The notes below the pieces were generated by a model. The model saw nothing but the letters and a program-made list of their open reading frames with translations, was not told the DNA's origin and did not search any database. Source: Verrucomicrobia bacterium LW23 (GTDB taxonomy: Bacteria; Verrucomicrobiota; Verrucomicrobiia; Methylacidiphilales; UBA1321). Taken from it: a DNA stretch of 64,000 bases. The translations under genes were made by a program, and so were the position numbers. Location of the stretch: NCBI GenBank assembly GCA_003054695.1, contig QAZA01000056.1:124001-188000 (forward strand), in the 5' to 3' direction. This document shows, piece by piece, positions 1 through 64,000 of the stretch. Each line of letters starts with the position of its first letter. The stretch's first letter is position 1.

Positions 1-996
1 GAACTTGCTGCTATCGCGCGTGTAGCTGTCCGCCACCCGGCGGAAATAGGGCAATGCGCCGGGCAGATCGGGCGCGGGCACAAAAGCGCCGGGGCTCTCG
101 GGGTCGGGCTCCAGCGTGCCGAATTGCTCCGTCCAGCGAGCGGCCAGCATCAGCGCGTCGTCCAGCCATGGGCCCTCCACACGGGTGGCCAGCAGGGAGG
201 AGAGATTCTCCGTAATGCGCGCCCAGGTGGCGGGCACGGCGGGCTCCGCCTTGTGCATAAGGCTAAGTGCCAGCAGCAGACGCACCTGAGCGCCTTCCGA
301 GGGGGTGAGCGAGAGCGAAAGCGCTTTGTCCAGCAGGCTGGGGCTGAGGCTCCACACCGGCAAAAGGCGCTCGGGATCGACCGCATAGGGCTTAAGCAAC
401 ACGCGCAAAAACTGCTGGCGCGTTTCGTCGCCGGCATCCAGCGCGGCCCAGGTTTCCAGCGCATCGCCGTAGAAGGAAAGCGCGCCGTCGACATCGGGCT
501 GTGGGGCAATGGCCAGGTCGTGGTCGCCCAGGCTTTCCGAGGCAAGCGCCGCCCAGCGGTCCGCGGAGTCCTGCCGGCGCAAATCGCGCAGCGCCTGCAG
601 ATACGGCGCCAGCTCACCGCCGGGGCTGCCCGCGCTGGCGGATCGCGAGCGCCACATGGCGTCGTTGACGCGGTAAACAAGCTCGCGCTGCCGTGGGGAG
701 CCCGGGGAGGGGGCCTCCGCCGCCAGCAGCTGTTGCCACGCCGCCGCCGCCTGCGTAAACGCGCGTTGCGAGTAGTACTCCGCCGCCTGCTTCTCCAAAG
801 CCGCCACCGCCGCCGGGGAGGGGGCCTGCGCGAACGCCGTCGAGGCGCCAGCGAGCGCAACGAGAAGTACAAGGAAGCAGGCGCAGCACGGGAGGAGGGA
901 CCGCCGCGCCGCGTGCGCGACATCGGCACGAGTGAGCCCCACGGCCCGGCATGCAGCCAAAATCGCTCTCACGGCGTATAGCAATGTCGTGCTCAT
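1..996 (-). CDS. Secreted helical-repeat protein, N-terminal part (possible bacterial alpha-2-macroglobulin/MG2 family)
   Basis: The first 332 codons are open to base 1, so the gene continues beyond the window. The start is the ATG at 996. A basic n-region of about 33 residues is followed by a hydrophobic stretch (about 34-50) and an AFA-Q cleavage-like site near residue 56, indicating export. The mature part begins with TPR-like helices (EYYSQRAFTQAAAAWQQLL), then a segment with RWAALASESLGD and FYGDALETWA, which resembles the N-terminal region of large planctomycete/verrucomicrobial MG2-type alpha-2-macroglobulins. Family membership is inference from remembered pattern, because the diagnostic MG domains and thioester lie outside the window. 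Codons show the high GC3 of the neighbours. The overlapping ORFs in other frames are shadows. Confidence 0.75.
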   Translation of the reverse strand, partial: MSTTLLYAVRAILAACRAVGLTRADVAHAARRSLLPCCACFLVLLVALAGASTAFAQAPSPAAVAALEKQAAEYYSQRAFTQAAAAWQQLLAAEAPSPGSPRQRELVYRVNDAMWRSRSASAGSPGGELAPYLQALRDLRRQDSADRWAALASESLGDHDLAIAPQPDVDGALSFYGDALETWAALDAGDETRQQFLRVLLKPYAVDPERLLPVWSLSPSLLDKALSLSLTPSEGAQVRLLLALSLMHKAEPAVPATWARITENLSSLLATRVEGPWLDDALMLAARWTEQFGTLEPDPESPGAFVPAPDLPGALPYFRRVADSYTRDSSKF

Positions 997-1149
997 CCGA
1001 AGGTGAACGGACACAATGAAAGCGCCGCGCCCGGAACGCAATGGCAAAGTCACGTAGATAGTACAAACATGGCTGGATTGTGCGCCGCGGGCCGCGGATT
1101 GCCCCGAAAGGATGACGGCGCGTGCGGATCCTTTGAACTGGCAACTTGA

Positions 1150-1173
1150 TATCATTCTTGATTGCGAATGATA
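1150..1173. promoter_or_regulatory. Perfect 8-bp inverted repeat, operator-like
   Basis: TATCATTC (1150-1157) and GAATGATA (1166-1173) are perfect inverted arms around an 8-base spacer. The site lies in the divergent gap between the secreted protein ending its 5' side at 996 and the small ORF starting near 1187/1220. The AT-rich arms in a GC-rich genome and the position suggest a repressor operator. The core vaguely recalls a Fur box (GATAAT/ATTATC half sites) but does not match its consensus. Confidence 0.4.
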
Positions 1174-1219
1174 ACGTGTCTACCCTTTGCCTGTGAGCGT
1201 AGAAAAGGTGATTCGCAAA

Positions 1220-1633
1220 ATGCGCAAAAACTGCGTCCGCTCTTGCATCGCGCCCCTGACCAGTGCGGAACAGGTGAAGGAGGACTACGGCGACAAGTAC
1301 GTCCGTAGACGCGGCTACCTCAAATCCAAAGCGGCGGTGGAAGATGCCCTGGCGAAGGGTAAGGCACTATTTGTCAAATTCTGCTGCTGGCAGTGTGGAT
1401 GCCAGATTTTTGAGGAAAGTCCCGTTGCCACCTGGCTGAACTGCCGCGACCGCCGGGAGGAACTGATGCGTAGGCGCGTGAAAGCCAGCGAGCACCGCCG
1501 GTGCCGCCGCAAAGTCCGCTCCCTGATAACCGAGGGCGACGACGATAAACTGAGCGCCCACTCCGATCGCAGCCTCCGCCGCCGCTGGCTGTGGAAGCGT
1601 TTCAGCTCACGGTATCGCGGTAGCCGTCGGTAG
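1220..1633 (+). CDS. Small basic cysteine-containing hypothetical protein
   Basis: An open frame of 137 codons starts at the ATG at 1220; an in-frame TTG at 1187 would add 11 residues. The first 75 residues look protein-like and carry clustered cysteines (CVRSC near the N-terminus and CCWQCGC near residue 57, plus a single Cys at about 75), which could bind a metal. The last third is arginine-rich and low in complexity. No family is recognised. GC3 is lower than in neighbouring genes, so it may be an acquired or decayed gene, or not coding. No competing good frame covers the interval. An operator-like palindrome lies just upstream. Confidence 0.35.
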   Translation: MRKNCVRSCIAPLTSAEQVKEDYGDKYVRRRGYLKSKAAVEDALAKGKALFVKFCCWQCGCQIFEESPVATWLNCRDRREELMRRRVKASEHRRCRRKVRSLITEGDDDKLSAHSDRSLRRRWLWKRFSSRYRGSRR

Positions 1634-1703
1634 TGGAGCCAGAAAGCGCACTTTTTGCGTAACTCTCGTAAGATTCTTCCGCGCGACGCGTTATACTATC
1701 AGA

Positions 1704-2243
1704 ATGGCGACGCGTTTTGAGATCGCACCGGAATTCCGCGGCTTTGGCGGGGGCGGGGCTGTTTCGATTGCGCGTTCCGTTACGATTGTGCTGGCGACGG
1801 CTGCCTTCCTACTTTCGCTGGCGCCCGTGACGGCATCCGCCGCGCCAAGCAATACAGGGGATGCCCGAGTCGAAAGCGCGCGCGCCTTTTTTCAGGAGCG
1901 CATGAGCCGGCGCGTGCGCGAGCGCGGGAACCGGCTGGAGTACGTGGTGCGCGCGCCCTCGGGGGCTGAGCAGCTGTACCTTACCGTGGAGCTGTGCGGC
2001 GATGCCGCGACGATGCAATCCCGCCTGGATGAGTGCCGCTCCCTCATTACCGTCAGCAATGCGCGAAACCGGCCTGCCCCGTACCAGATCGGCGACCTGA
2101 CCGAAGGCTACGGGCGTAACGCGTTTATCGTGGCCGTCGGCACCAGCCTCATCTTCGTCAAAGCGCCGCAGGCCGACCTGCTCGACTCCGCCGACTCCCG
2201 CCGCTACGTGGAGCACCTGGTGCGCGCCGTGCGCGGGGATTAG
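1704..2243 (+). CDS. Secreted hypothetical protein, 179 aa
   Basis: Translation from the ATG at 1704 gives a signal-anchor-like N-terminus: residues 22-46 are hydrophobic (IARSVTIVLATAAFLLSLAP) and end in ASA-AP, a signal peptidase I-like site. The mature domain of about 130 residues is mixed alpha/beta with two cysteines (ELCGDA, DECRSL) that could form a disulfide, consistent with export. No known family is recognised. It stands alone between a short hypothetical gene and a convergent NtrC-type regulator, so context gives no function. It probably acts in the periplasm or outside the cell. Confidence 0.7.
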   Translation: MATRFEIAPEFRGFGGGGAVSIARSVTIVLATAAFLLSLAPVTASAAPSNTGDARVESARAFFQERMSRRVRERGNRLEYVVRAPSGAEQLYLTVELCGDAATMQSRLDECRSLITVSNARNRPAPYQIGDLTEGYGRNAFIVAVGTSLIFVKAPQADLLDSADSRRYVEHLVRAVRGD

Positions 2244-2461
2244 AGGCTGTCGACATTTCCGCTGCATCCCCTTGGCGAAACTTTCCGTCCTTGGCGATAC
2301 TATCTGCCTTGGACCTACGGACCTTCCGATAACATCGCCAAGGGCGGAAAGTTTCGCCAAGAGTTGCTTCCACGATGTTCAACATTTCTTACGTTCCCCC
2401 CTTTATCCCCTGCTTAGAGGCTTATATCCCCCTTAGCGGGACAATAGCGCTTGGGGAGCGG

Positions 2462-2692
2462 GGGGAGTTTTACCGCGGAAAGGGGAGAATGTGGGAACCC
2501 GAAAGGGGTGAGGGGAGAAAGGGGCTGAGATTCTAAACTACGAGTCGTACGAATTTCACGAATAGCCATCGGAGAGGAGAAACCGGGTGATTGCTATCTT
2601 GCCAATACCCCTGCCCAAAAGTATCTCCTCCCCTTTCTCCCCTCACCCCCTTCGGGTCCTATTTTCGCTTGCTTTCCGCGGTAAAACTCCCC
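2462..2692. repeat. Imperfect long inverted repeat (about 71-bp arms)
   Basis: The left arm (2462-2531) and the reverse complement of the right arm (2622-2692) share GGGGAGTTTTACCGCGGAAA, then ACCCGAA.GGGGTG, then AGGGGAGAAAGGGG, separated by a diverged 13-14-base segment. The spacer is about 90 bases. It sits between two convergent genes and carries no protein-coding signal. It looks like a MITE/REP-type element or a large bidirectional terminator structure. It differs in sequence from the AACCACGAAG family found elsewhere in the window. Confidence 0.6.
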
Positions 2693-2716
2693 TTCTTGAG
2701 TCAATGTCGCCGGCCT

Positions 2717-4462
2717 CTAATCAATCGCCAGGCGCTTCTGGATCCCGAATTTATCCACGCGCTTGCGCAGGGTGGCGCGGGTGATGCCCAGCAGTTTGGC
2801 GGCCTTTACCTGGTTGCCTTCGGTTTCGGCAAGGGCGCGGACGATCAGTTCGCGCTCGGCGGCGGGGAGCAGGGCGAGATCGGGGTCGCTGCGGGCGTGA
2901 TCAAAAAGCACGTCAATGGCGCGCTGGAACGTCTGCTTCTCCGTGGGGATGTGCGGGGGATGGCCCTTGTGCCCGTTCGCGTCGGTTGTGCTTACGGAAA
3001 CCGCTGTGGGGGAAGGGGATATGCTGGCGAGGATGTGGCTGCCGGCCAGCCCCGCCACGCCGGTGCCGCTGGTGCCTGGCGCGGTTGCTTCCGCCGGGGA
3101 AATGACTCCATGCGTGCCGTCGGGATACACCACGGCTGTGGGATAGCCCGGCAGCGCCGTGCCGCCGGCAGCGACGGTGCCGGCCGTGCCCGCCGCCGGG
3201 GCCGGGTTGAGGATGGGCGAGCCGGCCGCGAGTTTGCCCCACTGGCCGATCTCCGTAGGCAAATTGTTGACCTGGCATACGGGCCCGACCGCGAGAACCA
3301 TGGCGCGCTGCACGCTGTTTTCCAGCTCGCGCACGTTGCCGGGCCACGGGTATCGGCACATGCAGGCCATCGCTTCCTCGCTAAAGGACGTTGGAGCGCC
3401 AATCTGCTTTTGCCGGATTTTGTTGATGAAATACTGGACCAGCAGCGGAACGTCCGTCAGGCGATCGCGCAGCGGGGGCAGGGGGATGCGCACGACGTTG
3501 AGGCGGTAGAACAGATCCTCGCGGAACTCCTTGCGCTGCACGGAGGTCCACATGTCCTTGTTGGTGGCCGCGATGATCCGTACGTCGCACTTGGTGCTGG
3601 TGTTGCCGCCCACGCGGGAGATCTCGCCGTCCTGCAGCACGCGAAGGATTTTGGCCTGCGTTGTCAGCGGCATATCGCCAATTTCGTCGAGGAAAAGGGT
3701 GCCGCCGTCGCACTGCTCAAACTTGCCGACGCGCTGCGACAGGGCGCCGGTAAACGCGCCTTTTTCGTGGCCAAACAGCTCGCTCTCCAGCAGGTTTTCG
3801 GGGATGGCGGCGCAGTTGACAGCGATGAACGTTTTGTTACTGCGCGGGCCGTTCTGGTAAATCGCGCGCGCCACCAGCTCCTTGCCCGTGCCGCTCTCGC
3901 CGGTAATCAGCACGGTGGCGGAGGTGCTGGCGACCTGGCCGATAAGCTTATACACCTGTTGCATCGCCGGCGCGTTGCCTACGATGGCCTGGCGCCCCTC
4001 CTCCACGTGCAGCTTCACAGGCGCCGCGGCCGGCTCGTGCGAGGCGCGCGCCGCTTCCAGCGCGTCGTGCAGCAGCTGCTTGAGGCGAGGGATATCGAAG
4101 GGCTTGAGCACGTAGTCGTACGCGCCCAGTTTGATCGCCTCAATGGCCGTCTGCGACGTGCCGTAGGCGGTCATCATGATGATCGTCTGCCGCGGATTAA
4201 TGGCGCGCAGCTCCTTCAGCGTCTCCAGGCCGTTCTGCGTGCCCATGCGGATGTCCATGACGATGAGGTCCGGACTATGCTTACGGGCCGCCTTGATGCC
4301 TTCCTCGCCGGAGTCCGCTGCGAGAATCTCCAGGGGCTCGGCATGTAAAAGGCGCCGAAAGGCGTGGTGGACATCGTGCTCATCGTCGATGATGAGGATT
4401 TTTTGCCTGGGCTGAACTGACATACGCGGTGCGGTAGGAGCGGTTTGTCCGGGGAGGGTCAT
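2717..4462 (-). CDS. Sigma-54-dependent NtrC-family response regulator
   Basis: About 581 residues from the ATG at 4462; the alternative start at 4423 gives MSVQPRQK directly before the receiver domain. The order is receiver domain (KILIIDDE, phospho-acceptor in DLIVMDIRM, LKPFD lysine), AAA+ domain with Walker A GESGTGKE, the sigma-54 contact loop GAFTGA, Walker B LFLDEIGD, and YPWPGNVRELEN. A Gly/Ala/Pro-rich linker of about 110 residues follows, then a Fis-type helix-turn-helix (NQVKAAKLLGITRATLRKR). It should activate sigma-54 promoters on phosphorylation. No sensor kinase is adjacent; the hybrid kinase at 58.3 kb is the only histidine kinase in the window. The linker is long for the family. 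Confidence 0.95.
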   Translation of the reverse strand: MTLPGQTAPTAPRMSVQPRQKILIIDDEHDVHHAFRRLLHAEPLEILAADSGEEGIKAARKHSPDLIVMDIRMGTQNGLETLKELRAINPRQTIIMMTAYGTSQTAIEAIKLGAYDYVLKPFDIPRLKQLLHDALEAARASHEPAAAPVKLHVEEGRQAIVGNAPAMQQVYKLIGQVASTSATVLITGESGTGKELVARAIYQNGPRSNKTFIAVNCAAIPENLLESELFGHEKGAFTGALSQRVGKFEQCDGGTLFLDEIGDMPLTTQAKILRVLQDGEISRVGGNTSTKCDVRIIAATNKDMWTSVQRKEFREDLFYRLNVVRIPLPPLRDRLTDVPLLVQYFINKIRQKQIGAPTSFSEEAMACMCRYPWPGNVRELENSVQRAMVLAVGPVCQVNNLPTEIGQWGKLAAGSPILNPAPAAGTAGTVAAGGTALPGYPTAVVYPDGTHGVISPAEATAPGTSGTGVAGLAGSHILASISPSPTAVSVSTTDANGHKGHPPHIPTEKQTFQRAIDVLFDHARSDPDLALLPAAERELIVRALAETEGNQVKAAKLLGITRATLRKRVDKFGIQKRLAID

Positions 4463-4601
4463 TGAAGGCGGATGGAAGGAAAAAGGAGAAGGAAAAGTGG
4501 CGAATGAGAAGTGTACCGGAAAGTAAAGCAGGCGATCGGCGGGTGCCTGGCGGTATCTTGCCAGCGCTCTCATTGCGGCGGCGCCTGGTATCTGTCTAAG
4601 T

Positions 4602-5681
4602 CTACCCAAGCGCCTGCGCGGTAATGGCTTGTCGCGTGGGCGAGACAGTCGCCACGGCTCCCGTCGGCGGGCGCCCGACGGCGGCGATGAAGGGCTTGAG
4701 CGCCTCCACAAGCTGGCTGTAGCGGATGAGATCGACCTGTTGCTGACCGTCGCTCCAGGCCTCGGCGGGATTCGGATGTACTTCTACCAGAAGGCCATCC
4801 GCATTCAGCGCGGCAGCCGCCTTGCACAACTCCACCACCATGTCGGCGCGGCCGCAGCCCTGGCTGGGATCGACGACGATGGGCAGGTGCGATTCGTTCT
4901 TCACTATCGCCACGGCGCCGAGATCCAGCGTGTTGCGTGTGTACGTCTCGAAGGTGCGGATGCCGCGCTCGCACAGGATGACATTGGGGTTGCCCGCCGC
5001 CAGCACGTACTCGGCCGCCAGCAGCCACTCCTCCATGCGCATGCTGAGGCCGCGCTTAAGCAGGATGGGCCGGCCGGTTTTGGCGGAGGCGGTGATGAGC
5101 GCATAGTTTTGCGCGTTGCGGGCGCCGATTTGCAGGATGTCGGCGTACTCGGCCACCAGCTCAACGTCTTTTTCCGCAAGCACTTCTGTCACAATGCCCA
5201 GGTCAAACTCCTTGCGCGCCTTGGCCAGCAGCTCCAGCCCCGGCTTGCCGAGGCCTTGAAACTCGTAGGGCGAGGTGCGCGGCTTGAAGGCTCCCCCGCG
5301 AAGGAAAACCGCGCCGCGCTCCTTGACGGCTTTTGCGGTCGTCATCAGCTGCTCCTCGCTCTCCACGGAGCAGGGGCCGGCCATCATGCAAAATTTTTCG
5401 CCGGCGCCAATCCGCACGCCGTGCGCCTCAACGATCGTAGGCGTGGGGCGCGCCTCCTTGCTGGCCAGCTTGTAGCGCTTTTGCACGCGCAACACGTTCT
5501 CCACCTGGGGGAGGGTTGTGAGGGAATCGAGCGAGTTATGCGTGCGCTCGTCGCCAATCGCCGCAATCACCGTCTGCACCTTGCCGATAATGGGCCGCGG
5601 CTCGTAGCCGAGTTTGGCGACCTCCTCAATAACAAGGTCGATATCCGCCTGAGCAAGATTGGGACGCAGAACAACGATCAT
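4602..5681 (-). CDS. aroF: 3-deoxy-7-phosphoheptulonate (DAHP) synthase, type I-beta with N-terminal FLD-like domain
   Basis: It condenses phosphoenolpyruvate and erythrose 4-phosphate, the first step of the shikimate pathway. From ATG 5681 the 359-residue product has an N-terminal ferredoxin-like regulatory domain (MIVVLRPNLAQ, about 1-70), then a TIM barrel with MAGPCSVES, GGAFKPRTSPYEFQG, ILLKRG and DPSQGCG motifs typical of the AroA(G)/Bacillus-type enzyme. The frame stays open upstream to 5762, and that stretch would encode an aromatic-rich peptide with PFFF, but family alignment favours the start at MIVVLRP. No Shine-Dalgarno sequence is seen. It is separated from the downstream regulator by 139 bases. 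Confidence 0.96.
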   Translation of the reverse strand: MIVVLRPNLAQADIDLVIEEVAKLGYEPRPIIGKVQTVIAAIGDERTHNSLDSLTTLPQVENVLRVQKRYKLASKEARPTPTIVEAHGVRIGAGEKFCMMAGPCSVESEEQLMTTAKAVKERGAVFLRGGAFKPRTSPYEFQGLGKPGLELLAKARKEFDLGIVTEVLAEKDVELVAEYADILQIGARNAQNYALITASAKTGRPILLKRGLSMRMEEWLLAAEYVLAAGNPNVILCERGIRTFETYTRNTLDLGAVAIVKNESHLPIVVDPSQGCGRADMVVELCKAAAALNADGLLVEVHPNPAEAWSDGQQQVDLIRYSQLVEALKPFIAAVGRPPTGAVATVSPTRQAITAQALG

Positions 5682-6077
5682 CGTGAAGAAAAAAGGTGCG
5701 GCGTGGCTGTAGAAGGAGGAAGCGAAGGGATAGCGGTGCAACCGCGACACGCTCCAGAGCAAGCCGCGATGCCGCGATCTATAGCGTTGATATCGACGGA
5801 TTTAGCCCCGTTGATAGTGGCACATGGACAAAAAAGCAAAGTTTCCGCCCCCATACGCGAAAGCGACCTTCCTCCACGTCATGCGCTTAAGGGACTATGG
5901 ATAGGCCATTGCTGTATAAAAAGCAACAGCAAAATGGTTGCGAGAGCAACTTGTGGCGGCCAACAGGGGCCTTAATTTCCTATCAATCCCCATTTCCGGA
6001 AATATTTTCCGAAGCTAGCGAAATATTTGGTGAGAGTGCTGTTTCTGAGACCAACCTGCGGCTTAGCTTGATGCTAA
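5682..6077. other. Intergenic region upstream of aroF
   Basis: No gene is supported in these 396 bases. GC content falls progressively towards the AT-rich HEPN-like gene. The 80 bases next to aroF are open in frame with it and are rich in Phe/Tyr codons. The aroF promoter should lie here (minus strand), but no convincing -35/-10 pair stands out. Confidence 0.4.
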
Positions 6078-6635
6078 CTAGTCTTTAGGAGCTGCAGCGA
6101 TTACTTCTCTTGCCCGCTTTTGTATTTCAGGATTATTGAAAACCTGTTCCACTATGTCCTCTGGAGCTATTTCTCTGAAAAGCTTAATCCAAGTAAGACC
6201 CAATTCATTAGCTAACGACTGGTTTTCTTCAACAAGCTTCCAGATCAGCGGCGCGCTCTGGTCAATAGTTTCTTTATCTAATTGAAAAGACTTTGTAATT
6301 TTACTTCGAAGAAGCTGGAAAACCATGGGTTCTGTTGGGTTTGTTTGATCAATTTTATAATGTGAATGTACATACTTATTTCTTTCTTGCTCAAGTCTTG
6401 TTGCGCGCTCTATCTGATCTTTATATTCATTCTTGACGGACTCATTCGCAATTTTGCTATTAATAATTGCCTCAGTAACTTTAAGGATTTTTCCAAAGCT
6501 TAATTCCTTCACAAGTATGTTTGATAATTCATCAGAGTGAGGGTACAAGAGTAATATAAAGATGTCGATAAACTTGCGTTCCATTTGCTGAAACGTAATT
6601 AGAAGCATGCCTAGTGCTGATGCCGGGGTATCCAT
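6078..6635 (-). CDS. HEPN-like protein, probable RNase or defence-associated; AT-rich and likely acquired
   Basis: A 185-residue all-helical protein from ATG 6635. An upstream in-frame GTG at 6662 falls inside a strong hairpin and is unlikely. Residues 85-90 read RNKYVH, the R-x4-H motif of HEPN RNases, sitting at the end of a charged helix (LEQERNKYVHSH) as in the family. The N-terminal helix carries the FQQMERKF pattern seen in HEPN-like single-domain proteins. Codon use is much more AT-rich than in every neighbour, suggesting horizontal transfer. HEPN domains occur in toxins and abortive-infection systems. No partner antitoxin or nucleotidyltransferase is adjacent, so its role is open. Confidence 0.75.
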   Translation of the reverse strand: MDTPASALGMLLITFQQMERKFIDIFILLLYPHSDELSNILVKELSFGKILKVTEAIINSKIANESVKNEYKDQIERATRLEQERNKYVHSHYKIDQTNPTEPMVFQLLRSKITKSFQLDKETIDQSAPLIWKLVEENQSLANELGLTWIKLFREIAPEDIVEQVFNNPEIQKRAREVIAAAPKD

Positions 6636-6653
6636 AGTGCGATATTGGGTAAT

Positions 6654-6687
6654 CTGACGCACGCAGCCAATTGACTGCGTGCGTCAG
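6654..6687 (-). terminator. fumC: Perfect 13-bp hairpin after fumC
   Basis: CTGACGCACGCAG (6654-6666) and CTGCGTGCGTCAG (6675-6687) form a perfect 13-bp stem with an 8-base loop, starting 11 bases beyond the fumC stop codon. It is placed as a transcription terminator or mRNA 3' stabiliser. It lacks a clear U-tract, so it may act with Rho or only protect the transcript. Confidence 0.55.
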
Positions 6688-6698
6688 GTTGTGAATAC

Positions 6699-8111
6699 CT
6701 ACGGCCGCGTCATCCGCTCCGGCACCACAAATTGATCAAACTCTTCGCTCGTCAGATACCCCAGCTCCAGCGCGGCGGCCTTCAGCGTGGATTTCTCCTT
6801 GTGCGCCTTCTTCGCGATTTTTGCCGCCTTGTCGTAGCCGATCTTCGGGTTCAGCGCGGTGACGACCATCAGGGAATTCTTCACGTAGCCGTCGATCGTG
6901 TCGCGATTGACCTCCAGCCCCTCCACGCAGTGGTGGACGAACGAGCGCGCGGAGTCCTTGATGAGGCGCACGGAATTGAGCAGGTTAAACACCATAACCG
7001 GCTTATACACAATAAGTTCGAAATTGCCCTGCGTGCCCGCAAAGCCGATCGCCGCATCGTTGCCCAGCACCTGCACGGCCACCATCGTCATCGCCTCGCA
7101 CTGCGTCGGGTTCACCTTGCCCGGCATGATGCTGGAGCCCGGCTCGTTTTCCGGCAGGTTCAGCTCGCCCAGGCCGCAGCGGGGGCCGGAGCCCAGCCAG
7201 CGGATGTCGTTCGCAATCTTCATCAGCGAGCAGGCGAGCGTCTTTAGCGCGCCGCTGGCCATAACGATGGGGTTGTGCGACGAAAGCGCCGCAAACTTGT
7301 TGGGGGCGGATATAAACGGAAGTCCCGTAATCGCAGCAATTTTCGACGCCGCGAGGTCCCCGAATTGCGGATGCGCGTTCAGCCCCGTGCCCACCGCCGT
7401 GCCGCCGATTGCCAGCGTAAACAGTCCGGGCAGTACGGACTTAATGCGTTCAATATCAGCGGTTAACATCGCCACATACCCGCTGAACTCCTGGCCCAGC
7501 GTCAGCGGCGTCGCGTCCTGCAGATGCGTACGGCCGATTTTAACGATGTCGTTAAACTCAATGCGCTTGGCCTCCAGCGCGTCGCGCAGCTCCGCAACGG
7601 CTGGCAGCAGGCGATGCGTAAATTCCTCCGCCGCAGCAATATACATGGCGGTGGGGAATGTGTCGTTGCTGCTTTGCGACATGTTGACATGATCGTTGGG
7701 GTGCACGGGCGCCTTGCTGCCCATCTCGCCGCCGGCCATCTCGATGGCACGGTTGGAGATCACCTCATTCGCGTTCATGTTCGTCTGCGTGCCGCTGCCC
7801 GTCTGCCAAATGCGCAGGGGAAAGTGGTCGTCCAGCTTGCCGGAAATCACCTCATCTGCCGCAGCTGCAATAAGTTCCAGCTTGTCGGCCGGCAGCTTGC
7901 CAAGCTCCGCATTGGCCTGGGCGGCGGACTTTTTGAGGATGCCGAACGCACGAATCAGCTCGCGCGGCATGCGATCGTTGCCGATATCAAAATGAATGAG
8001 GGAACGTGCGGTTTGCGCTCCGTAGTACCGATCACAGGGCACTTCGATGGGCCCCATCGTGTCGGTTTCGGTGCGAGTAGGAACTGCGGACTGGGATGGC
8101 GAAACGCTCAT
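6699..8111 (-). CDS. fumC: Fumarate hydratase class II
   Basis: It reversibly hydrates fumarate to L-malate in the TCA cycle as a cytosolic homotetramer without an iron-sulfur cluster. The 470-residue protein is normal length for class II. Visible motifs are [14 protein letters not shown] (about 106-119), [14 protein letters not shown] (about 137-150), [10 protein letters not shown] with the catalytic His near 196, and the superfamily signature [10 protein letters not shown] at 325-334. An N-terminal extension of about 15 residues ([15 protein letters not shown]) precedes the usual start of homology. It is a single gene, followed by a strong hairpin and the foreign-looking HEPN gene. Confidence 0.98.
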
Positions 8112-8461
8112 CCTTCACTTTTAGGAACCCTTGCGCCTGAGCGCCAGCGCAAAAATGGCGATATAAGGTGAGAGTAATGTGTCGCGAAGGACATCCTGCC
8201 CGAATTGCGGTTGCGATGATTTATGTTAATGTAATATAAGGGTGCAGAAAAATGAGCGCCCTTTTGATTTAGATAGTCAAGCTTTCAGCCGCGAGACGTA
8301 ACGTACTACCGGCACATGAGTCCTGATGCGCGTAGCAGAGGTGTAGACAAGATAGGTTGATCCCGTAAGATGCTTTGCAACCCGGCCCTTGCGAGGTCTG
8401 AATTATTTTTTTTGAACCTTTAAGTTGCCGAATAGCATATTATGTAGTATGCGTGTTACTC
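8112..8461. other. Divergent intergenic region between fumC and the RHH gene
   Basis: No gene is supported in these 350 bases. They must hold the divergent promoters of fumC (minus) and the RHH protein gene (plus). AT-rich blocks occur at about 8219-8239 (TTTATGTTAATGTAATATAAG) and 8401-8450 (a T-run, TTGAAC, then ATATTATG), which are candidate promoter elements. No palindrome convincingly marks an operator. Confidence 0.35.
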
Positions 8462-8836
8462 ATGACCAGAAACAAATTCCATCTCCTTCACGTTCGCCTC
8501 GACGCCAGCCAGTACGAGCAGCTTGAGAAGATCGCCGCCTCCCGCCCCTCCTCCAACCTCTCCGACGTTGTGCGAGAAGCCCTTTCGCTCATCACCAACC
8601 AGGTGGAACAGCGCGCGAAGCCGGTCATTTTCTCCCGCGAAACCTACGAAGTTCTCTCCAACATGGCCGCCGAACTGAACCGCTCCCCCTCTCAGGTTGC
8701 GGAAGATTGCGTCTCCGCCGTGCTGGATAGCTTTCATCACAACCGCAGCCCTTTGATTGTCGAAGAGCTGAAGCTGCGCCGCCAGTACAACAACCAGGAA
8801 GCCTCGGCTGAGACCGTATCCACGACCGCAAGCTAA
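8462..8836 (+). CDS. Ribbon-helix-helix-like DNA-binding protein
   Basis: A 124-residue protein from ATG 8462 (an in-frame GTG lies at 8453). The N-terminal 50 residues have the beta-strand plus two-helix pattern of CopG/Arc-type regulators: FHLLHVRLDASQYEQLEKIAASRP followed by NLSDVVREALSLI. A second similar helical segment (RETYEVLSNMAAELNRSPSQVAEDCVSAVLDS) follows, so it may be a tandem RHH in one chain. It probably binds DNA as a dimer. No toxin gene is adjacent, so it is more likely a stand-alone regulator than an antitoxin. Targets are unknown. Confidence 0.75.
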   Translation: MTRNKFHLLHVRLDASQYEQLEKIAASRPSSNLSDVVREALSLITNQVEQRAKPVIFSRETYEVLSNMAAELNRSPSQVAEDCVSAVLDSFHHNRSPLIVEELKLRRQYNNQEASAETVSTTAS

Positions 8837-9172
8837 GATTGGCATGGACGTATAGGAGCCCTGTCCCAGCCAGGGTGAGACATTTTCTGCCTTGCGGATT
8901 GACGTGCGCCACCACGCCATCACGCTAGCAAAATCTCATCGGCTAACGTTGTGCACGTGTCCACACGTATGTGCTGGAGCGGCATGGCTCGCTTTACCTT
9001 TGTGCTTCAGGCGGTGCCTGGTGTAATGTAGGGCTTCAATGAAGGCACACATGTGCCCCGGCCGATTCAACGCCTTTGGTTACGCTGCCAAAAGCATTGA
9101 TTTCCACGCCACCCGGGATAACATGCGTGCCTTCTTGTCTTCACGCCACGCAACGCCACCCCTACGCACGTA
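8837..9172. other. Intergenic region, no gene seen
   Basis: These 336 bases between the RHH gene and nadC carry no supportable ORF or RNA gene. Several CACGTGT/ACACGT half-sites near 8955-8975 give small imperfect palindromes. The nadC promoter is expected here. Confidence 0.3.
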
Positions 9173-10030
9173 ATGCCCGTCACTCCCCCCGATTCCCCCA
9201 TCCTGCGCGAGGCCGTAACCCGTGCCCTGGGCGAGGATCGCGGCCCCATGGACATCACCTCCATGGCCGTCGTGCCCGAAGGCGCCCAGGCCTCCGCCCG
9301 TATCTTTGCCAAGGAGCCCTGTACCCTGGCCGGCCTCGTCGTGGCCGTGCGCACGTTTAACGAGGAAGACCCATCTCTTTCACTCCGTGAGACTTCCGAA
9401 GACGGCGCGCAGCTGCAAAAAGGCGCCACTGTGCTGGAGATACGCGGCAACGCCCGCTCCATCCTCACTGCGGAGCGCACCGCGCTCAATTTCATCCAGC
9501 AACTCAGCGGCGTCGCCACCCGCACCCGCCAGTTTGTCGACGCCGTTGCCGCCACCAGATGCCGCATCCTGGACACGCGCAAAACCGCTCCAGCCCAACG
9601 ACATCTGCAGAAATACGCCGTGCGCTGCGGCGGCGGCACCAACCACCGCATGGGCCTGTACGACATGGTGATGATGAAGGACAATCACCTGGCCCTGATG
9701 GGACCTGGCAGCACCTGGGCGCACGCCGTCGAGCGCTGCCGCAACCTCGCACCGGAGACGAAGATTGAGATCGAAGCCGATACGCTGGAACAGGTTGCGT
9801 TGCTGGCGCAGCTCCCGATCGACCGAATCCTGCTCGACAACATGACCAACGAGCAGATGACCGAAGCCGTCCGCATCATCGCCGGCCGCTGCGAAACCGA
9901 AGCCAGCGGCAACATGACGCTCGAGCGCGTCCCTTCCGTCGCCGCCACCGGCGTCGACTTCATCTCCGTTGGCGCACTGACGCACTCGGTAACCGCTATC
10001 GACTTCAGCCTGGAACTCGTTCCGCTTTAA
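9173..10030 (+). CDS. nadC: Nicotinate-nucleotide pyrophosphorylase (carboxylating)
   Basis: It converts quinolinate and PRPP to nicotinate mononucleotide and CO2 in de novo NAD synthesis. The 285-residue product is normal length. The N-terminal domain has EDRGPMDITS and a sandwich/barrel-fold lipoyl-like region (ILEIRGNARSILTAERTALNFIQQLSG). The core PRTase motif ILDTRKTAP..KYAVRCGGGTNHRMGLYDMVMMKDNHL contains the substrate-binding Arg, Lys and His residues. EIEADTLEQ and ILLDNMTNEQM follow, with a C-terminal ISVGALTHSV. RKTAPAQRH departs slightly from the common RKTTPGLR. nadA and nadB are not in the window. Confidence 0.97.
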   Translation: MPVTPPDSPILREAVTRALGEDRGPMDITSMAVVPEGAQASARIFAKEPCTLAGLVVAVRTFNEEDPSLSLRETSEDGAQLQKGATVLEIRGNARSILTAERTALNFIQQLSGVATRTRQFVDAVAATRCRILDTRKTAPAQRHLQKYAVRCGGGTNHRMGLYDMVMMKDNHLALMGPGSTWAHAVERCRNLAPETKIEIEADTLEQVALLAQLPIDRILLDNMTNEQMTEAVRIIAGRCETEASGNMTLERVPSVAATGVDFISVGALTHSVTAIDFSLELVPL

Positions 10031-10195
10031 CGGCTTAGCGTGGGTGAGTTTTACCACCGTACCCTGTCGAAAAGGGGAGCCCGAAAGCGCCGCGCTCCCC
10101 GTCCTTGACCGTGCCTCCGTCTTATGGCACTATCGCCCCCTTTTCCCGGCGACGCGCACGCCGCGTACGGGACTTTAACCCCCATCTATCGACCC

Positions 10196-11734
10196 ATGGC
10201 CCAGCAGCAAGCACAAGAACGTAACGCGATTTCACCCCGCCGGGCCGAGAATTTCCCCGAGTGGTACCAGGCCGTCGTTACGGCCGCCGACCTTGCGGAA
10301 AACTCGGATGTCCGCGGCTGTATGGTCATAAAGCCTTGGGGCTACGCTATTTGGGAGCTCATTCAGCAGCAGCTGGACAAAAAGTTCAAAGATACCGGCC
10401 ACTCCAACGCCTACTTTCCGCTCTTCATCCCGCTCAGCTACCTGGAAAAGGAAGCCGAGCACGTCGCAGGCTTTGCTAAAGAGTGTGCTGTTGTCACACA
10501 TCATCGCCTCGAAGTCGGCCCGGACGGCAAACTCCGCGCCGCCAGCCCCCTTACGGAGCCCCTGATCGTCCGCCCCACATCGGAGACGATTATCGGCGAA
10601 AGCTACTCCCGCTGGGTGCAAAGCTATCGCGATTTGCCCATCCTCCTCAACCAGTGGGCCAACGTCGTCCGCTGGGAGATGCGCCCCCGTCTCTTCCTGC
10701 GCACCGCGGAATTCCTTTGGCAGGAAGGACATACAGCGCATGAGACTGAGCAGGAAGCGCGCGAGGAAACCGAAAGGATGCTGGGCGTGTATCACGAAAT
10801 GATGCGTTATCATCTCGCACTTGATGTCGTCACCGGCCGCAAAACCGCCAGCGAGCGCTTCGCCGGCGCCGTCGATACCTACTGCCTGGAAGCCATGGTG
10901 CAGGACCGTAAAGCCGTGCAGGCCGGCACCTCCCACTTCTTGGGCCAGAATTTTGCAAAAGCCTCTAATATCCAATACCTTAGCCGCGAGGGCGTGAAGC
11001 AGCATGCCTGGACGACCAGCTGGGGCGTCAGCACCCGCCTCATCGGCACGCTCATCATGGCTCACTCCGATGACGACGGCCTGGTGCTACCGCCGCGTGT
11101 TGCGCCTAAACACATTGTGATTATTCCGGTTACACCCAAGGAAGACACGAAGGCCGCAGTGCTGGAAGCCTGCGACAAGCTGGCCGAACGCCTCCGCGCT
11201 CAGTCCTTCCATGGCGAAGCGATTCGCGTGCAAGTAGATACGCGCGAAGTCACCGGCGGCTCCAAAGCCTGGGACTGGATCAAAAAGGGCGTTCCGCTGC
11301 GCGTCGAAATCGGCCCGCGCGATATCGCCGGCTCCGCCGCCATGGTCGCCCGCCGCGATCGCCCCCACAAATCGCGCGATCTCATTGCGTGGGACCAACT
11401 TGTGGCGGATGCACCGACTATTCTGGAAGACATCCAGTCCACGCTCCTCGCCCGCAACCAGGCCTTCCGCAAGGAAAACATGGTGCCCATGGATGACAAG
11501 GACAGCTTCTATAAGTTCTTCACCCCCAGGAACTCCGGTCGCCCGGAGATCCACGGCGGCTTCGCCCTGGCCCACTGGTGCGGCTGTCCGGACGTGGAGG
11601 AGCAAATCCGCAAGGACCTCTCCGTCACCATCCGCTGCATCCCGGACGATCCCGCCATCGCAGCCGAGCCCGGCATGTGTATCTTCTCAGGTAAGGAGAG
11701 TGCGCAGCGCGTTGTCTTTGCGAAGTCCTATTAG
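10196..11734 (+). CDS. proS: Prolyl-tRNA synthetase, type 3 (archaeal/eukaryotic-like, no INS editing domain)
   Basis: It charges tRNA-Pro with proline. The start MAQQQAQERNAIS at 10196 gives 512 residues and family-like N-terminal ends; an upstream in-frame ATG at 10124 adds 24 residues without homology-like features. Class II motifs are visible: motif 2 around EMRPRLFLRTAEFLWQEGHTAH, HAWTTSWGVSTRLIGTLIMAHSDDDGLVLPPRVAP as motif 3, and PIHIVII-like KHIVIIPVTPK for the anticodon-binding domain. The C-terminal zinc-binding-like domain contains HWCGCPDVEEQI and ends in Tyr, as in type-3 enzymes. It lacks the roughly 180-residue INS editing insertion of the E. coli type. Confidence 0.97.
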   Translation: MAQQQAQERNAISPRRAENFPEWYQAVVTAADLAENSDVRGCMVIKPWGYAIWELIQQQLDKKFKDTGHSNAYFPLFIPLSYLEKEAEHVAGFAKECAVVTHHRLEVGPDGKLRAASPLTEPLIVRPTSETIIGESYSRWVQSYRDLPILLNQWANVVRWEMRPRLFLRTAEFLWQEGHTAHETEQEAREETERMLGVYHEMMRYHLALDVVTGRKTASERFAGAVDTYCLEAMVQDRKAVQAGTSHFLGQNFAKASNIQYLSREGVKQHAWTTSWGVSTRLIGTLIMAHSDDDGLVLPPRVAPKHIVIIPVTPKEDTKAAVLEACDKLAERLRAQSFHGEAIRVQVDTREVTGGSKAWDWIKKGVPLRVEIGPRDIAGSAAMVARRDRPHKSRDLIAWDQLVADAPTILEDIQSTLLARNQAFRKENMVPMDDKDSFYKFFTPRNSGRPEIHGGFALAHWCGCPDVEEQIRKDLSVTIRCIPDDPAIAAEPGMCIFSGKESAQRVVFAKSY

Positions 11735-11749
11735 TTGCCGAGCGTAAAG

Positions 11750-11795
11750 GGATGGTGCTCAAGTGCATGAATGCAAGCCACTTGGGCGCCCATCC
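11750..11795 (+). terminator. proS: Stem-loop after proS
   Basis: GGATGG..GC..CAAGTG pairs with CACTTGGGCGCCCATCC across a 13-base loop, starting 15 bases after the proS stop codon. The stem is interrupted once in the middle. A short T-rich stretch (TTGATTTG) follows. It is the likely proS terminator. Confidence 0.5.
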
Positions 11796-12047
11796 TTGAT
11801 TTGTCGCCAATTTGACGCAAGTTGAAAGAAGAGACCTGTGTTCTGCGATAGAACAGCAACTTTTTCCGCATTTGTTTTTACCGACAATTGTATTGATAAA
11901 GTGCTTTTCATTGCACGGTCTTTCGCTACATTTCACGTGTTGACACGCTCGCTTGCCGCGGACGCCCTGCCCCCTAGGGCGACGAGCACCCGCACGCCGT
12001 GACGGCGCTCACCAACGGGGAGGGACCCACTTTTGAACACCACCGCC

Positions 12048-12131
12048 ATGACTATTTGCACCCAGATCCCGAGTTTTCGCGTTGTTGTTGCCGAAGCTCC
12101 TGCTCTGATTTCTAACTCACGCTGGTGGTGA
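12048..12131 (+). CDS. Possible leader peptide ending in Trp-Trp
   Basis: A 27-codon ORF starts at the ATG at 12048 and ends RWW-stop at 12131, just 23 bases before the chorismate mutase start. CACCACC at 12038-12044, directly upstream of this ATG, is perfectly complementary to GGTGGTG at 12124-12130, which covers the two Trp codons and the stop. Translating ribosomes could therefore change the fold. Tandem Trp codons upstream of an aromatic-pathway gene recall trp leader peptides. No terminator hairpin with a U-tract is seen before the structural gene, so any control would be translational or Rho-based. This is inference from position and codons only. Confidence 0.35.
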   Translation: MTICTQIPSFRVVVAEAPALISNSRWW

Positions 12132-12154
12132 CACTTACGACTCCTGATCGACGC

Positions 12155-13213
12155 ATGAACATCCCTGCGCTGCGCCAAAAGATCGACGAGCTCGATCAAC
12201 GCCTGCTCGCCCTGCTCAATGAGCGCGCGGAGCTTTCTTCGTCCGTAGGACGCTGGAAACAGGCGCACCAGGAGCCCGTTTTCGTACCCGAGCGCGAGGA
12301 AGCGCTGATGCGCACGCTCGTCGCCGCCAACCGCGGCCCCCTCACAAGCTCCGGATTACGAGCAATTTATCGCGAGATTTTGTCCAGCTCCCGCGCCTGC
12401 CAAAAAGCCTTCAGCGTGGCCTGCCTGGGCGCCGCCCACTCCGCGGCCTGGCACGCCGTGCGCCTGCGCTTTGGTGCGAGTGACCGCGTGGTGCCCGTGG
12501 AAACCGCGTCGGAGCTTCTGCGCGCGCTGGAAGAGGGCGATGCGGAAGTGGCGCTCCTCTCCCGCTCCGATCTCCTGAAGGCCTATTTGCCCAAGAAGGG
12601 TGTGCTGCGCAACGAGTTAGGCACGCGCCTCTTCATCTGCGGTGAGGTTCGCCTCTCCGATGCCCTCCCCGACGACGCGCAAAAGTCTCCCCTTACCGCT
12701 GAAGATCTTGCGCATCAACACGATGCCCGGTTTGAGCTGCCTGCGGGTGACGACGATATCAGCTTCCTTTCCATCCCGCAAGCTGTTGTCGATACGGCAT
12801 TTAAGCCGATCAACGGCTCGCACCGCGGTGCCGCTGCCAGTGAGCCCGAATCCGGCTCGGCTGTTGCAAGTCTGTTGCGCCAGACAACCGCGCATGCCGG
12901 GGATGCTGTCTTTTTTCTGCTCAGCCGCAGGCCTGTTCCAGAAGGGCCTCACCTCAAAACACTGGTTTGCATTTCAGCTCCACGCGGTGAGGAGATGGAT
13001 AGCGTATTGCGGGAATTGATGAGCGCTTCCGATATTATTACAACAACATGGGACACGTTGTCGCACGGATCCAAGCCGGGACACGTTTGCCACCACCTGG
13101 AGCTGGAAGGAGCGGTAGCACAATCGGTCGTCGAGGCCGCGCTCGTTCCGGCATCTGATAAAATCACGATAAAGCATTTAGGCTTCTATCCAGAAACGCA
13201 GGTATATGGCTGA
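12155..13213 (+). CDS. Chorismate mutase (AroQ) fused to a degenerate prephenate dehydratase/ACT-like region
   Basis: From ATG 12155 the 352-residue protein begins with an AroQ-class chorismate mutase domain (about 1-85): LRQKIDELDQRLLALLNERAELSSSVGRWK, then VFVPEREEALM and the helix ending YREILSSSRACQ, the usual link into prephenate dehydratase in P-proteins. The following region has the expected size and order, with GAAHSAAWHAV in place of GPEGTFSHQAA. The catalytic Thr-Arg-Phe motif is not seen. An ACT-like C-terminus (LKTLVCISAPRGEEMDSVLRELMSASDI, then GFYPE) remains. The mutase is probably active; the dehydratase probably is not, or is extremely divergent. The stop overlaps the next gene start by 8 bases (ATGGCTGA), implying translational coupling. 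Confidence 0.85.
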   Translation: MNIPALRQKIDELDQRLLALLNERAELSSSVGRWKQAHQEPVFVPEREEALMRTLVAANRGPLTSSGLRAIYREILSSSRACQKAFSVACLGAAHSAAWHAVRLRFGASDRVVPVETASELLRALEEGDAEVALLSRSDLLKAYLPKKGVLRNELGTRLFICGEVRLSDALPDDAQKSPLTAEDLAHQHDARFELPAGDDDISFLSIPQAVVDTAFKPINGSHRGAAASEPESGSAVASLLRQTTAHAGDAVFFLLSRRPVPEGPHLKTLVCISAPRGEEMDSVLRELMSASDIITTTWDTLSHGSKPGHVCHHLELEGAVAQSVVEAALVPASDKITIKHLGFYPETQVYG

Positions 13214-16200
13214 AGCACGGCCCCGCAAAGGCAAAGGCAAAACCAATAAGCGATTGGGTCGCTCCCCGGACAACGGATCCGGAGACGACAGGGACACGAA
13301 TTGGACCGAGTCAGAGGCACAGGATTCGGACGTGGCACAACCAAACGAACCATTGGACGACGCTCAGAACCGGGCGGAAATCGAGGAATCGGCTTCCGAA
13401 ACGGAGCGGAACGTCACGCCTGCATCCGACGGAGAAGGGGCGGCATCACAACTTTCGGCCGTGAAGGATGCAGCGACCGCAGCCAAAGGTAAGTCCGGCC
13501 CTCCCCCGTTTGCGGTGCCCGCCGGCGACGCCAAATACGTGCCTTCCAGTGTGGAAGTTGTTGTGGCGGAGAAGGATAGGTCAAATGGACATTCGAATGG
13601 CGGCAATGGCGGTGCCCATTCGTCGCGCGAGAAAAGCAGTGCGCTTCCCGACCTCCCGGACATCCCGATTTTGCCACCCACCCGCAAGTCTTCCACTCTC
13701 GATAGCCTGTTCGACGACGACTTGCCCGCCGATAGCGGCGACGACCTGGGCAGTGCCTGGGACGACGATTTGCGCCCCGACGATGAGCTCGCGTCGCTGA
13801 TGGGCGGCGCGGACGATTTTGACGTGGAAAGCCTTCTGGCCCAACATGAAGCAGAAGCCCGCGCCCGAGCCGCCGCCAAGGCGTCGCCGGAAAAGGAGGC
13901 TCCTGCCAAAGCTGTCAAACCCTCAACGGCCCAGGCCCCAGCCGCACCCTCGGTGCCTGTAGTGGCCGAAGCGGCGCCGCTCTTTCAGATTGATCCGCCA
14001 TCAAGGGCTGAGTCGGAAGTCTCTGCAGACGAAGCACATCCGCTGCTTGAAGTTTCGCCGACCGCTGGTGCGGAGGCCCCGATGTTTACGCCCCCGCAAG
14101 CGCAGGAAGCAGCTTTACCTATTCTGCCGCAGGGACTTACAGCGAAGGAGATTGCGGCGGAAGCAGCGCAGGCCAAGCGAGAGTCTCAGGTGGTGTCTAA
14201 TGCTGGTACAGAAGACTTAGTGCTTCCGGAAGTTGTTGCAAAACAACCCGTTGTAGAAGATGCTAAGGCCAGGCCTGTTAAGCCGCCCGTACTGCCGAGT
14301 GCGGTGGCGACATCTGTTGCGGAAGCTCCGCAAAGTGTTGAGCCGCAACAACGAGTAGTCGAACCAGTAAAGGCGACGTCGCGTCCACCTGCACTGCCGC
14401 CAACTCTCCCGGTTGGGGATGCGACGCCGAAGGCAGAGGTCATCGCAGAACAATTGTCGCCCGCTGCGCCGGAAGTTGTTGCTGCTGTGGAAGTTCCTGC
14501 GCAGCCTATCGCCAGTGTGCCGCCTGCGCCTGCCGCACCTCCGGTTGAACCGGTCTATAAGCCTAACATCTTTCATCAGGTTCCGGAAGATGTTGATGTG
14601 GAATCACTTCTGGTTACTGACGACACTGAAGCTCCTGCGGAGGAAGGCAGTAAGGATAGCACCCCTGCAAAGTCAGCGGCTGCAAGCTTCTTTAGAGATA
14701 AGACGAAGGCCGGGCGACTGGCGACGGGGACAGCGGTGGGCGATGAGGCGGATACGATTCCGCAACTGCCCGAAGCCGTTGTGCATGGCTCGGCTCGGAT
14801 CGAGCATTCCGAAGGCTTTACTACTGAAGAAGTTGCGTCGAGCGATACGGTGGAGCAGCAGATGCTTGCTCACCACGCCAACGCACCCGTGCAGGAAGTG
14901 ATGGAAGCTCCTGAGCCGGAGGTGTTTCTGCCGCCCGCGCTTCCTGAGCCCGAGCCGGAACCCGAGCCACCTGCGCCGGTGGTCGCGGTAGCGACTCCTC
15001 CCGTCTCCCCGCCGCAAGTAACTGCCCCCGTTGTGCCTGTGGCTCCAGTGGCAGCGGCTACGCCCCAATTGCCCCAGACTGTTGTGCAGCAACAGGTTAC
15101 GCCAGCCAGGGCGCCTCTCACGGCACCTACTGTGGCTTCTGCGCCTGCTCCCGTTGTCCCACCTGTTACTGCACCTGCAGCACCGCCCGTGCAGAGCATT
15201 GTGCGGCAAGTGGTTACGCCGGTTAAGGCACCAGTCGCTACAAGTTCTGCTGCACCGGTCGCGCCCGCTGTACCTGTACCGACAGAGTCGCCTGGCGTCA
15301 CTCCACCTTCCGTGCCGCCGCCCGCACCCGCAGTGGTTGCGCCCGTGGTTGAGCCGGCGCGTCCGGTGGCGGCGGCATTGCTTCCCTCCGCGGTAGTGCC
15401 TGCAGCTGCGCATGTTACGCCGCCGGCGCAGCCTCGGGAAACCGTGGTTGCGGCTCCGCCTTTGGCAGCGGCTGCTTCTTCGGTCGTACCAGCTGCGCAA
15501 CCGCTTGAACAAGAATCGGTTGCACATGTTGTGTCTCTGGTTCCGCCGCCTCCGATAGAGGAGGACGTAGCGCCGGCGTTGCCGCCCGTTCCGTCGGAAG
15601 CCCCTGTGGCACAAGCTGTTGTGGCGCGGGAAGTGCCAGAGGCCGCCAGCGCCCCAGCTCCCGTCGAGTATCCTGCTGTTCAACCGCAAGTAGAAGAGCG
15701 GCAACCTGTTACGGTGTCGGACGTGCCGGAGCTTCCTGTGTTTCCTGAGGCCGTCGCACCTGCCGAATCCGAAGCGGTTGCCTCGCTTCCGCCGGTTCCG
15801 GAAGAGCCAGAAATCCCTGTCTTCGAGTCCACACCGGGGCCGGTCGCGGTTGAGCTTCCGCCCGTACCTGAGTTCACGCCCGTGGTGTCACCGCCTGAAG
15901 TGCCTGATGCCCAACAGGATGCCGCTGTAGTTGCGCACAGTGACGCATTGTCGCCGTTACCCCCGGCGCCGGTTGCGGATAGCCAGGCTGAAGAAGCGCC
16001 CGTTGCGGCCGATCCGTTGCCGGAGTTTCCGCCTTTGCTCCCTGAGCCCGCCATTGAATCCATTGCTGCGGAGCCCGAAGCCTTTTTGCCGCCGCCTCCC
16101 GTAGAGGAGTCGGCTGCGTATGCGTTTGGTGCGCCGGCTGGCGAGGGTTGGGCGGAGCTTCCTCCGCCGCCTGCGGATGAACCTGAGGATCAACAGCTTC

Positions 16201-17978
16201 CGCCGGTTCCCGAAGAGTTTGCCGCCGCGGTGCCGCCTGTTCCGCAGGAGGATGTTGCTTTTGCGCCCCCTCCCGTGCCGGAGTTTGGCGAGATGCCGCC
16301 ACCGCCGCCGGACTTCGAGGAATTGCCTCCTGTCCCGACGGACGATGCGGCGAGCGGGGAGCCGGCGTTGCCTGGTTTTCCCGATATCCCGCCGCCGCCC
16401 AGCGCCGAGGACGACGCGGCGCAAGTACCTGCGGTGCCGGAGTTTCCGCCGGCGGATATTCCCGGGCTCCCGCCGCTTCCCGCCGAGATGGGGGTGACGC
16501 CGTCCGATCGTCGCAGCTCGCGCCCGTCGCTGTTGGGTGCGGAGCCTACGCGCATTACGAAGCTTAGCCGTAAGCCGGAGCATTTGCTGACGCGTCGCCG
16601 CAGCAAGACACTCACGGGGGGCACGAGCTTTGGGCGTTTGCCGGAGGACGGCGGCGCGGAAGATCAGGGCGGATCTGTAAATGCCGTAGAAGCAGGAACT
16701 TCCACAGATCAGGGAACTGAAACCGGCCAAGGCCGCTTTACGCGACGCGCGGGCGACGGCAGTGGGCGTATGGCCCCTCCTCGCGAGCTCGCGGGGGCGC
16801 GTAAGCCTAAGGCCGCGGTGCCTGCCGGGCCGCCTCGCACTCTCGCCCAGATGGCGCTTTGGGTGTCGGCCCACATGCTGCTATGGTGTGGCCTTTTTGT
16901 GCTGCTTGTTGCTATGTGGGTGAGCACGGTGCTGTACTTCCGTGAGACGCGTGTAGAGGGTGTGATTATTCCGCCGCCGGATACGGCGAAGATTACGGAA
17001 ATCTTTATCGTTAATGACTTTAGCGGGGATATTGGCGATTTGCGCACCCGCCTTCGCGAGCAGCGGGCGCCGTTGATCGCGCGGATGCAGGAGCGTGAGG
17101 AGCGCATAGCGAACATTCGCCGCGAGATGGAGGCGAAGGATGAGCAGGTGAAGCGCTGGCTCTCGGAAATTGAGGCGAAGGAGGCGGAGTTGAAGGACGT
17201 GCTGGCGAATGTTGTTGCAGAGCGCAACAAGATTTCCAAAGGGCCTGGCAGCGAGCTGATGGCGTTGTATGAACAACGGCAGAACGCGCTTCGACAGGAG
17301 ATTGAGGAGCGCGCGCAGGCGCTGAATCTGGAGAACTTCAAGGGCACCAAGGAGTATCCGTCGCCGGACGTCTGGCTGAATAATTACAGCATTGCGCTGT
17401 ACGGCACCCCGGCGGCGACGGCCACGAAGGAGAAGGAGTGGGTGCAGAAGAAGCTAAGCGAGTGGCGCGACTTTGTGAAATATTACGAGGAGCGCGCGCA
17501 GGAGTTTGCTTCGCAACTACGTGCGGTGGAAGGCGTTGTGGGGCCAAAGAAGCAGGAGGTCACGCAGGTGACCGAGGAGCTTCGCGCTCGGATTTCGGAG
17601 GCGCAGCAGTCCATTGGGCCGCTGAAGGACGAGATTGCGCGTGTGGAAGTGGACCAGACGGCGGATCGCGGCGTGGAGGCGACCCTGGACCAGAACTTCC
17701 TGCTGGAGCTTCAGGGCATGCCGGACCTGCACAAGAAGCGCTCCATTGCGGTGGATAACAACCGCTTCTCCCTCAGGCACTTGCAGAAGAAGGAGACGGG
17801 GCGCCTTCGCGAGTGGGAGGTGGGCACCTACAGGGCCTTTGTGCGCATTAACGTTGGCGGCGAGGAGAACTGGGCGATTGGCGAGTTTCCGATCCAGGAC
17901 TACGACACGACGCGCGTGATTATTCCGCCGGCGGCGTTCGAGCCGATATTGAAGATCCTGAAAGACGGCCTGGATTAA
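13206..17978 (+). CDS. Giant proline-rich single-pass membrane protein with C-terminal coiled coil
   Basis: 1590 residues. Residues 1-1200 are predicted disordered, rich in Pro, Ala, Val and Glu, with acidic patches early (DDDLPADSGDDLGSAWDDDL, DDFDVESLLAQHE) and degenerate PPVPE/LPPPP repeats later. A basic stretch (TRITKLSRKPEHLLTRRRSKT) precedes one membrane segment at about 1216-1240 (LWCGLFVLLVAMWVSTVLY). A long coiled coil (about 1270-1485) and a compact C-terminal domain of about 100 residues follow. By the positive-inside rule the Pro-rich part is cytoplasmic and the coiled coil periplasmic, so it could span or tether envelope layers. No family is recognised. It overlaps the chorismate mutase gene by 8 bases, an unexplained coupling. 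Confidence 0.85.
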   Translation: MAEARPRKGKGKTNKRLGRSPDNGSGDDRDTNWTESEAQDSDVAQPNEPLDDAQNRAEIEESASETERNVTPASDGEGAASQLSAVKDAATAAKGKSGPPPFAVPAGDAKYVPSSVEVVVAEKDRSNGHSNGGNGGAHSSREKSSALPDLPDIPILPPTRKSSTLDSLFDDDLPADSGDDLGSAWDDDLRPDDELASLMGGADDFDVESLLAQHEAEARARAAAKASPEKEAPAKAVKPSTAQAPAAPSVPVVAEAAPLFQIDPPSRAESEVSADEAHPLLEVSPTAGAEAPMFTPPQAQEAALPILPQGLTAKEIAAEAAQAKRESQVVSNAGTEDLVLPEVVAKQPVVEDAKARPVKPPVLPSAVATSVAEAPQSVEPQQRVVEPVKATSRPPALPPTLPVGDATPKAEVIAEQLSPAAPEVVAAVEVPAQPIASVPPAPAAPPVEPVYKPNIFHQVPEDVDVESLLVTDDTEAPAEEGSKDSTPAKSAAASFFRDKTKAGRLATGTAVGDEADTIPQLPEAVVHGSARIEHSEGFTTEEVASSDTVEQQMLAHHANAPVQEVMEAPEPEVFLPPALPEPEPEPEPPAPVVAVATPPVSPPQVTAPVVPVAPVAAATPQLPQTVVQQQVTPARAPLTAPTVASAPAPVVPPVTAPAAPPVQSIVRQVVTPVKAPVATSSAAPVAPAVPVPTESPGVTPPSVPPPAPAVVAPVVEPARPVAAALLPSAVVPAAAHVTPPAQPRETVVAAPPLAAAASSVVPAAQPLEQESVAHVVSLVPPPPIEEDVAPALPPVPSEAPVAQAVVAREVPEAASAPAPVEYPAVQPQVEERQPVTVSDVPELPVFPEAVAPAESEAVASLPPVPEEPEIPVFESTPGPVAVELPPVPEFTPVVSPPEVPDAQQDAAVVAHSDALSPLPPAPVADSQAEEAPVAADPLPEFPPLLPEPAIESIAAEPEAFLPPPPVEESAAYAFGAPAGEGWAELPPPPADEPEDQQLPPVPEEFAAAVPPVPQEDVAFAPPPVPEFGEMPPPPPDFEELPPVPTDDAASGEPALPGFPDIPPPPSAEDDAAQVPAVPEFPPADIPGLPPLPAEMGVTPSDRRSSRPSLLGAEPTRITKLSRKPEHLLTRRRSKTLTGGTSFGRLPEDGGAEDQGGSVNAVEAGTSTDQGTETGQGRFTRRAGDGSGRMAPPRELAGARKPKAAVPAGPPRTLAQMALWVSAHMLLWCGLFVLLVAMWVSTVLYFRETRVEGVIIPPPDTAKITEIFIVNDFSGDIGDLRTRLREQRAPLIARMQEREERIANIRREMEAKDEQVKRWLSEIEAKEAELKDVLANVVAERNKISKGPGSELMALYEQRQNALRQEIEERAQALNLENFKGTKEYPSPDVWLNNYSIALYGTPAATATKEKEWVQKKLSEWRDFVKYYEERAQEFASQLRAVEGVVGPKKQEVTQVTEELRARISEAQQSIGPLKDEIARVEVDQTADRGVEATLDQNFLLELQGMPDLHKKRSIAVDNNRFSLRHLQKKETGRLREWEVGTYRAFVRINVGGEENWAIGEFPIQDYDTTRVIIPPAAFEPILKILKDGLD

Positions 17979-18048
17979 GCCAGGCGGGATGGGCAAGTTG
18001 CGGCGGTTGCCGGGTACCGCCGCACTGCAGGGAAGTGCCGGGCCGGCT

Positions 18049-18351
18049 TTACTTGCCGGCGGTGTAAACTTTCACTTCCATCTCGTCGTTTTTGAAGATG
18101 ATGGTGGCCGTGGCGCCTTTGGAGTCGCGGTAGATGTAGGTGGTGGTTTTGCCGCCCACGATGGGGATCGGTGCTTCGGCTACCTCGTTGGGCTGTCCGA
18201 GGACGGAGCGTACCTGCGCGGGGCTCATGCCTTTGTCGAGCTTGGCCACACTTTCCGCGGAGAGGCCGCCGACGAGGGGACCGCCACAACCGGTGAGGAC
18301 TACGGCGAGGGTGGGGATAATGAGCATGCGGGAGAGGGATTGAATATGCAT
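18049..18351 (-). CDS. Small lipoprotein with SmpA/OmlA (BamE-like) fold
   Basis: 100 residues from ATG 18351, preceded by an AAAGGA ribosome-binding site. The signal peptide ends in the lipobox LTGC (Cys at about 22), so it should be lipid-anchored. The mature part has KLDKGMSPAQVRSVLGQP, the helix-turn pattern of the SmpA/OmlA domain, then beta strands TTTYIYRD, ATATIIFKND and EVKVYTAGK. BamE itself helps assemble outer-membrane proteins, but many small BamE-like lipoproteins exist, so that specific role is not established. It stands downstream of two other small stress/envelope genes on the same strand. Confidence 0.85.
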   Translation of the reverse strand: MHIQSLSRMLIIPTLAVVLTGCGGPLVGGLSAESVAKLDKGMSPAQVRSVLGQPNEVAEAPIPIVGGKTTTYIYRDSKGATATIIFKNDEMEVKVYTAGK

Positions 18352-18410
18352 AGGGATTCCTTTGGATAATTCTTTAAATATAGGTATAGCAGACTATTTT
18401 ATGTGGAAAC

Positions 18411-18447
18411 GAAATTGGGTGAATCCGTTATAGATTCACCCAATTTC
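18411..18447. terminator. Perfect 15-bp hairpin between DUF1328 and lipoprotein genes
   Basis: GAAATTGGGTGAATC (18411-18425) and GATTCACCCAATTTC (18433-18447) are perfect inverted arms with a 7-base loop. It lies about 100 bases after the DUF1328 stop and 60 bases before the lipoprotein start (minus strand). A weak T-rich stretch follows on the minus strand, so it may terminate the upstream transcript, or serve as an operator or leader structure for the lipoprotein gene. Confidence 0.5.
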
Positions 18448-18549
18448 CCTGGTTTGTTGGGCATCCACCGGATGCTTTTTGCGGAAGTATACCTCGTGTT
18501 AAGGGAGGTGCTTGATTATTCCGCTATCGGATAAGGCTGTCCGCACGAC

Positions 18550-18720
18550 TTATACAGAGGGCGGGACGCCTCGTCCTGTGATGAAGGAGAGGAGGCAGAG
18601 CACCAGGAAGACAACAAACAGTACGTAGGCAATGTGCGTAGCGGTGCCGGCGACACCAGTGAAGCCGAGAATACCGGCTACGAGCGCAAAGACGAGGAAT
18701 GTAAGGGCCCAGGAGAGCAT
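18550..18720 (-). CDS. DUF1328 (YtjA-type) small membrane protein
   Basis: 56 residues from ATG 18720 to TAA 18550. The sequence starts [25 protein letters not shown] and continues into a second hydrophobic helix ([18 protein letters not shown]), the complete pattern of DUF1328 proteins (family length 50-60). Two membrane helices and almost no soluble part place it in the inner membrane. Such genes are often stress-induced and sit beside CsbD genes, as here (CsbD begins 130 bases upstream). A weak AAAGG ribosome site precedes the start. Molecular function is not known. Confidence 0.9.
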
Positions 18721-18850
18721 GGTAGTACCTTTCTTTTTATGTGAGCCTGCACCAGCTTATGTGAGTGCGAGGACTCGGGTTGTATGGAATGTTAGGGATG
18801 TAAGTGGATGCGAGTGATGGGATTAGGCAGGAGCCGCCACTCGTGATGTG

Positions 18851-19033
18851 TTAGCTGTTGATGAGGCGGGCGATTTCTTCTTTGGTCGCGCCGACTTTGG
18901 CCTGGATGCGGCCCAGCACTTCGTCTTCCTTACCGTCAACGTAAGTAAGGTCGTCGTCGGTAAGCTGACCGTATTGCTGTTTGAGCTTGCCTTTAATGAT
19001 GTTCCAGTTTCCTTTAATGCGATCAGAGTTCAT
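18851..19033 (-). CDS. CsbD-family stress protein
   Basis: 60 residues from ATG 19033 with a clear AAGGAG ribosome-binding site. The sequence MNSDRIKGNWNIIKGKLKQQYGQLTDDDL..GKEDEVLGRIQ is the textbook CsbD domain, and length matches the family. CsbD proteins are small, charged and induced by general stress in many bacteria; their biochemical role is unknown. It probably forms a stress cluster with the DUF1328 gene downstream on the same strand. Confidence 0.95.
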   Translation of the reverse strand: MNSDRIKGNWNIIKGKLKQQYGQLTDDDLTYVDGKEDEVLGRIQAKVGATKEEIARLINS

Positions 19034-19386
19034 TGTCGTGGGTCTCCTTAGTTTTAAGTGAAGATTTGTTGAAGATATTGGGGTTTATCTTAACTGCCTG
19101 ACAGGTTTCTCTACTGCTTATGCTGTGCCAACTTTGGAAAAGATGTGGAGAAAGGTGTTTCTTCCCTCGGAGAATAGGTTTTTGCCGGCTAGTGGTGGAT
19201 GAAAAAGGAAGGCGATTCCCCTCCATGGCATTGCAACTTGCAATTTGCGGACGCGCACGTTGCAACAGGCGGCAAAGGCCTTGCGATACCAGGGTGAATA
19301 TTCATTTGGAGACGTGCGAATCGGAGATATAATGGGGGGGGTAGCAGTGGCAATGATTGTTGATTTACACACCAATATATTCATCA
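19034..19386. other. Divergent intergenic region between CsbD and transglutaminase genes
   Basis: No gene is supported in these 353 bases. They hold divergent promoters. TTGCAAC and GTTGCAAC occur as short inverted repeats around 19226-19264, with TGCAATTTGC between them, a possible operator cluster. A G7-8 run at 19334-19341 lies about 45 bases before the transglutaminase start. Confidence 0.35.
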
Positions 19387-20388
19387 ATGAGAATCAAAAT
19401 TGAGCACAGAACGACGTATCGTTACACGGGGCCCGTTGAGTTTGGTCAACATCGGGTGATTGTCCGCCCGCGGGAGGGGCACGACATCCATATCGAAAGC
19501 TCTATCCTGGAGATTCGCCCGGCGCATACTGTTTACTGGATCCGCGATGTGAACGGGAACAGCATTGCGCTGGTGGATTTTACCGAGCCGGCCAGCGAGC
19601 TGGAGTTCTACAGCGAGCTTGTGCTGCAGCATTACGACAGCAATCCGCTCGATTTCCGCATTGAGCCCGCGGCGGTGCAGTATCCGTTTGTCTACGACGC
19701 GGAGATTCTGCCGGAGCTGGCGGCGTTTACGCATCTCATTTATCCCAAGGACGCCGCGGCGCTGCGGGGCTGGATTACGCAGTTTCACCAGCCGGGCTCG
19801 GTGGTAAACACGGTGGAGATGTTGCAGGCGATGACATCGCACATCTTCAACACGTTTATGTACACGCGGCGCGACGAGGCGGGGGTGCAGACGCCGGCAC
19901 AGACGCTGCAGCTGGGCAGTGGATCGTGCCGCGACTTTGCAACGTTGTTTATGGAGGCGTGTCGCTGCTGGGGCCTGGCCGCGCGGTTTGTGAGTGGCTA
20001 CATGCTGTGCCCGGCCAGCGAGGCGGGCGGCGCCAGCACGCACGCGTGGGCGGAGGTTTATCTGCCCGGCGCCGGGTGGAAGGGGTTTGACCCGACAAGC
20101 AACCTGATGACGGGATCGCAGTACGTGCCGGTGGCCGTAAGCCGCAATCCAGAGGGGGCGATGCCGATCTCCGGGAGCTTTACGGGGCTGACGGGCTCGT
20201 CGATGGGCATCCTGGTGGATGTGCGGGTGACGCGCCTGGATGGGGTGACGGCCGAGCCTGCTCCAGCTCCCGTTCCGCAGCCCTGCCCCAGCGCGCCGGT
20301 ACCGCCGGCGCCCGCGACCGCGGCCAACAACGCGCCCGCGCCTCCTGCGCCCGCGCCTGCTCTTCCTCCTGCCCCCGTGCCGGCTTAG
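19387..20388 (+). CDS. Transglutaminase-like protein (COG1305 type) with proline-rich tail
   Basis: 333 residues from ATG 19387 (MRIKIEHRTTYRY, the usual N-terminus of the family). The N-terminal beta domain (Bact_transglu_N, about 1-80) is followed by the papain-like core with Cys181 (GSCRDFA), His219 (STHAWAEVYLPG) and Asp235 (GFDPTSN), so the triad is intact. The family acts as cysteine peptidase or amide-bond enzyme, not necessarily as protein cross-linker. The last 60 residues are a Pro/Ala low-complexity tail. No signal peptide is present. Two more family members lie at 48.7 and 54.2 kb beside ATP-grasp/alpha-E genes; this one is isolated from that set. Confidence 0.9.
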   Translation: MRIKIEHRTTYRYTGPVEFGQHRVIVRPREGHDIHIESSILEIRPAHTVYWIRDVNGNSIALVDFTEPASELEFYSELVLQHYDSNPLDFRIEPAAVQYPFVYDAEILPELAAFTHLIYPKDAAALRGWITQFHQPGSVVNTVEMLQAMTSHIFNTFMYTRRDEAGVQTPAQTLQLGSGSCRDFATLFMEACRCWGLAARFVSGYMLCPASEAGGASTHAWAEVYLPGAGWKGFDPTSNLMTGSQYVPVAVSRNPEGAMPISGSFTGLTGSSMGILVDVRVTRLDGVTAEPAPAPVPQPCPSAPVPPAPATAANNAPAPPAPAPALPPAPVPA

Positions 20389-20403
20389 GACGGGGAGGGG
20401 GAG

Positions 20404-20748
20404 TTTTTAACCACGAAGCACACGAAATTTTCGGAGGGGACGAAAGGGGGAGGGGAGGCGTGAAACTTTTGTAACTGCAGCCCCGTGCGATTTGTTATGA
20501 GAGAGAAGAGGTTGTTTTCCGGGTTGACCCCTCTCCGAATCCCCCTCGGCGTACTGCGTGATCGAGAAATCTCGCTTTTCCTTCAGGGAGTTGGGGAGGA
20601 TAAGCGTACCTACGGATGACACGATTGGGGGATAGGGGAACCCGAGGGAACCGGACATCCGGTTCGCTCCATCTATCTCACCATTCCCACGATTCCCCTT
20701 TTCGTCTCCTCCGAGTTTTCGTGTGCTTCGTGTGCTCCGTGGTTAAAC
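20404..20748. repeat. Inverted-repeat element, copy A of the AACCACGAAG family
   Basis: The left end reads TTTAACCACGAAGCACACGAAAT followed by CGGAGGGGACGAAAGGGG. The right end is its inverse (CCCCTTTTCGTCTCCTCCGAG, then CGTGTGCTTCGTGTGCTCCGTGGTTAAA). It lies between two convergent genes and has no real coding content; the ORF reading rightward through it is the usual spurious product of this repeat. Copies B (37599-37750) and C (42233-42542) share the termini. The family is known as a widespread dispersed repeat in PVC and other bacteria; no transposase is present. Confidence 0.75.
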
Positions 20749-20785
20749 ACTCCCCGTCCCTCCTCTCCGCGCGCCCTCCTGGCCT

Positions 20786-22669
20786 TTACAGTTCTTCCCA
20801 CACGTCGCGCCATTTGGCGATGCCTTCGGCGACGATGTTGCGGCGTCGGCCGGTGCGGTTCTCGCGGCGGGGGGCTTTCTCGGCAAGATTGCCGAGGATG
20901 ACGTACTTGTACGTGATGCTATGGCCGGCGGACTGGTCGAAGACGAGCTGGCCGAACCAGGTGTTGCCGTTAATCTTCTCCAGGCGGTACGCGTCGCGCA
21001 GGTCCCACTGGCCAAGCTCGGGGCAGTCGCCGATGATGGCCACGCATTCGTCGTCGGCGGCGTTGATGCCGTTGAGCTGGATGTGTGCGATGCTTTTGCC
21101 GTTGAGTGTCTCACCAATATGGCTGATGACGACGACCTCGTTCTTCGCCAGCTCCAGATTTTTGATGGCGCCGCCTTCCACCACAATCTCGCGCCAGGTG
21201 ACCAGGCACTTGTGGGTGCGGTCGGGCAGCTCGGTGTCCACGGTGTCGATTGTCGTGGCCTCGCCCTTGTTAAAGATGGCGAAGCAGCGCGACTCGCGGA
21301 AGCGGCGGGTAAAGGCGTACACGTCGTCCGTAATGTATTTTTGCCACTGCCCGCCCCACTGGATGGCCGGGTTTTTGACCCGCTCCCGGCTCAGGGCGTA
21401 GGTGAGTGTGTAGACGGGCGTGGACTGATCCCACTTCGACATCATGGGCCGGTTGTAGGGGTCCTCGCCGTTGTCCACGCCTTCGGCCACCAGGTATTGT
21501 TCGCAGCCGTAAAACAGGCAGGGGATGCCGCGGCTGACGAGGATGAGGGCGACGGCCAGGCGCAGCGTCTCGTTGCTGGCGCCGGCGGCCTGCAGGCGGG
21601 ACATGTCGTGGTTCTCAAAGAAGGTGACGAGCTCGTTGGCGCCACGGTAGTTTACGTCGCGCTCCAGCACCTTCTCTATCAGGTGAAAGCCGCCCGGCGC
21701 CGTGCCCAGGAAGCACTGGCGGATGGCCACGCACAGGCCAAAGTCCAGGATGGACATGCCGGAGCGGTTGGCAAAGTCGGTCGAGATGGCGTTCTCGGGG
21801 TGGGAGAAGATCCACTCGCCAAAGATAAACGTCTCCGGCTTGTGGGTAATGAGGTCGGCGCAAAACTCCTGCCAAAACCACACGGGCATGTGCTTGACGG
21901 TATCCACGCGCAGGGCATCCACTCCGCGGTCCAGCCACAGCTTGATGGCGTCCTTGATGTAGCGGCGGTACAGCACGTTGTTCTCATTAAACGTGGCCAG
22001 GCCGCACAGCTCGCAGTTTTGCATCTGCCACTCGTCCTGCCAGTTGGTGATCTCGCCGTAGTGGTGGTACCAGTGCTCGTGGTCGTTGTCGAAGTCGGCG
22101 ACCAGCTTGCCATCCTGGTACAGCTTGCCCTTGCCGTCCACGCTCTCCGGCGTGGAGTGGTTGCACACGATGTCGAGGATGAGCTTCATGCCGCGCGTAT
22201 GCAGCTCGTCAATCAGGCGGTCAAACGCGGTTTTGGACGGCTTTGTCATGGAGACTTCCTCGCCATCGTTAACCCAACGGGCGTTGATGCGGTAGAAATC
22301 CTGCGTCCAGTAGCCGTGGATGGGCGCGTGGTGGTAGGGCGTGGGGCTTTCCAGCTGCTCAAACAGCGGGGTTACCCACACTGCCGTAACGCCCAGGCCT
22401 TGCAGATAATCGAGCTTGTCGATGATGCCTTGCAAATCGCCACCCCAGTACTTGTGCCAGTCCTTGCGGGTGGGATCGTTGAGCGAGGTTTCCTTGCCCA
22501 CGTTGTCGGCGCAGCCGTCGAGAAACCGATCGACGACAATGAAGTAAATCGTCTCGCCGCGAAACTCCACGTCGGAGGGCAGACGAACGGTTTTAGTGGC
22601 GGGGAGATGGGCGAGCGCTTCTTTGCAGATGACGGAGACTTTGTGTTCTGCAGCCAACTCTTTGTTCAT
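20786..22669 (-). CDS. GH13 alpha-amylase/CGTase-like enzyme with C-terminal CBM20
   Basis: 627 residues. The GH13 barrel (about 35-450) shows GGDLQGIIDKLDYLQGLGVTAVWVTP, DIVCNHS, the nucleophile Asp256 in ALRVDTVKHMP, the acid/base Glu285 in FIFGEWI and Asp355 in FFENHDMSR, so all three catalytic residues are present. The closest visible style is cyclodextrin glucanotransferase/amylase. A starch-binding CBM20 is at the C-terminus (IIGDCPELGQWDLRDAYRLEK, then GHSITYKYVI). No signal peptide is apparent from ATG 22669, suggesting action on intracellular glycogen or imported maltodextrins, unusual for a CBM20 protein. It is divergent from the TPR gene, with a palindrome in between. Confidence 0.93.
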   Translation of the reverse strand: MNKELAAEHKVSVICKEALAHLPATKTVRLPSDVEFRGETIYFIVVDRFLDGCADNVGKETSLNDPTRKDWHKYWGGDLQGIIDKLDYLQGLGVTAVWVTPLFEQLESPTPYHHAPIHGYWTQDFYRINARWVNDGEEVSMTKPSKTAFDRLIDELHTRGMKLILDIVCNHSTPESVDGKGKLYQDGKLVADFDNDHEHWYHHYGEITNWQDEWQMQNCELCGLATFNENNVLYRRYIKDAIKLWLDRGVDALRVDTVKHMPVWFWQEFCADLITHKPETFIFGEWIFSHPENAISTDFANRSGMSILDFGLCVAIRQCFLGTAPGGFHLIEKVLERDVNYRGANELVTFFENHDMSRLQAAGASNETLRLAVALILVSRGIPCLFYGCEQYLVAEGVDNGEDPYNRPMMSKWDQSTPVYTLTYALSRERVKNPAIQWGGQWQKYITDDVYAFTRRFRESRCFAIFNKGEATTIDTVDTELPDRTHKCLVTWREIVVEGGAIKNLELAKNEVVVISHIGETLNGKSIAHIQLNGINAADDECVAIIGDCPELGQWDLRDAYRLEKINGNTWFGQLVFDQSAGHSITYKYVILGNLAEKAPRRENRTGRRRNIVAEGIAKWRDVWEEL

Positions 22670-22830
22670 ATAGATAGGATGAGAGGTACGAATTTAAGAA
22701 GTAGAATACTGAGTTTGGGAGATCGATCGAGAGCAGCGCCGGCGTGAGATGCAGGCTAGACAGGCATTGCCGGGCAACATGCAGAAGAACAGGGCGGGCC
22801 CAGCCCGTAAAGCATGTCTTGCTCCGAGGA

Positions 22831-22850
22831 TGATCCGCAATTGCGCATCA
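22831..22850. promoter_or_regulatory. 20-bp near-perfect palindrome between divergent genes
   Basis: TGATCCGCAATTGCGCATCA is palindromic in 9 of 10 pairs. It is located in the 322-base region between the amylase gene (minus) and the giant TPR gene (plus). The size and symmetry fit a dimeric regulator such as LacI/GntR type. No other clear element is seen in the rest of this intergenic stretch (22670-22991). Confidence 0.45.
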
Positions 22851-22991
22851 GTCAAATGCGGTGTCGTAACCTGTTGATGGTAAGGGAGATTGCGATGGCG
22901 GTGTGCCAGGAGTCCTGTCGCTCGGCGCCGGGCAAGCGTTTGAGGCTGGCGCGACGGGGGGAGGCAGTGTTAGTATGGGGGGATACTCCGC

Positions 22992-25900
22992 ATGGCCAAG
23001 GTTCGATCGTCCTCCCTATTCTCCGCTGCTTTCGCGCGGTTGCCGGCACGTGTCGGCGCGCGTGCACGCTGCACGGCCATGGTCGTGCCCGGCCGCCTGC
23101 TGCTCCCCGCGCTGGCGGCAATGGCGGCAGTGGCCACGATGGCGGTGCTTGCCGAGGCCATCCCTGCCGCTCGGGCGGAGCCTGTTGCTGCCGCAACGCC
23201 GGCCCCGGCTCCTGCGGCGTCAGATGAAGAATTGCAGGCCTTTGGCGCAGCGCAATCCACCTTCGACGACGGGCTCTTCGAGCTGGCTATCCAGAGGCTG
23301 GAGGTGTTCGAAAAGCGCTTTCCCCACTCCGCCCTGCGGACCCGCTCGCAGCTGCTGACAGGGCGCTCCTACTACTACCTGGGCAAACTCAACGCCGCGC
23401 TTACCGCACTGGAGGCACCACTGCCCGCCGCCGCCCCCGCCTTCGACGAGCTCAAAGCCGAGCAACTTCTATGGCAGGGCGAGGTTTTGCTGGCGCTCGA
23501 GCGCTACCCAGAGGCGGAAGCGCGCTTTGCCGCCGCCATGGCCACACCCGCCGCAGTCCCCTTTGCCGGCGCCGGCCAGGCCGAACTGGGCCGCGCGTGG
23601 AGCCTGCTTCGCCAGGGCAAAACCGACGAGGCGCGCAAGATCCTGACGCAACTCGCCTCCAGATCCACCGCCACAGTCCGCCACCAGGCCGCCCTGCTGC
23701 TGGCCCGGCAGGAGATCATTGACGGCCAGATGAAATCCGCCGCCGTGCGCCTGCAGGATTTACTTGGCGTGCAGCAACTTACGCCACGCGTGGCCTTTGA
23801 GGCGTGGTACCTGCTGGCCGAGGTTTACGTGGTGCTGCAGCAACCCGGCGACGCCATGGCCGCGTACAAGAAAGTCACCGGCGACAAAGCCGCCTTCCCG
23901 CGCGATCTGGTGGCGCGCGCCTGGTACGGCATGGGCCGCGTGCACCGGGTGCAGGAGGCCGACCTCGCCACGGCATCCGCCGCATTTGAGCAGGCGTTTT
24001 ACCTGGCCGACTCTGAGCAGATGAAGCTGACCGCCCTGCGCTCCTACCTCGCCACCTCGCGCGAGCGCCAGGCATTGCCCGAAGCTGTTGCCCGCCTGCT
24101 GGAGTACGCGCGCCGCAACAAGGGCGACGACGGCCCGACCTTGTACGCCGTGTGCGTCGCCCTGGGCGAAAGCCGCGAGGCGCCCCAGGCTATCTCATTG
24201 CTGGAGAACTACATAGCCGCCAATCCGGATAGCGCCTGGCGCGCCGCCGCCTGGTATCAGCTGGCCCGCCTGTACCAGCAGGAGGGCCCCGCTAACGCCA
24301 ATTCCTCCAACGCCGCACCGGCGCCCGCGCCGCGCCCCGCCGCCCAGCCCGGCACCGAGGTCGCCAAAGCCCTCAAGGCGCTCGATCGCTGCCTGGACGC
24401 CAACCCCGAGCCAAGCCTGGCCGTGCTTGCCCATAACGAGCGCGCCTCCATCCTCCTGCGCCTGGACAAACTGCCCGAGGCGCTGGCCGAGTACGAGAAA
24501 GCCGCCGCCGCCGCTCCCGCCCTCTCCAGCGCCGCCGAGGACGCCCGCTTCCACGTCCTCAGCATCCTGGCCCGCCAGGGCAAGGCCGACGCTTTTGCGA
24601 AAGCCGAGGAGCAGTTTGCGGAAAAATACCCGCGCAGCCACTACCGCAGCGGCATCGCCCTGCTTCGCGGCGAGATGCTCGAGCGCCTGGGCCTGTTCGA
24701 TCAGGCCCGCAAAGTGTACGAGAAGGCCCTGCAATCCCTGGGCAGCGCACCCACGCCCGTGCCCGCGGCGGCGGCGCCCGCCTCGCCATCCGGCGCCATC
24801 CAGCCCGCGACAACCACCCCGCCCTCGACAAACCCGGCCCCTGCCGCGCTGGCCGGCGGCAGCCCCGCAACAACCGCGCCCGCTCCCGCGATGGCCACCA
24901 GCACCAATACGCCGGCACCCCTGCCCACAGCCGAAGCGCAGGGCTCCGGCCCCGACAGGACCATGGTGCTGAGCGGCGGCGCCGGCCAGCCTTCGCTCGC
25001 GCTCGCCCTTTCCGCGCCGGATTCCGGCGAGCGCCAGAGCCAGCTCCTCATCCGCCTGGGCGACCTCCTCTACAAAGCCGGCGACCTAAGAGGCTCGCGC
25101 GCCGCCTACCAGCAACTTATCGCCACGTGGCCGGACGACTTCCACGTACCGGAGGCCTCCAGCAAACTCGTCCTGGACGGCCTCGCCACCAAATCGATAA
25201 CCGAGGACCAAGCCATTGCCGAGCTGCTGCGCGTGTGGGAGCGCTTTCCGCGCCACCCCGCCGCCCCGCACCTGCTCTTTCAGATCGGCGAGCTCTATTT
25301 TAACCGCGGCGACGCCGTAAAGGCGCAAACCTACTTTGAGGTGCTGGCCAAGGACTACCCGGGCTCCGATCTGGCCGACGACGCCCTCTACTGGGCAGGC
25401 CTCGCCGCCGTCTCCCACGGCGACCTGAACGAGGCGCTGGCCATCCTGCAACGCATCCCCGACACCTCCCCGCGCAAAACGGACAGCCGGTTTGTGCAGG
25501 CTCGCATCTTTCATAAGCTGTTGAAGTTCAACAACGCCATCTCCCTGCTGGAGGTCGTCGCCGCCGCCGAAAAGACCGGCCCGCGCTATGTCGAAGCCCG
25601 CATCCGCTCCGGCGATTGCCACTTTCAGCTGGCCCTGGGCGAGAAAGACACCGCCCACTACGAAAAAGCCGCCGCCGCCTACGGCCTCATCATCAACGGC
25701 ACGCAAGGCACCCCCGCCCAACGCGCCGAAGCCGGCTACAAACGCGCCCTTACGCTGGAACGCCTTGGCCGCAAACAGGATGCGCTGTCCCTCTACCTGG
25801 ATGTGCTGAGCGGCCGCGTGCAAACCCCGCCCGCCCCCGCCGCCGCGTCCACCCCCGCCGCGCGCGGGCGCACCACCGCCGCCACCCCGCGCCGCCCCGC

Positions 25901-26150
25901 TTCCTCGCCGGCCCCCGCTCCCTCCGGAGCCCTTGCCGACGGCGACGCGGGCGATCCCACCCCGCCCGGCACCGACCTCTTCTGGGTCAACAAAGCCGGC
26001 CTGGAAGCCGGCCGCATTAAAGAAGAATTCCAGGACTGGCGCGGCGCTATCGCCATCTACAAAAAGCTGGAGCAACTCGGCGGCCCCAACGCCCAGGTCT
26101 ACCACGACATGATCATGAACGTCCGCCGCGAGCACTATATATATGAGTAG
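22992..26150 (+). CDS. Giant secreted TPR protein (YbgF/BamD-like repeats)
   Basis: 1052 residues from ATG 22992. A long N-region leads into a hydrophobic stretch (about 35-58) ending ARA-EP, so it is exported to the periplasm or outer envelope. At least ten tetratricopeptide-type helix pairs follow, including FDDGLFELAIQRLEVFEKRFPHS near the N-terminus and QIGELYFNRGDAVKAQTYFEVLAKDYPGS near residue 785, the pattern of YbgF/BamD trafficking proteins. Two Pro/Ala/Thr linkers (about 435-455 and 590-650) and one near 940-985 divide it into modules. It probably serves as a scaffold for protein complexes. High GC3 confirms coding. It is followed by a small secreted protein on the same strand. Confidence 0.88.
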   Translation: MAKVRSSSLFSAAFARLPARVGARARCTAMVVPGRLLLPALAAMAAVATMAVLAEAIPAARAEPVAAATPAPAPAASDEELQAFGAAQSTFDDGLFELAIQRLEVFEKRFPHSALRTRSQLLTGRSYYYLGKLNAALTALEAPLPAAAPAFDELKAEQLLWQGEVLLALERYPEAEARFAAAMATPAAVPFAGAGQAELGRAWSLLRQGKTDEARKILTQLASRSTATVRHQAALLLARQEIIDGQMKSAAVRLQDLLGVQQLTPRVAFEAWYLLAEVYVVLQQPGDAMAAYKKVTGDKAAFPRDLVARAWYGMGRVHRVQEADLATASAAFEQAFYLADSEQMKLTALRSYLATSRERQALPEAVARLLEYARRNKGDDGPTLYAVCVALGESREAPQAISLLENYIAANPDSAWRAAAWYQLARLYQQEGPANANSSNAAPAPAPRPAAQPGTEVAKALKALDRCLDANPEPSLAVLAHNERASILLRLDKLPEALAEYEKAAAAAPALSSAAEDARFHVLSILARQGKADAFAKAEEQFAEKYPRSHYRSGIALLRGEMLERLGLFDQARKVYEKALQSLGSAPTPVPAAAAPASPSGAIQPATTTPPSTNPAPAALAGGSPATTAPAPAMATSTNTPAPLPTAEAQGSGPDRTMVLSGGAGQPSLALALSAPDSGERQSQLLIRLGDLLYKAGDLRGSRAAYQQLIATWPDDFHVPEASSKLVLDGLATKSITEDQAIAELLRVWERFPRHPAAPHLLFQIGELYFNRGDAVKAQTYFEVLAKDYPGSDLADDALYWAGLAAVSHGDLNEALAILQRIPDTSPRKTDSRFVQARIFHKLLKFNNAISLLEVVAAAEKTGPRYVEARIRSGDCHFQLALGEKDTAHYEKAAAAYGLIINGTQGTPAQRAEAGYKRALTLERLGRKQDALSLYLDVLSGRVQTPPAPAAASTPAARGRTTAATPRRPASSPAPAPSGALADGDAGDPTPPGTDLFWVNKAGLEAGRIKEEFQDWRGAIAIYKKLEQLGGPNAQVYHDMIMNVRREHYIYE

Positions 26151-26251
26151 GAGCGGACGCGGGGCGCGTCAAAACGCAAACGCCGCCGAGTCAGAGTCCG
26201 CGCATACGCCGCGCAGAAGCGTGTGACCCGCGTGCTGCGTTTGGTTCTTTC

Positions 26252-26270
26252 ATTCCGAAATATTCGGAAT
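26252..26270. promoter_or_regulatory. 19-bp palindrome upstream of a secreted-protein gene
   Basis: ATTCCGAA-ATA-TTCGGAAT has perfect 8-bp arms around a 3-base centre and ends 21 bases before the start codon at 26292. Its AT-rich composition stands out from the flanks. The spacing is suitable for an operator that blocks transcription initiation. Confidence 0.45.
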
Positions 26271-26291
26271 CCGTTGCGCGATTGATGTGCG

Positions 26292-26888
26292 ATGCCGATA
26301 CTTCTCCGCACATGGCAACGGCTTTCCGCCGCCTCGCGTCTGACTTTACCGCTGATCCTGCTCCTCCTCGCGGCTCCGCACGCCTGGGCGCAGAAATCCG
26401 TCTCGAAGCAAGAAGGGGAATGGCGTGAAGCCTATGGCGGCCCACTGTCGACCATGCAGATCCCCGCGGTGCTTCGCTATGTCCCCAACCCTCCCCATGG
26501 TCCTCTGGACAAGTGGGATGTCGTCCACGAGTCGCCCGACGGGGCGTTTCGCGTGCATTTGAACGCTTTTTTCCGGCCGGTAGCCGACAAGCCTCCCTAT
26601 CCGTTTTTATCTCCCACGGACATGCGGAGGCTCGTACTACGCGAGGAAGTGGCGCCACGCAGGCCCAACGTCACTTTCCTTCGGGTCGGCAACGCGTACG
26701 TCACTTTCATCGTGGTGGATAAAAAGGCCAACCGCAAAACATTTACCAAATACTACACGCCAAACGGCCAGGGCAAAATCCTCACCATCTCCTACCCCTG
26801 GGACCGCCGCGCGGAATTTGACCCGTGGCTGATGAGGATTGAGCGCTCGTGGGACTTTACCGGGGCGTGGCCCAATACCTGGGAATAA
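26292..26888 (+). CDS. Secreted hypothetical protein, 198 aa
   Basis: The product starts MPILLRTWQRLSAASRLTLPLILLLLAAPHAWAQ, a clear signal peptide with an AWA-QK cleavage site near residue 33. The mature part is beta-rich (GAFRVHLNAFFRP, NVTFLRVGNAYVTFIVVD) and ends with an aromatic-rich tail (RSWDFTGAWPNTWE). No known family is recognised. Its TAA stop codon (26886-26888) is also the left copy of the target-site duplication of the MITE that follows, so the insertion landed exactly on the stop and left the protein intact. Confidence 0.8.
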   Translation: MPILLRTWQRLSAASRLTLPLILLLLAAPHAWAQKSVSKQEGEWREAYGGPLSTMQIPAVLRYVPNPPHGPLDKWDVVHESPDGAFRVHLNAFFRPVADKPPYPFLSPTDMRRLVLREEVAPRRPNVTFLRVGNAYVTFIVVDKKANRKTFTKYYTPNGQGKILTISYPWDRRAEFDPWLMRIERSWDFTGAWPNTWE

Positions 26889-27049
26889 GACCAATTATCG
26901 GAATAAGCCGGTACATTGGCTGGACGCTTTTGAGCGAGGGTGGCGTTGAGTCTTCGGTCATGCATTTTTCAAATGCACTCCCTCAGCCCGCCTTGCCCTC
27001 ATCTCAAAATCGCCTCCACCCATGTACCGGTTTATTCCGATAATTGGTC
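26889..27049. mobile_element. 161-bp MITE with 27-bp terminal inverted repeats and TAA target duplication
   Basis: The left end GACCAATTATCGGAATAAG.. (26889-26915) and the right end (27023-27049) are inverted copies matching at 26 of 27 positions (the mismatch is at 26907). Both ends are flanked by TAA (26886-26888 and 27050-27052), a 3-bp target duplication as made by some IS5-family (TNA-target) and related transposases. The interior of about 107 bases has no ORF and includes a small hairpin (GCATTT..AAATGC). It is a non-autonomous element; no parent transposase is in the window. Confidence 0.85.
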
Positions 27050-27316
27050 TAAGAGCAAGCGCTGCTTTGCCAACCGACCGCGGACTGGCATATAGAGTTA
27101 GACTTGCTCTGACACAAAGATTGTAGCGGCTGCGACAAACAGGCCGGAAATCGTGAAAATACCCCCTTCGGCATAGAGATTTCAGGTTCCCTTCACTTTT
27201 TTTAAGGCTCATTCAAGTACGTATTTCCCTCTGAAAAGCGGCATTTGTCGCAACGCGGATACATCTTGATACAAAGTCTATTGAAGCGATCGTCTTTGAC
27301 TGTCGTCATAAGCAGT

Positions 27317-27616
27317 ATGAAAACAATCTTATCTCTGCTTATTGCAATCCTCACGTTTGCTGCCCTTCCCTCCACCCAGGCGCAGGCCGGTCCGGTCAAC
27401 GTCCCTGGTGTAACCACCATCGCTAACGAGGCCGGCAAGGCCGCCGTGGCGCATCGCGACCACCGCCACTACCGTGGCTATGGCCACCCCGGCTATCGTG
27501 GCCGCGGTTACTATCGTGGTTACAACCGTGGCTATTATCGCGGCTATAACCGTGGTTACTATCGCGATTACCGCTACTATGGCCCCCGCCGCGGTGGCAT
27601 CATCATCCGCTTCTAA
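27317..27616 (+). CDS. Small secreted Arg-Gly-Tyr-rich repeat protein
   Basis: 99 residues from ATG 27317. The signal peptide MKTILSLLIAILTFAALPSTQAQA is cleaved near residue 24. The mature N-part (VNVPGVTTIANEAGKAAVAHRDH) is ordinary, but the last 55 residues are built from RGY/RGYN/RGYY repeats (the run RGYNRGYYRGYNRGYYRDYR) and end in GGIIIRF. The repeat is visible at DNA level as tandem CGTGGTTAC/CGCGGCTAT units. Such basic aromatic proteins may bind polysaccharide, nucleic acid or cell wall. No family function is assigned. A strong terminator follows. Confidence 0.75.
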   Translation: MKTILSLLIAILTFAALPSTQAQAGPVNVPGVTTIANEAGKAAVAHRDHRHYRGYGHPGYRGRGYYRGYNRGYYRGYNRGYYRDYRYYGPRRGGIIIRF

Positions 27617-27685
27617 CGGCGGCTGAGTCTCCCCAAAGACGCAACCCTGTACCAAAGTAGCCAAACAGAACATCCACAACAGTTT

Positions 27686-27722
27686 AGCGGCCGTTCGCCA
27701 CAAGCGCGAACGGCCGCTTTCT
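27686..27722 (+). terminator. Rho-independent terminator
   Basis: AGCGGCCGTTCG (27686-27697) pairs perfectly with CGAACGGCCGCT (27707-27718); the loop is 9 bases and TTTCTGCGTTT follows. It lies 70 bases after the RGY-repeat gene on the same strand. Confidence 0.75.
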
Positions 27723-27724
27723 GC

Positions 27725-28058
27725 GTTTCCAAGGCGCATTCAGTGCGTCATCTCCTCCCGTTCCCCGGCGACGGCCCCCACAGGGCCTTCAGCAACAGGG
27801 ATCCAACGCCCCGCGTTGGTTAACTTGTGTTACTTTTTTGGATGAAAAGCTTGATAATGTGTTGAACCGGCTGCAAAATAGATCAAGGGCGACGTCGCAA
27901 GCAACTGCATCGCCGCCGCTCCCCCACCCGGCCGCGCACGCCGCGGCGCGCCACATGCGCAGCCCCTTGCCGCGCAAAGTGTTGCGCTGACGCAAAGAGG
28001 CGCGGATATCGGATGTTTGGCTTGTAAAATCCTCATCAAAAATATATCCTCATCCACC
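27725..28058. other. Intergenic region before the GntR/LacI regulator
   Basis: No gene is supported here. An AT-rich stretch at 27820-27870 (TTAACTTGTGTTACTTTTTTGG, then TTGATAATGTG) is the best promoter candidate for the regulator-acetyltransferase pair. The remainder is GC-rich and featureless. Confidence 0.3.
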
Positions 28059-29231
28059 ATGGAAGCCGGCCAAACCGAAGGATCCGTCAGCGCCCATCTG
28101 AAGGATCGCGTATACCTGGTGCTGCGCACTCTCATCCGCAGCAGCTATTTCGGCGAGCAACTCCCCCCGCTCGCCAAGCTCGTCCAGATGACCCGCATCC
28201 CCAAGTCGGCAGTGGAGGAAGCGCTGCTTCGCCTGGAGAACGAGGACCTGCTGGAAAAACACGGCGCCTCGTACAAATCCATCTATATACCGGAGGAAAC
28301 CAGCCTCGGCCGCGTCGCATTTCTCCTCAACACCAACCTGTTTGCCAGTTGGTACGGCATTTTCCAGGACTACCTCATCGGGGCCGAAGAAAGCATGCGC
28401 GCTGCCGGGTACGACTTCATGTTCCGCGGCGATTTCTCCTCGTACGAGGACAAGCTGGAACTCATCCGCGAGTTCCACGAGACCGGCATCCGCGGCATCA
28501 TTTTTGCCAGCTTTGCGGAGCCCAGCCTGCGCCAGTACGTGCTGGACAAACACATCCCCGCCGTCATCCTGGGCAACGCCACCATCCATCAGGAGGAGTT
28601 GGCATGCGTAAGCAGCGACAACGTCGGCGGTATCAAAAAGGCCGTTAAGTTGTTGATAGAGAACGGGCACCGCAACATCGCCTACTACACCGCCAGCGCC
28701 AACGCGCACGACGGCTTTGAAGAACGCCTCGTCGGCTACGAGCTGGCCATGCGTGCCGCCCACCTCACCATCCGCTACGAGATGGTGCTGCAGGAGCGCC
28801 ACACTGCCGGCCTGGCCCGCAAGGCCTCCGTCGCCTTTTTGGCGATGGATCCCCGCCCCACCGCAATCGTCTGCTCCTGCGACCGCGAAGCGTTTGAGCT
28901 GATTTCCGAGCTGCGCCAGAGCGGCATTTCCGTACCCGAAGATGTCAGCGTCGTCGGCTACGGCAACAGCATTTTCGGCACCATGAGCGAGCCGCCGCTG
29001 ACGACCGTGGAGATTTTTGCGCGCGACCTTGGTCGCATCGGCTCCAACTTCCTCATCAACGAGATCGTAAGCCCGCAGGTGCCGATTCGTATGACGCTTC
29101 CCACAGAACTTGTTGTGCGCCAGTCGGTTCTGGGATTGGAAGCTGGCGGCGGTGCCAGCGATGGCGATGCGCCCAGCCCGCACACGACGCGCATCGATCT
29201 GCCCGACGGCGAGGAAGTCGTCGGACCCTAG
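28059..29231 (+). CDS. GntR-type HTH / LacI-type sensor transcriptional regulator
   Basis: 390 residues from ATG 28059. An N-terminal GntR winged helix (about 8-75: LKDRVYLVLRTLIRSSYFGEQLPPLAKLVQMTRIPKSAVEEALLRLENEDLL) is joined to a LacI/PurR-type periplasmic-binding-fold sensor (VAFLLNTNLF.., IRGIIFASF, NVGGIKKAVKLLIENGHRNIAYY, ISVPEDVSVVGYGNS). This AraR-like architecture is frequent in Verrucomicrobiota and usually senses sugars or sugar phosphates. The effector is unknown. It is followed 10 bases later by a GNAT acetyltransferase gene, so the two are probably cotranscribed. Confidence 0.92.
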   Translation: MEAGQTEGSVSAHLKDRVYLVLRTLIRSSYFGEQLPPLAKLVQMTRIPKSAVEEALLRLENEDLLEKHGASYKSIYIPEETSLGRVAFLLNTNLFASWYGIFQDYLIGAEESMRAAGYDFMFRGDFSSYEDKLELIREFHETGIRGIIFASFAEPSLRQYVLDKHIPAVILGNATIHQEELACVSSDNVGGIKKAVKLLIENGHRNIAYYTASANAHDGFEERLVGYELAMRAAHLTIRYEMVLQERHTAGLARKASVAFLAMDPRPTAIVCSCDREAFELISELRQSGISVPEDVSVVGYGNSIFGTMSEPPLTTVEIFARDLGRIGSNFLINEIVSPQVPIRMTLPTELVVRQSVLGLEAGGGASDGDAPSPHTTRIDLPDGEEVVGP

Positions 29232-29241
29232 CCCAGACGGT

Positions 29242-30216
29242 ATGTCATCGACGATGCCCGAGTTTCTGGTCGAACCGATGACGCGCCGCTCCGTGCAGCT
29301 GACGCTGGACTGGGCGGCACGCGAAGGCTGGAACCCGGGTATCCACGACGCGGACGCTTTTTTTGCCGCCGACCCGGGCGGTTTTTTTCGAGCCACTTTG
29401 CTGCAAGGCTCTGATAAACAAGCTGTTACCGCGCTGGAAATAAGCCGGACCGCACCCGAACGGCAGGCCGGCTTTGACGACGGCGGCCCCGACGACAGCA
29501 TGATGCTCGGCGCCATCTCCAGCGTGGCGTACGGCGACCGCTTCGGCTTCATCGGCCTCTTTATCGTGGATCCCTCGCACCGGGGGCGCCGCGTGGGCAA
29601 GGTGCTTGCCGAGGCCGCATTGGAACGCCTTGGTACACAACGGGTTATCGGCGTGGATGGGGTGCTGCAAAAGGCTGGGCAGTACAAATCCATCTTCGGC
29701 TTCGAGCACGCGTGGACGAATATTCGCCACGAATGTCAACCCGGCGGCGACAAAGCTCAGTTGCCTCCGGGAATCGAGTGCGTGCCCCTCGCTCAGAACC
29801 ATCTCGACGCCGTGCAAGCTATTGATCTCGAAATGTTTATGGCCCCGCGTCCGGAGTTTCTGCGGCGTTGGCTAAGCCCTTCGCCTCACGAGGGCGGACG
29901 CGCCATGGTTTGCGTGGAGGATGGCATTGTGAACGGATACGGCGTCATTCGCCCATGCGTAACCGGTTTCAAAATCGGCCCGCTCTTTGCCCGAACGCCC
30001 CGGGCCGGCCGCGCGCTTTACCACGCGCTGACGGCCCACATTGCACTCGATACACGAGTGTGGATGGATATTCCGGACGTCAATTTCGAGGCCATGGCGT
30101 TCGCCCAATCTTTAGGCATGCGGGAGTGCTTCCGCACGGCCCGCATGTACCGGGGCGGCGAGTGGCCATTGCCCGCGCGCCATATCTGGGGCGTCACCTC
30201 GCTGGAGCTGGGCTAA
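29242..30216 (+). CDS. Two-domain GNAT N-acetyltransferase (YitH-like)
   Basis: 324 residues from ATG 29242. The N-terminal GNAT domain (about 1-130) has the acetyl-CoA loop in GFIGLFIVDPSHRGRRVGKVLAEAAL (R-G-R-R-V-G-K, canonical Q/R-x-x-G-x-A/G type). The C-terminal half matches the Acetyltransf_18 pattern (LPPGIECVPLAQNHLDAVQAID..., GYGVIRPCVTGFKIGPLFA, ..MAFAQSLGMRECFRTARMYRG), as in YitH/HolE proteins. It would transfer an acetyl group to a small molecule or amine; the substrate is not predictable. The start follows the regulator stop by 10 bases, suggesting an operon. Confidence 0.88.
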   Translation: MSSTMPEFLVEPMTRRSVQLTLDWAAREGWNPGIHDADAFFAADPGGFFRATLLQGSDKQAVTALEISRTAPERQAGFDDGGPDDSMMLGAISSVAYGDRFGFIGLFIVDPSHRGRRVGKVLAEAALERLGTQRVIGVDGVLQKAGQYKSIFGFEHAWTNIRHECQPGGDKAQLPPGIECVPLAQNHLDAVQAIDLEMFMAPRPEFLRRWLSPSPHEGGRAMVCVEDGIVNGYGVIRPCVTGFKIGPLFARTPRAGRALYHALTAHIALDTRVWMDIPDVNFEAMAFAQSLGMRECFRTARMYRGGEWPLPARHIWGVTSLELG

Positions 30217-30244
30217 CTGCCGGCGGCGGCGTTGCCTCACAACG

Positions 30245-30901
30245 CTATTCCTCCTTTTTGGGAGGGAAAGGTGCAATCATTCCCGGCGCAGATACTTCGG
30301 ACTCAGGGACTTGTACCAGGTACTCCGGCAGGAAAATGCCGTAGCGATTCATGCTGGATGACCACACGCGGACGTAGTCGCCCGACTTGAGGCGGGGCGA
30401 CTGGAATCGGCCGGGATAGGGCGTGAGGTCGAGACTGACTTTGTCGTTGGCGTAAAACTCCGACGTGGTGCCGCCGACCGCCACCACCCGGACATCCGCG
30501 AGAATGCGCACAGGGCTCTGATGCAGAGGCACTTGCGGGGGGTGAGCTCGCAGTTCCCAAATCGCAAAGGAGACGGAGGTGATCGACACTACCGCGGCCA
30601 CGCCGCTGGAAACAAGGAAGCATTTGCGGCCCCACGGAGTCATCAGGTTGCGGGCTGTGAAGGTGATGCCGAGCAGCGAAATGGCAACGATCGTGGAAAT
30701 AAACGCAACGAACGCAATGGGAGGCATTTCCAACGCCGGTACTTTCCACGGGACCTCGCGCAGGCCATCTACCCGACAAATGGCGCTACGCTGGGGCGCA
30801 GACGTAAACGGCGTGGCATCAAAGCTTTGCGAGGACTGGAGGGCAGTCGGCAAAGCGTTGGTACCGGGAGCGGCGGGCGGCGGGGGTGTCGAATCGGCCA
30901 T
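30245..30901 (-). CDS. Hypothetical two-helix membrane protein
   Basis: 218 residues from ATG 30901 (MADSTPPPPAAPG). After a Pro/Ala-rich N-terminus come two membrane segments, about 62-82 (IAFVAFISTIVAISLLGITFTA) and 95-115 (CFLVSSGVAAVVSITSVSFAIW). A soluble beta-rich domain of about 95 residues follows (VRILADVRVVAVGG.., GDYVRVWSSSMNRYGIFLPEYLVQVPE). No known family is recognised. It ends a run of four minus-strand orphan genes (32348-30245) and is convergent with the acetyltransferase gene. Confidence 0.7.
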   Translation of the reverse strand: MADSTPPPPAAPGTNALPTALQSSQSFDATPFTSAPQRSAICRVDGLREVPWKVPALEMPPIAFVAFISTIVAISLLGITFTARNLMTPWGRKCFLVSSGVAAVVSITSVSFAIWELRAHPPQVPLHQSPVRILADVRVVAVGGTTSEFYANDKVSLDLTPYPGRFQSPRLKSGDYVRVWSSSMNRYGIFLPEYLVQVPESEVSAPGMIAPFPPKKEE

Positions 30902-31015
30902 GTGATGTGCGGGCGGGGATCGGGGAGGGGGCGGCAAGGGGAGCCATCTCACCAAAAATTGCGCCGCGTGGGTAGAAATATCCGCGCGGCGCACGTGTCC
31001 GATCGGCCCGCGACG

Positions 31016-31318
31016 TTACAACACGACGGACTGGTTGGTGGGGATGTAGGAAATCTTGGCGAGCAGACCGTAGCGGTGGTGATAGACGTGCATGGCGTTG
31101 CGGCCGCACGATTCCGTTCGGTCGGCGCCCAGGTCCAGCTCGCGCTCGCTAATGCCGTAGGTGCGCGCGACAGCAGCGATTGCCGCGTCAAAGTCCGGCT
31201 CGCCATGTGTATCAGGCTCAAGCACTTGCGTGTGGCCGTTGCGGTAGTTGATGGTGAGCGCGGATGTTTCCAGTGTCGGAAAGTAGGCGTATTCGTCGAG
31301 GGTGCAAAGAATGTTCAT
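31016..31318 (-). CDS. Hypothetical protein, 100 aa
   Basis: A small soluble protein (MNILCTLDEYAYFPTLETSALTIN...) with one Cys pair (Cys5 and Cys in ESCGRN) and an HVYHHRYG histidine cluster near residue 80. Its ATG overlaps the stop of the upstream gene by four bases (ATGA), so the two are translationally coupled. No family is recognised. Confidence 0.65.
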   Translation of the reverse strand: MNILCTLDEYAYFPTLETSALTINYRNGHTQVLEPDTHGEPDFDAAIAAVARTYGISERELDLGADRTESCGRNAMHVYHHRYGLLAKISYIPTNQSVVL

Positions 31319-31899
31319 ATGAAGAGAAGGTCGCGGTGTTGGATGTTCAGCTGGTCCTGGAGGGTCATGATGTCCTCGGCGCGGGGCGCGGAGGGAGCGA
31401 GCGCCGGCCGGTCGGGAAGGCCGAGAGCAAGGTTGCCGGTGCGGCCGGCCTGCGCGTGTTGGCGGGCTCGCTCGGGCAGGCCCAGCGGGTCGGGCGGCAC
31501 GGCGTTGGGGGGGATCCAGAGGCCGGCGGAGCGAAGCAGTTCCTCGGTCTGCATCAGCGGCTCGGCGCCCGGCAGCGTACAGGCCCAGGCAATGATTTCC
31601 CTGTCGCAGGGGCGCCAGATGCCGGGGCCGGCGTTGCGGCGGCGCACCAGGCGGTCGATCAGCAGGCCGGCTTCGTCGGTGGGGATGCGCACTGCCATGG
31701 GAAGAAGCATCATCAGCAGCCAGCCGGTGCGGGGCACGGGCGCGGGATCGAGGGCGACGCGCAGAGGGGGGACGCCGCGCAGCTCCTGCAGGCGTGCGCT
31801 GGCCCAGGTGGCTTTGGCGTGGTCGTGGTAGTCGGCGTCCAGCAGCGCGATTTCCAGTTCGTCGTCGGCAGCGATAAAGTCACGGTAAAGGGCGATCAT
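31315..31899 (-). CDS. Hypothetical protein, 194 aa
   Basis: It starts MIALYRDFIAADDELEIALLDADYHDHAK and continues as a mixed helical protein with a conspicuous RRRNAGPGIWRPCDREIIAWA segment and a Pro/Ala-rich C-terminal 50 residues. No signal peptide is seen; LLMMLLPMAVRI (about 62-72) is too short for a sure membrane helix. No family is recognised. It overlaps the following gene by ATGA and is 185 bases downstream of an RHH-like gene on the same strand. Confidence 0.65.
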   Translation of the reverse strand: MIALYRDFIAADDELEIALLDADYHDHAKATWASARLQELRGVPPLRVALDPAPVPRTGWLLMMLLPMAVRIPTDEAGLLIDRLVRRRNAGPGIWRPCDREIIAWACTLPGAEPLMQTEELLRSAGLWIPPNAVPPDPLGLPERARQHAQAGRTGNLALGLPDRPALAPSAPRAEDIMTLQDQLNIQHRDLLFI

Positions 31900-32084
31900 G
31901 GGAGGGGAAGGTCCGGCAAACAGGGGCCGGGTGTAGGGTGAGGGATTTTTGTAAGATGCTGTGAGCTAACGAGATACTGATGCCAGGGTTGTCGGCGGTA
32001 GCGGCGGAGGCCTGGCGGCTGCACCGGTGTGTTTGCCCCTGCAATCGCGCTGGTTGCAGGGGGTGAGCGGGTTGCGCGCCGGCC

Positions 32085-32348
32085 TTATACGTACGACGTA
32101 GGCTCGTCGATAAGCGGATGTCGGTGCAAGTCTCTGGCGCGCAGCGACATGTGCTCGCTCGTTATCGCTGCCCGCGAGCGTCCGGCGATGCGCGACTGGA
32201 GCCAGGGCGCCAGCTGTTGGCGGACGATCTCCGAGAGGGAGACGACGCTGCCGAGCTCCGCCCTCTCGGCTTTGATGTGCTCGAGCTCCCGTTTCCACGA
32301 GGGGTTGATGCGAATGACCAGCGTTTCCAATTGAGTCTCTACGTCCAT
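32085..32348 (-). CDS. Ribbon-helix-helix-like small DNA-binding protein
   Basis: 87 residues from ATG 32348. ETLVIRINPSWKRELEHIKAERAELGSVVSLSEIVRQQLAPWLQSR has the strand plus two-helix pattern of CopG/MetJ-type proteins, with a longer turn than usual. It is a good antitoxin-size protein, but the gene downstream (194 aa) does not resemble a known toxin. It may autoregulate the small operon below it. Confidence 0.65.
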   Translation of the reverse strand: MDVETQLETLVIRINPSWKRELEHIKAERAELGSVVSLSEIVRQQLAPWLQSRIAGRSRAAITSEHMSLRARDLHRHPLIDEPTSYV

Positions 32349-32639
32349 AAGAGTATGATGAACAGAAGGCGGTGTGATAGTGGTGACTTAGCGACAGGGA
32401 TTCGAAACAGGCGGGCACTGGCGCGGACGGACGTTGCGGATCGCGAGATCGTGTCTGCCAAACTTGCGCCGAAGGCGCGGGCTTTGCGGGGGCCGGGGCG
32501 TTGCGCGAGTCGGCTCTGAGGTGGGCCGAGGCGGCGCAGGCTCGGGGCGGGTTCGCGGGCGGGAGGCGGGGCGTGGGGGCACGCGCCGCGATTGGCTGAT
32601 GAACGGAGCCGGAGGATAGAGCACACGCAAGGACATACA

Positions 32640-32815
32640 TGATGTCTCCTGAAAGGTGTGCGCAGGACTGTCCCTTGGCCTTCCTGTCTCGGGGGATTAT
32701 CCCGTGGGAAGGCCGCCAGGGCCAGGCAACCCGGTGAACGCTTGCTGCGTGCCGGATTCGCTCCACTCCGGGAAGCAAATTCCGGAGCCGCCAGTTACGC
32801 GATTGATGGTGAACA
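32640..32815 (-). ncRNA. Structured non-coding segment of unknown family (possible leader RNA)
   Basis: On the minus strand several helices can form: GGCCTTCC..GGAAGGCC (8 bp, 32677-32684 with 32707-32714) enclosing CGGG/CCCG, and CCGGA..TCCGG (32752-32756 with 32767-32771), plus further GC-rich pairs. It ends at an unusually good AGGAGA ribosome site 6 bases before an ATG at 32640 (minus). The ORF that follows (to 31966) is Pro/Ala/Arg low complexity and overlaps the RHH gene, so it is not annotated. No known riboswitch consensus is matched. The strand and the RNA nature are inference. Confidence 0.35.
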
Positions 32816-33284
32816 TAAGACGTTTTTTGCGAAGAAATGGCAAGAGAAAAAATGCGAGAAAGCGATAACTTGCTCAGTATCAGGGAGATATTTTTTGCGA
32901 AGGAGATTCTGTTGGTGCTCCGAGAGAAAGATGTGTAAATAACTTATGATAAGGTTGTTATGTTTAGGGATAAAGGAGGGGGAAATCTCCCTGCCACGCT
33001 CTGCTTTCCACATGTGTATTCTGCGTAAATCAGTGGTGACTTTTTTATGCTCTTTTTCTGATCAGTACATCGTGCGAGTACTGTACACGCGATTTTGGAT
33101 CCACTTTCTGCTTGCCTCAAATGAGGCGCTCCATTAGCGTCACCTTTGCGCTTTGAGGGCGTACCCAGGTCCGCGGAAAGGGCTGAGCCCACCTCCATTC
33201 TTCCACTTGCTTATGTCTGCAACCCTTTGTTGCGGCCTGACTTAAGCGGACCGCCAGGCATTACAACGCAATGGAGGCATTCCC
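32816..33284. other. AT-rich intergenic island
   Basis: No supportable gene. This stretch is much more AT-rich than the flanks and contains a direct repeat of TTTTTTGCGAAG (at about 32822 and 32890) and the palindrome GTACTGTAC near 33077. Short ORFs on both strands lack protein-like composition. It may be a relic of transferred DNA or a regulatory region for the ankyrin gene, which has its own GGAGG ribosome site at 33271. Confidence 0.35.
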
Positions 33285-34979
33285 ATGGTCAAGCCCCTTC
33301 CGGCTCAGCCGAGCCTGGAGCAGTTGAAGAAGCAGGCCAAAGACCTGCGCTCGCAGTATCGCAGCGAAGGAGAGCTGCAGCAGCAACAGCTTGCAAGGCA
33401 ACGCTTTGTGGCTCATCACCCGGCCTGGAGGGGCGAGCGCCCGCCCCCGGTGGAGCCGGCGTTGCACGACGCCCAGCTGGTAGTTGCGCGTGAGTATGGT
33501 TTCCCCACGTGGCCGCGGCTGCGGGAGGAGGTGGAGCGGCTGGCGCTGGATTTTGCCGAGCGAGCGCGCCGCTTTGTGCTGGATGCCACGACGGATACGG
33601 AGCTGCGCAATCTCGACGGCATCCGCCTCTCCCGCGCGCGGCATGCGCTGGAGCGGGAGCCCACGCTGGCGGGCGCCTCGTGGTGGACGCAGTTGGTGTC
33701 GGGCAATGTGGAACGCATTCGCGCCGCGGTAGCCGGCGGGGGCGGCCGGGCGAAGGCCGGGCAGGCGGGCGGGCCACGGGAGAGCTGGACTCCGTTGCTT
33801 TATATCTCCTTCTCGCGCATGCAGATGGAGAGTGATGAGTCGCTCCGTCGCTTTGCGGAGTGCGGCCGCGTTCTATTGGAGGCCGGGGCCGACGTCCATG
33901 CGGTGTGGAATCACCCGATATGGCCGGATTCCCCGTTGAGCGCGCTGTACGGGGCGACGGGTGAGAATAACAACCCGCACCTGGCGCGGGTGCTGCTGGA
34001 GGCGGGCGCGAAGCTGGATGACGGCGAGTCGATCTTCCACGCGGCGGAGAATTATCACCTGGAGAGTCTGGAAGTGCTGCGTGAGTTTGGCGCAAGCCTC
34101 GGTGTTAACGCAACGTGGGGGAACACTCCGCTCTACTTTCTGCTGGGGCATCAGCCGGATGGTGCGCGCTGGCCGGTGGTGGCGAAGGGGGTGCGCTGGC
34201 TTCTGGAGCAAGGCGCAAACCCCAATGATTTGTGCGGCAAGGAGTTGCGTGAGACGTCGCTGCACGCGGCTATTCGCGGCGGGCACAGCGTGGAGACGGT
34301 GCGGCTGCTGCTGGATTTTGGCGCGGATCCCAACATGGCGAGCTCCGATGGGGCAACGCCGCTGGCGCTGGCCCGGCGCAATTGCCGGGGCGATCTGGCG
34401 GAGCTGCTGGTGCAGCGAGGCGCCACGCCGGTGCAACTGACTCCCGCGCAGGAGTTTATTGCGGCGGTGCTGAGCGGTGATGAGGCGACGCGCATGGACG
34501 TCGTCAGGCGTCACCCGCACCTGCGCGAGGAGCTGAACGAGAGTGAGAAGCTGGCGCTGGTTCAGGCGGCGGAGCGGGGCGACGCGCTCGGAGTGCGGCG
34601 CCTGATCGCCGCGGGCTGGGATGTGGCTTACAAGGGCGACAAGGAGTGGGGGTGCACGCCCCTGCACGCGGCGGCATGGCGCGGCTGGGCGGACGCGGTG
34701 GACGCCTTGCTGGAGGCCGGTGCGCCGGTGGATATGCGTGCCAACACGCCGGAGGATAGCTTTCCGCTCGGCTGGGCCGGCCACGGATCGGGTTATCATC
34801 GTAACCCCGCGGGCGATTACCCGCGCATTGCGCGCGCGTTACTGGCGGCGGGCGCGGTGCCGCATCCCGCCATTGCAGCGATGGCGAGCCCGGAGGTGGC
34901 GGAGGTTATTCAGGCTGCGCTGGCGGGTGGCGGGGAGGGGGACGGCGAGGGCGGGGGAGAGGCCGAGCTCGAGGGTTAG
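33285..34979 (+). CDS. Ankyrin-repeat protein
   Basis: 564 residues from ATG 33285 with a GGAGG ribosome site. The N-terminal 70 residues contain SLEQLKKQAKDL.. and AREYGFPTWPRLREEVERL, the short helical motif that often precedes ankyrin repeats in bacterial proteins. Ankyrin repeats follow in two blocks (about 165-395 and 420-530), e.g. LLEAGADVHAVWNHP, LLLDFGADPNMASSDGATPLALA and CTPLHAAAWRGWADAVDALLEAGAPV. The C-terminus is Gly/Glu low complexity. No signal peptide. Function is protein binding; partners are unknown. Confidence 0.9.
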   Translation: MVKPLPAQPSLEQLKKQAKDLRSQYRSEGELQQQQLARQRFVAHHPAWRGERPPPVEPALHDAQLVVAREYGFPTWPRLREEVERLALDFAERARRFVLDATTDTELRNLDGIRLSRARHALEREPTLAGASWWTQLVSGNVERIRAAVAGGGGRAKAGQAGGPRESWTPLLYISFSRMQMESDESLRRFAECGRVLLEAGADVHAVWNHPIWPDSPLSALYGATGENNNPHLARVLLEAGAKLDDGESIFHAAENYHLESLEVLREFGASLGVNATWGNTPLYFLLGHQPDGARWPVVAKGVRWLLEQGANPNDLCGKELRETSLHAAIRGGHSVETVRLLLDFGADPNMASSDGATPLALARRNCRGDLAELLVQRGATPVQLTPAQEFIAAVLSGDEATRMDVVRRHPHLREELNESEKLALVQAAERGDALGVRRLIAAGWDVAYKGDKEWGCTPLHAAAWRGWADAVDALLEAGAPVDMRANTPEDSFPLGWAGHGSGYHRNPAGDYPRIARALLAAGAVPHPAIAAMASPEVAEVIQAALAGGGEGDGEGGGEAELEG

Positions 34980-35163
34980 ACTGCGGAGGTGGTTTATAAC
35001 CTCTTTGCGCCTAGTTGCTTATGCTTCCATCGCTGCCGGGGGACATGATTCGTTTCCCGGCAGTGACGAGTGGTTTATCGCTACGAATCATTGCTGTCCA
35101 CACGAATAACAGATCGCGGTTTTGACTTGTGTTGTCTCAAACAGGGTACAGAGTAGGAATTGA

Positions 35164-35760
35164 ATGAAATTCTCCTACACCATCGTGTTTTTCCTCCTCG
35201 CGGCGTTTGGTGCGCTGCATGCCCAGGCCGGTGTGAAGCCGCCTTTCGAGATGCCGAAGCAGTATGCGGTGGATATCGCGACGACAAACGCGTCGATGCC
35301 GCAGGCGAACTCCACCGGTAAGTTTGTGGTGGATGGCGAGAAGCTGCGCGCCGACATGAGCACCGGCGCCGGCAAGGCCATTGTGCTGGTTCGTGGCGAT
35401 TTGAAGAAGATTTACATGCTGATGGTCGCGAACAAGACCTACATGGAGCTGCCCTACATGGATCAGGCCAACCCCGCCAAGAGCCTCTTTCCCGACGGCG
35501 AATGGACTGACCTGGGCTCCGAGGCGGTGAAGGGCGTTACCGCCAAAAAGTACAAGCTGGTAGCCAAGGTGCAGGGTGTGGAGACGACCTCTACGTACTG
35601 GATCAACCCCGCCACCAGCTACCCGGTGCGTGTGGAGCAGGGCGACTCCGTGGTGGAGTTCTCCAACTTCAAGGCTGGCCCGCAGGCGGCTTCCACATTT
35701 GAGCTGCCGGAGGGCTACACGGCGCAGACGATGCCGCAGATGCCCTCGATGCCTAACTAA
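35164..35760 (+). CDS. Secreted DUF4412/LolA-like protein
   Basis: 198 residues with a clear signal peptide (MKFSYTIVFFLLAAFGALHAQA, cleaved near 22) and an AGGA ribosome site. The mature part is a curved beta-sheet type sequence: KYAVDIATTNASMPQANSTGKFVVDGEKLRADM, GDLKKIYMLMVANKTYMELP, and TSTYWINPATSYPVRVEQGDSVVEFSNF. This is the pattern of DUF4412 and outer-membrane lipoprotein-carrier-like folds that bind lipids or act as anti-sigma sensor domains. No specific role is established. A terminator follows at 35873. Confidence 0.85.
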   Translation: MKFSYTIVFFLLAAFGALHAQAGVKPPFEMPKQYAVDIATTNASMPQANSTGKFVVDGEKLRADMSTGAGKAIVLVRGDLKKIYMLMVANKTYMELPYMDQANPAKSLFPDGEWTDLGSEAVKGVTAKKYKLVAKVQGVETTSTYWINPATSYPVRVEQGDSVVEFSNFKAGPQAASTFELPEGYTAQTMPQMPSMPN

Positions 35761-35872
35761 CTGGGGCTGAGAAGGATACAGCTGCGGGCTGCAGCTACGC
35801 ACTCGAACGCGGCGCATTCAACGTGCGCTGCCTTTCTTCATCGCTTGACCACTGAGGCCACATAAAAAGTTC

Positions 35873-35904
35873 CGAAGCGTCCTCGCGGGCGCTTCGATCT
35901 TTTG
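35873..35904 (+). terminator. Rho-independent terminator
   Basis: CGAAGCG (35873-35879) pairs with CGCTTCG (35890-35896) across a 10-base loop, followed by ATCTTTTGTCGTTTTT. It lies about 110 bases after the DUF4412-like gene. Confidence 0.65.
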
Positions 35905-36028
35905 TCGTTTTTGGATGCAGGACCAGGTATCAACGTCATTTTAGCCTTTACGCGGCGCGGCTATCGGGCGCATGCCGCGTTGGCTGCCGCGACGTTTGTG
36001 CTGGTGCTGCGCGGCCTGCTTACTCAAC

Positions 36029-37033
36029 TCAGGCCTTGCTCAGGCACTCGGCAATCTGCACCGCGTTCCAGGCAGCGCCCTTGAGAAGCTGGTCGCCGCT
36101 GATAAACAGGGCCAGGCCGCGCGGGTGGCTCAGATCCTTGCGGATGCGGCCCACATGCACGTCCAGGTCGCCGCTGGCTTCCAGGGGCATGGGGAAGTGG
36201 TTGGCCGCGGCGTCGTCCACCAGCTTCACGCCGGGCGCCTTGCTGAGGATCTCACGCGCTTCGGCGGGGTCGAGCGGGCGGGCCGTCTCGATGACGACCG
36301 ACTCGCTGTGCGCGCGGAAGACGGGCACGCGGATGCAGGTGGCGCAGATGGGCATCTCGGGCGTGTGGAACATTTTCCGCAGCTCCTCGCGCACCTTGTT
36401 TTCTTCCTCATTATAGCCGTTCTCCGCCACCTTGGTGTTGTGGGAGAAGAGGTTAAAGGCGATCTGGTGCGGAAACACCTCGCGCGTGATCGGCTGGCCG
36501 GCGGCGTATTGACGCACCTGGCTCTCCAGCTCCGCCATGGCCTGGGCGCCGGCGCCGCTGGCGGACTGGTAGGTGGAGACGATAATGCGCTCGATAGTGG
36601 CGGCCTTGTGCAGCGGCCACAGCGGCACGCTCAGGATGGCGGCGGAGCAGTTGGGGTTGGCGATGATGCCCTTGTGGCCCAGGATGTCCCCGGGGTTTAC
36701 CTCCGGCACAATCAGCGGCACGGCAGGGTCCATGCGGAACGCCGAGGAGTTATCGATAACCACCGCGCCGGCCTTGATGGCGGCCGGGGCAAACTGGCGC
36801 GAGCGGGTGGCGCCGGCGCTGAAGATGGCATAGTCGACGCCCTCAAAAGCGGCCTCATTCAGCTCTTGCACGGGCACTTCCTCGCCGCGGAAGGTGAGGG
36901 TTTTGCCGGCGGAGCGGGCGGAGGCGAGGAGGCGCAGCCCGGCGACAGGAAAGTTGCGGCGTTCGAGGGTGCGGAGGACTTCGACGCCGACGGCGCCTGT
37001 CGCTCCCACAATGGCGATGGTGTACTGCTTCAT
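36029..37033 (-). CDS. asd: Aspartate-semialdehyde dehydrogenase
   Basis: It reduces aspartyl phosphate to aspartate semialdehyde, feeding lysine/diaminopimelate, threonine and methionine synthesis. 334 residues, normal for the short class. The Rossmann motif VGATGAVGVEVLRTLE (about 9-24) binds NADP. The active-site Cys is Cys129 in IANPNCSAAILSVPL. STYQSASGAGAQAM and HPRGLALFISGDQLLKGAAWNAVQIAE complete the signature. The gene is followed on the same strand by nothing close; its start is 74 bases downstream of the NUDIX gene end, so the two may be cotranscribed. Confidence 0.97.
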   Translation of the reverse strand: MKQYTIAIVGATGAVGVEVLRTLERRNFPVAGLRLLASARSAGKTLTFRGEEVPVQELNEAAFEGVDYAIFSAGATRSRQFAPAAIKAGAVVIDNSSAFRMDPAVPLIVPEVNPGDILGHKGIIANPNCSAAILSVPLWPLHKAATIERIIVSTYQSASGAGAQAMAELESQVRQYAAGQPITREVFPHQIAFNLFSHNTKVAENGYNEEENKVREELRKMFHTPEMPICATCIRVPVFRAHSESVVIETARPLDPAEAREILSKAPGVKLVDDAAANHFPMPLEASGDLDVHVGRIRKDLSHPRGLALFISGDQLLKGAAWNAVQIAECLSKA

Positions 37034-37107
37034 AAAAGTGCGGAAGAGGGAAAGGGGAGATCAGTGTAGAATAAGCGGCGCTAATGGCAACTTATTTCGC
37101 AGAAATT

Positions 37108-37563
37108 TTATGCGAGGGAGGGCCGCTCGGGTGCTGCCTCGAAAGCGTTGCGGCTGGATGCATCGGCCGATGCAAGCATTTGCACCACAGGCACATTGGC
37201 GGGCGGAAATTCGTAGCGCGGCAGCTCATCGGCCCGCACCCAGCGCAAAGGCGCGCCGTTGCTGGCGGTGGGGCAGCCGCACGTCATGGCGACATCGAAA
37301 AAATGCAGGCGCACGGATTTCTCCGCATACGCGTGCTCGATAACCGTAAGCGGCCCAAGCACTTCTGTCTCAATGGCCAGCTCCTCACGAAGCTCGCGCA
37401 CCACGGCCTGCGCGGGTGTCTCCCCGACCTCCACCTTGCCGCCGGGGAATTCCCAGAAGCCGCCCATATGGGAATCCGCCGGGCGTTTGGCGATGAGAAT
37501 CAGCCCGTGCGGCTGCGAGGCGGGGCGGATGACGGCCGCTGCGACATCGATGAAACCGCTCAT
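37108..37563 (-). CDS. NUDIX hydrolase, MutT-type (8-oxo-dGTP diphosphatase-like)
   Basis: 151 residues. The Nudix box is complete: GGKVEVGETPAQAVVRELREELAIE, with REL-x-EEL catalytic glutamates. VAAAVIRP..ILIAKRP and GFWEFPGGK are typical of MutT/CTP pyrophosphohydrolase, and WVRADELPRYEFPPANVPVV matches the C-terminal end of MutT. It probably cleans oxidised nucleotides from the pool. It lies 74 bases upstream of asd on the same strand. Element copy B sits immediately upstream of its start. Confidence 0.92.
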   Translation of the reverse strand: MSGFIDVAAAVIRPASQPHGLILIAKRPADSHMGGFWEFPGGKVEVGETPAQAVVRELREELAIETEVLGPLTVIEHAYAEKSVRLHFFDVAMTCGCPTASNGAPLRWVRADELPRYEFPPANVPVVQMLASADASSRNAFEAAPERPSLA

Positions 37564-37598
37564 AGGGAAGGGAAGCGAGTATGAGGTAAGGCAGGGGA

Positions 37599-37750
37599 GG
37601 GGATCTGTTTAACCACGAAGCACACGAAATTTACTGAGGGGACGAAAGGGAGAACGATCTACCGAGGAGTGAATGGACTATCGCCTGTATCCTTTTCGTC
37701 CCCTCAGTAATTTCGTGTACTTCGTGTGCTTCGTGGTTAAACAGATCCCC
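37599..37750. repeat. Inverted-repeat element, copy B of the AACCACGAAG family
   Basis: The best preserved copy, 152 bp. GGGGATCTGTTTAACCACG at the left is mirrored by CGTGGTTAAACAGATCCCC at the right, followed inwards by AAGCACACGAAAT and ACTGAGGGGACGAAAGGG on both arms. Between the arms are about 45 unique bases. It lies between tal and the NUDIX gene, both on the minus strand. The whole element could fold into a long hairpin on either strand. Confidence 0.8.
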
Positions 37751-37785
37751 TCCCGCGAAAGAAAAAGTCCGCCCCACAAAAGGCA

Positions 37786-37820
37786 AAGGAGCCTCCCCTG
37801 ACTGGCAGGAGAGGCCCCTT
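37786..37820 (-). terminator. tal: Terminator-like stem-loop after tal
   Basis: On the minus strand AAGGGGCCTCTCC pairs with GGGGAGGCTCCTT (two wobble positions), with a 9-base loop, and is followed by TTGCCTTTTG. It lies about 105 bases after the transaldolase stop codon. Confidence 0.55.
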
Positions 37821-37924
37821 ACAGGACCGCGCAACGCTGATACTATGTGTGTGTGAGTTGGTGTGTGGTTGTTGCGCGGGTTGTTTTGCCTGTAGGGTTC
37901 TGAAGAATTTACCGGGAGGCGTGG

Positions 37925-38572
37925 TTATTCTTTGACAGCTTTTTCCCAGTCGGCCAGGAACTGCTTGAGGCCGATATCGGTGAGGGGATGCTTCACCAGC
38001 TGCTGAATCACCTTGAAGGGCGCGGTGATCACGTCGCTGCCGATTTTGGCCGCCTGCAGGAAGTGGATGGGGGAGCGGGCGGACGCGGTCAGAATCTGCG
38101 TCTCGTAGCCGTAATTGTCATACACCTGGCGGATATCGCCGATGATGTCGATACCCTCAAAGGAGATATCGTCCAGGCGGCCCACAAACGGGCTGATGTA
38201 GGTGGCGCCGGCCTTGGCGGCCAGAAGGGCCTGGTTGGCGTTGAAACAGAGGGTGACGTTCGTCTTGATGCCCTTGGCGGTGAGGGCGCGCACGGCCTTG
38301 AGGCCTTCGCCGATCAGCGGCACCTTTACGACAATATTCTTGTGCCAGGCGGCGAGGGCTTCGCCTTCCTTGATCATTGCGGCGGCTTCCGTGCTGACAA
38401 CCTCAGCGCTGATGGGGCCGTCGACGATCTCGCAAATCTCGAGGATAAGTTGCTTAAAGGGCTTGCCGGACTTGGCGGCGAGCGTCGGGTTCGTGGTTAC
38501 GCCATCCACAAGGCCCATTTCCTGGGCCTCACAAATTTCATTCGTGTCCCCCGTGTCGATAAAGATCTTCAT
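37925..38572 (-). CDS. tal: Transaldolase, short TalC/Fsa type
   Basis: It transfers a dihydroxyacetone unit between sugar phosphates in the non-oxidative pentose phosphate pathway. From ATG 38572 the protein is 215 residues, the usual length of the short subfamily; the upstream in-frame extension to 38650 is dropped because [13 protein letters not shown] is the family N-terminus. Motifs are [33 protein letters not shown] with the Schiff-base lysine, [33 protein letters not shown], and [28 protein letters not shown] fructose-6-phosphate aldolase activity cannot be excluded from sequence alone. Confidence 0.96.
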
Positions 38573-38967
38573 AACGTTTACGAGCATAACAATAGGGCAC
38601 ACGAAGGCAAGGCAAATGCCGGCGATGTAAATGCAATCTTGTCTGCGCACGAGAAAGGGACGAACTTGCGATGGAGCGATGTGCGGCCTGGCGGGTGCGC
38701 AGTGCCCCGGATTGGGGTGATGTGAAGTTGTGATACAAAAAGTCGCATGTATAAAGCAGCCACTTTTTCCCCCGCAATGCCCGGATTTCCCTCGGAAGTA
38801 TCTCCGTTGCTTTAGCGTACACGACTAAAATAACGCTGCTTCCTCCCTTTTTTCTTGCTGATTACAGGGGGCAGGGATACGCTGTGATTACAAAGAGATC
38901 ACTTGTCAGGACAGTAACTTCCACCGCCTGACGCAGCCCGTCTGGCAAGCCCTAACCGAACCATTCC
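38573..38967. other. Divergent intergenic region between tal and the Bax-inhibitor gene
   Basis: No gene is supported in these 395 bases. Both divergent promoters should be here. AT-rich blocks at 38728-38760 and 38810-38835 are candidates. GTGATTACAAAGAGATCACTTG (38884-38905) contains the short inverted pair GTGAT/ATCAC. Confidence 0.35.
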
Positions 38968-39666
38968 ATGGACGCTTCGTACTCTTACCCGATAGCATCG
39001 CAAGCCTCGGCCGCAGATCGCGGGCTTTTTATCCAGCGCACCTATATCCATACGGGCGCTGCTATTCTCGCCTTCGCGCTGCTCACCTGTTTCCTGGTCA
39101 ATACCATTGGCGAAATGCTGCTGCCGCTAATGAGTAATCGATTCGCGTGGATTGCCCTGATGGTCGGCTTCATGGGCGTCTCCTGGCTGGCGGATACCTG
39201 GGCGCAATCCGACACTTCTATCGGCATGCAGTACGCCGGCCTTACGCTTTATGTTGTGGCTGAGGCGTTTATCTTTACGCCACTGCTTACCCTGGTCGTG
39301 TTCTACCTCAAGGACTTGGACCTGATCTGGAACGCAGCCGGCATGACGGGCTTCCTCTTCGCGGGCATCACCATGTTTGCCTTCATCACCCGCAAAAACT
39401 TCTCCTGGCTCGGCGGCATCCTCTGCGTCGGTGGCTGGATCGCCATGGGCCTCATCGTCTTGGGCGCCATCTTCGGCTTCTCCCTCGGTCTCTGGTTCTG
39501 CGTTGCCATGGCCCTCTTTGCCTGCGGCAGCCTGCTCTACACCACGTCGAACATGATCCACGTGTATCGCACCGATCAGCACGTGGCCGCCTCCCTGGCC
39601 CTGTTCGCCGGTATCGCGCTCCTCTTCTGGTACATGATCCAGATCCTGCTGCGCAGCCGCGACTAA
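38968..39666 (+). CDS. Bax inhibitor-1 / YccA-family membrane protein
   Basis: 232 residues with seven predicted membrane helices from about residue 28 onward. The family pattern is present: RGLFIQRTYIHTGAAILAFALLT at the start, TLYVVAEAFIFTPLL, AAGMTGFLFAGITMFAFITRKNFSWLGGIL, and a final YRTDQHVAASLALFAGIALLFWYMIQ. The conserved Asp of the last helix region is represented in TDQHVAASL. Bacterial members act as pH-sensitive calcium leak channels or FtsH-interacting proteins. It stands alone upstream of the transporter gene. Confidence 0.92.
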   Translation: MDASYSYPIASQASAADRGLFIQRTYIHTGAAILAFALLTCFLVNTIGEMLLPLMSNRFAWIALMVGFMGVSWLADTWAQSDTSIGMQYAGLTLYVVAEAFIFTPLLTLVVFYLKDLDLIWNAAGMTGFLFAGITMFAFITRKNFSWLGGILCVGGWIAMGLIVLGAIFGFSLGLWFCVAMALFACGSLLYTTSNMIHVYRTDQHVAASLALFAGIALLFWYMIQILLRSRD

Positions 39667-39758
39667 GCACCTGAGGATCGCTCTCCCGGCAGTCAGCCGC
39701 CCGGTTCAGCCCTGCGCTAAATCGCGCGGCTGGCTTGTCTGGAGTGGTTTCATTACGA

Positions 39759-39822
39759 GTGTAGACGCGGTGGGCTATTGGCTTTCGCGCCTGTGGCGCT
39801 TCGGAGTATGCCGCGTCTATAC
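39759..39822 (+). promoter_or_regulatory. 12-bp stem-loop upstream of the osmolyte transporter gene
   Basis: GTGTAGACGCGG (39759-39770) pairs with CCGCGTCTATAC (39811-39822) with one G-U wobble, enclosing a 40-base loop that contains a second small stem (GGCTTTCGCGCC...GGCGC). It lies 53 bases before the permease start and 93 after the Bax-inhibitor stop. It may be a terminator for the first or a leader structure for the second. Confidence 0.4.
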
Positions 39823-39874
39823 GCGTATTTAAAATGATCTGCAGACAAGGACCTGCTACTGTCAGGCTCGCACT

Positions 39875-41461
39875 ATGAAATGGGACGCCACGCAGTTCTG
39901 GCAAACGCTTCAGTCCGACGGCCCGAACATCGGCCCCGCTCTCAGTGAGCACCTGCTGATGACCCTCGTCGCCGTCCTGGTCGCCGCTGTTGTCGGTTTC
40001 TCCCTTGCCCTGTTCGCGCGTGAGCGCCCGCGATTTCGCACTGCTCTGGTCAGCTGCTGCAACACGTTGCAAACGGTGCCCAGCCTGGCCCTGCTGGCGT
40101 TGCTTCTGCCACTGCTGGGCATCGGCGCCGCCCCGGCCATTGCCGCGCTGATTCTCTACGCGCTGCAACCCATTGTGCGCAGCACGCTTATGGCCATTTC
40201 CGAATGCCCGTCGGAGATGGTGGACGCCGGTAACTCCATGGGCATGACGTCGCGACAAATCCTCTGGCACATTCAGCTGCCACAGGGGCTTCCTCTCCTC
40301 ATCGCCGGCCTGCGCACGGCCACGGTGTGGAGCGTGGGCACGGCAACACTCGGCGCGTTTATTATGGCGGGCGGCCTGGGGGAGTTCATCAACCGCGGGA
40401 TCGCCCTCAACAATTACCCGCTGGTGCTCTTCGGCGCCGTGCCGGCCGCTGCTCTGGCCATCGGGCTTGATTCCCTGCTGGCCTATGCCGAGAACGTTGC
40501 GCAGCGCTGGAAGAACGGCTTTCCCGTCGCGATAGCCGGCCTCCCTTCGGCGGTGGCGGCCATTGCTGTAGTCGCCGTGCTTAGCTTCGCGCTTGTGCCC
40601 TCCGTAATGGCAATGCGCACCAGCTCCACCACGCTGCGCATAGGCTGCAAGAATTTCTCCGAGCAACGCCTGCTGGGCGAGTTGATTGCCCAGCGCATCG
40701 AGGCCAAACTGCCCGGTGTCAGGGTGGATCGCCGCTTCGGTTTCGGCAGCACGCAGCTGCTGCATGCTGCGCTGGAGCGCGGCGACGTGGACCTGTACGT
40801 GGAGTATACCGGCACGGCGGAGCAAACCATCCTGCAGGTGCCTCCCGACACTGCCGGCGGGACAGGCGACGGTGCGGGCACGCCCAGGCTCAAGCAAATG
40901 GAACGCATCCGCGCCCTCTATGCCGAGCGCTTCAACACGCTGTGGCTGGAGCCGCTCGGCTTCAACAACTCCTACACGGTTATTTGCCGCGCCGGTTCGG
41001 ACGCGGCCCGCTACAAAACGCTCAGCCAGCTGGCCCCCGATTCCGACCGCTACAACGTGGCGATGAACGCCGAGTTCATCGGCCGGCCCGACGGCTACCC
41101 GGCGATGCAGAAGCGCTACGGCATGAAGTTTCGTAACGAGACCAGCATGGACATCGGTTTCATCTACCCCGCGCTGCAAAACGGCCAGGTGGACTTTGCT
41201 GTTGCGTTCTATACCGACGCGCGGCTGGCCGGCGGCGACTACAGCGTTGTGGACGACGATCTGCGCGTCTTCCCCCGCTACGACGCCTGTCCCGTCTTGC
41301 GCCGCGATACCGACGCGCGCCTCCCCGGCGTCCGCCCCCTCCTCGCCACCCTGGCCGGAAGCTTTAGCGCGGAGGAGATGCGGAAAATGAACAAGGCGGT
41401 GGAAGTGGACATACGCAGCCCGCGCGACGTGGCGGCGGAGTTCTGGGCGGGGCGCCCGTAA
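39875..41461 (+). CDS. Glycine betaine/choline-type ABC transporter, permease fused to substrate-binding domain
   Basis: 528 residues. The N-terminal half is an OpuCB-like BPD permease with about six helices and the EAA-like loop (MVDAGNSMGMTSRQILWHIQLPQGLPLLIAGLRTATVWSVGTATLGAFIMAGGLGEFI). A membrane helix near 225-245 leads into an OpuAC/ProX-type binding domain (IGCKNFSEQRLLGELIAQRIEAK, DLYVEYTGTAEQTIL, FNNSYTVICRAGSDAARYKTLSQLA, DIGFIYPALQNGQVDFAVAFYTDARL). It probably imports an osmoprotectant or related amine. Fused permease-binding proteins are known (OpuABC/EgtUBC type). The ATPase partner is not adjacent and must be encoded elsewhere. Confidence 0.93.
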   Translation: MKWDATQFWQTLQSDGPNIGPALSEHLLMTLVAVLVAAVVGFSLALFARERPRFRTALVSCCNTLQTVPSLALLALLLPLLGIGAAPAIAALILYALQPIVRSTLMAISECPSEMVDAGNSMGMTSRQILWHIQLPQGLPLLIAGLRTATVWSVGTATLGAFIMAGGLGEFINRGIALNNYPLVLFGAVPAAALAIGLDSLLAYAENVAQRWKNGFPVAIAGLPSAVAAIAVVAVLSFALVPSVMAMRTSSTTLRIGCKNFSEQRLLGELIAQRIEAKLPGVRVDRRFGFGSTQLLHAALERGDVDLYVEYTGTAEQTILQVPPDTAGGTGDGAGTPRLKQMERIRALYAERFNTLWLEPLGFNNSYTVICRAGSDAARYKTLSQLAPDSDRYNVAMNAEFIGRPDGYPAMQKRYGMKFRNETSMDIGFIYPALQNGQVDFAVAFYTDARLAGGDYSVVDDDLRVFPRYDACPVLRRDTDARLPGVRPLLATLAGSFSAEEMRKMNKAVEVDIRSPRDVAAEFWAGRP

Positions 41462-41519
41462 TTGTCACAAGCGCCGTAAGTGGCTGAGATTTCAGCCGTT
41501 TAGACGCTACCACCTGGTC

Positions 41520-42194
41520 TTACTTCTGCGCCCAGCGATCCTGCGCACAGCGTGGCGTTTCGTTCTCGCGCACGTTGTGTTGCGTCACAATGTGCCGGTG
41601 CAGGTCCAGGATCGCCTTCGCGATCCGGTCGCGCGCCGCCTCGCGAGGCTCTTGCGGGATGATCTCCAGCACCGGCCCGTAATGCACAAAAATGCGCGGC
41701 CGGCGGTAAAGGCTGCGCCACTGGTAAAGCTGGTCGGAGCCGATGATGGCGGCCGGCAGCAGAGGCACCTTGCACATCTGCCACAGCGCGGCAGTGCCCA
41801 CAGGCAGCTCCGCGCCGCCCAGTATCGACACCTCCCCATACCGTAGCCCGCGCTCGGGGAATATCCCCACCACGCGCCCCGCCTCCAGGCGCTCGATCGT
41901 GCTCTTGATCGCCGCGCGGTCCACCTTCGACCGATCCACCGGGAATGAGTTCCACGAGCGCAGCAACGCCCCGACAACCGGCATCTCGAGCAACTCCCGC
42001 GTCCCCATGTAATCGATATCGCGCTTCAGCGCCATGCCGATGATCATCGGATCAAAATGGCTGATATGATTCGCCACCAGCAGAAACGGCCCTGTCGCCG
42101 GAACGTGCTCCTTACCAACAAAATGCACTTCGCAAGTAAGATTAACCAACGCCCTGCAGGCCACCTTGCCAATTTTATAGCCAAGATAAGACAT
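41520..42194 (-). CDS. plsC: 1-acyl-sn-glycerol-3-phosphate acyltransferase
   Basis: It acylates lysophosphatidic acid to phosphatidic acid at the inner membrane. 224 residues. Motif I is NHISHFD (42-48, the H-x4-D catalytic pair), motif II region TRELLEMPVVGALLRSWNSFPVDR, motif III FPERG (112-116), and motif IV PLLPAAIIGSDQ. The N-terminus (MSYLGYKIGKVACRALVNLTCEVHFVGKEHVPATGPFLLVANH) includes one weak membrane-associating segment. It is a single gene with repeat element C directly upstream. Confidence 0.93.
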   Translation of the reverse strand: MSYLGYKIGKVACRALVNLTCEVHFVGKEHVPATGPFLLVANHISHFDPMIIGMALKRDIDYMGTRELLEMPVVGALLRSWNSFPVDRSKVDRAAIKSTIERLEAGRVVGIFPERGLRYGEVSILGGAELPVGTAALWQMCKVPLLPAAIIGSDQLYQWRSLYRRPRIFVHYGPVLEIIPQEPREAARDRIAKAILDLHRHIVTQHNVRENETPRCAQDRWAQK

Positions 42195-42232
42195 GGAACT
42201 GGTAAAACAAAGAATAGAAAAAGAGGAGATTA

Positions 42233-42542
42233 TTTAACCACGAAACACACCAAGCACACGAAATCTACTGAGGGGACAAAAAGGGGGAAATAGAAAAGAG
42301 TGAACCGACTTCTCCGACCACTTTCCGACGGTAATTGGTACACTGCCGCTTTTGGAATATGGTTGCCCTGAACTCCGGTCGAGCATTCTTCTCCTGCACT
42401 CCCTCCATTTCAGCACGCCCCAAACCCAAAATCGCCTCCGCCATTAGATCAATCAAGGTCTGGAAGCGGTCTCGTCAGTCAGTCCCTTACCCTTTCGTCC
42501 CCTCAGTAAATTTCGTGTGCGTCGTGTGTTTCTTGGTTAAAT
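42233..42542. repeat. Inverted-repeat element, copy C of the AACCACGAAG family
   Basis: The left end TTTAACCACGAAACACACCAAGCACACGAAAT followed by CTACTGAGGGGACAAAAAGGGG is mirrored by CCCTTTCGTCCCCTCAGTAAA, then TTTCGTGTGCGTCGTGTGTTTCTTGGTTAAAT. It is about 310 bp and more diverged than copy B. It lies between trmB and plsC, both minus strand, and carries no coding signal. Confidence 0.75.
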
Positions 42543-42560
42543 CCTCCCCGTCCCTCGTCC

Positions 42561-43295
42561 CTAATGCGCGGCCAGCTTTACCCGGCGCCAGGCGGCGTCG
42601 TAAAAGCGGCGGCCTTCCTTCGCAAACTCTTGCTCGAAATCGGTTTGCGGGAGGGGCCAGAGTTCTTCGTCCTTCAGGCGCACGTACGCGGCTTCCTTTT
42701 CCAGTACTCCGACCGCATGTTGGAAATAATCTTCGTGGTCGGATCTAAAGCGGAAGATGCCGCCCACCTTTAAAGCCGCCGCAACGTGTTGCATGAAAGG
42801 GGATTGCACAATGCGTCGGCCCCAGTGACGGCGCTTGGGCCACGGATCGGGAAAGAGCAGATACAGCGTTTCCAGCGACTCCGCCGGGAACAAATAGTGC
42901 ACCGTAAAGCCGGCCTCCAGGCGCAGGACTTTGAGGTTAGGGATATGCCCGTGCTCGGCGGCCCTGGCAATTTTGCGCGCGCGGCCAAGGAGGCGCTCCA
43001 CGGCCAGGAAGTTCTTCTCGGGGTGCTTCACCGCCATTTGCGTGGCAAAGCCGCCGTCGCCTGCGCCCAGGTCCACGACGACCGGGTTGTCGTTGCCAAA
43101 CACGTCGTACCAGGTAATGCGCGTGTCCAGGTTGGCCGGGTTAATCCACGGGCCCACGGCAACGGGGTGCATCACGCGCGGCGCGGTGGCGGCGACGGCG
43201 GGCACGGGCTCAGCGGGCGCGGGCGCGTCGGTGGGACGGGCGGGCGGCAGCTCGGGCTGGATGGGGCTCTCGGAAGGGGTGGCCGGGGAGGGCAT
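42561..43295 (-). CDS. trmB: tRNA (guanine-N7-)-methyltransferase
   Basis: It methylates G46 of tRNA using S-adenosylmethionine. From ATG 43295 it is 244 residues; a GTG at 43337 would add 14. An unusual Pro/Ala-rich N-terminal tail of about 40 residues precedes the Rossmann core: VVVDLGAGDGGFATQMA (SAM loop), FLAVERLLGRARKIARAAEH, LYLLFPDPWPKRRHWGRRIVQ with the diagnostic PDPWPK-x-RH motif, and FRFRSDHEDYFQHAV. TDFEQEFAKEGRRFYDAAWRRV matches the usual TxFE C-terminal signature. It is immediately downstream of argF on the same strand but separated by 243 bases. Confidence 0.95.
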   Translation of the reverse strand: MPSPATPSESPIQPELPPARPTDAPAPAEPVPAVAATAPRVMHPVAVGPWINPANLDTRITWYDVFGNDNPVVVDLGAGDGGFATQMAVKHPEKNFLAVERLLGRARKIARAAEHGHIPNLKVLRLEAGFTVHYLFPAESLETLYLLFPDPWPKRRHWGRRIVQSPFMQHVAAALKVGGIFRFRSDHEDYFQHAVGVLEKEAAYVRLKDEELWPLPQTDFEQEFAKEGRRFYDAAWRRVKLAAH

Positions 43296-43538
43296 GGCGA
43301 GGGAAAGGTGGGGGTTGATCCGCGGGATGCTGTGCACGTGCTCGCGCGCGCGCCTGGCCTCCCGCCTGCGGGCGGGTGTGGAGCTCGGGTTCCGTCGCGC
43401 GCCCCGGCATGTCGCCGCGGCCCGCTGCCGGATTCCGATCCGCTCCGCCTTGCTTTGAAATCAACCCCTGCTGTTGCTTCGCCCCGCCTCGCCGCCACGT
43501 TTCCGCGGCGGTGCTGCAACCACTTCGCGCGCTTGCGC

Positions 43539-44456
43539 TTACACGTTGTGGTACTTCATGTGCGCCAGCCAGTGCATCACGCCTTTTTGCACGTGCATGC
43601 GGTTTTCTGCCTGGTCCATGATGTCGTCGATGCGTTCCTCCAGCAGCGCTTCGGATATCTCCTTGTCCCGGTAGGCCGGCAGGCAGTGGAGCACCAGGGC
43701 TCCGGGGGCCGCCTTCTTTACCAGGGCGTGGTTAATCTGATAGCCGCTGAAGGACTTCAACCGTTCCGCCGCTTCGGCTTCCTTGCCCATGGAGATCCAC
43801 ACGTCCGTATACAGCAGGTCGGCGTTGCGCACGGCTTCCTCGGGGGAGCGCACGTGCGTGACGTGGGAGTTGTGCACGGGGCACTCAAAGCCTTCCGGCG
43901 CGGCAATGGCCAGCTGGAATTTGAAGTGCTCCGCCGCGTAGGCCCAGCTTACCGCCACGTTACACGCGCCGTCGCCGATGAAGGCGACTTTGCGGCCGGC
44001 GATGGGCCCCAGCTTTTCCTCAAACGTAAAGATGTCGGTGAGGATCTGGCAGGGGTGCTCGTCGTCGGTGAGCGCGTTGATCGTCGGGATGCCCGAGTAC
44101 TGGGCAAAGTCAACCACATCCTGCTGTGCAAAGGTGCGGATGACGGCGCCGTGGATCATGCGCCCCAGCACGCGCGCGGTGTCCTTGATAGGCTCGCCGC
44201 GGCCCAGCTGGATGTCGTTGGCACTGAGGAACATGCTGGTGCCGCCGAGTTCGCGGATGCCGACTTCGAACGAGACGCGTGTGCGGGTGGAGGATTTGCT
44301 GAAGATCAGCGCCCATGTCTGGCCTTCCAGGGGCTTTGCCGGGGGCGTGGCGCGGTGCTGTTTGTACAGCTTAGCCTCATGAAAGATGGCTTGCGCCGCG
44401 GTCACCGGAAAGTCGCGGAGGCCGAGGAGATGGAACGGGGTTGATTTCAAGGCCAT
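43539..44456 (-). CDS. argF: Ornithine carbamoyltransferase
   Basis: It makes citrulline from ornithine and carbamoyl phosphate in arginine synthesis. 305 residues, normal. The carbamoyl-phosphate site is STRTR (56-60), with HGAVIRTFAQ and HPCQILTD (about 134-141) binding substrate, and HCLPA (257-261) marking ornithine specificity. The N-terminal HLLGLRDFPVTA is typical. The gene starts 5 bases after the argD stop, so argD-argF form an operon, transcribed argD first. Confidence 0.97.
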   Translation of the reverse strand: MALKSTPFHLLGLRDFPVTAAQAIFHEAKLYKQHRATPPAKPLEGQTWALIFSKSSTRTRVSFEVGIRELGGTSMFLSANDIQLGRGEPIKDTARVLGRMIHGAVIRTFAQQDVVDFAQYSGIPTINALTDDEHPCQILTDIFTFEEKLGPIAGRKVAFIGDGACNVAVSWAYAAEHFKFQLAIAAPEGFECPVHNSHVTHVRSPEEAVRNADLLYTDVWISMGKEAEAAERLKSFSGYQINHALVKKAAPGALVLHCLPAYRDKEISEALLEERIDDIMDQAENRMHVQKGVMHWLAHMKYHNV

Positions 44457-44461
44457 ACTTT

Positions 44462-45781
44462 TTAAAGTGAAAAACGTAAAATGCCAAGCGCTTCTTGTGC
44501 CTCGCGCTCATTTATATTCAGGGCCGGCAGCAGGCGAATCGCCGTGTCGCCGCTGGGGATGACGAGCAGGCCCTGCGCTCGAAGGGCGGGAACGACTTCC
44601 GCGGTCGTGCGGTCGCGAAGCTCCAGGCCGAGGAGGCCGCCGAAGCCGCGCACTTCCTTAAACACGTTGCCCATCAGGTCGGGATCGTTCTCGATGCACG
44701 CCTTCAAGCCGTCGCCAATGCGACGGATTTTCTCGGCAAGTCCTTCATTCTCAATGGTATCCAGCACAGCCAGGGCAACGGCGCAGGCCAGGGGCGTGCC
44801 GCCGTACGTTGTGCCGTGGGTGCCGGGCTGAAAGTGCGCAGCGATTTTATCGCTAAGCCACACAGCGCCAATGGGAAAGCCGCCACCCAGGCTCTTGGCC
44901 ATGGAGATGCCGTCCGCGTAAAACTCGGCGGCGCGCGGGTGCCCTTCCAGTATGCGCTGGTAGCCCAGGAACTTGCCGGTGCGGAACATGCCGCACTGCA
45001 CGGCGTCCATCAGCAGCAACAGGCCGTGCTTGTCGCAAAGCTCGCGGAGGCCGAGCAGGTACTCCGCGCTGACGGGGTGGATGCCGCTTTCGCCCTGGAT
45101 GGACTCGATGAGCACCGCGGCGGTTTTGTCGGAGATGGCGGCCTCAATGGCGGCGAGATCATGGAAGGGGACGTGCCGGAAGCCGTCGATAATTGGCTCG
45201 AAGCCCTTTTTTATCTTGTCCTGGCCCGTGGCGGCGATGCCCCCTAACGTTCTGCCGTGGAAGGAGTTGTTTGCCGTGATGACCTCGTAGCGCGTGCCCG
45301 CGCCTTTGCCTTCCGCCGCCAGCGTGGCGTTGCCGTTCTTGCGCGCCGCCTTGTAGAGCATCTCATTGGCCTCGGCGCCGCTGTTGCAGAAGAAGACCTT
45401 GCCTGCGCCGGCGGCCGCGGGGGCCGCGACGTGTTTTACCAGCCGCTCGGCAAGCTGGGCCTGCCAGGGGTGGTAGTAGAGGTTGGAGACGTGCATCAGC
45501 GTCTGCGACTGCTCCGTAAGCGCTTTGGTGATAGCGGGATGCGCATGGCCGAGCGAGTTGACCGCGATGCCGCCGCCAAAGTCCAGGTAGCGCTTGCCGG
45601 TTTCGTCCCACACGTAGCTGCCCTGGCCGCGCACCAGCACGATGGATCGTGCGTAGCTGGGCACCACGTATTGCTCGTAAGTGGCTTTGACGCTGGAGGT
45701 TAAGGGCGCTGTGCCCGGGGCGGGAGAGGACGCGTTGACCGGCGCGCTCTCAACGGCATCGGAGGGGGAGAGAGTCGGCAT
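44462..45781 (-). CDS. argD: Acetylornithine aminotransferase
   Basis: A PLP-dependent class III enzyme converting N-acetylglutamate semialdehyde to N-acetylornithine. 439 residues, with an additional N-terminal Ser/Ala/Pro tail of about 28 residues. Seen are FFCNSGAEANEMLYKAARK, NSFHGRTLGGIAATGQ, MDAVQCGMFRTGKFL (D259 to the PLP pyridine) and the Schiff-base Lys296 in GISMAKSLGGGFPIGA, then GTHGTTYGGTPLACAVALAVLD. The usual DEVQ-x-G-x-GR is here DAVQCGMFR, so Glu and Gly positions differ. It heads the argDF operon. Confidence 0.96.
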   Translation of the reverse strand: MPTLSPSDAVESAPVNASSPAPGTAPLTSSVKATYEQYVVPSYARSIVLVRGQGSYVWDETGKRYLDFGGGIAVNSLGHAHPAITKALTEQSQTLMHVSNLYYHPWQAQLAERLVKHVAAPAAAGAGKVFFCNSGAEANEMLYKAARKNGNATLAAEGKGAGTRYEVITANNSFHGRTLGGIAATGQDKIKKGFEPIIDGFRHVPFHDLAAIEAAISDKTAAVLIESIQGESGIHPVSAEYLLGLRELCDKHGLLLLMDAVQCGMFRTGKFLGYQRILEGHPRAAEFYADGISMAKSLGGGFPIGAVWLSDKIAAHFQPGTHGTTYGGTPLACAVALAVLDTIENEGLAEKIRRIGDGLKACIENDPDLMGNVFKEVRGFGGLLGLELRDRTTAEVVPALRAQGLLVIPSGDTAIRLLPALNINEREAQEALGILRFSL

Positions 45782-46010
45782 GGAAGTCGAATCGGCTGAC
45801 GTTGGTACGAGGGTGAGGGGACGAGGGAGGGGACGAAGTTTGCGAAATAAAGTATCGCCCCGGATCTCCTGTCGGGAGGAGCGGGAGTGAAAATGGCGAA
45901 GGGTTTAGGATTGCGGAAAATCCCAAAGAGTCAATGCACCATTTGCGAATTCAGGTAACATCCCTGCGACAATTACAAGGCGGTGTGTGACAGGACGTTA
46001 CGTTGGGCGA

Positions 46011-46061
46011 TTCCCCGGAAACAGGGGGAAATCAAGGCACCGGGAAACCCCCGGGCCGGTG
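46011..46061. other. Two adjacent GC-rich hairpins in the argD upstream region
   Basis: TTCCCC/GGGGAA (46011-46016 with 46025-46030) and CACCGG/CCGGTG (46038-46043 with 46056-46061, with CCGGG/CCCGGG nested) lie in the 410-base gap between argD and the GYF_2 gene cluster, both on the minus strand. They may terminate the long cluster or form an argD leader. The rest of the gap shows no gene. Confidence 0.4.
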
Positions 46062-46191
46062 AGACTATCGTCGTCGCAGTTGCATGATGGCTGCGAATAT
46101 GCGGTATTTGCGCGGCTAATGCAAGGGGAATGTGTGCTGCAGCGGGGATGATGGCCTGGGCCGCCGCGTGCGTCGCTCCGCCCGCGGCGGC

Positions 46192-46854
46192 CTACGGCAC
46201 TACCCGCATGTTGTCGCGCACGTCGTAACTGACGCCTTTAAAGGTCAGTTTCAGCCGTGTGACTTCGATCCTGGAGGTCTTGGGGTTGGTGCGGATGGAG
46301 AAGAGGACGGAGCCTCGCCCGTTGGTGCCGCTCACCTCCGCAAAGCCGTCCATCGCCTTCTCGTCCGCCTGCCACTTCAGTTCTTCGCCTGGTACCTCGT
46401 GCAGGTTAATCTCATCGCCAAGCATGCGGCGAATTTCGGGGTTGCCCGTCAGCGCGGCGACGACGTGGGATTTGCAGTAGATTTCCTCGGTGGCTCGCTC
46501 CTCGGCAAATTCGCCGTCCTCGTTCATCAGGTGCTCGCCCAGCATTACCAGGCCAAACATGGCAAACAGCATCAGCATGCCGGCGCCCAGGCAGCCGTAG
46601 ATGCCGAGGGCCATCACCCATTTTCGCAGGCTCCATGCAGGGGCTGGCGCGTTTGCCGCCGTGTAGGCAATGGCGCCCCGTTCGGTAATCAGAAACATGG
46701 AGTACCGCACCCAGCTGGAGCTGTCCTTGGCATCGTCCGGCGCCACCAGGGTGGTGCTGGTAATAATGCCTTGCCGGTGAAAAGCGGCTAGTGTCTCGTA
46801 GTCGACCGGACCTACAGCCTGATTGTCTTCGTCCAGGTAGTAGTATTTCCTCAT
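46192..46854 (-). CDS. GYF_2-domain membrane protein, paralogue 3
   Basis: 220 residues. The N-terminal GYF_2/DUF4339-like domain is RKYYYLDEDNQAVGPVDYETLAAFHRQGIITSTTLVAPDD..SSWVRYSMF. One membrane segment at about 80-103 (ALGIYGCLGAGMLMLFAMFGLVML) follows, then a C-terminal domain (about 130-220) that resembles Coa1-like beta domains: LTGNPEIRRMLGDEINL, GRGSVLFSIRTNPKTSRIEVTRLKLTFKG. The same architecture recurs in the two genes upstream. Its ATG overlaps the upstream stop by ATGA. GYF_2 domains usually bind proline-rich partners. The function is unknown. Confidence 0.85.
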   Translation of the reverse strand: MRKYYYLDEDNQAVGPVDYETLAAFHRQGIITSTTLVAPDDAKDSSSWVRYSMFLITERGAIAYTAANAPAPAWSLRKWVMALGIYGCLGAGMLMLFAMFGLVMLGEHLMNEDGEFAEERATEEIYCKSHVVAALTGNPEIRRMLGDEINLHEVPGEELKWQADEKAMDGFAEVSGTNGRGSVLFSIRTNPKTSRIEVTRLKLTFKGVSYDVRDNMRVVP

Positions 46855-47741
46855 ACGTGAAGGGGAGCGGACGCGCCGGGTTTGCGCATGGAGTTGGGCG
46901 GCAGCGCCGGGCGGGAGCGGGGCTCCTCGGGGGGCGCGGGCGGAGGCGGTGCGGGGGTGGGACTGGGCAGATTGGTGTTGCCGCCGGAGGCGGGGCTGTT
47001 GGTGGAGCCGGCCGGGCCGTTGGTGGCGGCGCGCATGCGTTGCATCCTTTGCTCGTCGGTCAGCTCGCCGGCTTCCTCGTTCATGTCATCCACATAATTG
47101 TGGGCTTTGCCGCCGGTGGTCAGCTCGTACTTGCTCCACGGGCCGTGGTGAATGCTGCCGTGCTTGAGTTTGCGAAAGATTTTGATGGTGCCGCGCGCTT
47201 TGTCGCCCTTCACGTAAATGGTGGCGCTCAGCGTCATCTCGTCGGCGTCGATTTTGATGGGGATGTGCTCGGGTTCTTCCACCTCAATGTTGTCGCCCAG
47301 CAGCTCGCGCGCCTCCTTGTTGCGGGAGAGCTGACTGCCGATCATGCTGAGAACTTCCATGCTGCCGATGGAGCGGACGTGGTCGTACTCCGCCTGCTTT
47401 TGCATGTCGGCGCCCAGCTTGCCGAAGACGAAGAGGGCCACAACGCCCAGGAAAATCATGCCCAGGCAGCCCATGCCGGCAATGATGCCCATCACCATGC
47501 CCCAGCTCATCTCGCCTTTTTTCTTCTTTGCCCCGCCGGGGTCGTTGCCTTTGCCATCGGCTGTGGAGGGGGCGTCCGCCTGGTCGAAGGGGTACTCCTT
47601 ATAGGCAATCCACGCCGTGCCGTTCTCGGACATCACCGGGGTATCCACGGTAATGTGGCCCTGGCCAATGAGGTCCTCCAGCACGGACTGCGTAACCGGC
47701 CCGGCCGTTTGGTTATTGCGATCGACGTAGTAGTACTTCAT
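46851..47741 (-). CDS. GYF_2-domain membrane protein, paralogue 2, with proline-rich tail
   Basis: 296 residues. GYF_2 domain at 1-55 (MKYYYVDRNNQTAGPVTQSVLEDLIGQGHITVDTPVMSENGTAWIAYKEYPF), a KKKK stop-transfer-like patch, one membrane helix at about 80-105 (GMVMGIIAGMGCLGMIFLGVVALFVFG), and a Coa1-like C-terminal domain (LSRNKEARELLGDNIEVEE, LSATIYVKGDKARGTIKIFRKLKHG). Unlike its siblings it adds a Pro-rich tail (SPTPAPPPPAPPEEP, about 255-285), which could itself be a GYF ligand. It is cotranscribed with paralogue 3 (ATGA overlap). Confidence 0.85.
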   Translation of the reverse strand: MKYYYVDRNNQTAGPVTQSVLEDLIGQGHITVDTPVMSENGTAWIAYKEYPFDQADAPSTADGKGNDPGGAKKKKGEMSWGMVMGIIAGMGCLGMIFLGVVALFVFGKLGADMQKQAEYDHVRSIGSMEVLSMIGSQLSRNKEARELLGDNIEVEEPEHIPIKIDADEMTLSATIYVKGDKARGTIKIFRKLKHGSIHHGPWSKYELTTGGKAHNYVDDMNEEAGELTDEQRMQRMRAATNGPAGSTNSPASGGNTNLPSPTPAPPPPAPPEEPRSRPALPPNSMRKPGASAPLHV

Positions 47742-47903
47742 GGCAACACCTCGGTGTCCATTGTATTCGGCACTTCCTTACATTGTGTGCCGGAGGATAG
47801 TACGCAACGAAGTCGCCCGCCCGCAATCGCCAAGTGAGGGAAAACTCCTCACGATTACGATGATTGCAGGGCAGGGGACGAAGCGGGGAGCAACCCGCCC
47901 GGG

Positions 47904-48563
47904 CTACGGGCTGGCCGACTGCACCTCGCTGCGGATGTCGTGCTTCTCACCGTTAACGTCCAGCTCGAAGACCATCCATGTGCCTGTAGTTTTGTCGTTG
48001 GGCATCAACATGTAATGGATCTTGGCCGTGCCGCTGCCCTTGCTGCCTTTGACGCTGACTGTGCCGCTCGTCATATTCAGCCGCTCGCGGTGCTCCAGGG
48101 GCGATCCGGAGATCTCGTCGACCTCGATGTCGCTGCCCAGCAGGCGCTGCGCGGTGGCGCTGGCATTGATGCCCTCCTGCGCCTTTACCAGCACGTTCTG
48201 CGTCTCCTGCAGTTTCGACCTGATTTTGCCGAATTCCTTTTCCACTTCGGACCCAAGCTGTTGCAGTACAAGGACTCCCACGATGGAGAGAACGATCATG
48301 ATAAAGCAGCCTCCACCCAGGATAATCGCCGCCCAGGTGCCGCAGCCTACGCCCCCGCTGGCAGCCGCCGGCGCCGCGCCGTAGCCGGCCGTGGAGGATT
48401 CGGGGAACGGATAGTTGCGGTACGGCACCCATGCGGAGCCCCCTTCGGGCATCACCGGCGTGTCGCTGGTGATCTGCCCCTGCTGATGCAGGCTGACCAG
48501 CTCGTTATACGGCACCGGGCCGGCCGTCTGATGCTGCTGATTGACGTAGTAATATCGGTTCAT
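47904..48563 (-). CDS. GYF_2-domain membrane protein, paralogue 1
   Basis: 219 residues. GYF_2 domain (MNRYYYVNQQHQTAGPVPYNELVSLHQQGQITSDTPVMPEGGSAWVPYRNYPF), a Gly/Ala linker, one membrane helix at about 75-100 (TWAAIILGGGCFIMIVLSIVGVLVL), a short coiled region (EKEFGKIRSKLQETQNVLVKAQEG), and a Coa1-like C-terminal domain (TAQRLLGSDIEVDEISGSPLE, GTVSVKGSKGSGTAKIHYMLMPND). First of three tandem paralogues. It starts 173 bases after the transglutaminase gene end, same strand, so it might belong to the long peptide-processing transcript. Confidence 0.85.
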   Translation of the reverse strand: MNRYYYVNQQHQTAGPVPYNELVSLHQQGQITSDTPVMPEGGSAWVPYRNYPFPESSTAGYGAAPAAASGGVGCGTWAAIILGGGCFIMIVLSIVGVLVLQQLGSEVEKEFGKIRSKLQETQNVLVKAQEGINASATAQRLLGSDIEVDEISGSPLEHRERLNMTSGTVSVKGSKGSGTAKIHYMLMPNDKTTGTWMVFELDVNGEKHDIRSEVQSASP

Positions 48564-48736
48564 CAGGGTAGGTGATTGGCGGAAAAGGCAGATACTCTAG
48601 CGGCACGCGGCAACAATCCCGAAGCATCCGCCGCACCAAAGCGGTGCAAACAGGTACTACAAATTGCGGGAGAAATGCAAGTGCCTGAATCGCTGCCGCA
48701 CAAATTGATGCGCGCCGATTACAGGCGGGGCCTGCG

Positions 48737-49825
48737 CTACGCTTCCAGGCGCGGAGCCGGTGCGTCCACATCGGTCCGTTCGGCGGCGGGCGGCGGCTCG
48801 GGTGATGGAGCGCCGGGGCTCGCATCGGCTTTAGCCGCTGAGGCGGGCGGGGGGGCCGGGGCGGCGGCGGCCGGGCGTGCGGGCTCCGCCGGAAGCCCGG
48901 CGATGGCGCCCTCCAGCCTGGTGCCTGCGCCGGAGCGTTCGCGGTCGGAGGTCTCGGCCTCCACGTCCACGGAGACGTAGAGGAAACTGTTGCCGCCGCC
49001 ATAAGTAACGCCGCGTAAGGGAGATACGTCGCCGAAATCGCGCCCCCACGCTACGGTAACGTGTTGCGTGCCACACAGCTGGTTGTTGGTGGGATCCAGA
49101 TCCACCCAGCCCAGGCCGGGGCACCACACCGCCACCCAGGCGTGGCTGGCGTCCGCGCCGCGCAGGCGGGTGGTGCCGGCCGGGGGCATTGTCTCGATGT
49201 ATCCGGAGACGTAGCGCGCGGGCAGTCCCAGGGCGCGCAGGCAGCCAATTTGCAGGTGCGCAAAGTCCTGGCACACGCCGCGACGGCTCATCAGCACGGT
49301 GCGCAGCGGGGTGCTGACGGTGGTGGCGGCCGGGTCGAAGATAAAGCCTTTGTTAATGCGGCGCGTCAGGTCAATAGCCCCGGCCAGAATGGTGCGCCCT
49401 GGCGGGAAGCTTGGCGTTGCAAACTCCAGCAGCTCAGGCGATGTTTTGATGAAGGTGGAGTCGTACACAAACTCCGATACGGCCAGCATCTCCTCGGAGA
49501 CCTCCACGGCGCACAGGTCGCGCACCTCCTCCCACGCCGGCGTTTTGGCGGGGTCCGGCACCGGCTTGCTCAGCACTTCTACCGTGCTACGCGATTCGAC
49601 GACGAGCGAATCGTGCGGCTCCTGCACAATAAACACGGTAAAGGCGTTGCCATAGTAGTCCACGCGCTGCAGCCGCACGGCTGGCTCGGGCGATATCTTG
49701 AGGCTGGCGCTGAGCGTGCGCTGCCGCTCCGGCACCTCGCGGGGCGTCAGGTGGGCGCTGTGATGCGAGACGGAGACTGCGTCGCCGTACTTGTACTCGG
49801 TGGAGTGGGAGATGGAGTACTTCAT
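48737..49825 (-). CDS. Transglutaminase-like protein with N-terminal beta domain
   Basis: 362 residues. Bact_transglu_N domain (MKYSISHSTEYKYGDAVSVSHHSAHLTPREVPERQRTLSASLKISPEP) then a papain-like core with Cys185 (RRGVCQDFAHLQI), His228 (DASHAWVAVWCPGLGW) and Asp244 (VDLDPTNNQ), so it should be active. GVTYGGGNSFLYVSVDVE is the usual end of the core. The last 65 residues are a Pro/Ala tail. In ATP-grasp/alpha-E operons such enzymes are predicted to hydrolyse or transfer amide bonds of the ligase product. The start follows the NUDIX stop by 12 bases. Confidence 0.93.
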   Translation of the reverse strand: MKYSISHSTEYKYGDAVSVSHHSAHLTPREVPERQRTLSASLKISPEPAVRLQRVDYYGNAFTVFIVQEPHDSLVVESRSTVEVLSKPVPDPAKTPAWEEVRDLCAVEVSEEMLAVSEFVYDSTFIKTSPELLEFATPSFPPGRTILAGAIDLTRRINKGFIFDPAATTVSTPLRTVLMSRRGVCQDFAHLQIGCLRALGLPARYVSGYIETMPPAGTTRLRGADASHAWVAVWCPGLGWVDLDPTNNQLCGTQHVTVAWGRDFGDVSPLRGVTYGGGNSFLYVSVDVEAETSDRERSGAGTRLEGAIAGLPAEPARPAAAAPAPPPASAAKADASPGAPSPEPPPAAERTDVDAPAPRLEA

Positions 49826-49837
49826 GGCGTAAAGGGG

Positions 49838-50437
49838 CTAGTTGAAGTGCGACGGGCCGCTGCTTTGGGAAAAGGCATAGGCGCGCTCGATATCGACGGG
49901 GTGGGAGCGGTGCAGATCCATCTCAGGAAGGCAGTCGATGTCAAAGAACTCGATATGCGAGCTCTCCAGGCTGGGTGTCGCCGTTCCGCTGACAATCGTA
50001 CACAAAAAGAACATTTTGAACACGGTATAAGCAAACCTGGGGTAACCGGCCCGCTCGCGGTCAATTACGGAGACAAGCGCGGTGGCGGTAACCCTGTAGC
50101 CGGTCTCCTCCCAGCACTCGCGCTCCACGTTCTCCCGCGGGGTCAGGTTGACGTCGGCCCAGCCGCCCGGCAGCGTCCAGAGCTGCGAGACGGCCTCTTT
50201 GATCAGCAGCACCTGCGGGCCCTTAAAGATAACACCGCGCACATCCACTTTGGGGGTGGGGTAGCCGATTTCCTCCGGCCAGCGGAAGGCGGGCGCGCGT
50301 TCGGGGTCCTCCAGCAGCTCATTGGCGATTTGATGCAGGCGCTTGAAGCGGTCGGAATCGTAAGGATCTTTCGTGTAAGTCAGGCCCGTTTGCGCAATGG
50401 CCGCAATTTCACGGGAGATATCGAGGAGGTTGCGCAT
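49838..50437 (-). CDS. NUDIX hydrolase with N-terminal NUDIX_N domain
   Basis: 199 residues. The N-terminal helical segment (MRNLLDISREIAAIAQTGLTYTKDPYDSDRFKRLHQIANELL) is the NUDIX_N type. The Nudix box is GGWADVNLTPRENVERECWEETGY, close to the canonical G-x5-E-x7-R-E-x2-E-E-x-G with Asn/Leu replacing the first Glu spacing; the R-E-x2-E-E core (RECWEETG) is kept. Substrates in this subfamily include nucleotide sugars, ADP-ribose and CDP-choline-like compounds. It lies between ATP-grasp/alpha-E (21 bases upstream) and transglutaminase (12 bases downstream), so an operonic role is likely. Confidence 0.92.
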   Translation of the reverse strand: MRNLLDISREIAAIAQTGLTYTKDPYDSDRFKRLHQIANELLEDPERAPAFRWPEEIGYPTPKVDVRGVIFKGPQVLLIKEAVSQLWTLPGGWADVNLTPRENVERECWEETGYRVTATALVSVIDRERAGYPRFAYTVFKMFFLCTIVSGTATPSLESSHIEFFDIDCLPEMDLHRSHPVDIERAYAFSQSSGPSHFN

Positions 50438-50458
50438 ACGGTAAGGGGACGCGCCGGC

Positions 50459-53266
50459 CTAGCGGGGGTCCGGAATGATTATCGACGTCTCCTGCGTGGG
50501 GGCGGCGTGGCTGAAGTAGTCCTGCGTGAGGCTGTCGGAGAAGTCCGGCAGCTCGGCGGAGAGGGCGGCGATCAGCGCCTCCAGCGCCGGGCGGCCGCCG
50601 TCGGGCGCGCACTCGCACAGGGTGGTTACCTCGGCCAGGCGCAGCTTGTTGAGCGAGCTCATGATGATCTTCTTCTCGCGCGTGGCAAAGGGCTGCGCCT
50701 GATCGCGCGGCAGGTTGTTGATGTGCTCCGCCACCACGGCAATCTGATAGGCTACGGAGCGCGGGTTGGACTCATCGCACAGCACAAGATCCAGCACCGT
50801 CGGCGCCTGCGGCTCCGCAAAGTAGCGGCTGCGGTGTGTCATGGAGCTGTCGGCGTAATCCAGCAGCGCCTCCAGGCTAAAGGATTCGCCGAGCGGGCCG
50901 GTGGCCATGGCCATGCTGCGGCGCAGAATCTTCAGCAGATACAGGGCGCGTTCCAGGCGGCGGCCCATATCCATAAAGCGCCAGCCCAGGCCGCGCGTCA
51001 TGTTTTCCATCACCATGCCGCTAAAGCTGGCGATATCCACAATCATGTCGTTAAGCCAGCCCAGCGCCTCGCCGATCTGCAGATCGGGCAGCGTGTCGGG
51101 CATGCTGCTGTCAATATCCAGCTTGCTGACGATGCGCCACATGTCGGAGCTGAGACGATCCCGCACATTTACCGCCGCGTGGTGAAAGCGGTGCAGCGAA
51201 TCGTGCAGCGACCCGCCGCGGTGGCTCTCAAAAATGGACTGCAGCACATGCTTCTCCAGCATCTCCACCGCCTCGTTAGGCGGCAGGGATGCCGCAGCGC
51301 CGCGCGGCGGGCTGGGATAGGCGAGCAGCCCCAGCGAGACGGGGATCTGCAACACGCGGCGCAGCTCCTCTACATTGCGCGAGGCCGTCTCATCCGTATA
51401 CCGGGTAAGGATAACGCGGAAAAGCCGGGCGATACACTCCGAGCGCTCCGCATAGCGGCCCAGCCAGAAGAGGTTGTCCGCCACGCGGCTGGCCATGTCG
51501 GTGCCGCTGCGCTTCAAGTCCAGGCGAATGACCGCCTGAGGCTGCGTGGACGGGCCCTCCTCCTCGGGAGATTTGTCCGAAAGCACCCACGTGTCCTTGG
51601 ATCCATCGCCGCGCTGCATGGAGACGACCTGGCGGTCCGGCGCGCTGGAAACACGCGTAAGTCCCCCCGGCATAACCACATAGCTATCGCCGGAGGAGAC
51701 CAGGTACACGCGCAGCACAATGGCGCGCGGCTGCAGCTCCGTGCCAATAAGGGCCGGCGCGGAGGAAAGCTGCACGCGCTCGTGCCCCGTAAAGTCGTGC
51801 GGGCGGAAGCGGATTTTGCTGGAGAGATCCGCCTTTTGCTGGCGCGTGAGCTGCGGCTCCGCAAAGGCCGTTACCGCGCGGCCGGCGCCGAAGGTGGGGC
51901 GCACCACCAGGTCGTCCAGGTGCTCCAGCACGTAGTTCATCTCGCGCTTTTGGCCGCACCACCAGGTGGCCACGCTCGGCAGCTTCAGGGGCTCGCCCAA
52001 AAAGGAGCGGGCCAGGCCGATGAGGAACGGGCGGATCGCGGGCGTCTCGATAACGCCGCAGCCCAGGCAGTTGGCAATGGCCACGTTGCCCGCGGCGGCC
52101 GCCTGCACCAGGCCGGCCACGCCCAGCGATGAATCGCTGCGCAACTCCATGGGATCGCAGAAATCTTCGTCAACGCGGCGCAAAATAACATGCACGGGCT
52201 GCAGGCCGCTGAGCGTCTTGAGGAAAACGTGGTTATCGCGCACGGTAAGGTCGGAGCCCTCCACCAGCGTATAGCCCAGGTAGCGCGCCAGGTAGGCGTG
52301 CTCAAAGTAGACCTCGTTGTACGGCCCGGGCGTGAGGAGCACAATGCGCGGGTTATCGCGCCCGCGCGGGGCCATGCCCAGCAGCGTATCGTGCAGCGTA
52401 TCAAAAAAGCCCGAGAGGCGGTGCACATCGCACGCGCGGAAAACATCGGGCAGCATGCGGCTGAGCACGGTGCGATTCTCGAGCGCGTAGCCCGCGCCGG
52501 AGGGCGCCTGGGTGCGGTCGTCCAGCACCCACCACCGGCCGTCCGGCGAGCGTGCGAGATCCGCCGCGTAAAAGTGGAGCATGGGCCCCTTCGTCATGGC
52601 CAGGCCGTGCAGCGGGCGCAGGTAGCCGCTGTTGGCGAAGACGAGGGCGGGGGGCAGCAGGCCGTCGCGCAGCAGGCGGCGCGGGCCGTAGAGATCGCGC
52701 AGGATCAGGTCGAAGAGGCGCGCGCGCTGAATCAGCCCGGCTTCGAGCTTCGCCCAGTCCTCCGCGCCGATGATGAACGGTACGGGGTCGAACTCCCAGG
52801 GGCGGTCCATCCCCTGCGGGTCGCTGTACACATTATAAGTAACGCCGTTCTCGCGGAACAGGCTGCGCGCTGTCTCCCAGCGCCGCATCACCTCGGGCCC
52901 GCCCAGGTCGTTCATCTGGTCCAAAAACCCATGCCATTGCGGGCGGATCTTTGCCGGCACGGCCGCTGCGGTTCCCGACGCATTGACGGGTGGCAGCACC
53001 ATTTCGTCATGCACATTGGCCAGCGGCGGCTGGTAGTAGCCAAGGAAGCCGGTATCCACCCTGGCCTGCGGCCCGATAAACGTGGCGTGAGGAACAGTTG
53101 CGCCCGAACCCGTACCCTGAGACTGAGATTGCCCCTGCCCCTGTACCTGGCTGACGCCGGGCAATGCTTCGCCCGAGCCAGGCGCGCCGGCGGTTCCGAA
53201 CGCGGTATCGCCGGTTGTTGTTCCTCGGGGGCTCATGGCTGGCGTAAGGGTTCCTTGATCGCTCAA
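50459..53266 (-). CDS. Circularly permuted ATP-grasp protein fused to an alpha-E domain
   Basis: 935 residues, a fusion of two proteins usually encoded separately. Residues 1-95 are a Gly/Ser/Gln-rich tail. Residues about 105-580 are the circularly permuted ATP-grasp (COG2308): ARLFDLILRDLYGPRRLLRDGLLPPALVFANSGYLRP, RWWVLDDRTQAPSGAGYALENR, RIVLLTPGPYNEVYFEHAYLARYLG, VHVILRRVDEDFCDPMEL, NCLGCGV. Residues about 590-920 are alpha-E (COG2307): SRVADNLFWLGRYAERSECIARL, GLGWRFMDMGRRLERA. Comparative genomics predicts ATP-dependent amide bond formation. The fusion implies both parts act in one complex. Cytoplasmic, no signal peptide. Confidence 0.95.
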   Translation of the reverse strand: MSDQGTLTPAMSPRGTTTGDTAFGTAGAPGSGEALPGVSQVQGQGQSQSQGTGSGATVPHATFIGPQARVDTGFLGYYQPPLANVHDEMVLPPVNASGTAAAVPAKIRPQWHGFLDQMNDLGGPEVMRRWETARSLFRENGVTYNVYSDPQGMDRPWEFDPVPFIIGAEDWAKLEAGLIQRARLFDLILRDLYGPRRLLRDGLLPPALVFANSGYLRPLHGLAMTKGPMLHFYAADLARSPDGRWWVLDDRTQAPSGAGYALENRTVLSRMLPDVFRACDVHRLSGFFDTLHDTLLGMAPRGRDNPRIVLLTPGPYNEVYFEHAYLARYLGYTLVEGSDLTVRDNHVFLKTLSGLQPVHVILRRVDEDFCDPMELRSDSSLGVAGLVQAAAAGNVAIANCLGCGVIETPAIRPFLIGLARSFLGEPLKLPSVATWWCGQKREMNYVLEHLDDLVVRPTFGAGRAVTAFAEPQLTRQQKADLSSKIRFRPHDFTGHERVQLSSAPALIGTELQPRAIVLRVYLVSSGDSYVVMPGGLTRVSSAPDRQVVSMQRGDGSKDTWVLSDKSPEEEGPSTQPQAVIRLDLKRSGTDMASRVADNLFWLGRYAERSECIARLFRVILTRYTDETASRNVEELRRVLQIPVSLGLLAYPSPPRGAAASLPPNEAVEMLEKHVLQSIFESHRGGSLHDSLHRFHHAAVNVRDRLSSDMWRIVSKLDIDSSMPDTLPDLQIGEALGWLNDMIVDIASFSGMVMENMTRGLGWRFMDMGRRLERALYLLKILRRSMAMATGPLGESFSLEALLDYADSSMTHRSRYFAEPQAPTVLDLVLCDESNPRSVAYQIAVVAEHINNLPRDQAQPFATREKKIIMSSLNKLRLAEVTTLCECAPDGGRPALEALIAALSAELPDFSDSLTQDYFSHAAPTQETSIIIPDPR

Positions 53267-53666
53267 AATGGAGATAGGGTTCTGGATTCGTGCGTGGATG
53301 GTAACCGGCCGGCGCCGTAAGTGAAGGGGGAGAAGGACGCGAGTGTTGGCTGGGAAGTTGCAACGAGTGAGGCAGCAAGGTTGGAGGGGCGATGGGCTTC
53401 TGGCGAGCTAATTCCTTCAGGGGTGTTCTTATTATTTAGACCAAAACGCGCTGCGCTTAATGGCGAATGGTGCAGCAACTGGCGCATTTTGCCGCAATCG
53501 ATCCACCGAAGTGAGCATCTCGGCACACTTTGGCGTCTTTGTGACAGCCGCTAACCGGAAATGTCTCGGTGAAGCATTTGGCACGCCAGATTTGCGACTT
53601 TTGGCGTCCGGGATATGCACCGGATATGCGCGGGATGTGCGCGAGCGCCCGAGCATGCCCTGGGCT
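53267..53666. other. Intergenic region with a short tandem repeat
   Basis: No gene is supported in these 400 bases. At 53609-53643 three imperfect copies of CGGGATATGC (CGGGATATGCAC, CGGATATGCG, CGGGATGTGCGCG) follow each other. The region should contain a promoter or processing site for the ATP-grasp/alpha-E gene, since the upstream small gene ends 400 bases away. ORFs crossing it have biased composition and are considered spurious. Confidence 0.4.
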
Positions 53667-54101
53667 TCAGCGAAGATCCTGCGACCGGCTCGTACGCAGG
53701 ATTTCGATCGCGCGGCCGTTGCCCGGGCCGAAGATATAGTCGTTGCGCACGCAGAATTCGCCGGTTTCCGCATCCACATTAAGGTGCGAGCGAATCAGCG
53801 AAGCGATTTCCGCCTCGTGAATCCGCTGATCCCAGGCCGCGGCACCGGCGTCCGGCGCCCACCAGTCGGAGGCGCGAGGGTGGCGAACCTGCAGCATGCC
53901 AAGCTCCGCGAGGTGGGCCAGTGCCGTCGCGAATGTCTCCACAGTAAGGGCCGGCCCCGCCGATGTCCTCGCCGAGCGCACCTCGTCCCGATTCAACAGC
54001 GTGATAACCAGCGAGAGCGGGTCGGTCTCGCCGTCGCACTGTATCTCCAGCGCGTTGAGAAGAGCGCCCTCCAGTGTGGATACCTTTAGTTTGCGAGGCA
54101 T
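53667..54101 (-). CDS. Small helical protein of the amidoligase cluster
   Basis: 144 residues from ATG 54101, chosen because GGAGGAGAG ends 5 bases before it, one of the best ribosome sites in the window. The protein is basic at the N-terminus (MPRKLKVSTLEGALLN) and has a winged-helix-like stretch PLSLVITLLNRDEV..LTVETFATALAHLAELGMLQVRH, then an aromatic loop (SDWWAPDAGAAAWDQR) and a short end. No family is recognised. It lies between the transglutaminase-DUF2126 gene (115 bases upstream) and the ATP-grasp/alpha-E gene, which suggests a regulator or accessory role in that set. Confidence 0.75.
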   Translation of the reverse strand: MPRKLKVSTLEGALLNALEIQCDGETDPLSLVITLLNRDEVRSARTSAGPALTVETFATALAHLAELGMLQVRHPRASDWWAPDAGAAAWDQRIHEAEIASLIRSHLNVDAETGEFCVRNDYIFGPGNGRAIEILRTSRSQDLR

Positions 54102-54216
54102 GGCGCTCTCCTCCAATGCCGCCGCGCGGGAGCGCGCGGCGGGCGGATGTACCTGACACATCCGGCGTGACGTGGGAAATGCGCCCGGTTGAGCCTGAGC
54201 GCACCTTTGCCCGGGC

Positions 54217-57200
54217 TTACGTCTTGATCCGCAGATCCAGCGTAAACGGCAGCTTCTCGGTCTTCTCCGGCGGGCCCATGCGGAACTTGCCGGGGGTGTG
54301 GCCGTGCATCTGGAACCGGCCCAGGCGGCGCGCTTCGGCCTCGTAGGCGTTGATGGGGAAGCGCGAGGAGTTGACGCCGCCCGGGTGCTGCACGTAGTAG
54401 CGGCAGCCGCCGGTGGAGCGGTCGCTCCACGTGTCGTACACGTCGAACACCAGCGGGGTATCCACGCCAATGGTCGGGTGCAGGCAGCTGGGCGGTTGCC
54501 ATGCGCGGTAGCGCACACCGGCCACGTACTCGCCGTTAACGCCGGTGGGGTGCAGCGGAACCTGGCGGCCGTTGCACAGCACCACGTGGCGCGGGTGAGT
54601 CATGCCCTGCACTTTAACCTGCAGGCGCTCCACGGAGCTATCCACATAGCGCACCGTGCCGCTGCCGCCGCCTTCCTCGCCGAGGACGTGCCAGGGCTCG
54701 AGAGCGGTGCGCAGCTCCACGTTCACGTTGCGGTAGGTTACGTCGCCGATCTTCGGGAAGCGGAACTCGATGTGCGGGGCAAACCAGTCCTTCTGGATCG
54801 GGAAGCCATGCTCCTGCAGGTCCTGGATGACTTCGCTGAAGTCGTCCGAGACGAAATGCGGCAGCATAAACCGGTCGTGCAGGTCCGTGCCCCAGCTGAC
54901 GAGGCGCGTCTTGTACGGGCTCTCCCAAAAGCGCGCGACGAGCGAGCGGAGCAACAGTTGCTGCGTCAGGCTCATGCGGCTGTGCGGCGGCATCTCAAAG
55001 GAGCGCAGCTCCACAAGGCCCTGGCGCCCGGCGCTGCCGTCGGGCGAGAAGAGCTTGTCGATGCAGAACTCGGCGCGGTGCGTGTTGCCGGTGGTATCTA
55101 CAAGCAGGTGGCGGAAGATGCGGTCCACCAGCCACGGCGGGATGTAGCCGCCGGCGTCGGGCACCTGGTTAAACGCAATTTCCATCTCGTAGATGGAGTC
55201 GTTGCGCGCCTCATCGATACGCGGCGCCTGGCTCGTCGGGCCGATAAACAGGCCGCTGAACAGGAAGCTCAGCGAGGGATGGTTATTCCAGAAGTTAAGC
55301 AGGCTCTTCAGCACGTCCGGCCGACGCAGGATCGGGCTGTCCGAAGGCGTGGCGCCGCCAATGATGATGTGGTTGCCGCCGCCGGTGCCGACGTGTCGGC
55401 CATCCAGCATGAATTTCTCCGAGCCGAGGCCCGTGTAGCGAGCTTCCTCGTACAGCTCGGTTGTGTTCTTGACGAGCTCGTCCCAGCTGTGGCTGGGGTG
55501 CAGGTTCACCTCAATAACGCCGGGGTCCGGCGTAACGCGGAAGTGGTTGAGGCGATGGTCGCTCGGCGGCTGGTAGCCTTCGATCTGCACCGGCAGCTCC
55601 AGTACGGAGGCGGTGTCCTCAATCGCCGTTACCAGCTCCAGGTAATCCTCCAGCGTATTGACGGGCGGCATGAATACGAAGAGGCGGCCTTCGCGGGGCT
55701 CCACGCACAGGGCGGTACGGGTCAGGTACGGATTGCTGACGCCCGGGCCGGGCATGTACTGATCGGCCATGGGCTCGCCGCCCTGCAGATACTCCTGCAG
55801 CCACTTGGGCCGGCGATAGGTGGGCGTGCCCGGGCCAAAGCCGCCGCCGCCGCCGGAGCCACCGGCCTGCGTCTGGAACTCGCTGAGCACGTCGCCGCCG
55901 CCGTAGGCGCTGGGCGATACGCTGGTGACGAACGGCTGCACGGAGCGACGCGCCGGCTTGGGCAGCGGGCCGCGCGCTTCCATGGGATCCTGCTCGTGCA
56001 CCCAAGGCATGTCGGATTTCGCCACCCAGGGCAGCGAGTCGAGAGGAAGGCGGAAGCCCATGGGGGAGTCGCCGGGCAGCAGGTACATGCGCTCCGGGCG
56101 CAGGAACCAGGGGCCGGTGGCCCACACGAGTTTGCCCTCGTTGGTCCAGCGGCGAGTCAGCGGCAGCACGCCGCCGACGACCTTGTCCAGGCCTTGCTCA
56201 AAGATGCGGGCCAGGCGGTCGCGCTCGATCTTTTCCTTCAGTTTGGACTGGAAGGGATCGACGTTGACCGGCAGGCGGCGCTCCTTCCACAGGTAGTAGA
56301 AGACGTCCTCATAGGCGCTGATGCAGTAGCTGGGGTCGAGGTCCAGGCGGTCGGCCAGCACGGAGATGAAGTTCATCGCTTCCTTGTCCGTGTAGCCGTA
56401 GTCCGCGCCTTCGTCGCCAATCAGCTTCGGGTCCTCCCAGATGGGGACGCCGTCGCGGCGCCAGTAACAGCTGTAGGCCCAGCGGGGCAGGGGCTCGCCG
56501 GGGTACCATTTGCCCTGGCCCCAGTGCAGCAGCGCGCCGGGGGACCAGCGGTTTTTGAGCCTTTTGAGCAGGGTGCCGCCCATGCGGGCCTTTTCGGGGC
56601 TCAGCGCGGTAAAGTTCCACTCTTCGCCATCCATGTTGGTGGCGGAGACGAACGTGGGCTCGCCGCCCATGGTCAGGCGCACGTCGCCGGCCTTCAGGCG
56701 CTCATCTACTTTATGGCCAAGGGCTTCGATCGCTTCCCACTGCTCTTCGGTGTAAGGCTTGGTCACGCGCGGCGTCTCGTACACGCGGGTGACGGACATG
56801 GCGAAGTCGAACTCGCTCTTCGCGTCGTTGTCGTACAGGAAGCCGGTGATGGGCGCGGCGCTGCTGGGGTCAGGCGTACAGGCCAGGGGGATGTGGCCTT
56901 CGCCGGCGAGGAGGCCGGAGGTCGGGTCCAGGCCGATCCAGCCGGCGCCGGGCAGGTACACTTCGGTCCACGCGTGCAGGTCGGTAAAGTCAGACGAGGC
57001 GCCGACCGGGCCGTCGAGCGACTTGACGTCGGGGGTGAGCTGGATGAGGTACCCGGACGCAAAGCGTGCCGCAAGACCCAGATTACGAAGCACTTGCACC
57101 ATCAGCCAGGCAGAGTCGCGGCAGCTGCCCTTCTTCAGGGTCAGCGTCTGCTCGCACGTCTGCACACCGGGCTCCAGGCGGATGGTGTACTCGATCTCGC

Positions 57201-57660
57201 GCCACATGCGGCGGTTGAGATCGACGAGGAAGTCGATGGTGCGGCGCTTCGTCGTATCTACCGTTTTGATAAAGGCTTCCAGCTTGGGCGTCAGCGGCAG
57301 CTTCTCCAGAAACGGCGCCAGCTCCTTGTCCAGAACGTGGTCGTAGGTAAAGGGGAACTCCTGCGCGTCATCCTCCAGGAAGAAGTCGAACGGGTTGATG
57401 ACGGCCATCTCGGCGACAACATCCACTTCCACACGCAGTTCGCGCACTTTTTCCTCAAAAACAACGCGGGCCTGATAGTTGCTTTGCGGATCCTGTTGCC
57501 AGTTGATAAAATGCTCAGCGGGGCTGATTTTGAGCGAATAACTCACGATCGGCGTGCGCGCATGGGGCGCCGGCCGCAGTCGAATGATCTGGGGAGAAAG
57601 CGATACCGGTCGGTCATACCGGTAATGCGTAACGTGATTAAGCGCAACGTGAAGTGCCAT
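54217..57660 (-). CDS. Large transglutaminase-DUF2126 protein
   Basis: 1147 residues. The N-terminal 270 residues are a transglutaminase-like core with N-terminal beta domain (MALHVALNHVTHYRYDRPVSLSPQIIRLRPAPHART..) and an intact triad Cys180 (KKGSCRDSAWLMVQ), His229 (TDLHAWTEVYLPG) and Asp245 (GLDPTSG). The rest is DUF2126: RLTMGGEPTFVSATNMDGEEWNFTALSPEKA, YPGEPLPRWAYSCYWRRDGVPIW, and a C-terminal half with DGRHVGTGGGNHIIIGGA, a glutamine-synthetase-like ligase fold per published analyses. Such proteins co-occur with ATP-grasp/alpha-E and are predicted to ligate and cleave peptides. It heads the minus-strand cluster. Confidence 0.95.
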   Translation of the reverse strand: MALHVALNHVTHYRYDRPVSLSPQIIRLRPAPHARTPIVSYSLKISPAEHFINWQQDPQSNYQARVVFEEKVRELRVEVDVVAEMAVINPFDFFLEDDAQEFPFTYDHVLDKELAPFLEKLPLTPKLEAFIKTVDTTKRRTIDFLVDLNRRMWREIEYTIRLEPGVQTCEQTLTLKKGSCRDSAWLMVQVLRNLGLAARFASGYLIQLTPDVKSLDGPVGASSDFTDLHAWTEVYLPGAGWIGLDPTSGLLAGEGHIPLACTPDPSSAAPITGFLYDNDAKSEFDFAMSVTRVYETPRVTKPYTEEQWEAIEALGHKVDERLKAGDVRLTMGGEPTFVSATNMDGEEWNFTALSPEKARMGGTLLKRLKNRWSPGALLHWGQGKWYPGEPLPRWAYSCYWRRDGVPIWEDPKLIGDEGADYGYTDKEAMNFISVLADRLDLDPSYCISAYEDVFYYLWKERRLPVNVDPFQSKLKEKIERDRLARIFEQGLDKVVGGVLPLTRRWTNEGKLVWATGPWFLRPERMYLLPGDSPMGFRLPLDSLPWVAKSDMPWVHEQDPMEARGPLPKPARRSVQPFVTSVSPSAYGGGDVLSEFQTQAGGSGGGGGFGPGTPTYRRPKWLQEYLQGGEPMADQYMPGPGVSNPYLTRTALCVEPREGRLFVFMPPVNTLEDYLELVTAIEDTASVLELPVQIEGYQPPSDHRLNHFRVTPDPGVIEVNLHPSHSWDELVKNTTELYEEARYTGLGSEKFMLDGRHVGTGGGNHIIIGGATPSDSPILRRPDVLKSLLNFWNNHPSLSFLFSGLFIGPTSQAPRIDEARNDSIYEMEIAFNQVPDAGGYIPPWLVDRIFRHLLVDTTGNTHRAEFCIDKLFSPDGSAGRQGLVELRSFEMPPHSRMSLTQQLLLRSLVARFWESPYKTRLVSWGTDLHDRFMLPHFVSDDFSEVIQDLQEHGFPIQKDWFAPHIEFRFPKIGDVTYRNVNVELRTALEPWHVLGEEGGGSGTVRYVDSSVERLQVKVQGMTHPRHVVLCNGRQVPLHPTGVNGEYVAGVRYRAWQPPSCLHPTIGVDTPLVFDVYDTWSDRSTGGCRYYVQHPGGVNSSRFPINAYEAEARRLGRFQMHGHTPGKFRMGPPEKTEKLPFTLDLRIKT

Positions 57661-58287
57661 AAAGAGTTACCTGCCAGAGGACTGCCAGGATGCGATGGGA
57701 TCGTGGTCGAGGGGCTGCGGTTTGGTTTTTCTCCGCGTGCGGCGAAGCGCGCGGCTACGATACAACAAAGCCTTATCGGCGAGAGGAAAGCAAGCTTGAA
57801 GGCCCCGATGCCGCAAGTTTAATGCCGTTTAAAAGCAAAAACTTTTATTTGCGCGATGCCGACGCTGCTTTGTAACACAATATAGACAGGATTGTCCCGC
57901 CCCTTTAAGCGGGTTTGTCTCGGAAAGCAAGGCATCCATCGGGCCTGTTTGCCGCTTTTTTTAGGGGAAGTGTTATGTGTAACAAACCTTTGTACTTGTC
58001 AGTAGCCCTTAAGTTGTACTTGTCGTTATCGATATTTAAAGGTATTGTCGCAAAGTTGAAACTGGGCGGGGTGAAAAGGTAAATGAGTGTTGATAGCCAT
58101 GATATCTCACATAGTGAGATTGGTGTGGCTTATCGCTCTTCCTGCTCCCTTTTCCCCTCCGCTGGCTCCTGCAACCTCCCCAACGCCCCGCTTCAACTGC
58201 ACCCCCGCGCCCGTTCGACATCCCGTGTCCTGCGAGCCTCCGGCATGTGCCTGCAGCGGATGCACTTACGCGCCAAAGGACTTATTC
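57661..58287. promoter_or_regulatory. Divergent control region with direct repeats TTGTACTTGTC
   Basis: No gene is supported in these 627 bases. TTGTACTTGTC occurs twice in the same orientation at 57990-58000 and 58014-58024 (24-base period), suitable for a regulator bound as two units. A CCCGC..GCGGG hairpin followed by TTTGTC lies at 57898-57918. AT-rich DNA at 57960-58060 is the likely promoter area for the histidine kinase (plus) and perhaps the amidoligase cluster (minus). Confidence 0.45.
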
Positions 58288-61155
58288 ATGGCCGATACTC
58301 TCTTCCCCTCTGTGGCTCTGGCATGCGCCAGCTCATCGAACACGCATATGGCTCTCCCACATGAGCACTTCGAGAGCAACGAAGAATTCCAGCGTCTGGC
58401 CGAGGGTATGCGATCCGTCCTTTTCTGCGCGGACATGCTGCTCTCCGCGGACTCTCTGGAAGCGCTGGTGAGCGAAGCTATCAACCTGGCGGAGAGTGAG
58501 TTAGGTGCGACAGGCTGCCGCCTTTTCCTGCGCGAGGCCCTCTCCGGCCAGCTGCGCGCATTTCCGGCCATTCCCGACGGCCCGCTGGCTTTTGCCGAGG
58601 CGGCCCGCATCGCCAGCTGTCTGCGCCAGGCGGATGAGAATGGATCGAGTTGGTTCTACTACACGCCGCAGCCGCAAACCTCTGTGCCGCTCCAACTTGG
58701 CTTTCCCGTGCGTTACCGCGGCGCCACGCTTGGCGCTTTCCTTACCGTCGCCCCGCTGCGTACGCAGTTGCAAACGCTTGTCTCCGTGGACGCCCTGATG
58801 TCGGGTGCGCTGGATGAGCCGCGCGCCGACGCGCTGCGGGAGACGCTCGCGGTCTACACCGCGTTCCTCGGGCCGCTGCTCTCCCAAAAGCGTGACGAGG
58901 TGGCGCTGGCCGCCTCGGAGCACAAGTACCGTGTCATCTTCGAGAACAGCCCGGAGCCGATGTATGTTTTTGACTCCGATACACTTAAGTTTCTGGAGGT
59001 AAATCATGCGGCCGTAAGCCATTACGGCTTCTCTCGCGAGGAGTTCCTGTCGATGACGCTGGAGGACATCCGCCGGCCCGAGGACATCAGCGACATAGCC
59101 GAGGTCGTCAACGCCGTGCGCGCCAGCTCGCGCTATGTCGGCGATGTCTCCCACCGCAAGCGCAATGGCCAGATCATCGACGTGGAGGTGGCCGTGCACC
59201 CCATCCCCTTCGAGGGGCGCGAGGCCATGCTCGTTATTGCCTCGGACGTGACCGAAAAGCGGCGCTCCGAGGCCCGCATGGAGCGGCTGGCGGCCTTTCC
59301 GCGCTTTAATCCCAATCCCATCATCGAGTTCAGCTCGTCCGGCGGCATCCTCTACGCCAACGAGGCCGCGTACTCCATGCTCGCGTCGTTCAACGCCAAC
59401 GACTTGCGCGAGATTTTGATGCCGGATGTCGCCGAGATCCTGCGCACCGCTCTGGAAACCGGCCGCGCCTCGCTGCGGCACGAGATGGTGATCCAGGGGC
59501 GCAACATCTCCTGGTCGTTCTTCCCCGTGCCCGGCCTGGGCACCGTGCATTGCTATGGCGGCGACATTACGGAGCGCATCTCTCTGGAGGCGCAGCTGCG
59601 GCAGGCGCAGAAGATGGAGTCGATCGGCAACCTGGCCGGCGGCCTTGCGCATGATTTCAACAACATCCTTACCGCAGTGCTGGGCTACTCGTCCATCCTG
59701 CTGGGCCGTAAGGATTTACCGCCGGATATCATGGCTGCCGCCCGGCAGATCAGCGCCGCCGGCCAGCGCGCGTCCTCCCTCACCAGGCAGCTGCTCACCT
59801 TCAGCAAAAAGCAAACCTTCTCCCCGCGCCCCACGGAGCTGAACCCGCTGGTTCTGGAGATGGAGGCCATGCTCGCCACCCTGCTGGGGGAGACGATCAG
59901 CATCCGCCTGGATCTCTCGCCGGATCCCCTGTACGTGATGGGCGACCCCGGCATGATCGAGCAGATCATCCTCAACCTCAGCATCAACGCACGCGACGCC
60001 ATGGCGGGCAGCGGCGCCGGCGGCACCCTGCGCATCCGCACCTGCCTGCTGGAGACGCCCCCGCGCAGCTGCGCCCTGGGCTTTAACGAAGATTTTGCCA
60101 GCCTGACCGGCCCTGTGGCCTGCATGGAAGTTACCGACAACGGCTGCGGCATCCCCCCGGAGACGCTGGCTCGCATTTTTGACCCTTTTTTTACCACCAA
60201 GGAGCCCGGCAAAGGCACCGGCCTCGGCCTGGCCACCGTCTACGGCATCCTGCGCCAGCACAAAGGCTGCTGCCAGGTGGACAGCACGCCCGGCCTGGGC
60301 ACCACGTTCCGCATCTGCCTGCCGCTGGCGGAGAAGCCGGCCCCGGCGCCCGAGGCCCAGGTCGTCGCGGCCGCCGCCGCCCTGCTGGCCCGCGGTGCGC
60401 AACGTAACGGCAACGGCGCGCCGCCGCTCAACGGAAACGGATCGCCCGCTGCCAACGGCAAAGCGCCAGCCGTGGCGGGTGCCAGGCGCCGCGGCGACTC
60501 CAACTCCGCCTTCACCGCCAATGGCGCAGCCGCTGACGAAAGCACGGCGCTCCCGGGCCGCGCGCCCGAACGTCACTCCGGCGAGATCTCTGCCCGGCGA
60601 GGAACCATGGCGCTGTCTGCAGGCGCCGCAGAGGCCGAGCTCGAAGCGACGGCGGTGGCCGGACGCTCCGGCGCAAGCACCGCGGCGCCCGCAGGCCCCG
60701 CGCAGCGCCCCATCAAGGTGATGCTTGTGGAAGACGAAGCCGCCGTGCGTGAGTTTGCCCGCGATGTCCTTCTCGTCCACGGCTGCGAGGTGGTGGAAGC
60801 CAACCACGGCCTCCACGCGCTGCACCTGTGGAAGACCCACGGCGCTCAGGTCGACATTCTGCTGACCGATATTGTCATGCCCCACGGCATCTCCGGCCGC
60901 GACCTCGCCGCGCAGTTGCGCGCCGATCACCCCGCCCTGTCCGTTATCTACACCAGCGGCTACGCATTCGATCTGATGGCGCCCGAAAAAGGCGACCTAC
61001 CCGACGACACTGTGACGCCCGACGGCCGGCCGCGCGGCGCCGTCCGCTTCCTGGCCAAGCCCTACACTGTGCAAAGTCTCACCAGCGTGGTGTTCGAGGC
61101 CTACGCGGCATCGTCAGCGGCTGCGGCTGCGGCTGCGGCAGCCACCGTGGGGTAG
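58288..61155 (+). CDS. Hybrid sensor histidine kinase (GAF-like, two PAS, HisKA, HATPase, receiver)
   Basis: 955 residues from ATG 58288 (AAAGGA upstream). Domain order: N-terminal GAF-like region (about 25-200), PAS 1 ([28 protein letters not shown], about 215-320), PAS 2 ([26 protein letters not shown], about 333-440), HisKA with phospho-His near 455 ([20 protein letters not shown]), HATPase with [20 protein letters not shown] and [14 protein letters not shown], a 120-residue Ala/Gly/Asn low-complexity linker, and a receiver with Asp near 862 ([10 protein letters not shown]). No membrane segment, so cytosolic signals are likely. The C-terminus is poly-Ala. The NtrC regulator at 2.7-4.5 kb is the only other two-component protein seen. 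Confidence 0.95.
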
Positions 61156-61235
61156 AGCCGCCCGCCTTATCTTGACTTGCTTAAGCAGGACGGGCATGCT
61201 CGCGCAGTTGCGGCATGCGGCATCCCGCATGCGGT

Positions 61236-62459
61236 TTACCGGCGCTTCTTCATCCCGAAGCTGTAGCCCTTTCCTGTGCGGCCGCCTCGGACGTTGCGCA
61301 GGCCGCCGTGGGCGGCGGGGGCGGTATCCAGCACGGTGCTGTAGATGTAGGGGAAACCCTCTAACTTGACGCGCGGGATGGTTTGGCTGATGTAGCGCTC
61401 GATGTTGGCCACGTCGCCGGCTTCCTCGGCGGTCATGATCGTCAGCGCGTCGCCGGTGGTTTGCGCGCGGCCGGTGCGGCCGATGCGGTGCACGTAGTCC
61501 TCCACGTTTTGCGGCACGTCGTAGTTGATGACGTGGCTGACGCCGGCGACATCAATGCCGCGCGATGCAATGTCCGTAGCCACAAGCACTTCGTACCGGC
61601 CGCGGCGGAAGCCGTCCAGCGCTTCCTGGCGCTCGCCCTGGGAGCGGTCGGAGTGAATGGTAGCGACCAGATGCTCCTCGGCGGCCAGGCGCGCGGTGAT
61701 GCCGTCGCAGCTATCCTTGGTGCGCACAAAAATCAGCACGGAGTCGTAATGGATATGCTCCAGCAGGGCCAGCAGCAGATCAAACTTTTGCGTGTTGGCC
61801 ACGGGGTAAAGCACATGCTTTACCGTCTCCGCCGGGCTGCGGCGCTCGCCAATGTTGATGGTCGAGGGCTCCACCAGCGCCCACTTGCTCAGCCGTTCGA
61901 TTTCCGGCGGCATGGTGGCGGAGAAAAGCAGTGTTTGCCGCGCCTTCGGGCACGCCTCGATAATGCGGCGCACGTCGGGCATAAAGCCCATGTCCAGCAT
62001 GCGGTCGGCTTCGTCCAGCACAAGGTACTCGATCTTGTCCAGCGAGAGGTTGCCCTGCTCCATGTGGTCGAGCAGGCGGCCGGGGGTGGCTACCACAATA
62101 TCCACGCCGCGCTTGAGGAGCGACGTTTGGCGGCCGTACTTGACGCCGCCGTAAATGCATGCGGTTTCAACACTTGTAAACTTGGCGTACTCCGCAATGT
62201 TGTCTTCCACCTGCACGGCCAGCTCGCGTGTGGGCTCCACAATCAGGGCGCGAAAGGCGCCGCGTTTGTCCAGTTTGGAGATAATAGGCAGGCCGAAGGC
62301 GGCTGTTTTGCCCGTGCCGGTTTGCGCGGATGCAATAAGGTCTTTGCCTTCAAGGACTAACGGGATGGCCTGCTCCTGAATGGGCGTAGGATCCATAAAG
62401 CGCAAAGATTGCACCGCATGGACGACTTCCTCCTTCAGGCCAAGGTTTTCAAAGGACAT
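61236..62459 (-). CDS. rhlE: DEAD-box RNA helicase, RhlE-like
   Basis: 407 residues. Q motif (FMDPTPIQEQAIP), motif I ASAQTGTGKT, Ia PTRELA, II DEAD (in VLDEADRMLDMGF), III SAT, then IV-VI including FVRTKDSCDGI, VATDIASRGIDV and HRIGRTGRA. The short basic tail (RTGKGYSFGMKKRR) after the core is typical of RhlE/CsdA-like minimal helicases. It unwinds structured RNA in ribosome biogenesis or mRNA decay. It lies just downstream of rho on the same strand (157 bases), both RNA-related. Confidence 0.96.
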   Translation of the reverse strand: MSFENLGLKEEVVHAVQSLRFMDPTPIQEQAIPLVLEGKDLIASAQTGTGKTAAFGLPIISKLDKRGAFRALIVEPTRELAVQVEDNIAEYAKFTSVETACIYGGVKYGRQTSLLKRGVDIVVATPGRLLDHMEQGNLSLDKIEYLVLDEADRMLDMGFMPDVRRIIEACPKARQTLLFSATMPPEIERLSKWALVEPSTINIGERRSPAETVKHVLYPVANTQKFDLLLALLEHIHYDSVLIFVRTKDSCDGITARLAAEEHLVATIHSDRSQGERQEALDGFRRGRYEVLVATDIASRGIDVAGVSHVINYDVPQNVEDYVHRIGRTGRAQTTGDALTIMTAEEAGDVANIERYISQTIPRVKLEGFPYIYSTVLDTAPAAHGGLRNVRGGRTGKGYSFGMKKRR

Positions 62460-62616
62460 AGCAGCGTGTTGTGTGTGGGGAAAAAGTGTTAGGTGTGGAG
62501 AAGAAAAGGAGTTAAGCTAGCCTGAATATCCCGCTTTAGAAAGCGAAACATTACAGACCCGCGCTAAGCCCTGCCGGACAGGTACTTAGCGCGAACGCGC
62601 AGCCGCAACGCGCGAC

Positions 62617-63744
62617 CTACCGCACCGCATTGGAGGCCGGCAGCATGTCCAGCATCGCCTTGTTACTGGGCGCTTTGCGGATCATGCTCAGCAGGCGGTC
62701 CATCTGGGAGTAGACAGGGGTGCCGGCCAGGCCGCGGCGGATGATGTTGACGCGGTCCAGGATATCGGGGGCGAGGAGCAGTTCCTCGCGCCGCGTGCCG
62801 CTCTTCTCGATGTCGATGGCGGGGAAGAGGCGCATTTCGGCCAGCTTGCGCTCCAATACAATCTCGCAGTTGCCGGTGCCTTTAAACTCCTGAAAGATGA
62901 GCTCGTCGCCCTTGTTGTTGGTATCGATAAGGGCGGTGGCCACTATCGTGATGGAGCCGGCCTCCTCCGTCTGGCGCGCGGCGGCAAAGAGGCGGCGCGG
63001 GATCTCCATCGCGCGCGAGTCCATACCGCCCGACATGGTGCGGGTGCCGCGCGTAATGGCGTTAAAGGCGCGGCCCAGGCGGGTGAGCGAATCTAGCAGA
63101 ATAAAGACGTCCTTGCCGGATTCGCAAAGCCGCTTGGCCCGCTCGATAACAAGCTTGGAGAGGCGCGTGTGGCTGTTGACGTCCTGATCGTTAGAGGACG
63201 ACCAGAGCTCGCCCTTGCCGTGGATAAAGCGTTTGAAATCAGTAACTTCCTCCGGGCGCTCGTCCACCAGCACCACCATCAGGAAGGTTTCCGGCGAGTT
63301 GATTGCCACCGCCTCGGCAATACTCTGCATCAGCATGGTTTTGCCGGAGCGCGGCGGCGCGACGATAAGAGCGCGCTGGCCGTGGCCGATCGGCGTCATC
63401 AGGTCCACCACGCGCGTGGAAAGCCGTTCGGGCGTCGTCTCCAGCTTGATCCACCGGTTCGGGTTGATGACCGTGAGCTCCTCGAAGGGGATGCGACGGC
63501 GGTGCTCCAGAACGGGCTTGGCGTTAATTTCCTGCAGCTCAACCATTTGCGGGCCGCGCCCGTTGACGGTAAAGGTGCCGCCCAGCTCCGCCCCATCGCG
63601 CAGCCCGTTGCGCTTGATCATGTCGGGCGGGATAAAGACATCCAGGGTGTTGCTGTTGCTCAGCGGCTTGTTGGGAACGCGGAGGAACCCGTAGCCCTTG
63701 TCGTGAATCTCAAGAATGCCGGAAGTCGGTTGTGCATCTGCCAT
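62617..63744 (-). CDS. rho: Transcription termination factor Rho
   Basis: 375 residues from ATG 63744. The cold-shock-like RNA-binding domain begins at once (GILEIHDKGYGFLRVPNKPLSNSNTLDVFIPPDMIKRNGLRDGAELGG), followed by the hexameric ATPase: P-loop APPRSGKTMLMQ, Q-loop and R-loop region, MVVLVDERPEEVTDF (Walker B with catalytic Glu), DSLTRLGRAFNAI and RRLFAAARQTEEAGSITIVATALI. The helical Rho_N domain found in many bacteria is absent, so it is shorter than the E. coli protein (419). Upstream in-frame codons to 63864 lack homology-like character. Confidence 0.97.
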   Translation of the reverse strand: MADAQPTSGILEIHDKGYGFLRVPNKPLSNSNTLDVFIPPDMIKRNGLRDGAELGGTFTVNGRGPQMVELQEINAKPVLEHRRRIPFEELTVINPNRWIKLETTPERLSTRVVDLMTPIGHGQRALIVAPPRSGKTMLMQSIAEAVAINSPETFLMVVLVDERPEEVTDFKRFIHGKGELWSSSNDQDVNSHTRLSKLVIERAKRLCESGKDVFILLDSLTRLGRAFNAITRGTRTMSGGMDSRAMEIPRRLFAAARQTEEAGSITIVATALIDTNNKGDELIFQEFKGTGNCEIVLERKLAEMRLFPAIDIEKSGTRREELLLAPDILDRVNIIRRGLAGTPVYSQMDRLLSMIRKAPSNKAMLDMLPASNAVR

Positions 63745-64000
63745 GGCAAAAGTGGTTGGTGGGGAAGGGGATAGCGCTAGTTGCGATGCCTTCGAGCGGG
63801 TTGGAAAGATGGCGCGAAATGGAAAAACCACGCTGTGACAACGCGACGAATGGAACCACTGCATGCACAGTGATCATCACGCCACAATCGCAATTTCAAT
63901 CCAGATTAGCCAACAGTCGAAATGTCTCGACAGGCTGGAGGAACACAGCGGAAAACCCGGCACGCTCAGTCGGCACGCCGTCTCCGCATAACACGGTTCC
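63745..64000. other. Right-edge region upstream of rho
   Basis: Nothing recognisable in these 256 bases apart from the expected rho promoter and leader. TGCATGCACAGTGATCATCACGCC around 63861-63884 contains overlapping small palindromes. The window ends before another gene begins. Confidence 0.3.

Follow-up and report, generated by a model that had tools for sequence, protein, structure and literature searches.

What kind of protein is encoded by the long open reading frame that begins inside the end of a chorismate mutase (CM) gene, and what could such a protein do? The frame lies in a stretch of 64,000 nucleotides from Verrucomicrobia bacterium LW23, which was analysed as a whole and is referred to here as the window. 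The positions of the gene and its parts are collected in Table 1. The frame encodes 1590 residues and, as the CM frame ends at 13213, the two overlap by 8 nt (ATGGCTGA), just as had been proposed from the sequence. Homologues occupy the same position in many genomes and conserve the transmembrane (TM) helix and the C-terminal part, so the frame is a real gene. The codon-position GC content of its C-terminal part was also similar to that of the neighbouring genes. A gene for a BamE-like small lipoprotein (PF04355, 4.6e-06) converges on its 3' end from the minus strand (window 18049-18351).

Table 1. Features of the locus in window coordinates
Feature	Residues	Position	Strand	Basis or remark
CM gene: CM domain and decayed prephenate dehydratase/ACT-like part (decayed P-protein)		12125-13213	+	PF01817 4.5e-22; hhalign
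Overlap of CM stop and start codon, 8 nt		13206-13213	+	putative translational coupling
Gene of the 1590-residue protein	1-1590	13206-17978	+	ATG start; ORF list and homologue search
Low-complexity Pro/Ala/Val/Glu tail	1-1222	13206-16871	+	probably cytoplasmic; length very variable across the family
Tail stretch rich in [LI]PPxP	770-1100	15513-16505	+	motif count against shuffles
Juxtamembrane net-positive stretch (net +7)	1111-1222	16536-16871	+	sequence charge
TM helix	1225-1243	16878-16934	+	hydrophobicity; model helix 1213-1245
Strands 1-2 of membrane-proximal beta domain (RETxVEG ... DF)	1246-1272	16941-17021	+	alignment and model
Outward hairpin arm, one ~100-residue helix	1273-1372	17022-17321	+	model and arm lengths
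Hairpin tip, consensus SPEVWANAYRLALYxAPP	1373-1424	17322-17477	+	most conserved region
Return hairpin arm	1425-1503	17478-17714	+	model and arm lengths
Strands 3-7 and last helix of beta domain	1504-1590	17715-17975	+	model

The search with the last 388 residues showed that the protein is conserved among relatives: it was found in 54 of the 60 sampled Methylacidiphilales genomes, mostly as a single copy. Named records place the family in this order of the Verrucomicrobiota, including Methylacidiphilum and Methylacidimicrobium. The single-sequence search reached the order alone, plus one marginal match. A profile built from 32 members detected more members, again linked to CM, in a few further families that belong to the same class (f71, f76, and f78) and none in the other sampled genomes of the phylum; additional profile matches with E values of ~1e-5 to 1e-3 span the coiled coil only and were not counted as members. 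The plasmid records searched gave no match to the protein. At five loci (L064, L067, L074, L089, and L094), the protein and the gene order or close relatives were seen under Bacteroidetes, Betaproteobacteria, Akkermansia, or Paceibacterota titles, and these look like mislabelled Methylacidiphilales bins.

The original prediction, in which a disordered tail and a single membrane helix lead into a coiled coil with a compact end, was borne out and could be refined with a confident AlphaFold model of residues 1193-1590 (mean pLDDT 90.7). The pTM of this model was 0.63, so the overall shape and the kinks of the modelled hairpin protein are uncertain. As numbered in the protein (model numbering in brackets), the TM helix spans 1213-1245 (21-53) and is followed by two strands, 1249-1254 and 1265-1269 (57-77), and a single helix, 1273-1372 (81-180). 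After a tip helix at 1387-1400 (195-208), the chain is predicted to come back along the helices 1403-1443 and 1445-1503 (211-311) to five strands at 1510-1573 (318-381) and a short last helix. The strands flanking the hairpin probably belong to a single small domain adjacent to the membrane. As a helix of 100 residues measures about 15 nm, the hairpin is predicted to be ~15 nm long.

The lengths of the two arms were compared across ~50 homologues, with truncated contigs not counted. In nearly all of them, the outward arm measures 118-122 residues from the conserved DF motif to the tip asparagine, and the return arm 114-115 residues from this asparagine to a conserved proline that follows it. 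The deviating arms belong to the most distant homologues (111 and 108 residues in L119, 126 and 120 in L120, and a return arm of 116 in L122). Conservation was highest at the tip, with a mean Jensen-Shannon score of 0.522 versus 0.358-0.468 in the other regions.

No known family had been found to fit the protein, and the searches upheld this, as the matches in Pfam, NCBIfam, and the PDB were generic coiled coils. Scans of the whole protein, its C-terminal part, and 32 homologues against Pfam and NCBIfam matched nothing but coiled coils, all far below the cut-offs. Every hit of the sequence profile search of the PDB was a coiled coil or a helical bundle (best E 0.0007), and no PDB sequence scored below E 0.039 with the profile of the second beta half. 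With the model as the query, the hits of Foldseek and VIA did not rise above the background of long helices (SMC arms, chemoreceptors, large toxin helices, and the like), and no Foldseek hit reached E <= 0.001. When the second beta half was folded by itself (pLDDT 81), no fold matched it (Z at most 2.8), a result of little weight because this half lacks two strands. A Pfam scan of the joined beta halves yielded no match either, apart from two weak Y_Y_Y hits spanning 15-18 residues. No description of the hairpin protein or its gene order was found in the open-access literature, and the family appears to be undescribed.

Residues 1225-1243 form the sole strong hydrophobic helix of the protein. 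A charge scan misplaced the TM helix of the window protein (at 717), and the separately located helix was used instead. Among the homologues in which the TM helix was located, most carry a net positive charge on the N-terminal side that largely or wholly disappears beyond the helix, and some have little or no net charge ahead of it. A pattern search across homologues found the juxtamembrane motif LLSRKR in a minority only. The positive-inside rule, applied to the net positive charge ahead of the TM helix, makes a cytoplasmic tail and a periplasmic hairpin probable.

The composition of the tail is strongly skewed, with 26.5% Pro, 18% Ala, and 15% Val in residues 561-1110. It had been described as carrying degenerate PPVPE repeats. 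Shuffles of residues 770-1100 showed that short proline motifs do exceed what composition predicts (10 observed versus 0.42 expected for [LI]PPxP and 4 versus 0.27 for PP[VLA]PE), but literal repeats are few. PPxLP was likewise above composition in the tails of the window protein and six homologues (L050, L035, L031, L079, L036, and L034). By eye, the tails of L034, L035, and L050 have short conserved stretches in common, e.g., GWKxLxPGELE and LSSVAKP, as well as repeated [RK]PPxLP, which may serve in binding.

The tail ahead of the profile match varies from 0 to 1192 residues across homologues, and in many of them merely 0-50 residues precede the match while the hairpin is retained. The minimal homologue, L119, has 350 residues; its TM helix starts ~10 residues from the N terminus, and the cytoplasmic tail is entirely absent. 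The idea that the protein is in essence a cytoplasmic scaffold organised by its proline-rich part thus found no support, since this part is nearly missing in many homologues that keep the hairpin. Taken together, the invariant arms, the conserved tip, and the variable tail indicate that the extracytoplasmic part is under constraint, both in its length and at its far end, and that the tail is free to vary.

The tail had further been suggested to be bound by the GYF_2 proteins encoded at 46-48.6 kb. The GYF_2 domains there were confirmed (genes at 46192-46854 and 47904-48563, minus strand), and the genome search added a third one. The GYF-domain ligand consists of PPG and a hydrophobic residue, and no PPG tripeptide is present in all 1590 residues. 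Moreover, the GYF_2 genes in the window are unremarkable, as the family has ~23 matches in the whole genome. We therefore rejected the GYF_2 proteins as partners of the tail. Such a large GYF_2 set is itself unusual and was not found in 14 control genomes.

The upstream CM gene was examined by profile and hhalign comparisons. Its CM domain is intact by profile, and the remainder aligns with prephenate dehydratase and ACT regions. The family of this gene matched the intact P-proteins of the class with a probability of 100%, large gaps, and no VTRF motif. The genome has a separate prephenate dehydratase gene elsewhere (L098) and also a second CM-domain gene. The proposed translational coupling corresponds to a real adjacency, as 50 of the 51 assessable loci have CM immediately ahead of the gene on the same strand; of the 53 distinct loci, two end at a contig edge, and L124 is the locus without CM nearby. 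Relative to the CM stop, the start of the protein mostly falls between about -23 and +41 nt. L124 (G015) encodes a divergent homologue and is the single clear exception to the coupling. In three families of the class outside the order (L119-L123; G342, G349, G354, G359, and G369), the arrangement (trpS-)scpA-scpB-CM plus the hairpin protein is kept; CM has just 164-170 residues in four of these five, and the ORF caller reported no scpA in L123.

Such strict coupling to a decayed CM/prephenate dehydratase gene is an unexplained conserved gene order. One reading takes it for a functional unit, in which the hairpin protein would, for example, recruit the CM-like protein to the membrane or sense through its decayed dehydratase/ACT part. 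The constancy of the gene pair and a CM partner lacking a recognisable dehydratase motif speak for such a unit, but shared translation alone can preserve the order, L124 does without CM nearby, and the near-tailless L119, L120, and L122 keep the order with nothing cytoplasmic to bind CM. We consider this reading the least probable of those weighed here. As the two genes would be translated together, a fixed ratio of the proteins follows with no need of a biochemical link to CM.

Further upstream, scpB was found in 39 of 47 assessable loci, scpA in 32 of 45, and trpS in 33 of 42; the downstream neighbours were prmA (16 of 39) and mreB (8 of 28). The frequency of scpA and scpB could suggest a chromosome-envelope tether working with the condensin subunits ScpA and ScpB. 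However, the order scpA-scpB-pheA with a full-length P-protein gene also occurs in genomes of the class in which the hairpin protein was not detected (L126, L130, L132, and L133), so the scpAB-P-protein order is probably older than the hairpin protein. In addition, the window and Methylacidiphilaceae have lost scpAB at the locus and retained CM and the hairpin protein, and several homologues have almost no cytoplasmic tail. A tether of this kind is therefore very improbable. The neighbours trpS, scpAB, CM, and prmA are housekeeping genes and give no pointer to the envelope.

The reading that we prefer, with a probability of about 0.45, is that of a bitopic protein anchored in the inner membrane and acting as a ruler or tether in the periplasm. 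The TM helix would anchor the protein in the inner membrane, the beta domain would sit by the membrane, and the ~15 nm antiparallel hairpin would cross the periplasm, with its conserved tip docking to a fixed partner at the peptidoglycan or the outer membrane. In homologues with long tails, the repeated proline motifs might recruit cytoplasmic proteins multivalently and so link periplasmic and cytoplasmic sites. The protein would then belong to the core envelope components of Methylacidiphilales and be made in a fixed ratio to CM. The bridging of envelope layers put forward as a possibility in the original prediction would be consistent with the basic residues before the TM helix and with the near-fixed length of the predicted hairpin. 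The near-fixed arm length may also reflect the internal register of the coiled coil instead of a spanning role. A bolder version, which we regard as rather unlikely, is a lineage-specific core part of the envelope, namely a single-chain ruler with which Methylacidiphilales would set or sense how far the inner membrane lies from the peptidoglycan or outer membrane, and which a freely evolving proline-motif tail would couple to the cytoplasm.

Since the hairpin is strongly constrained in length and the tail is free to vary, a spacing role is directly testable. Long periplasmic spacers with a critical length bear on the general question of what sets envelope width in bacteria, and here a nearly order-wide gene, carried also by the acidophilic methanotrophs Methylacidiphilum and Methylacidimicrobium, is without a name, a domain family, or a function.

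A more specific form of the ruler or tether is an accessory factor of peptidoglycan synthesis or division that relays the signal of a cytoplasmic filament through the TM helix to wall enzymes, similarly to MreC, RodZ, or the FtsEX-linked coiled coils (EnvC, PcsB, and RipC). MreC shares with the hairpin protein one TM helix, a periplasmic coiled coil, and a beta part. The MreC profile NF010518 matched weakly (E 0.0016), which speaks for such a role, but the match was confined to the coiled coil and did not extend over the whole protein (17.7 bits versus a cut-off of 385). Unlike MreC, the hairpin comes back to the membrane. The gene mreB lies downstream in Methylacidiphilaceae only, in some cases (by eye) with mreC and a PBP2-like gene behind it, so the mre cluster adjoins in just one family and a separate mreC is present in those very loci. 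The helical, hairpin-like extracytoplasmic parts of RipA, RipC, PcsB, and EnvC are structurally similar (VIA Z 8-9), but such values are background for long helices, and unlike these regulators, the hairpin protein has its own TM anchor and matched no hydrolase or LytM domain. Also in favour of such a role, EnvC and MreD are reported to have gone undetected among PVC bacteria in one survey (PMC5147048). Overall, the accessory-factor reading is possible but doubtful; a role in wall synthesis is nevertheless the most plausible specific version of the ruler or tether, mainly owing to the mreB neighbourhood in one family.

HlyD and AcrA resemble the hairpin protein in architecture only. Both have a helical hairpin with a conserved tip inside a beta domain, behind a TM anchor in the case of HlyD. 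The same order of TM helix, beta strands, long helical hairpin, and beta strands, together with a tip that is the most conserved region, would fit a periplasmic adaptor of an export system whose tip docks to an outer-membrane channel. However, only two strands precede the hairpin, and no HlyD, lipoyl, or adaptor family was matched by any of the 32 members: among their 25 most frequent Pfam families, all of them coiled-coil families, HlyD and lipoyl families are absent. The conserved neighbours (trpS, scpA, scpB, CM, prmA, and mreB) include no recognised transporter or channel gene, although an unlinked transporter is possible. Periplasmic adaptors do not usually carry a long cytoplasmic tail rich in proline, which counts against this reading, and we judge it improbable.

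Two further likenesses concern parts of the protein. With SMC and Rad50, whose arms were the best Foldseek hits, it shares a long antiparallel two-helix coiled coil; unlike them, it is anchored by a TM helix and has no matched ATPase head (Walker motifs) and no hinge. The strand pattern VEGxV...V followed by DGxFxW...PGxYxLxV resembles, by eye, the transthyretin-like/CarboxypepD_reg sandwich; seven strands are predicted, with no profile match, and the fold search was dominated by the hairpin or made with an incomplete domain. Membrane proteins that pass the membrane once and carry a coiled coil in the periplasm are a known type, and what is new here is the hairpin set in a beta domain and joined to a free proline-rich tail.
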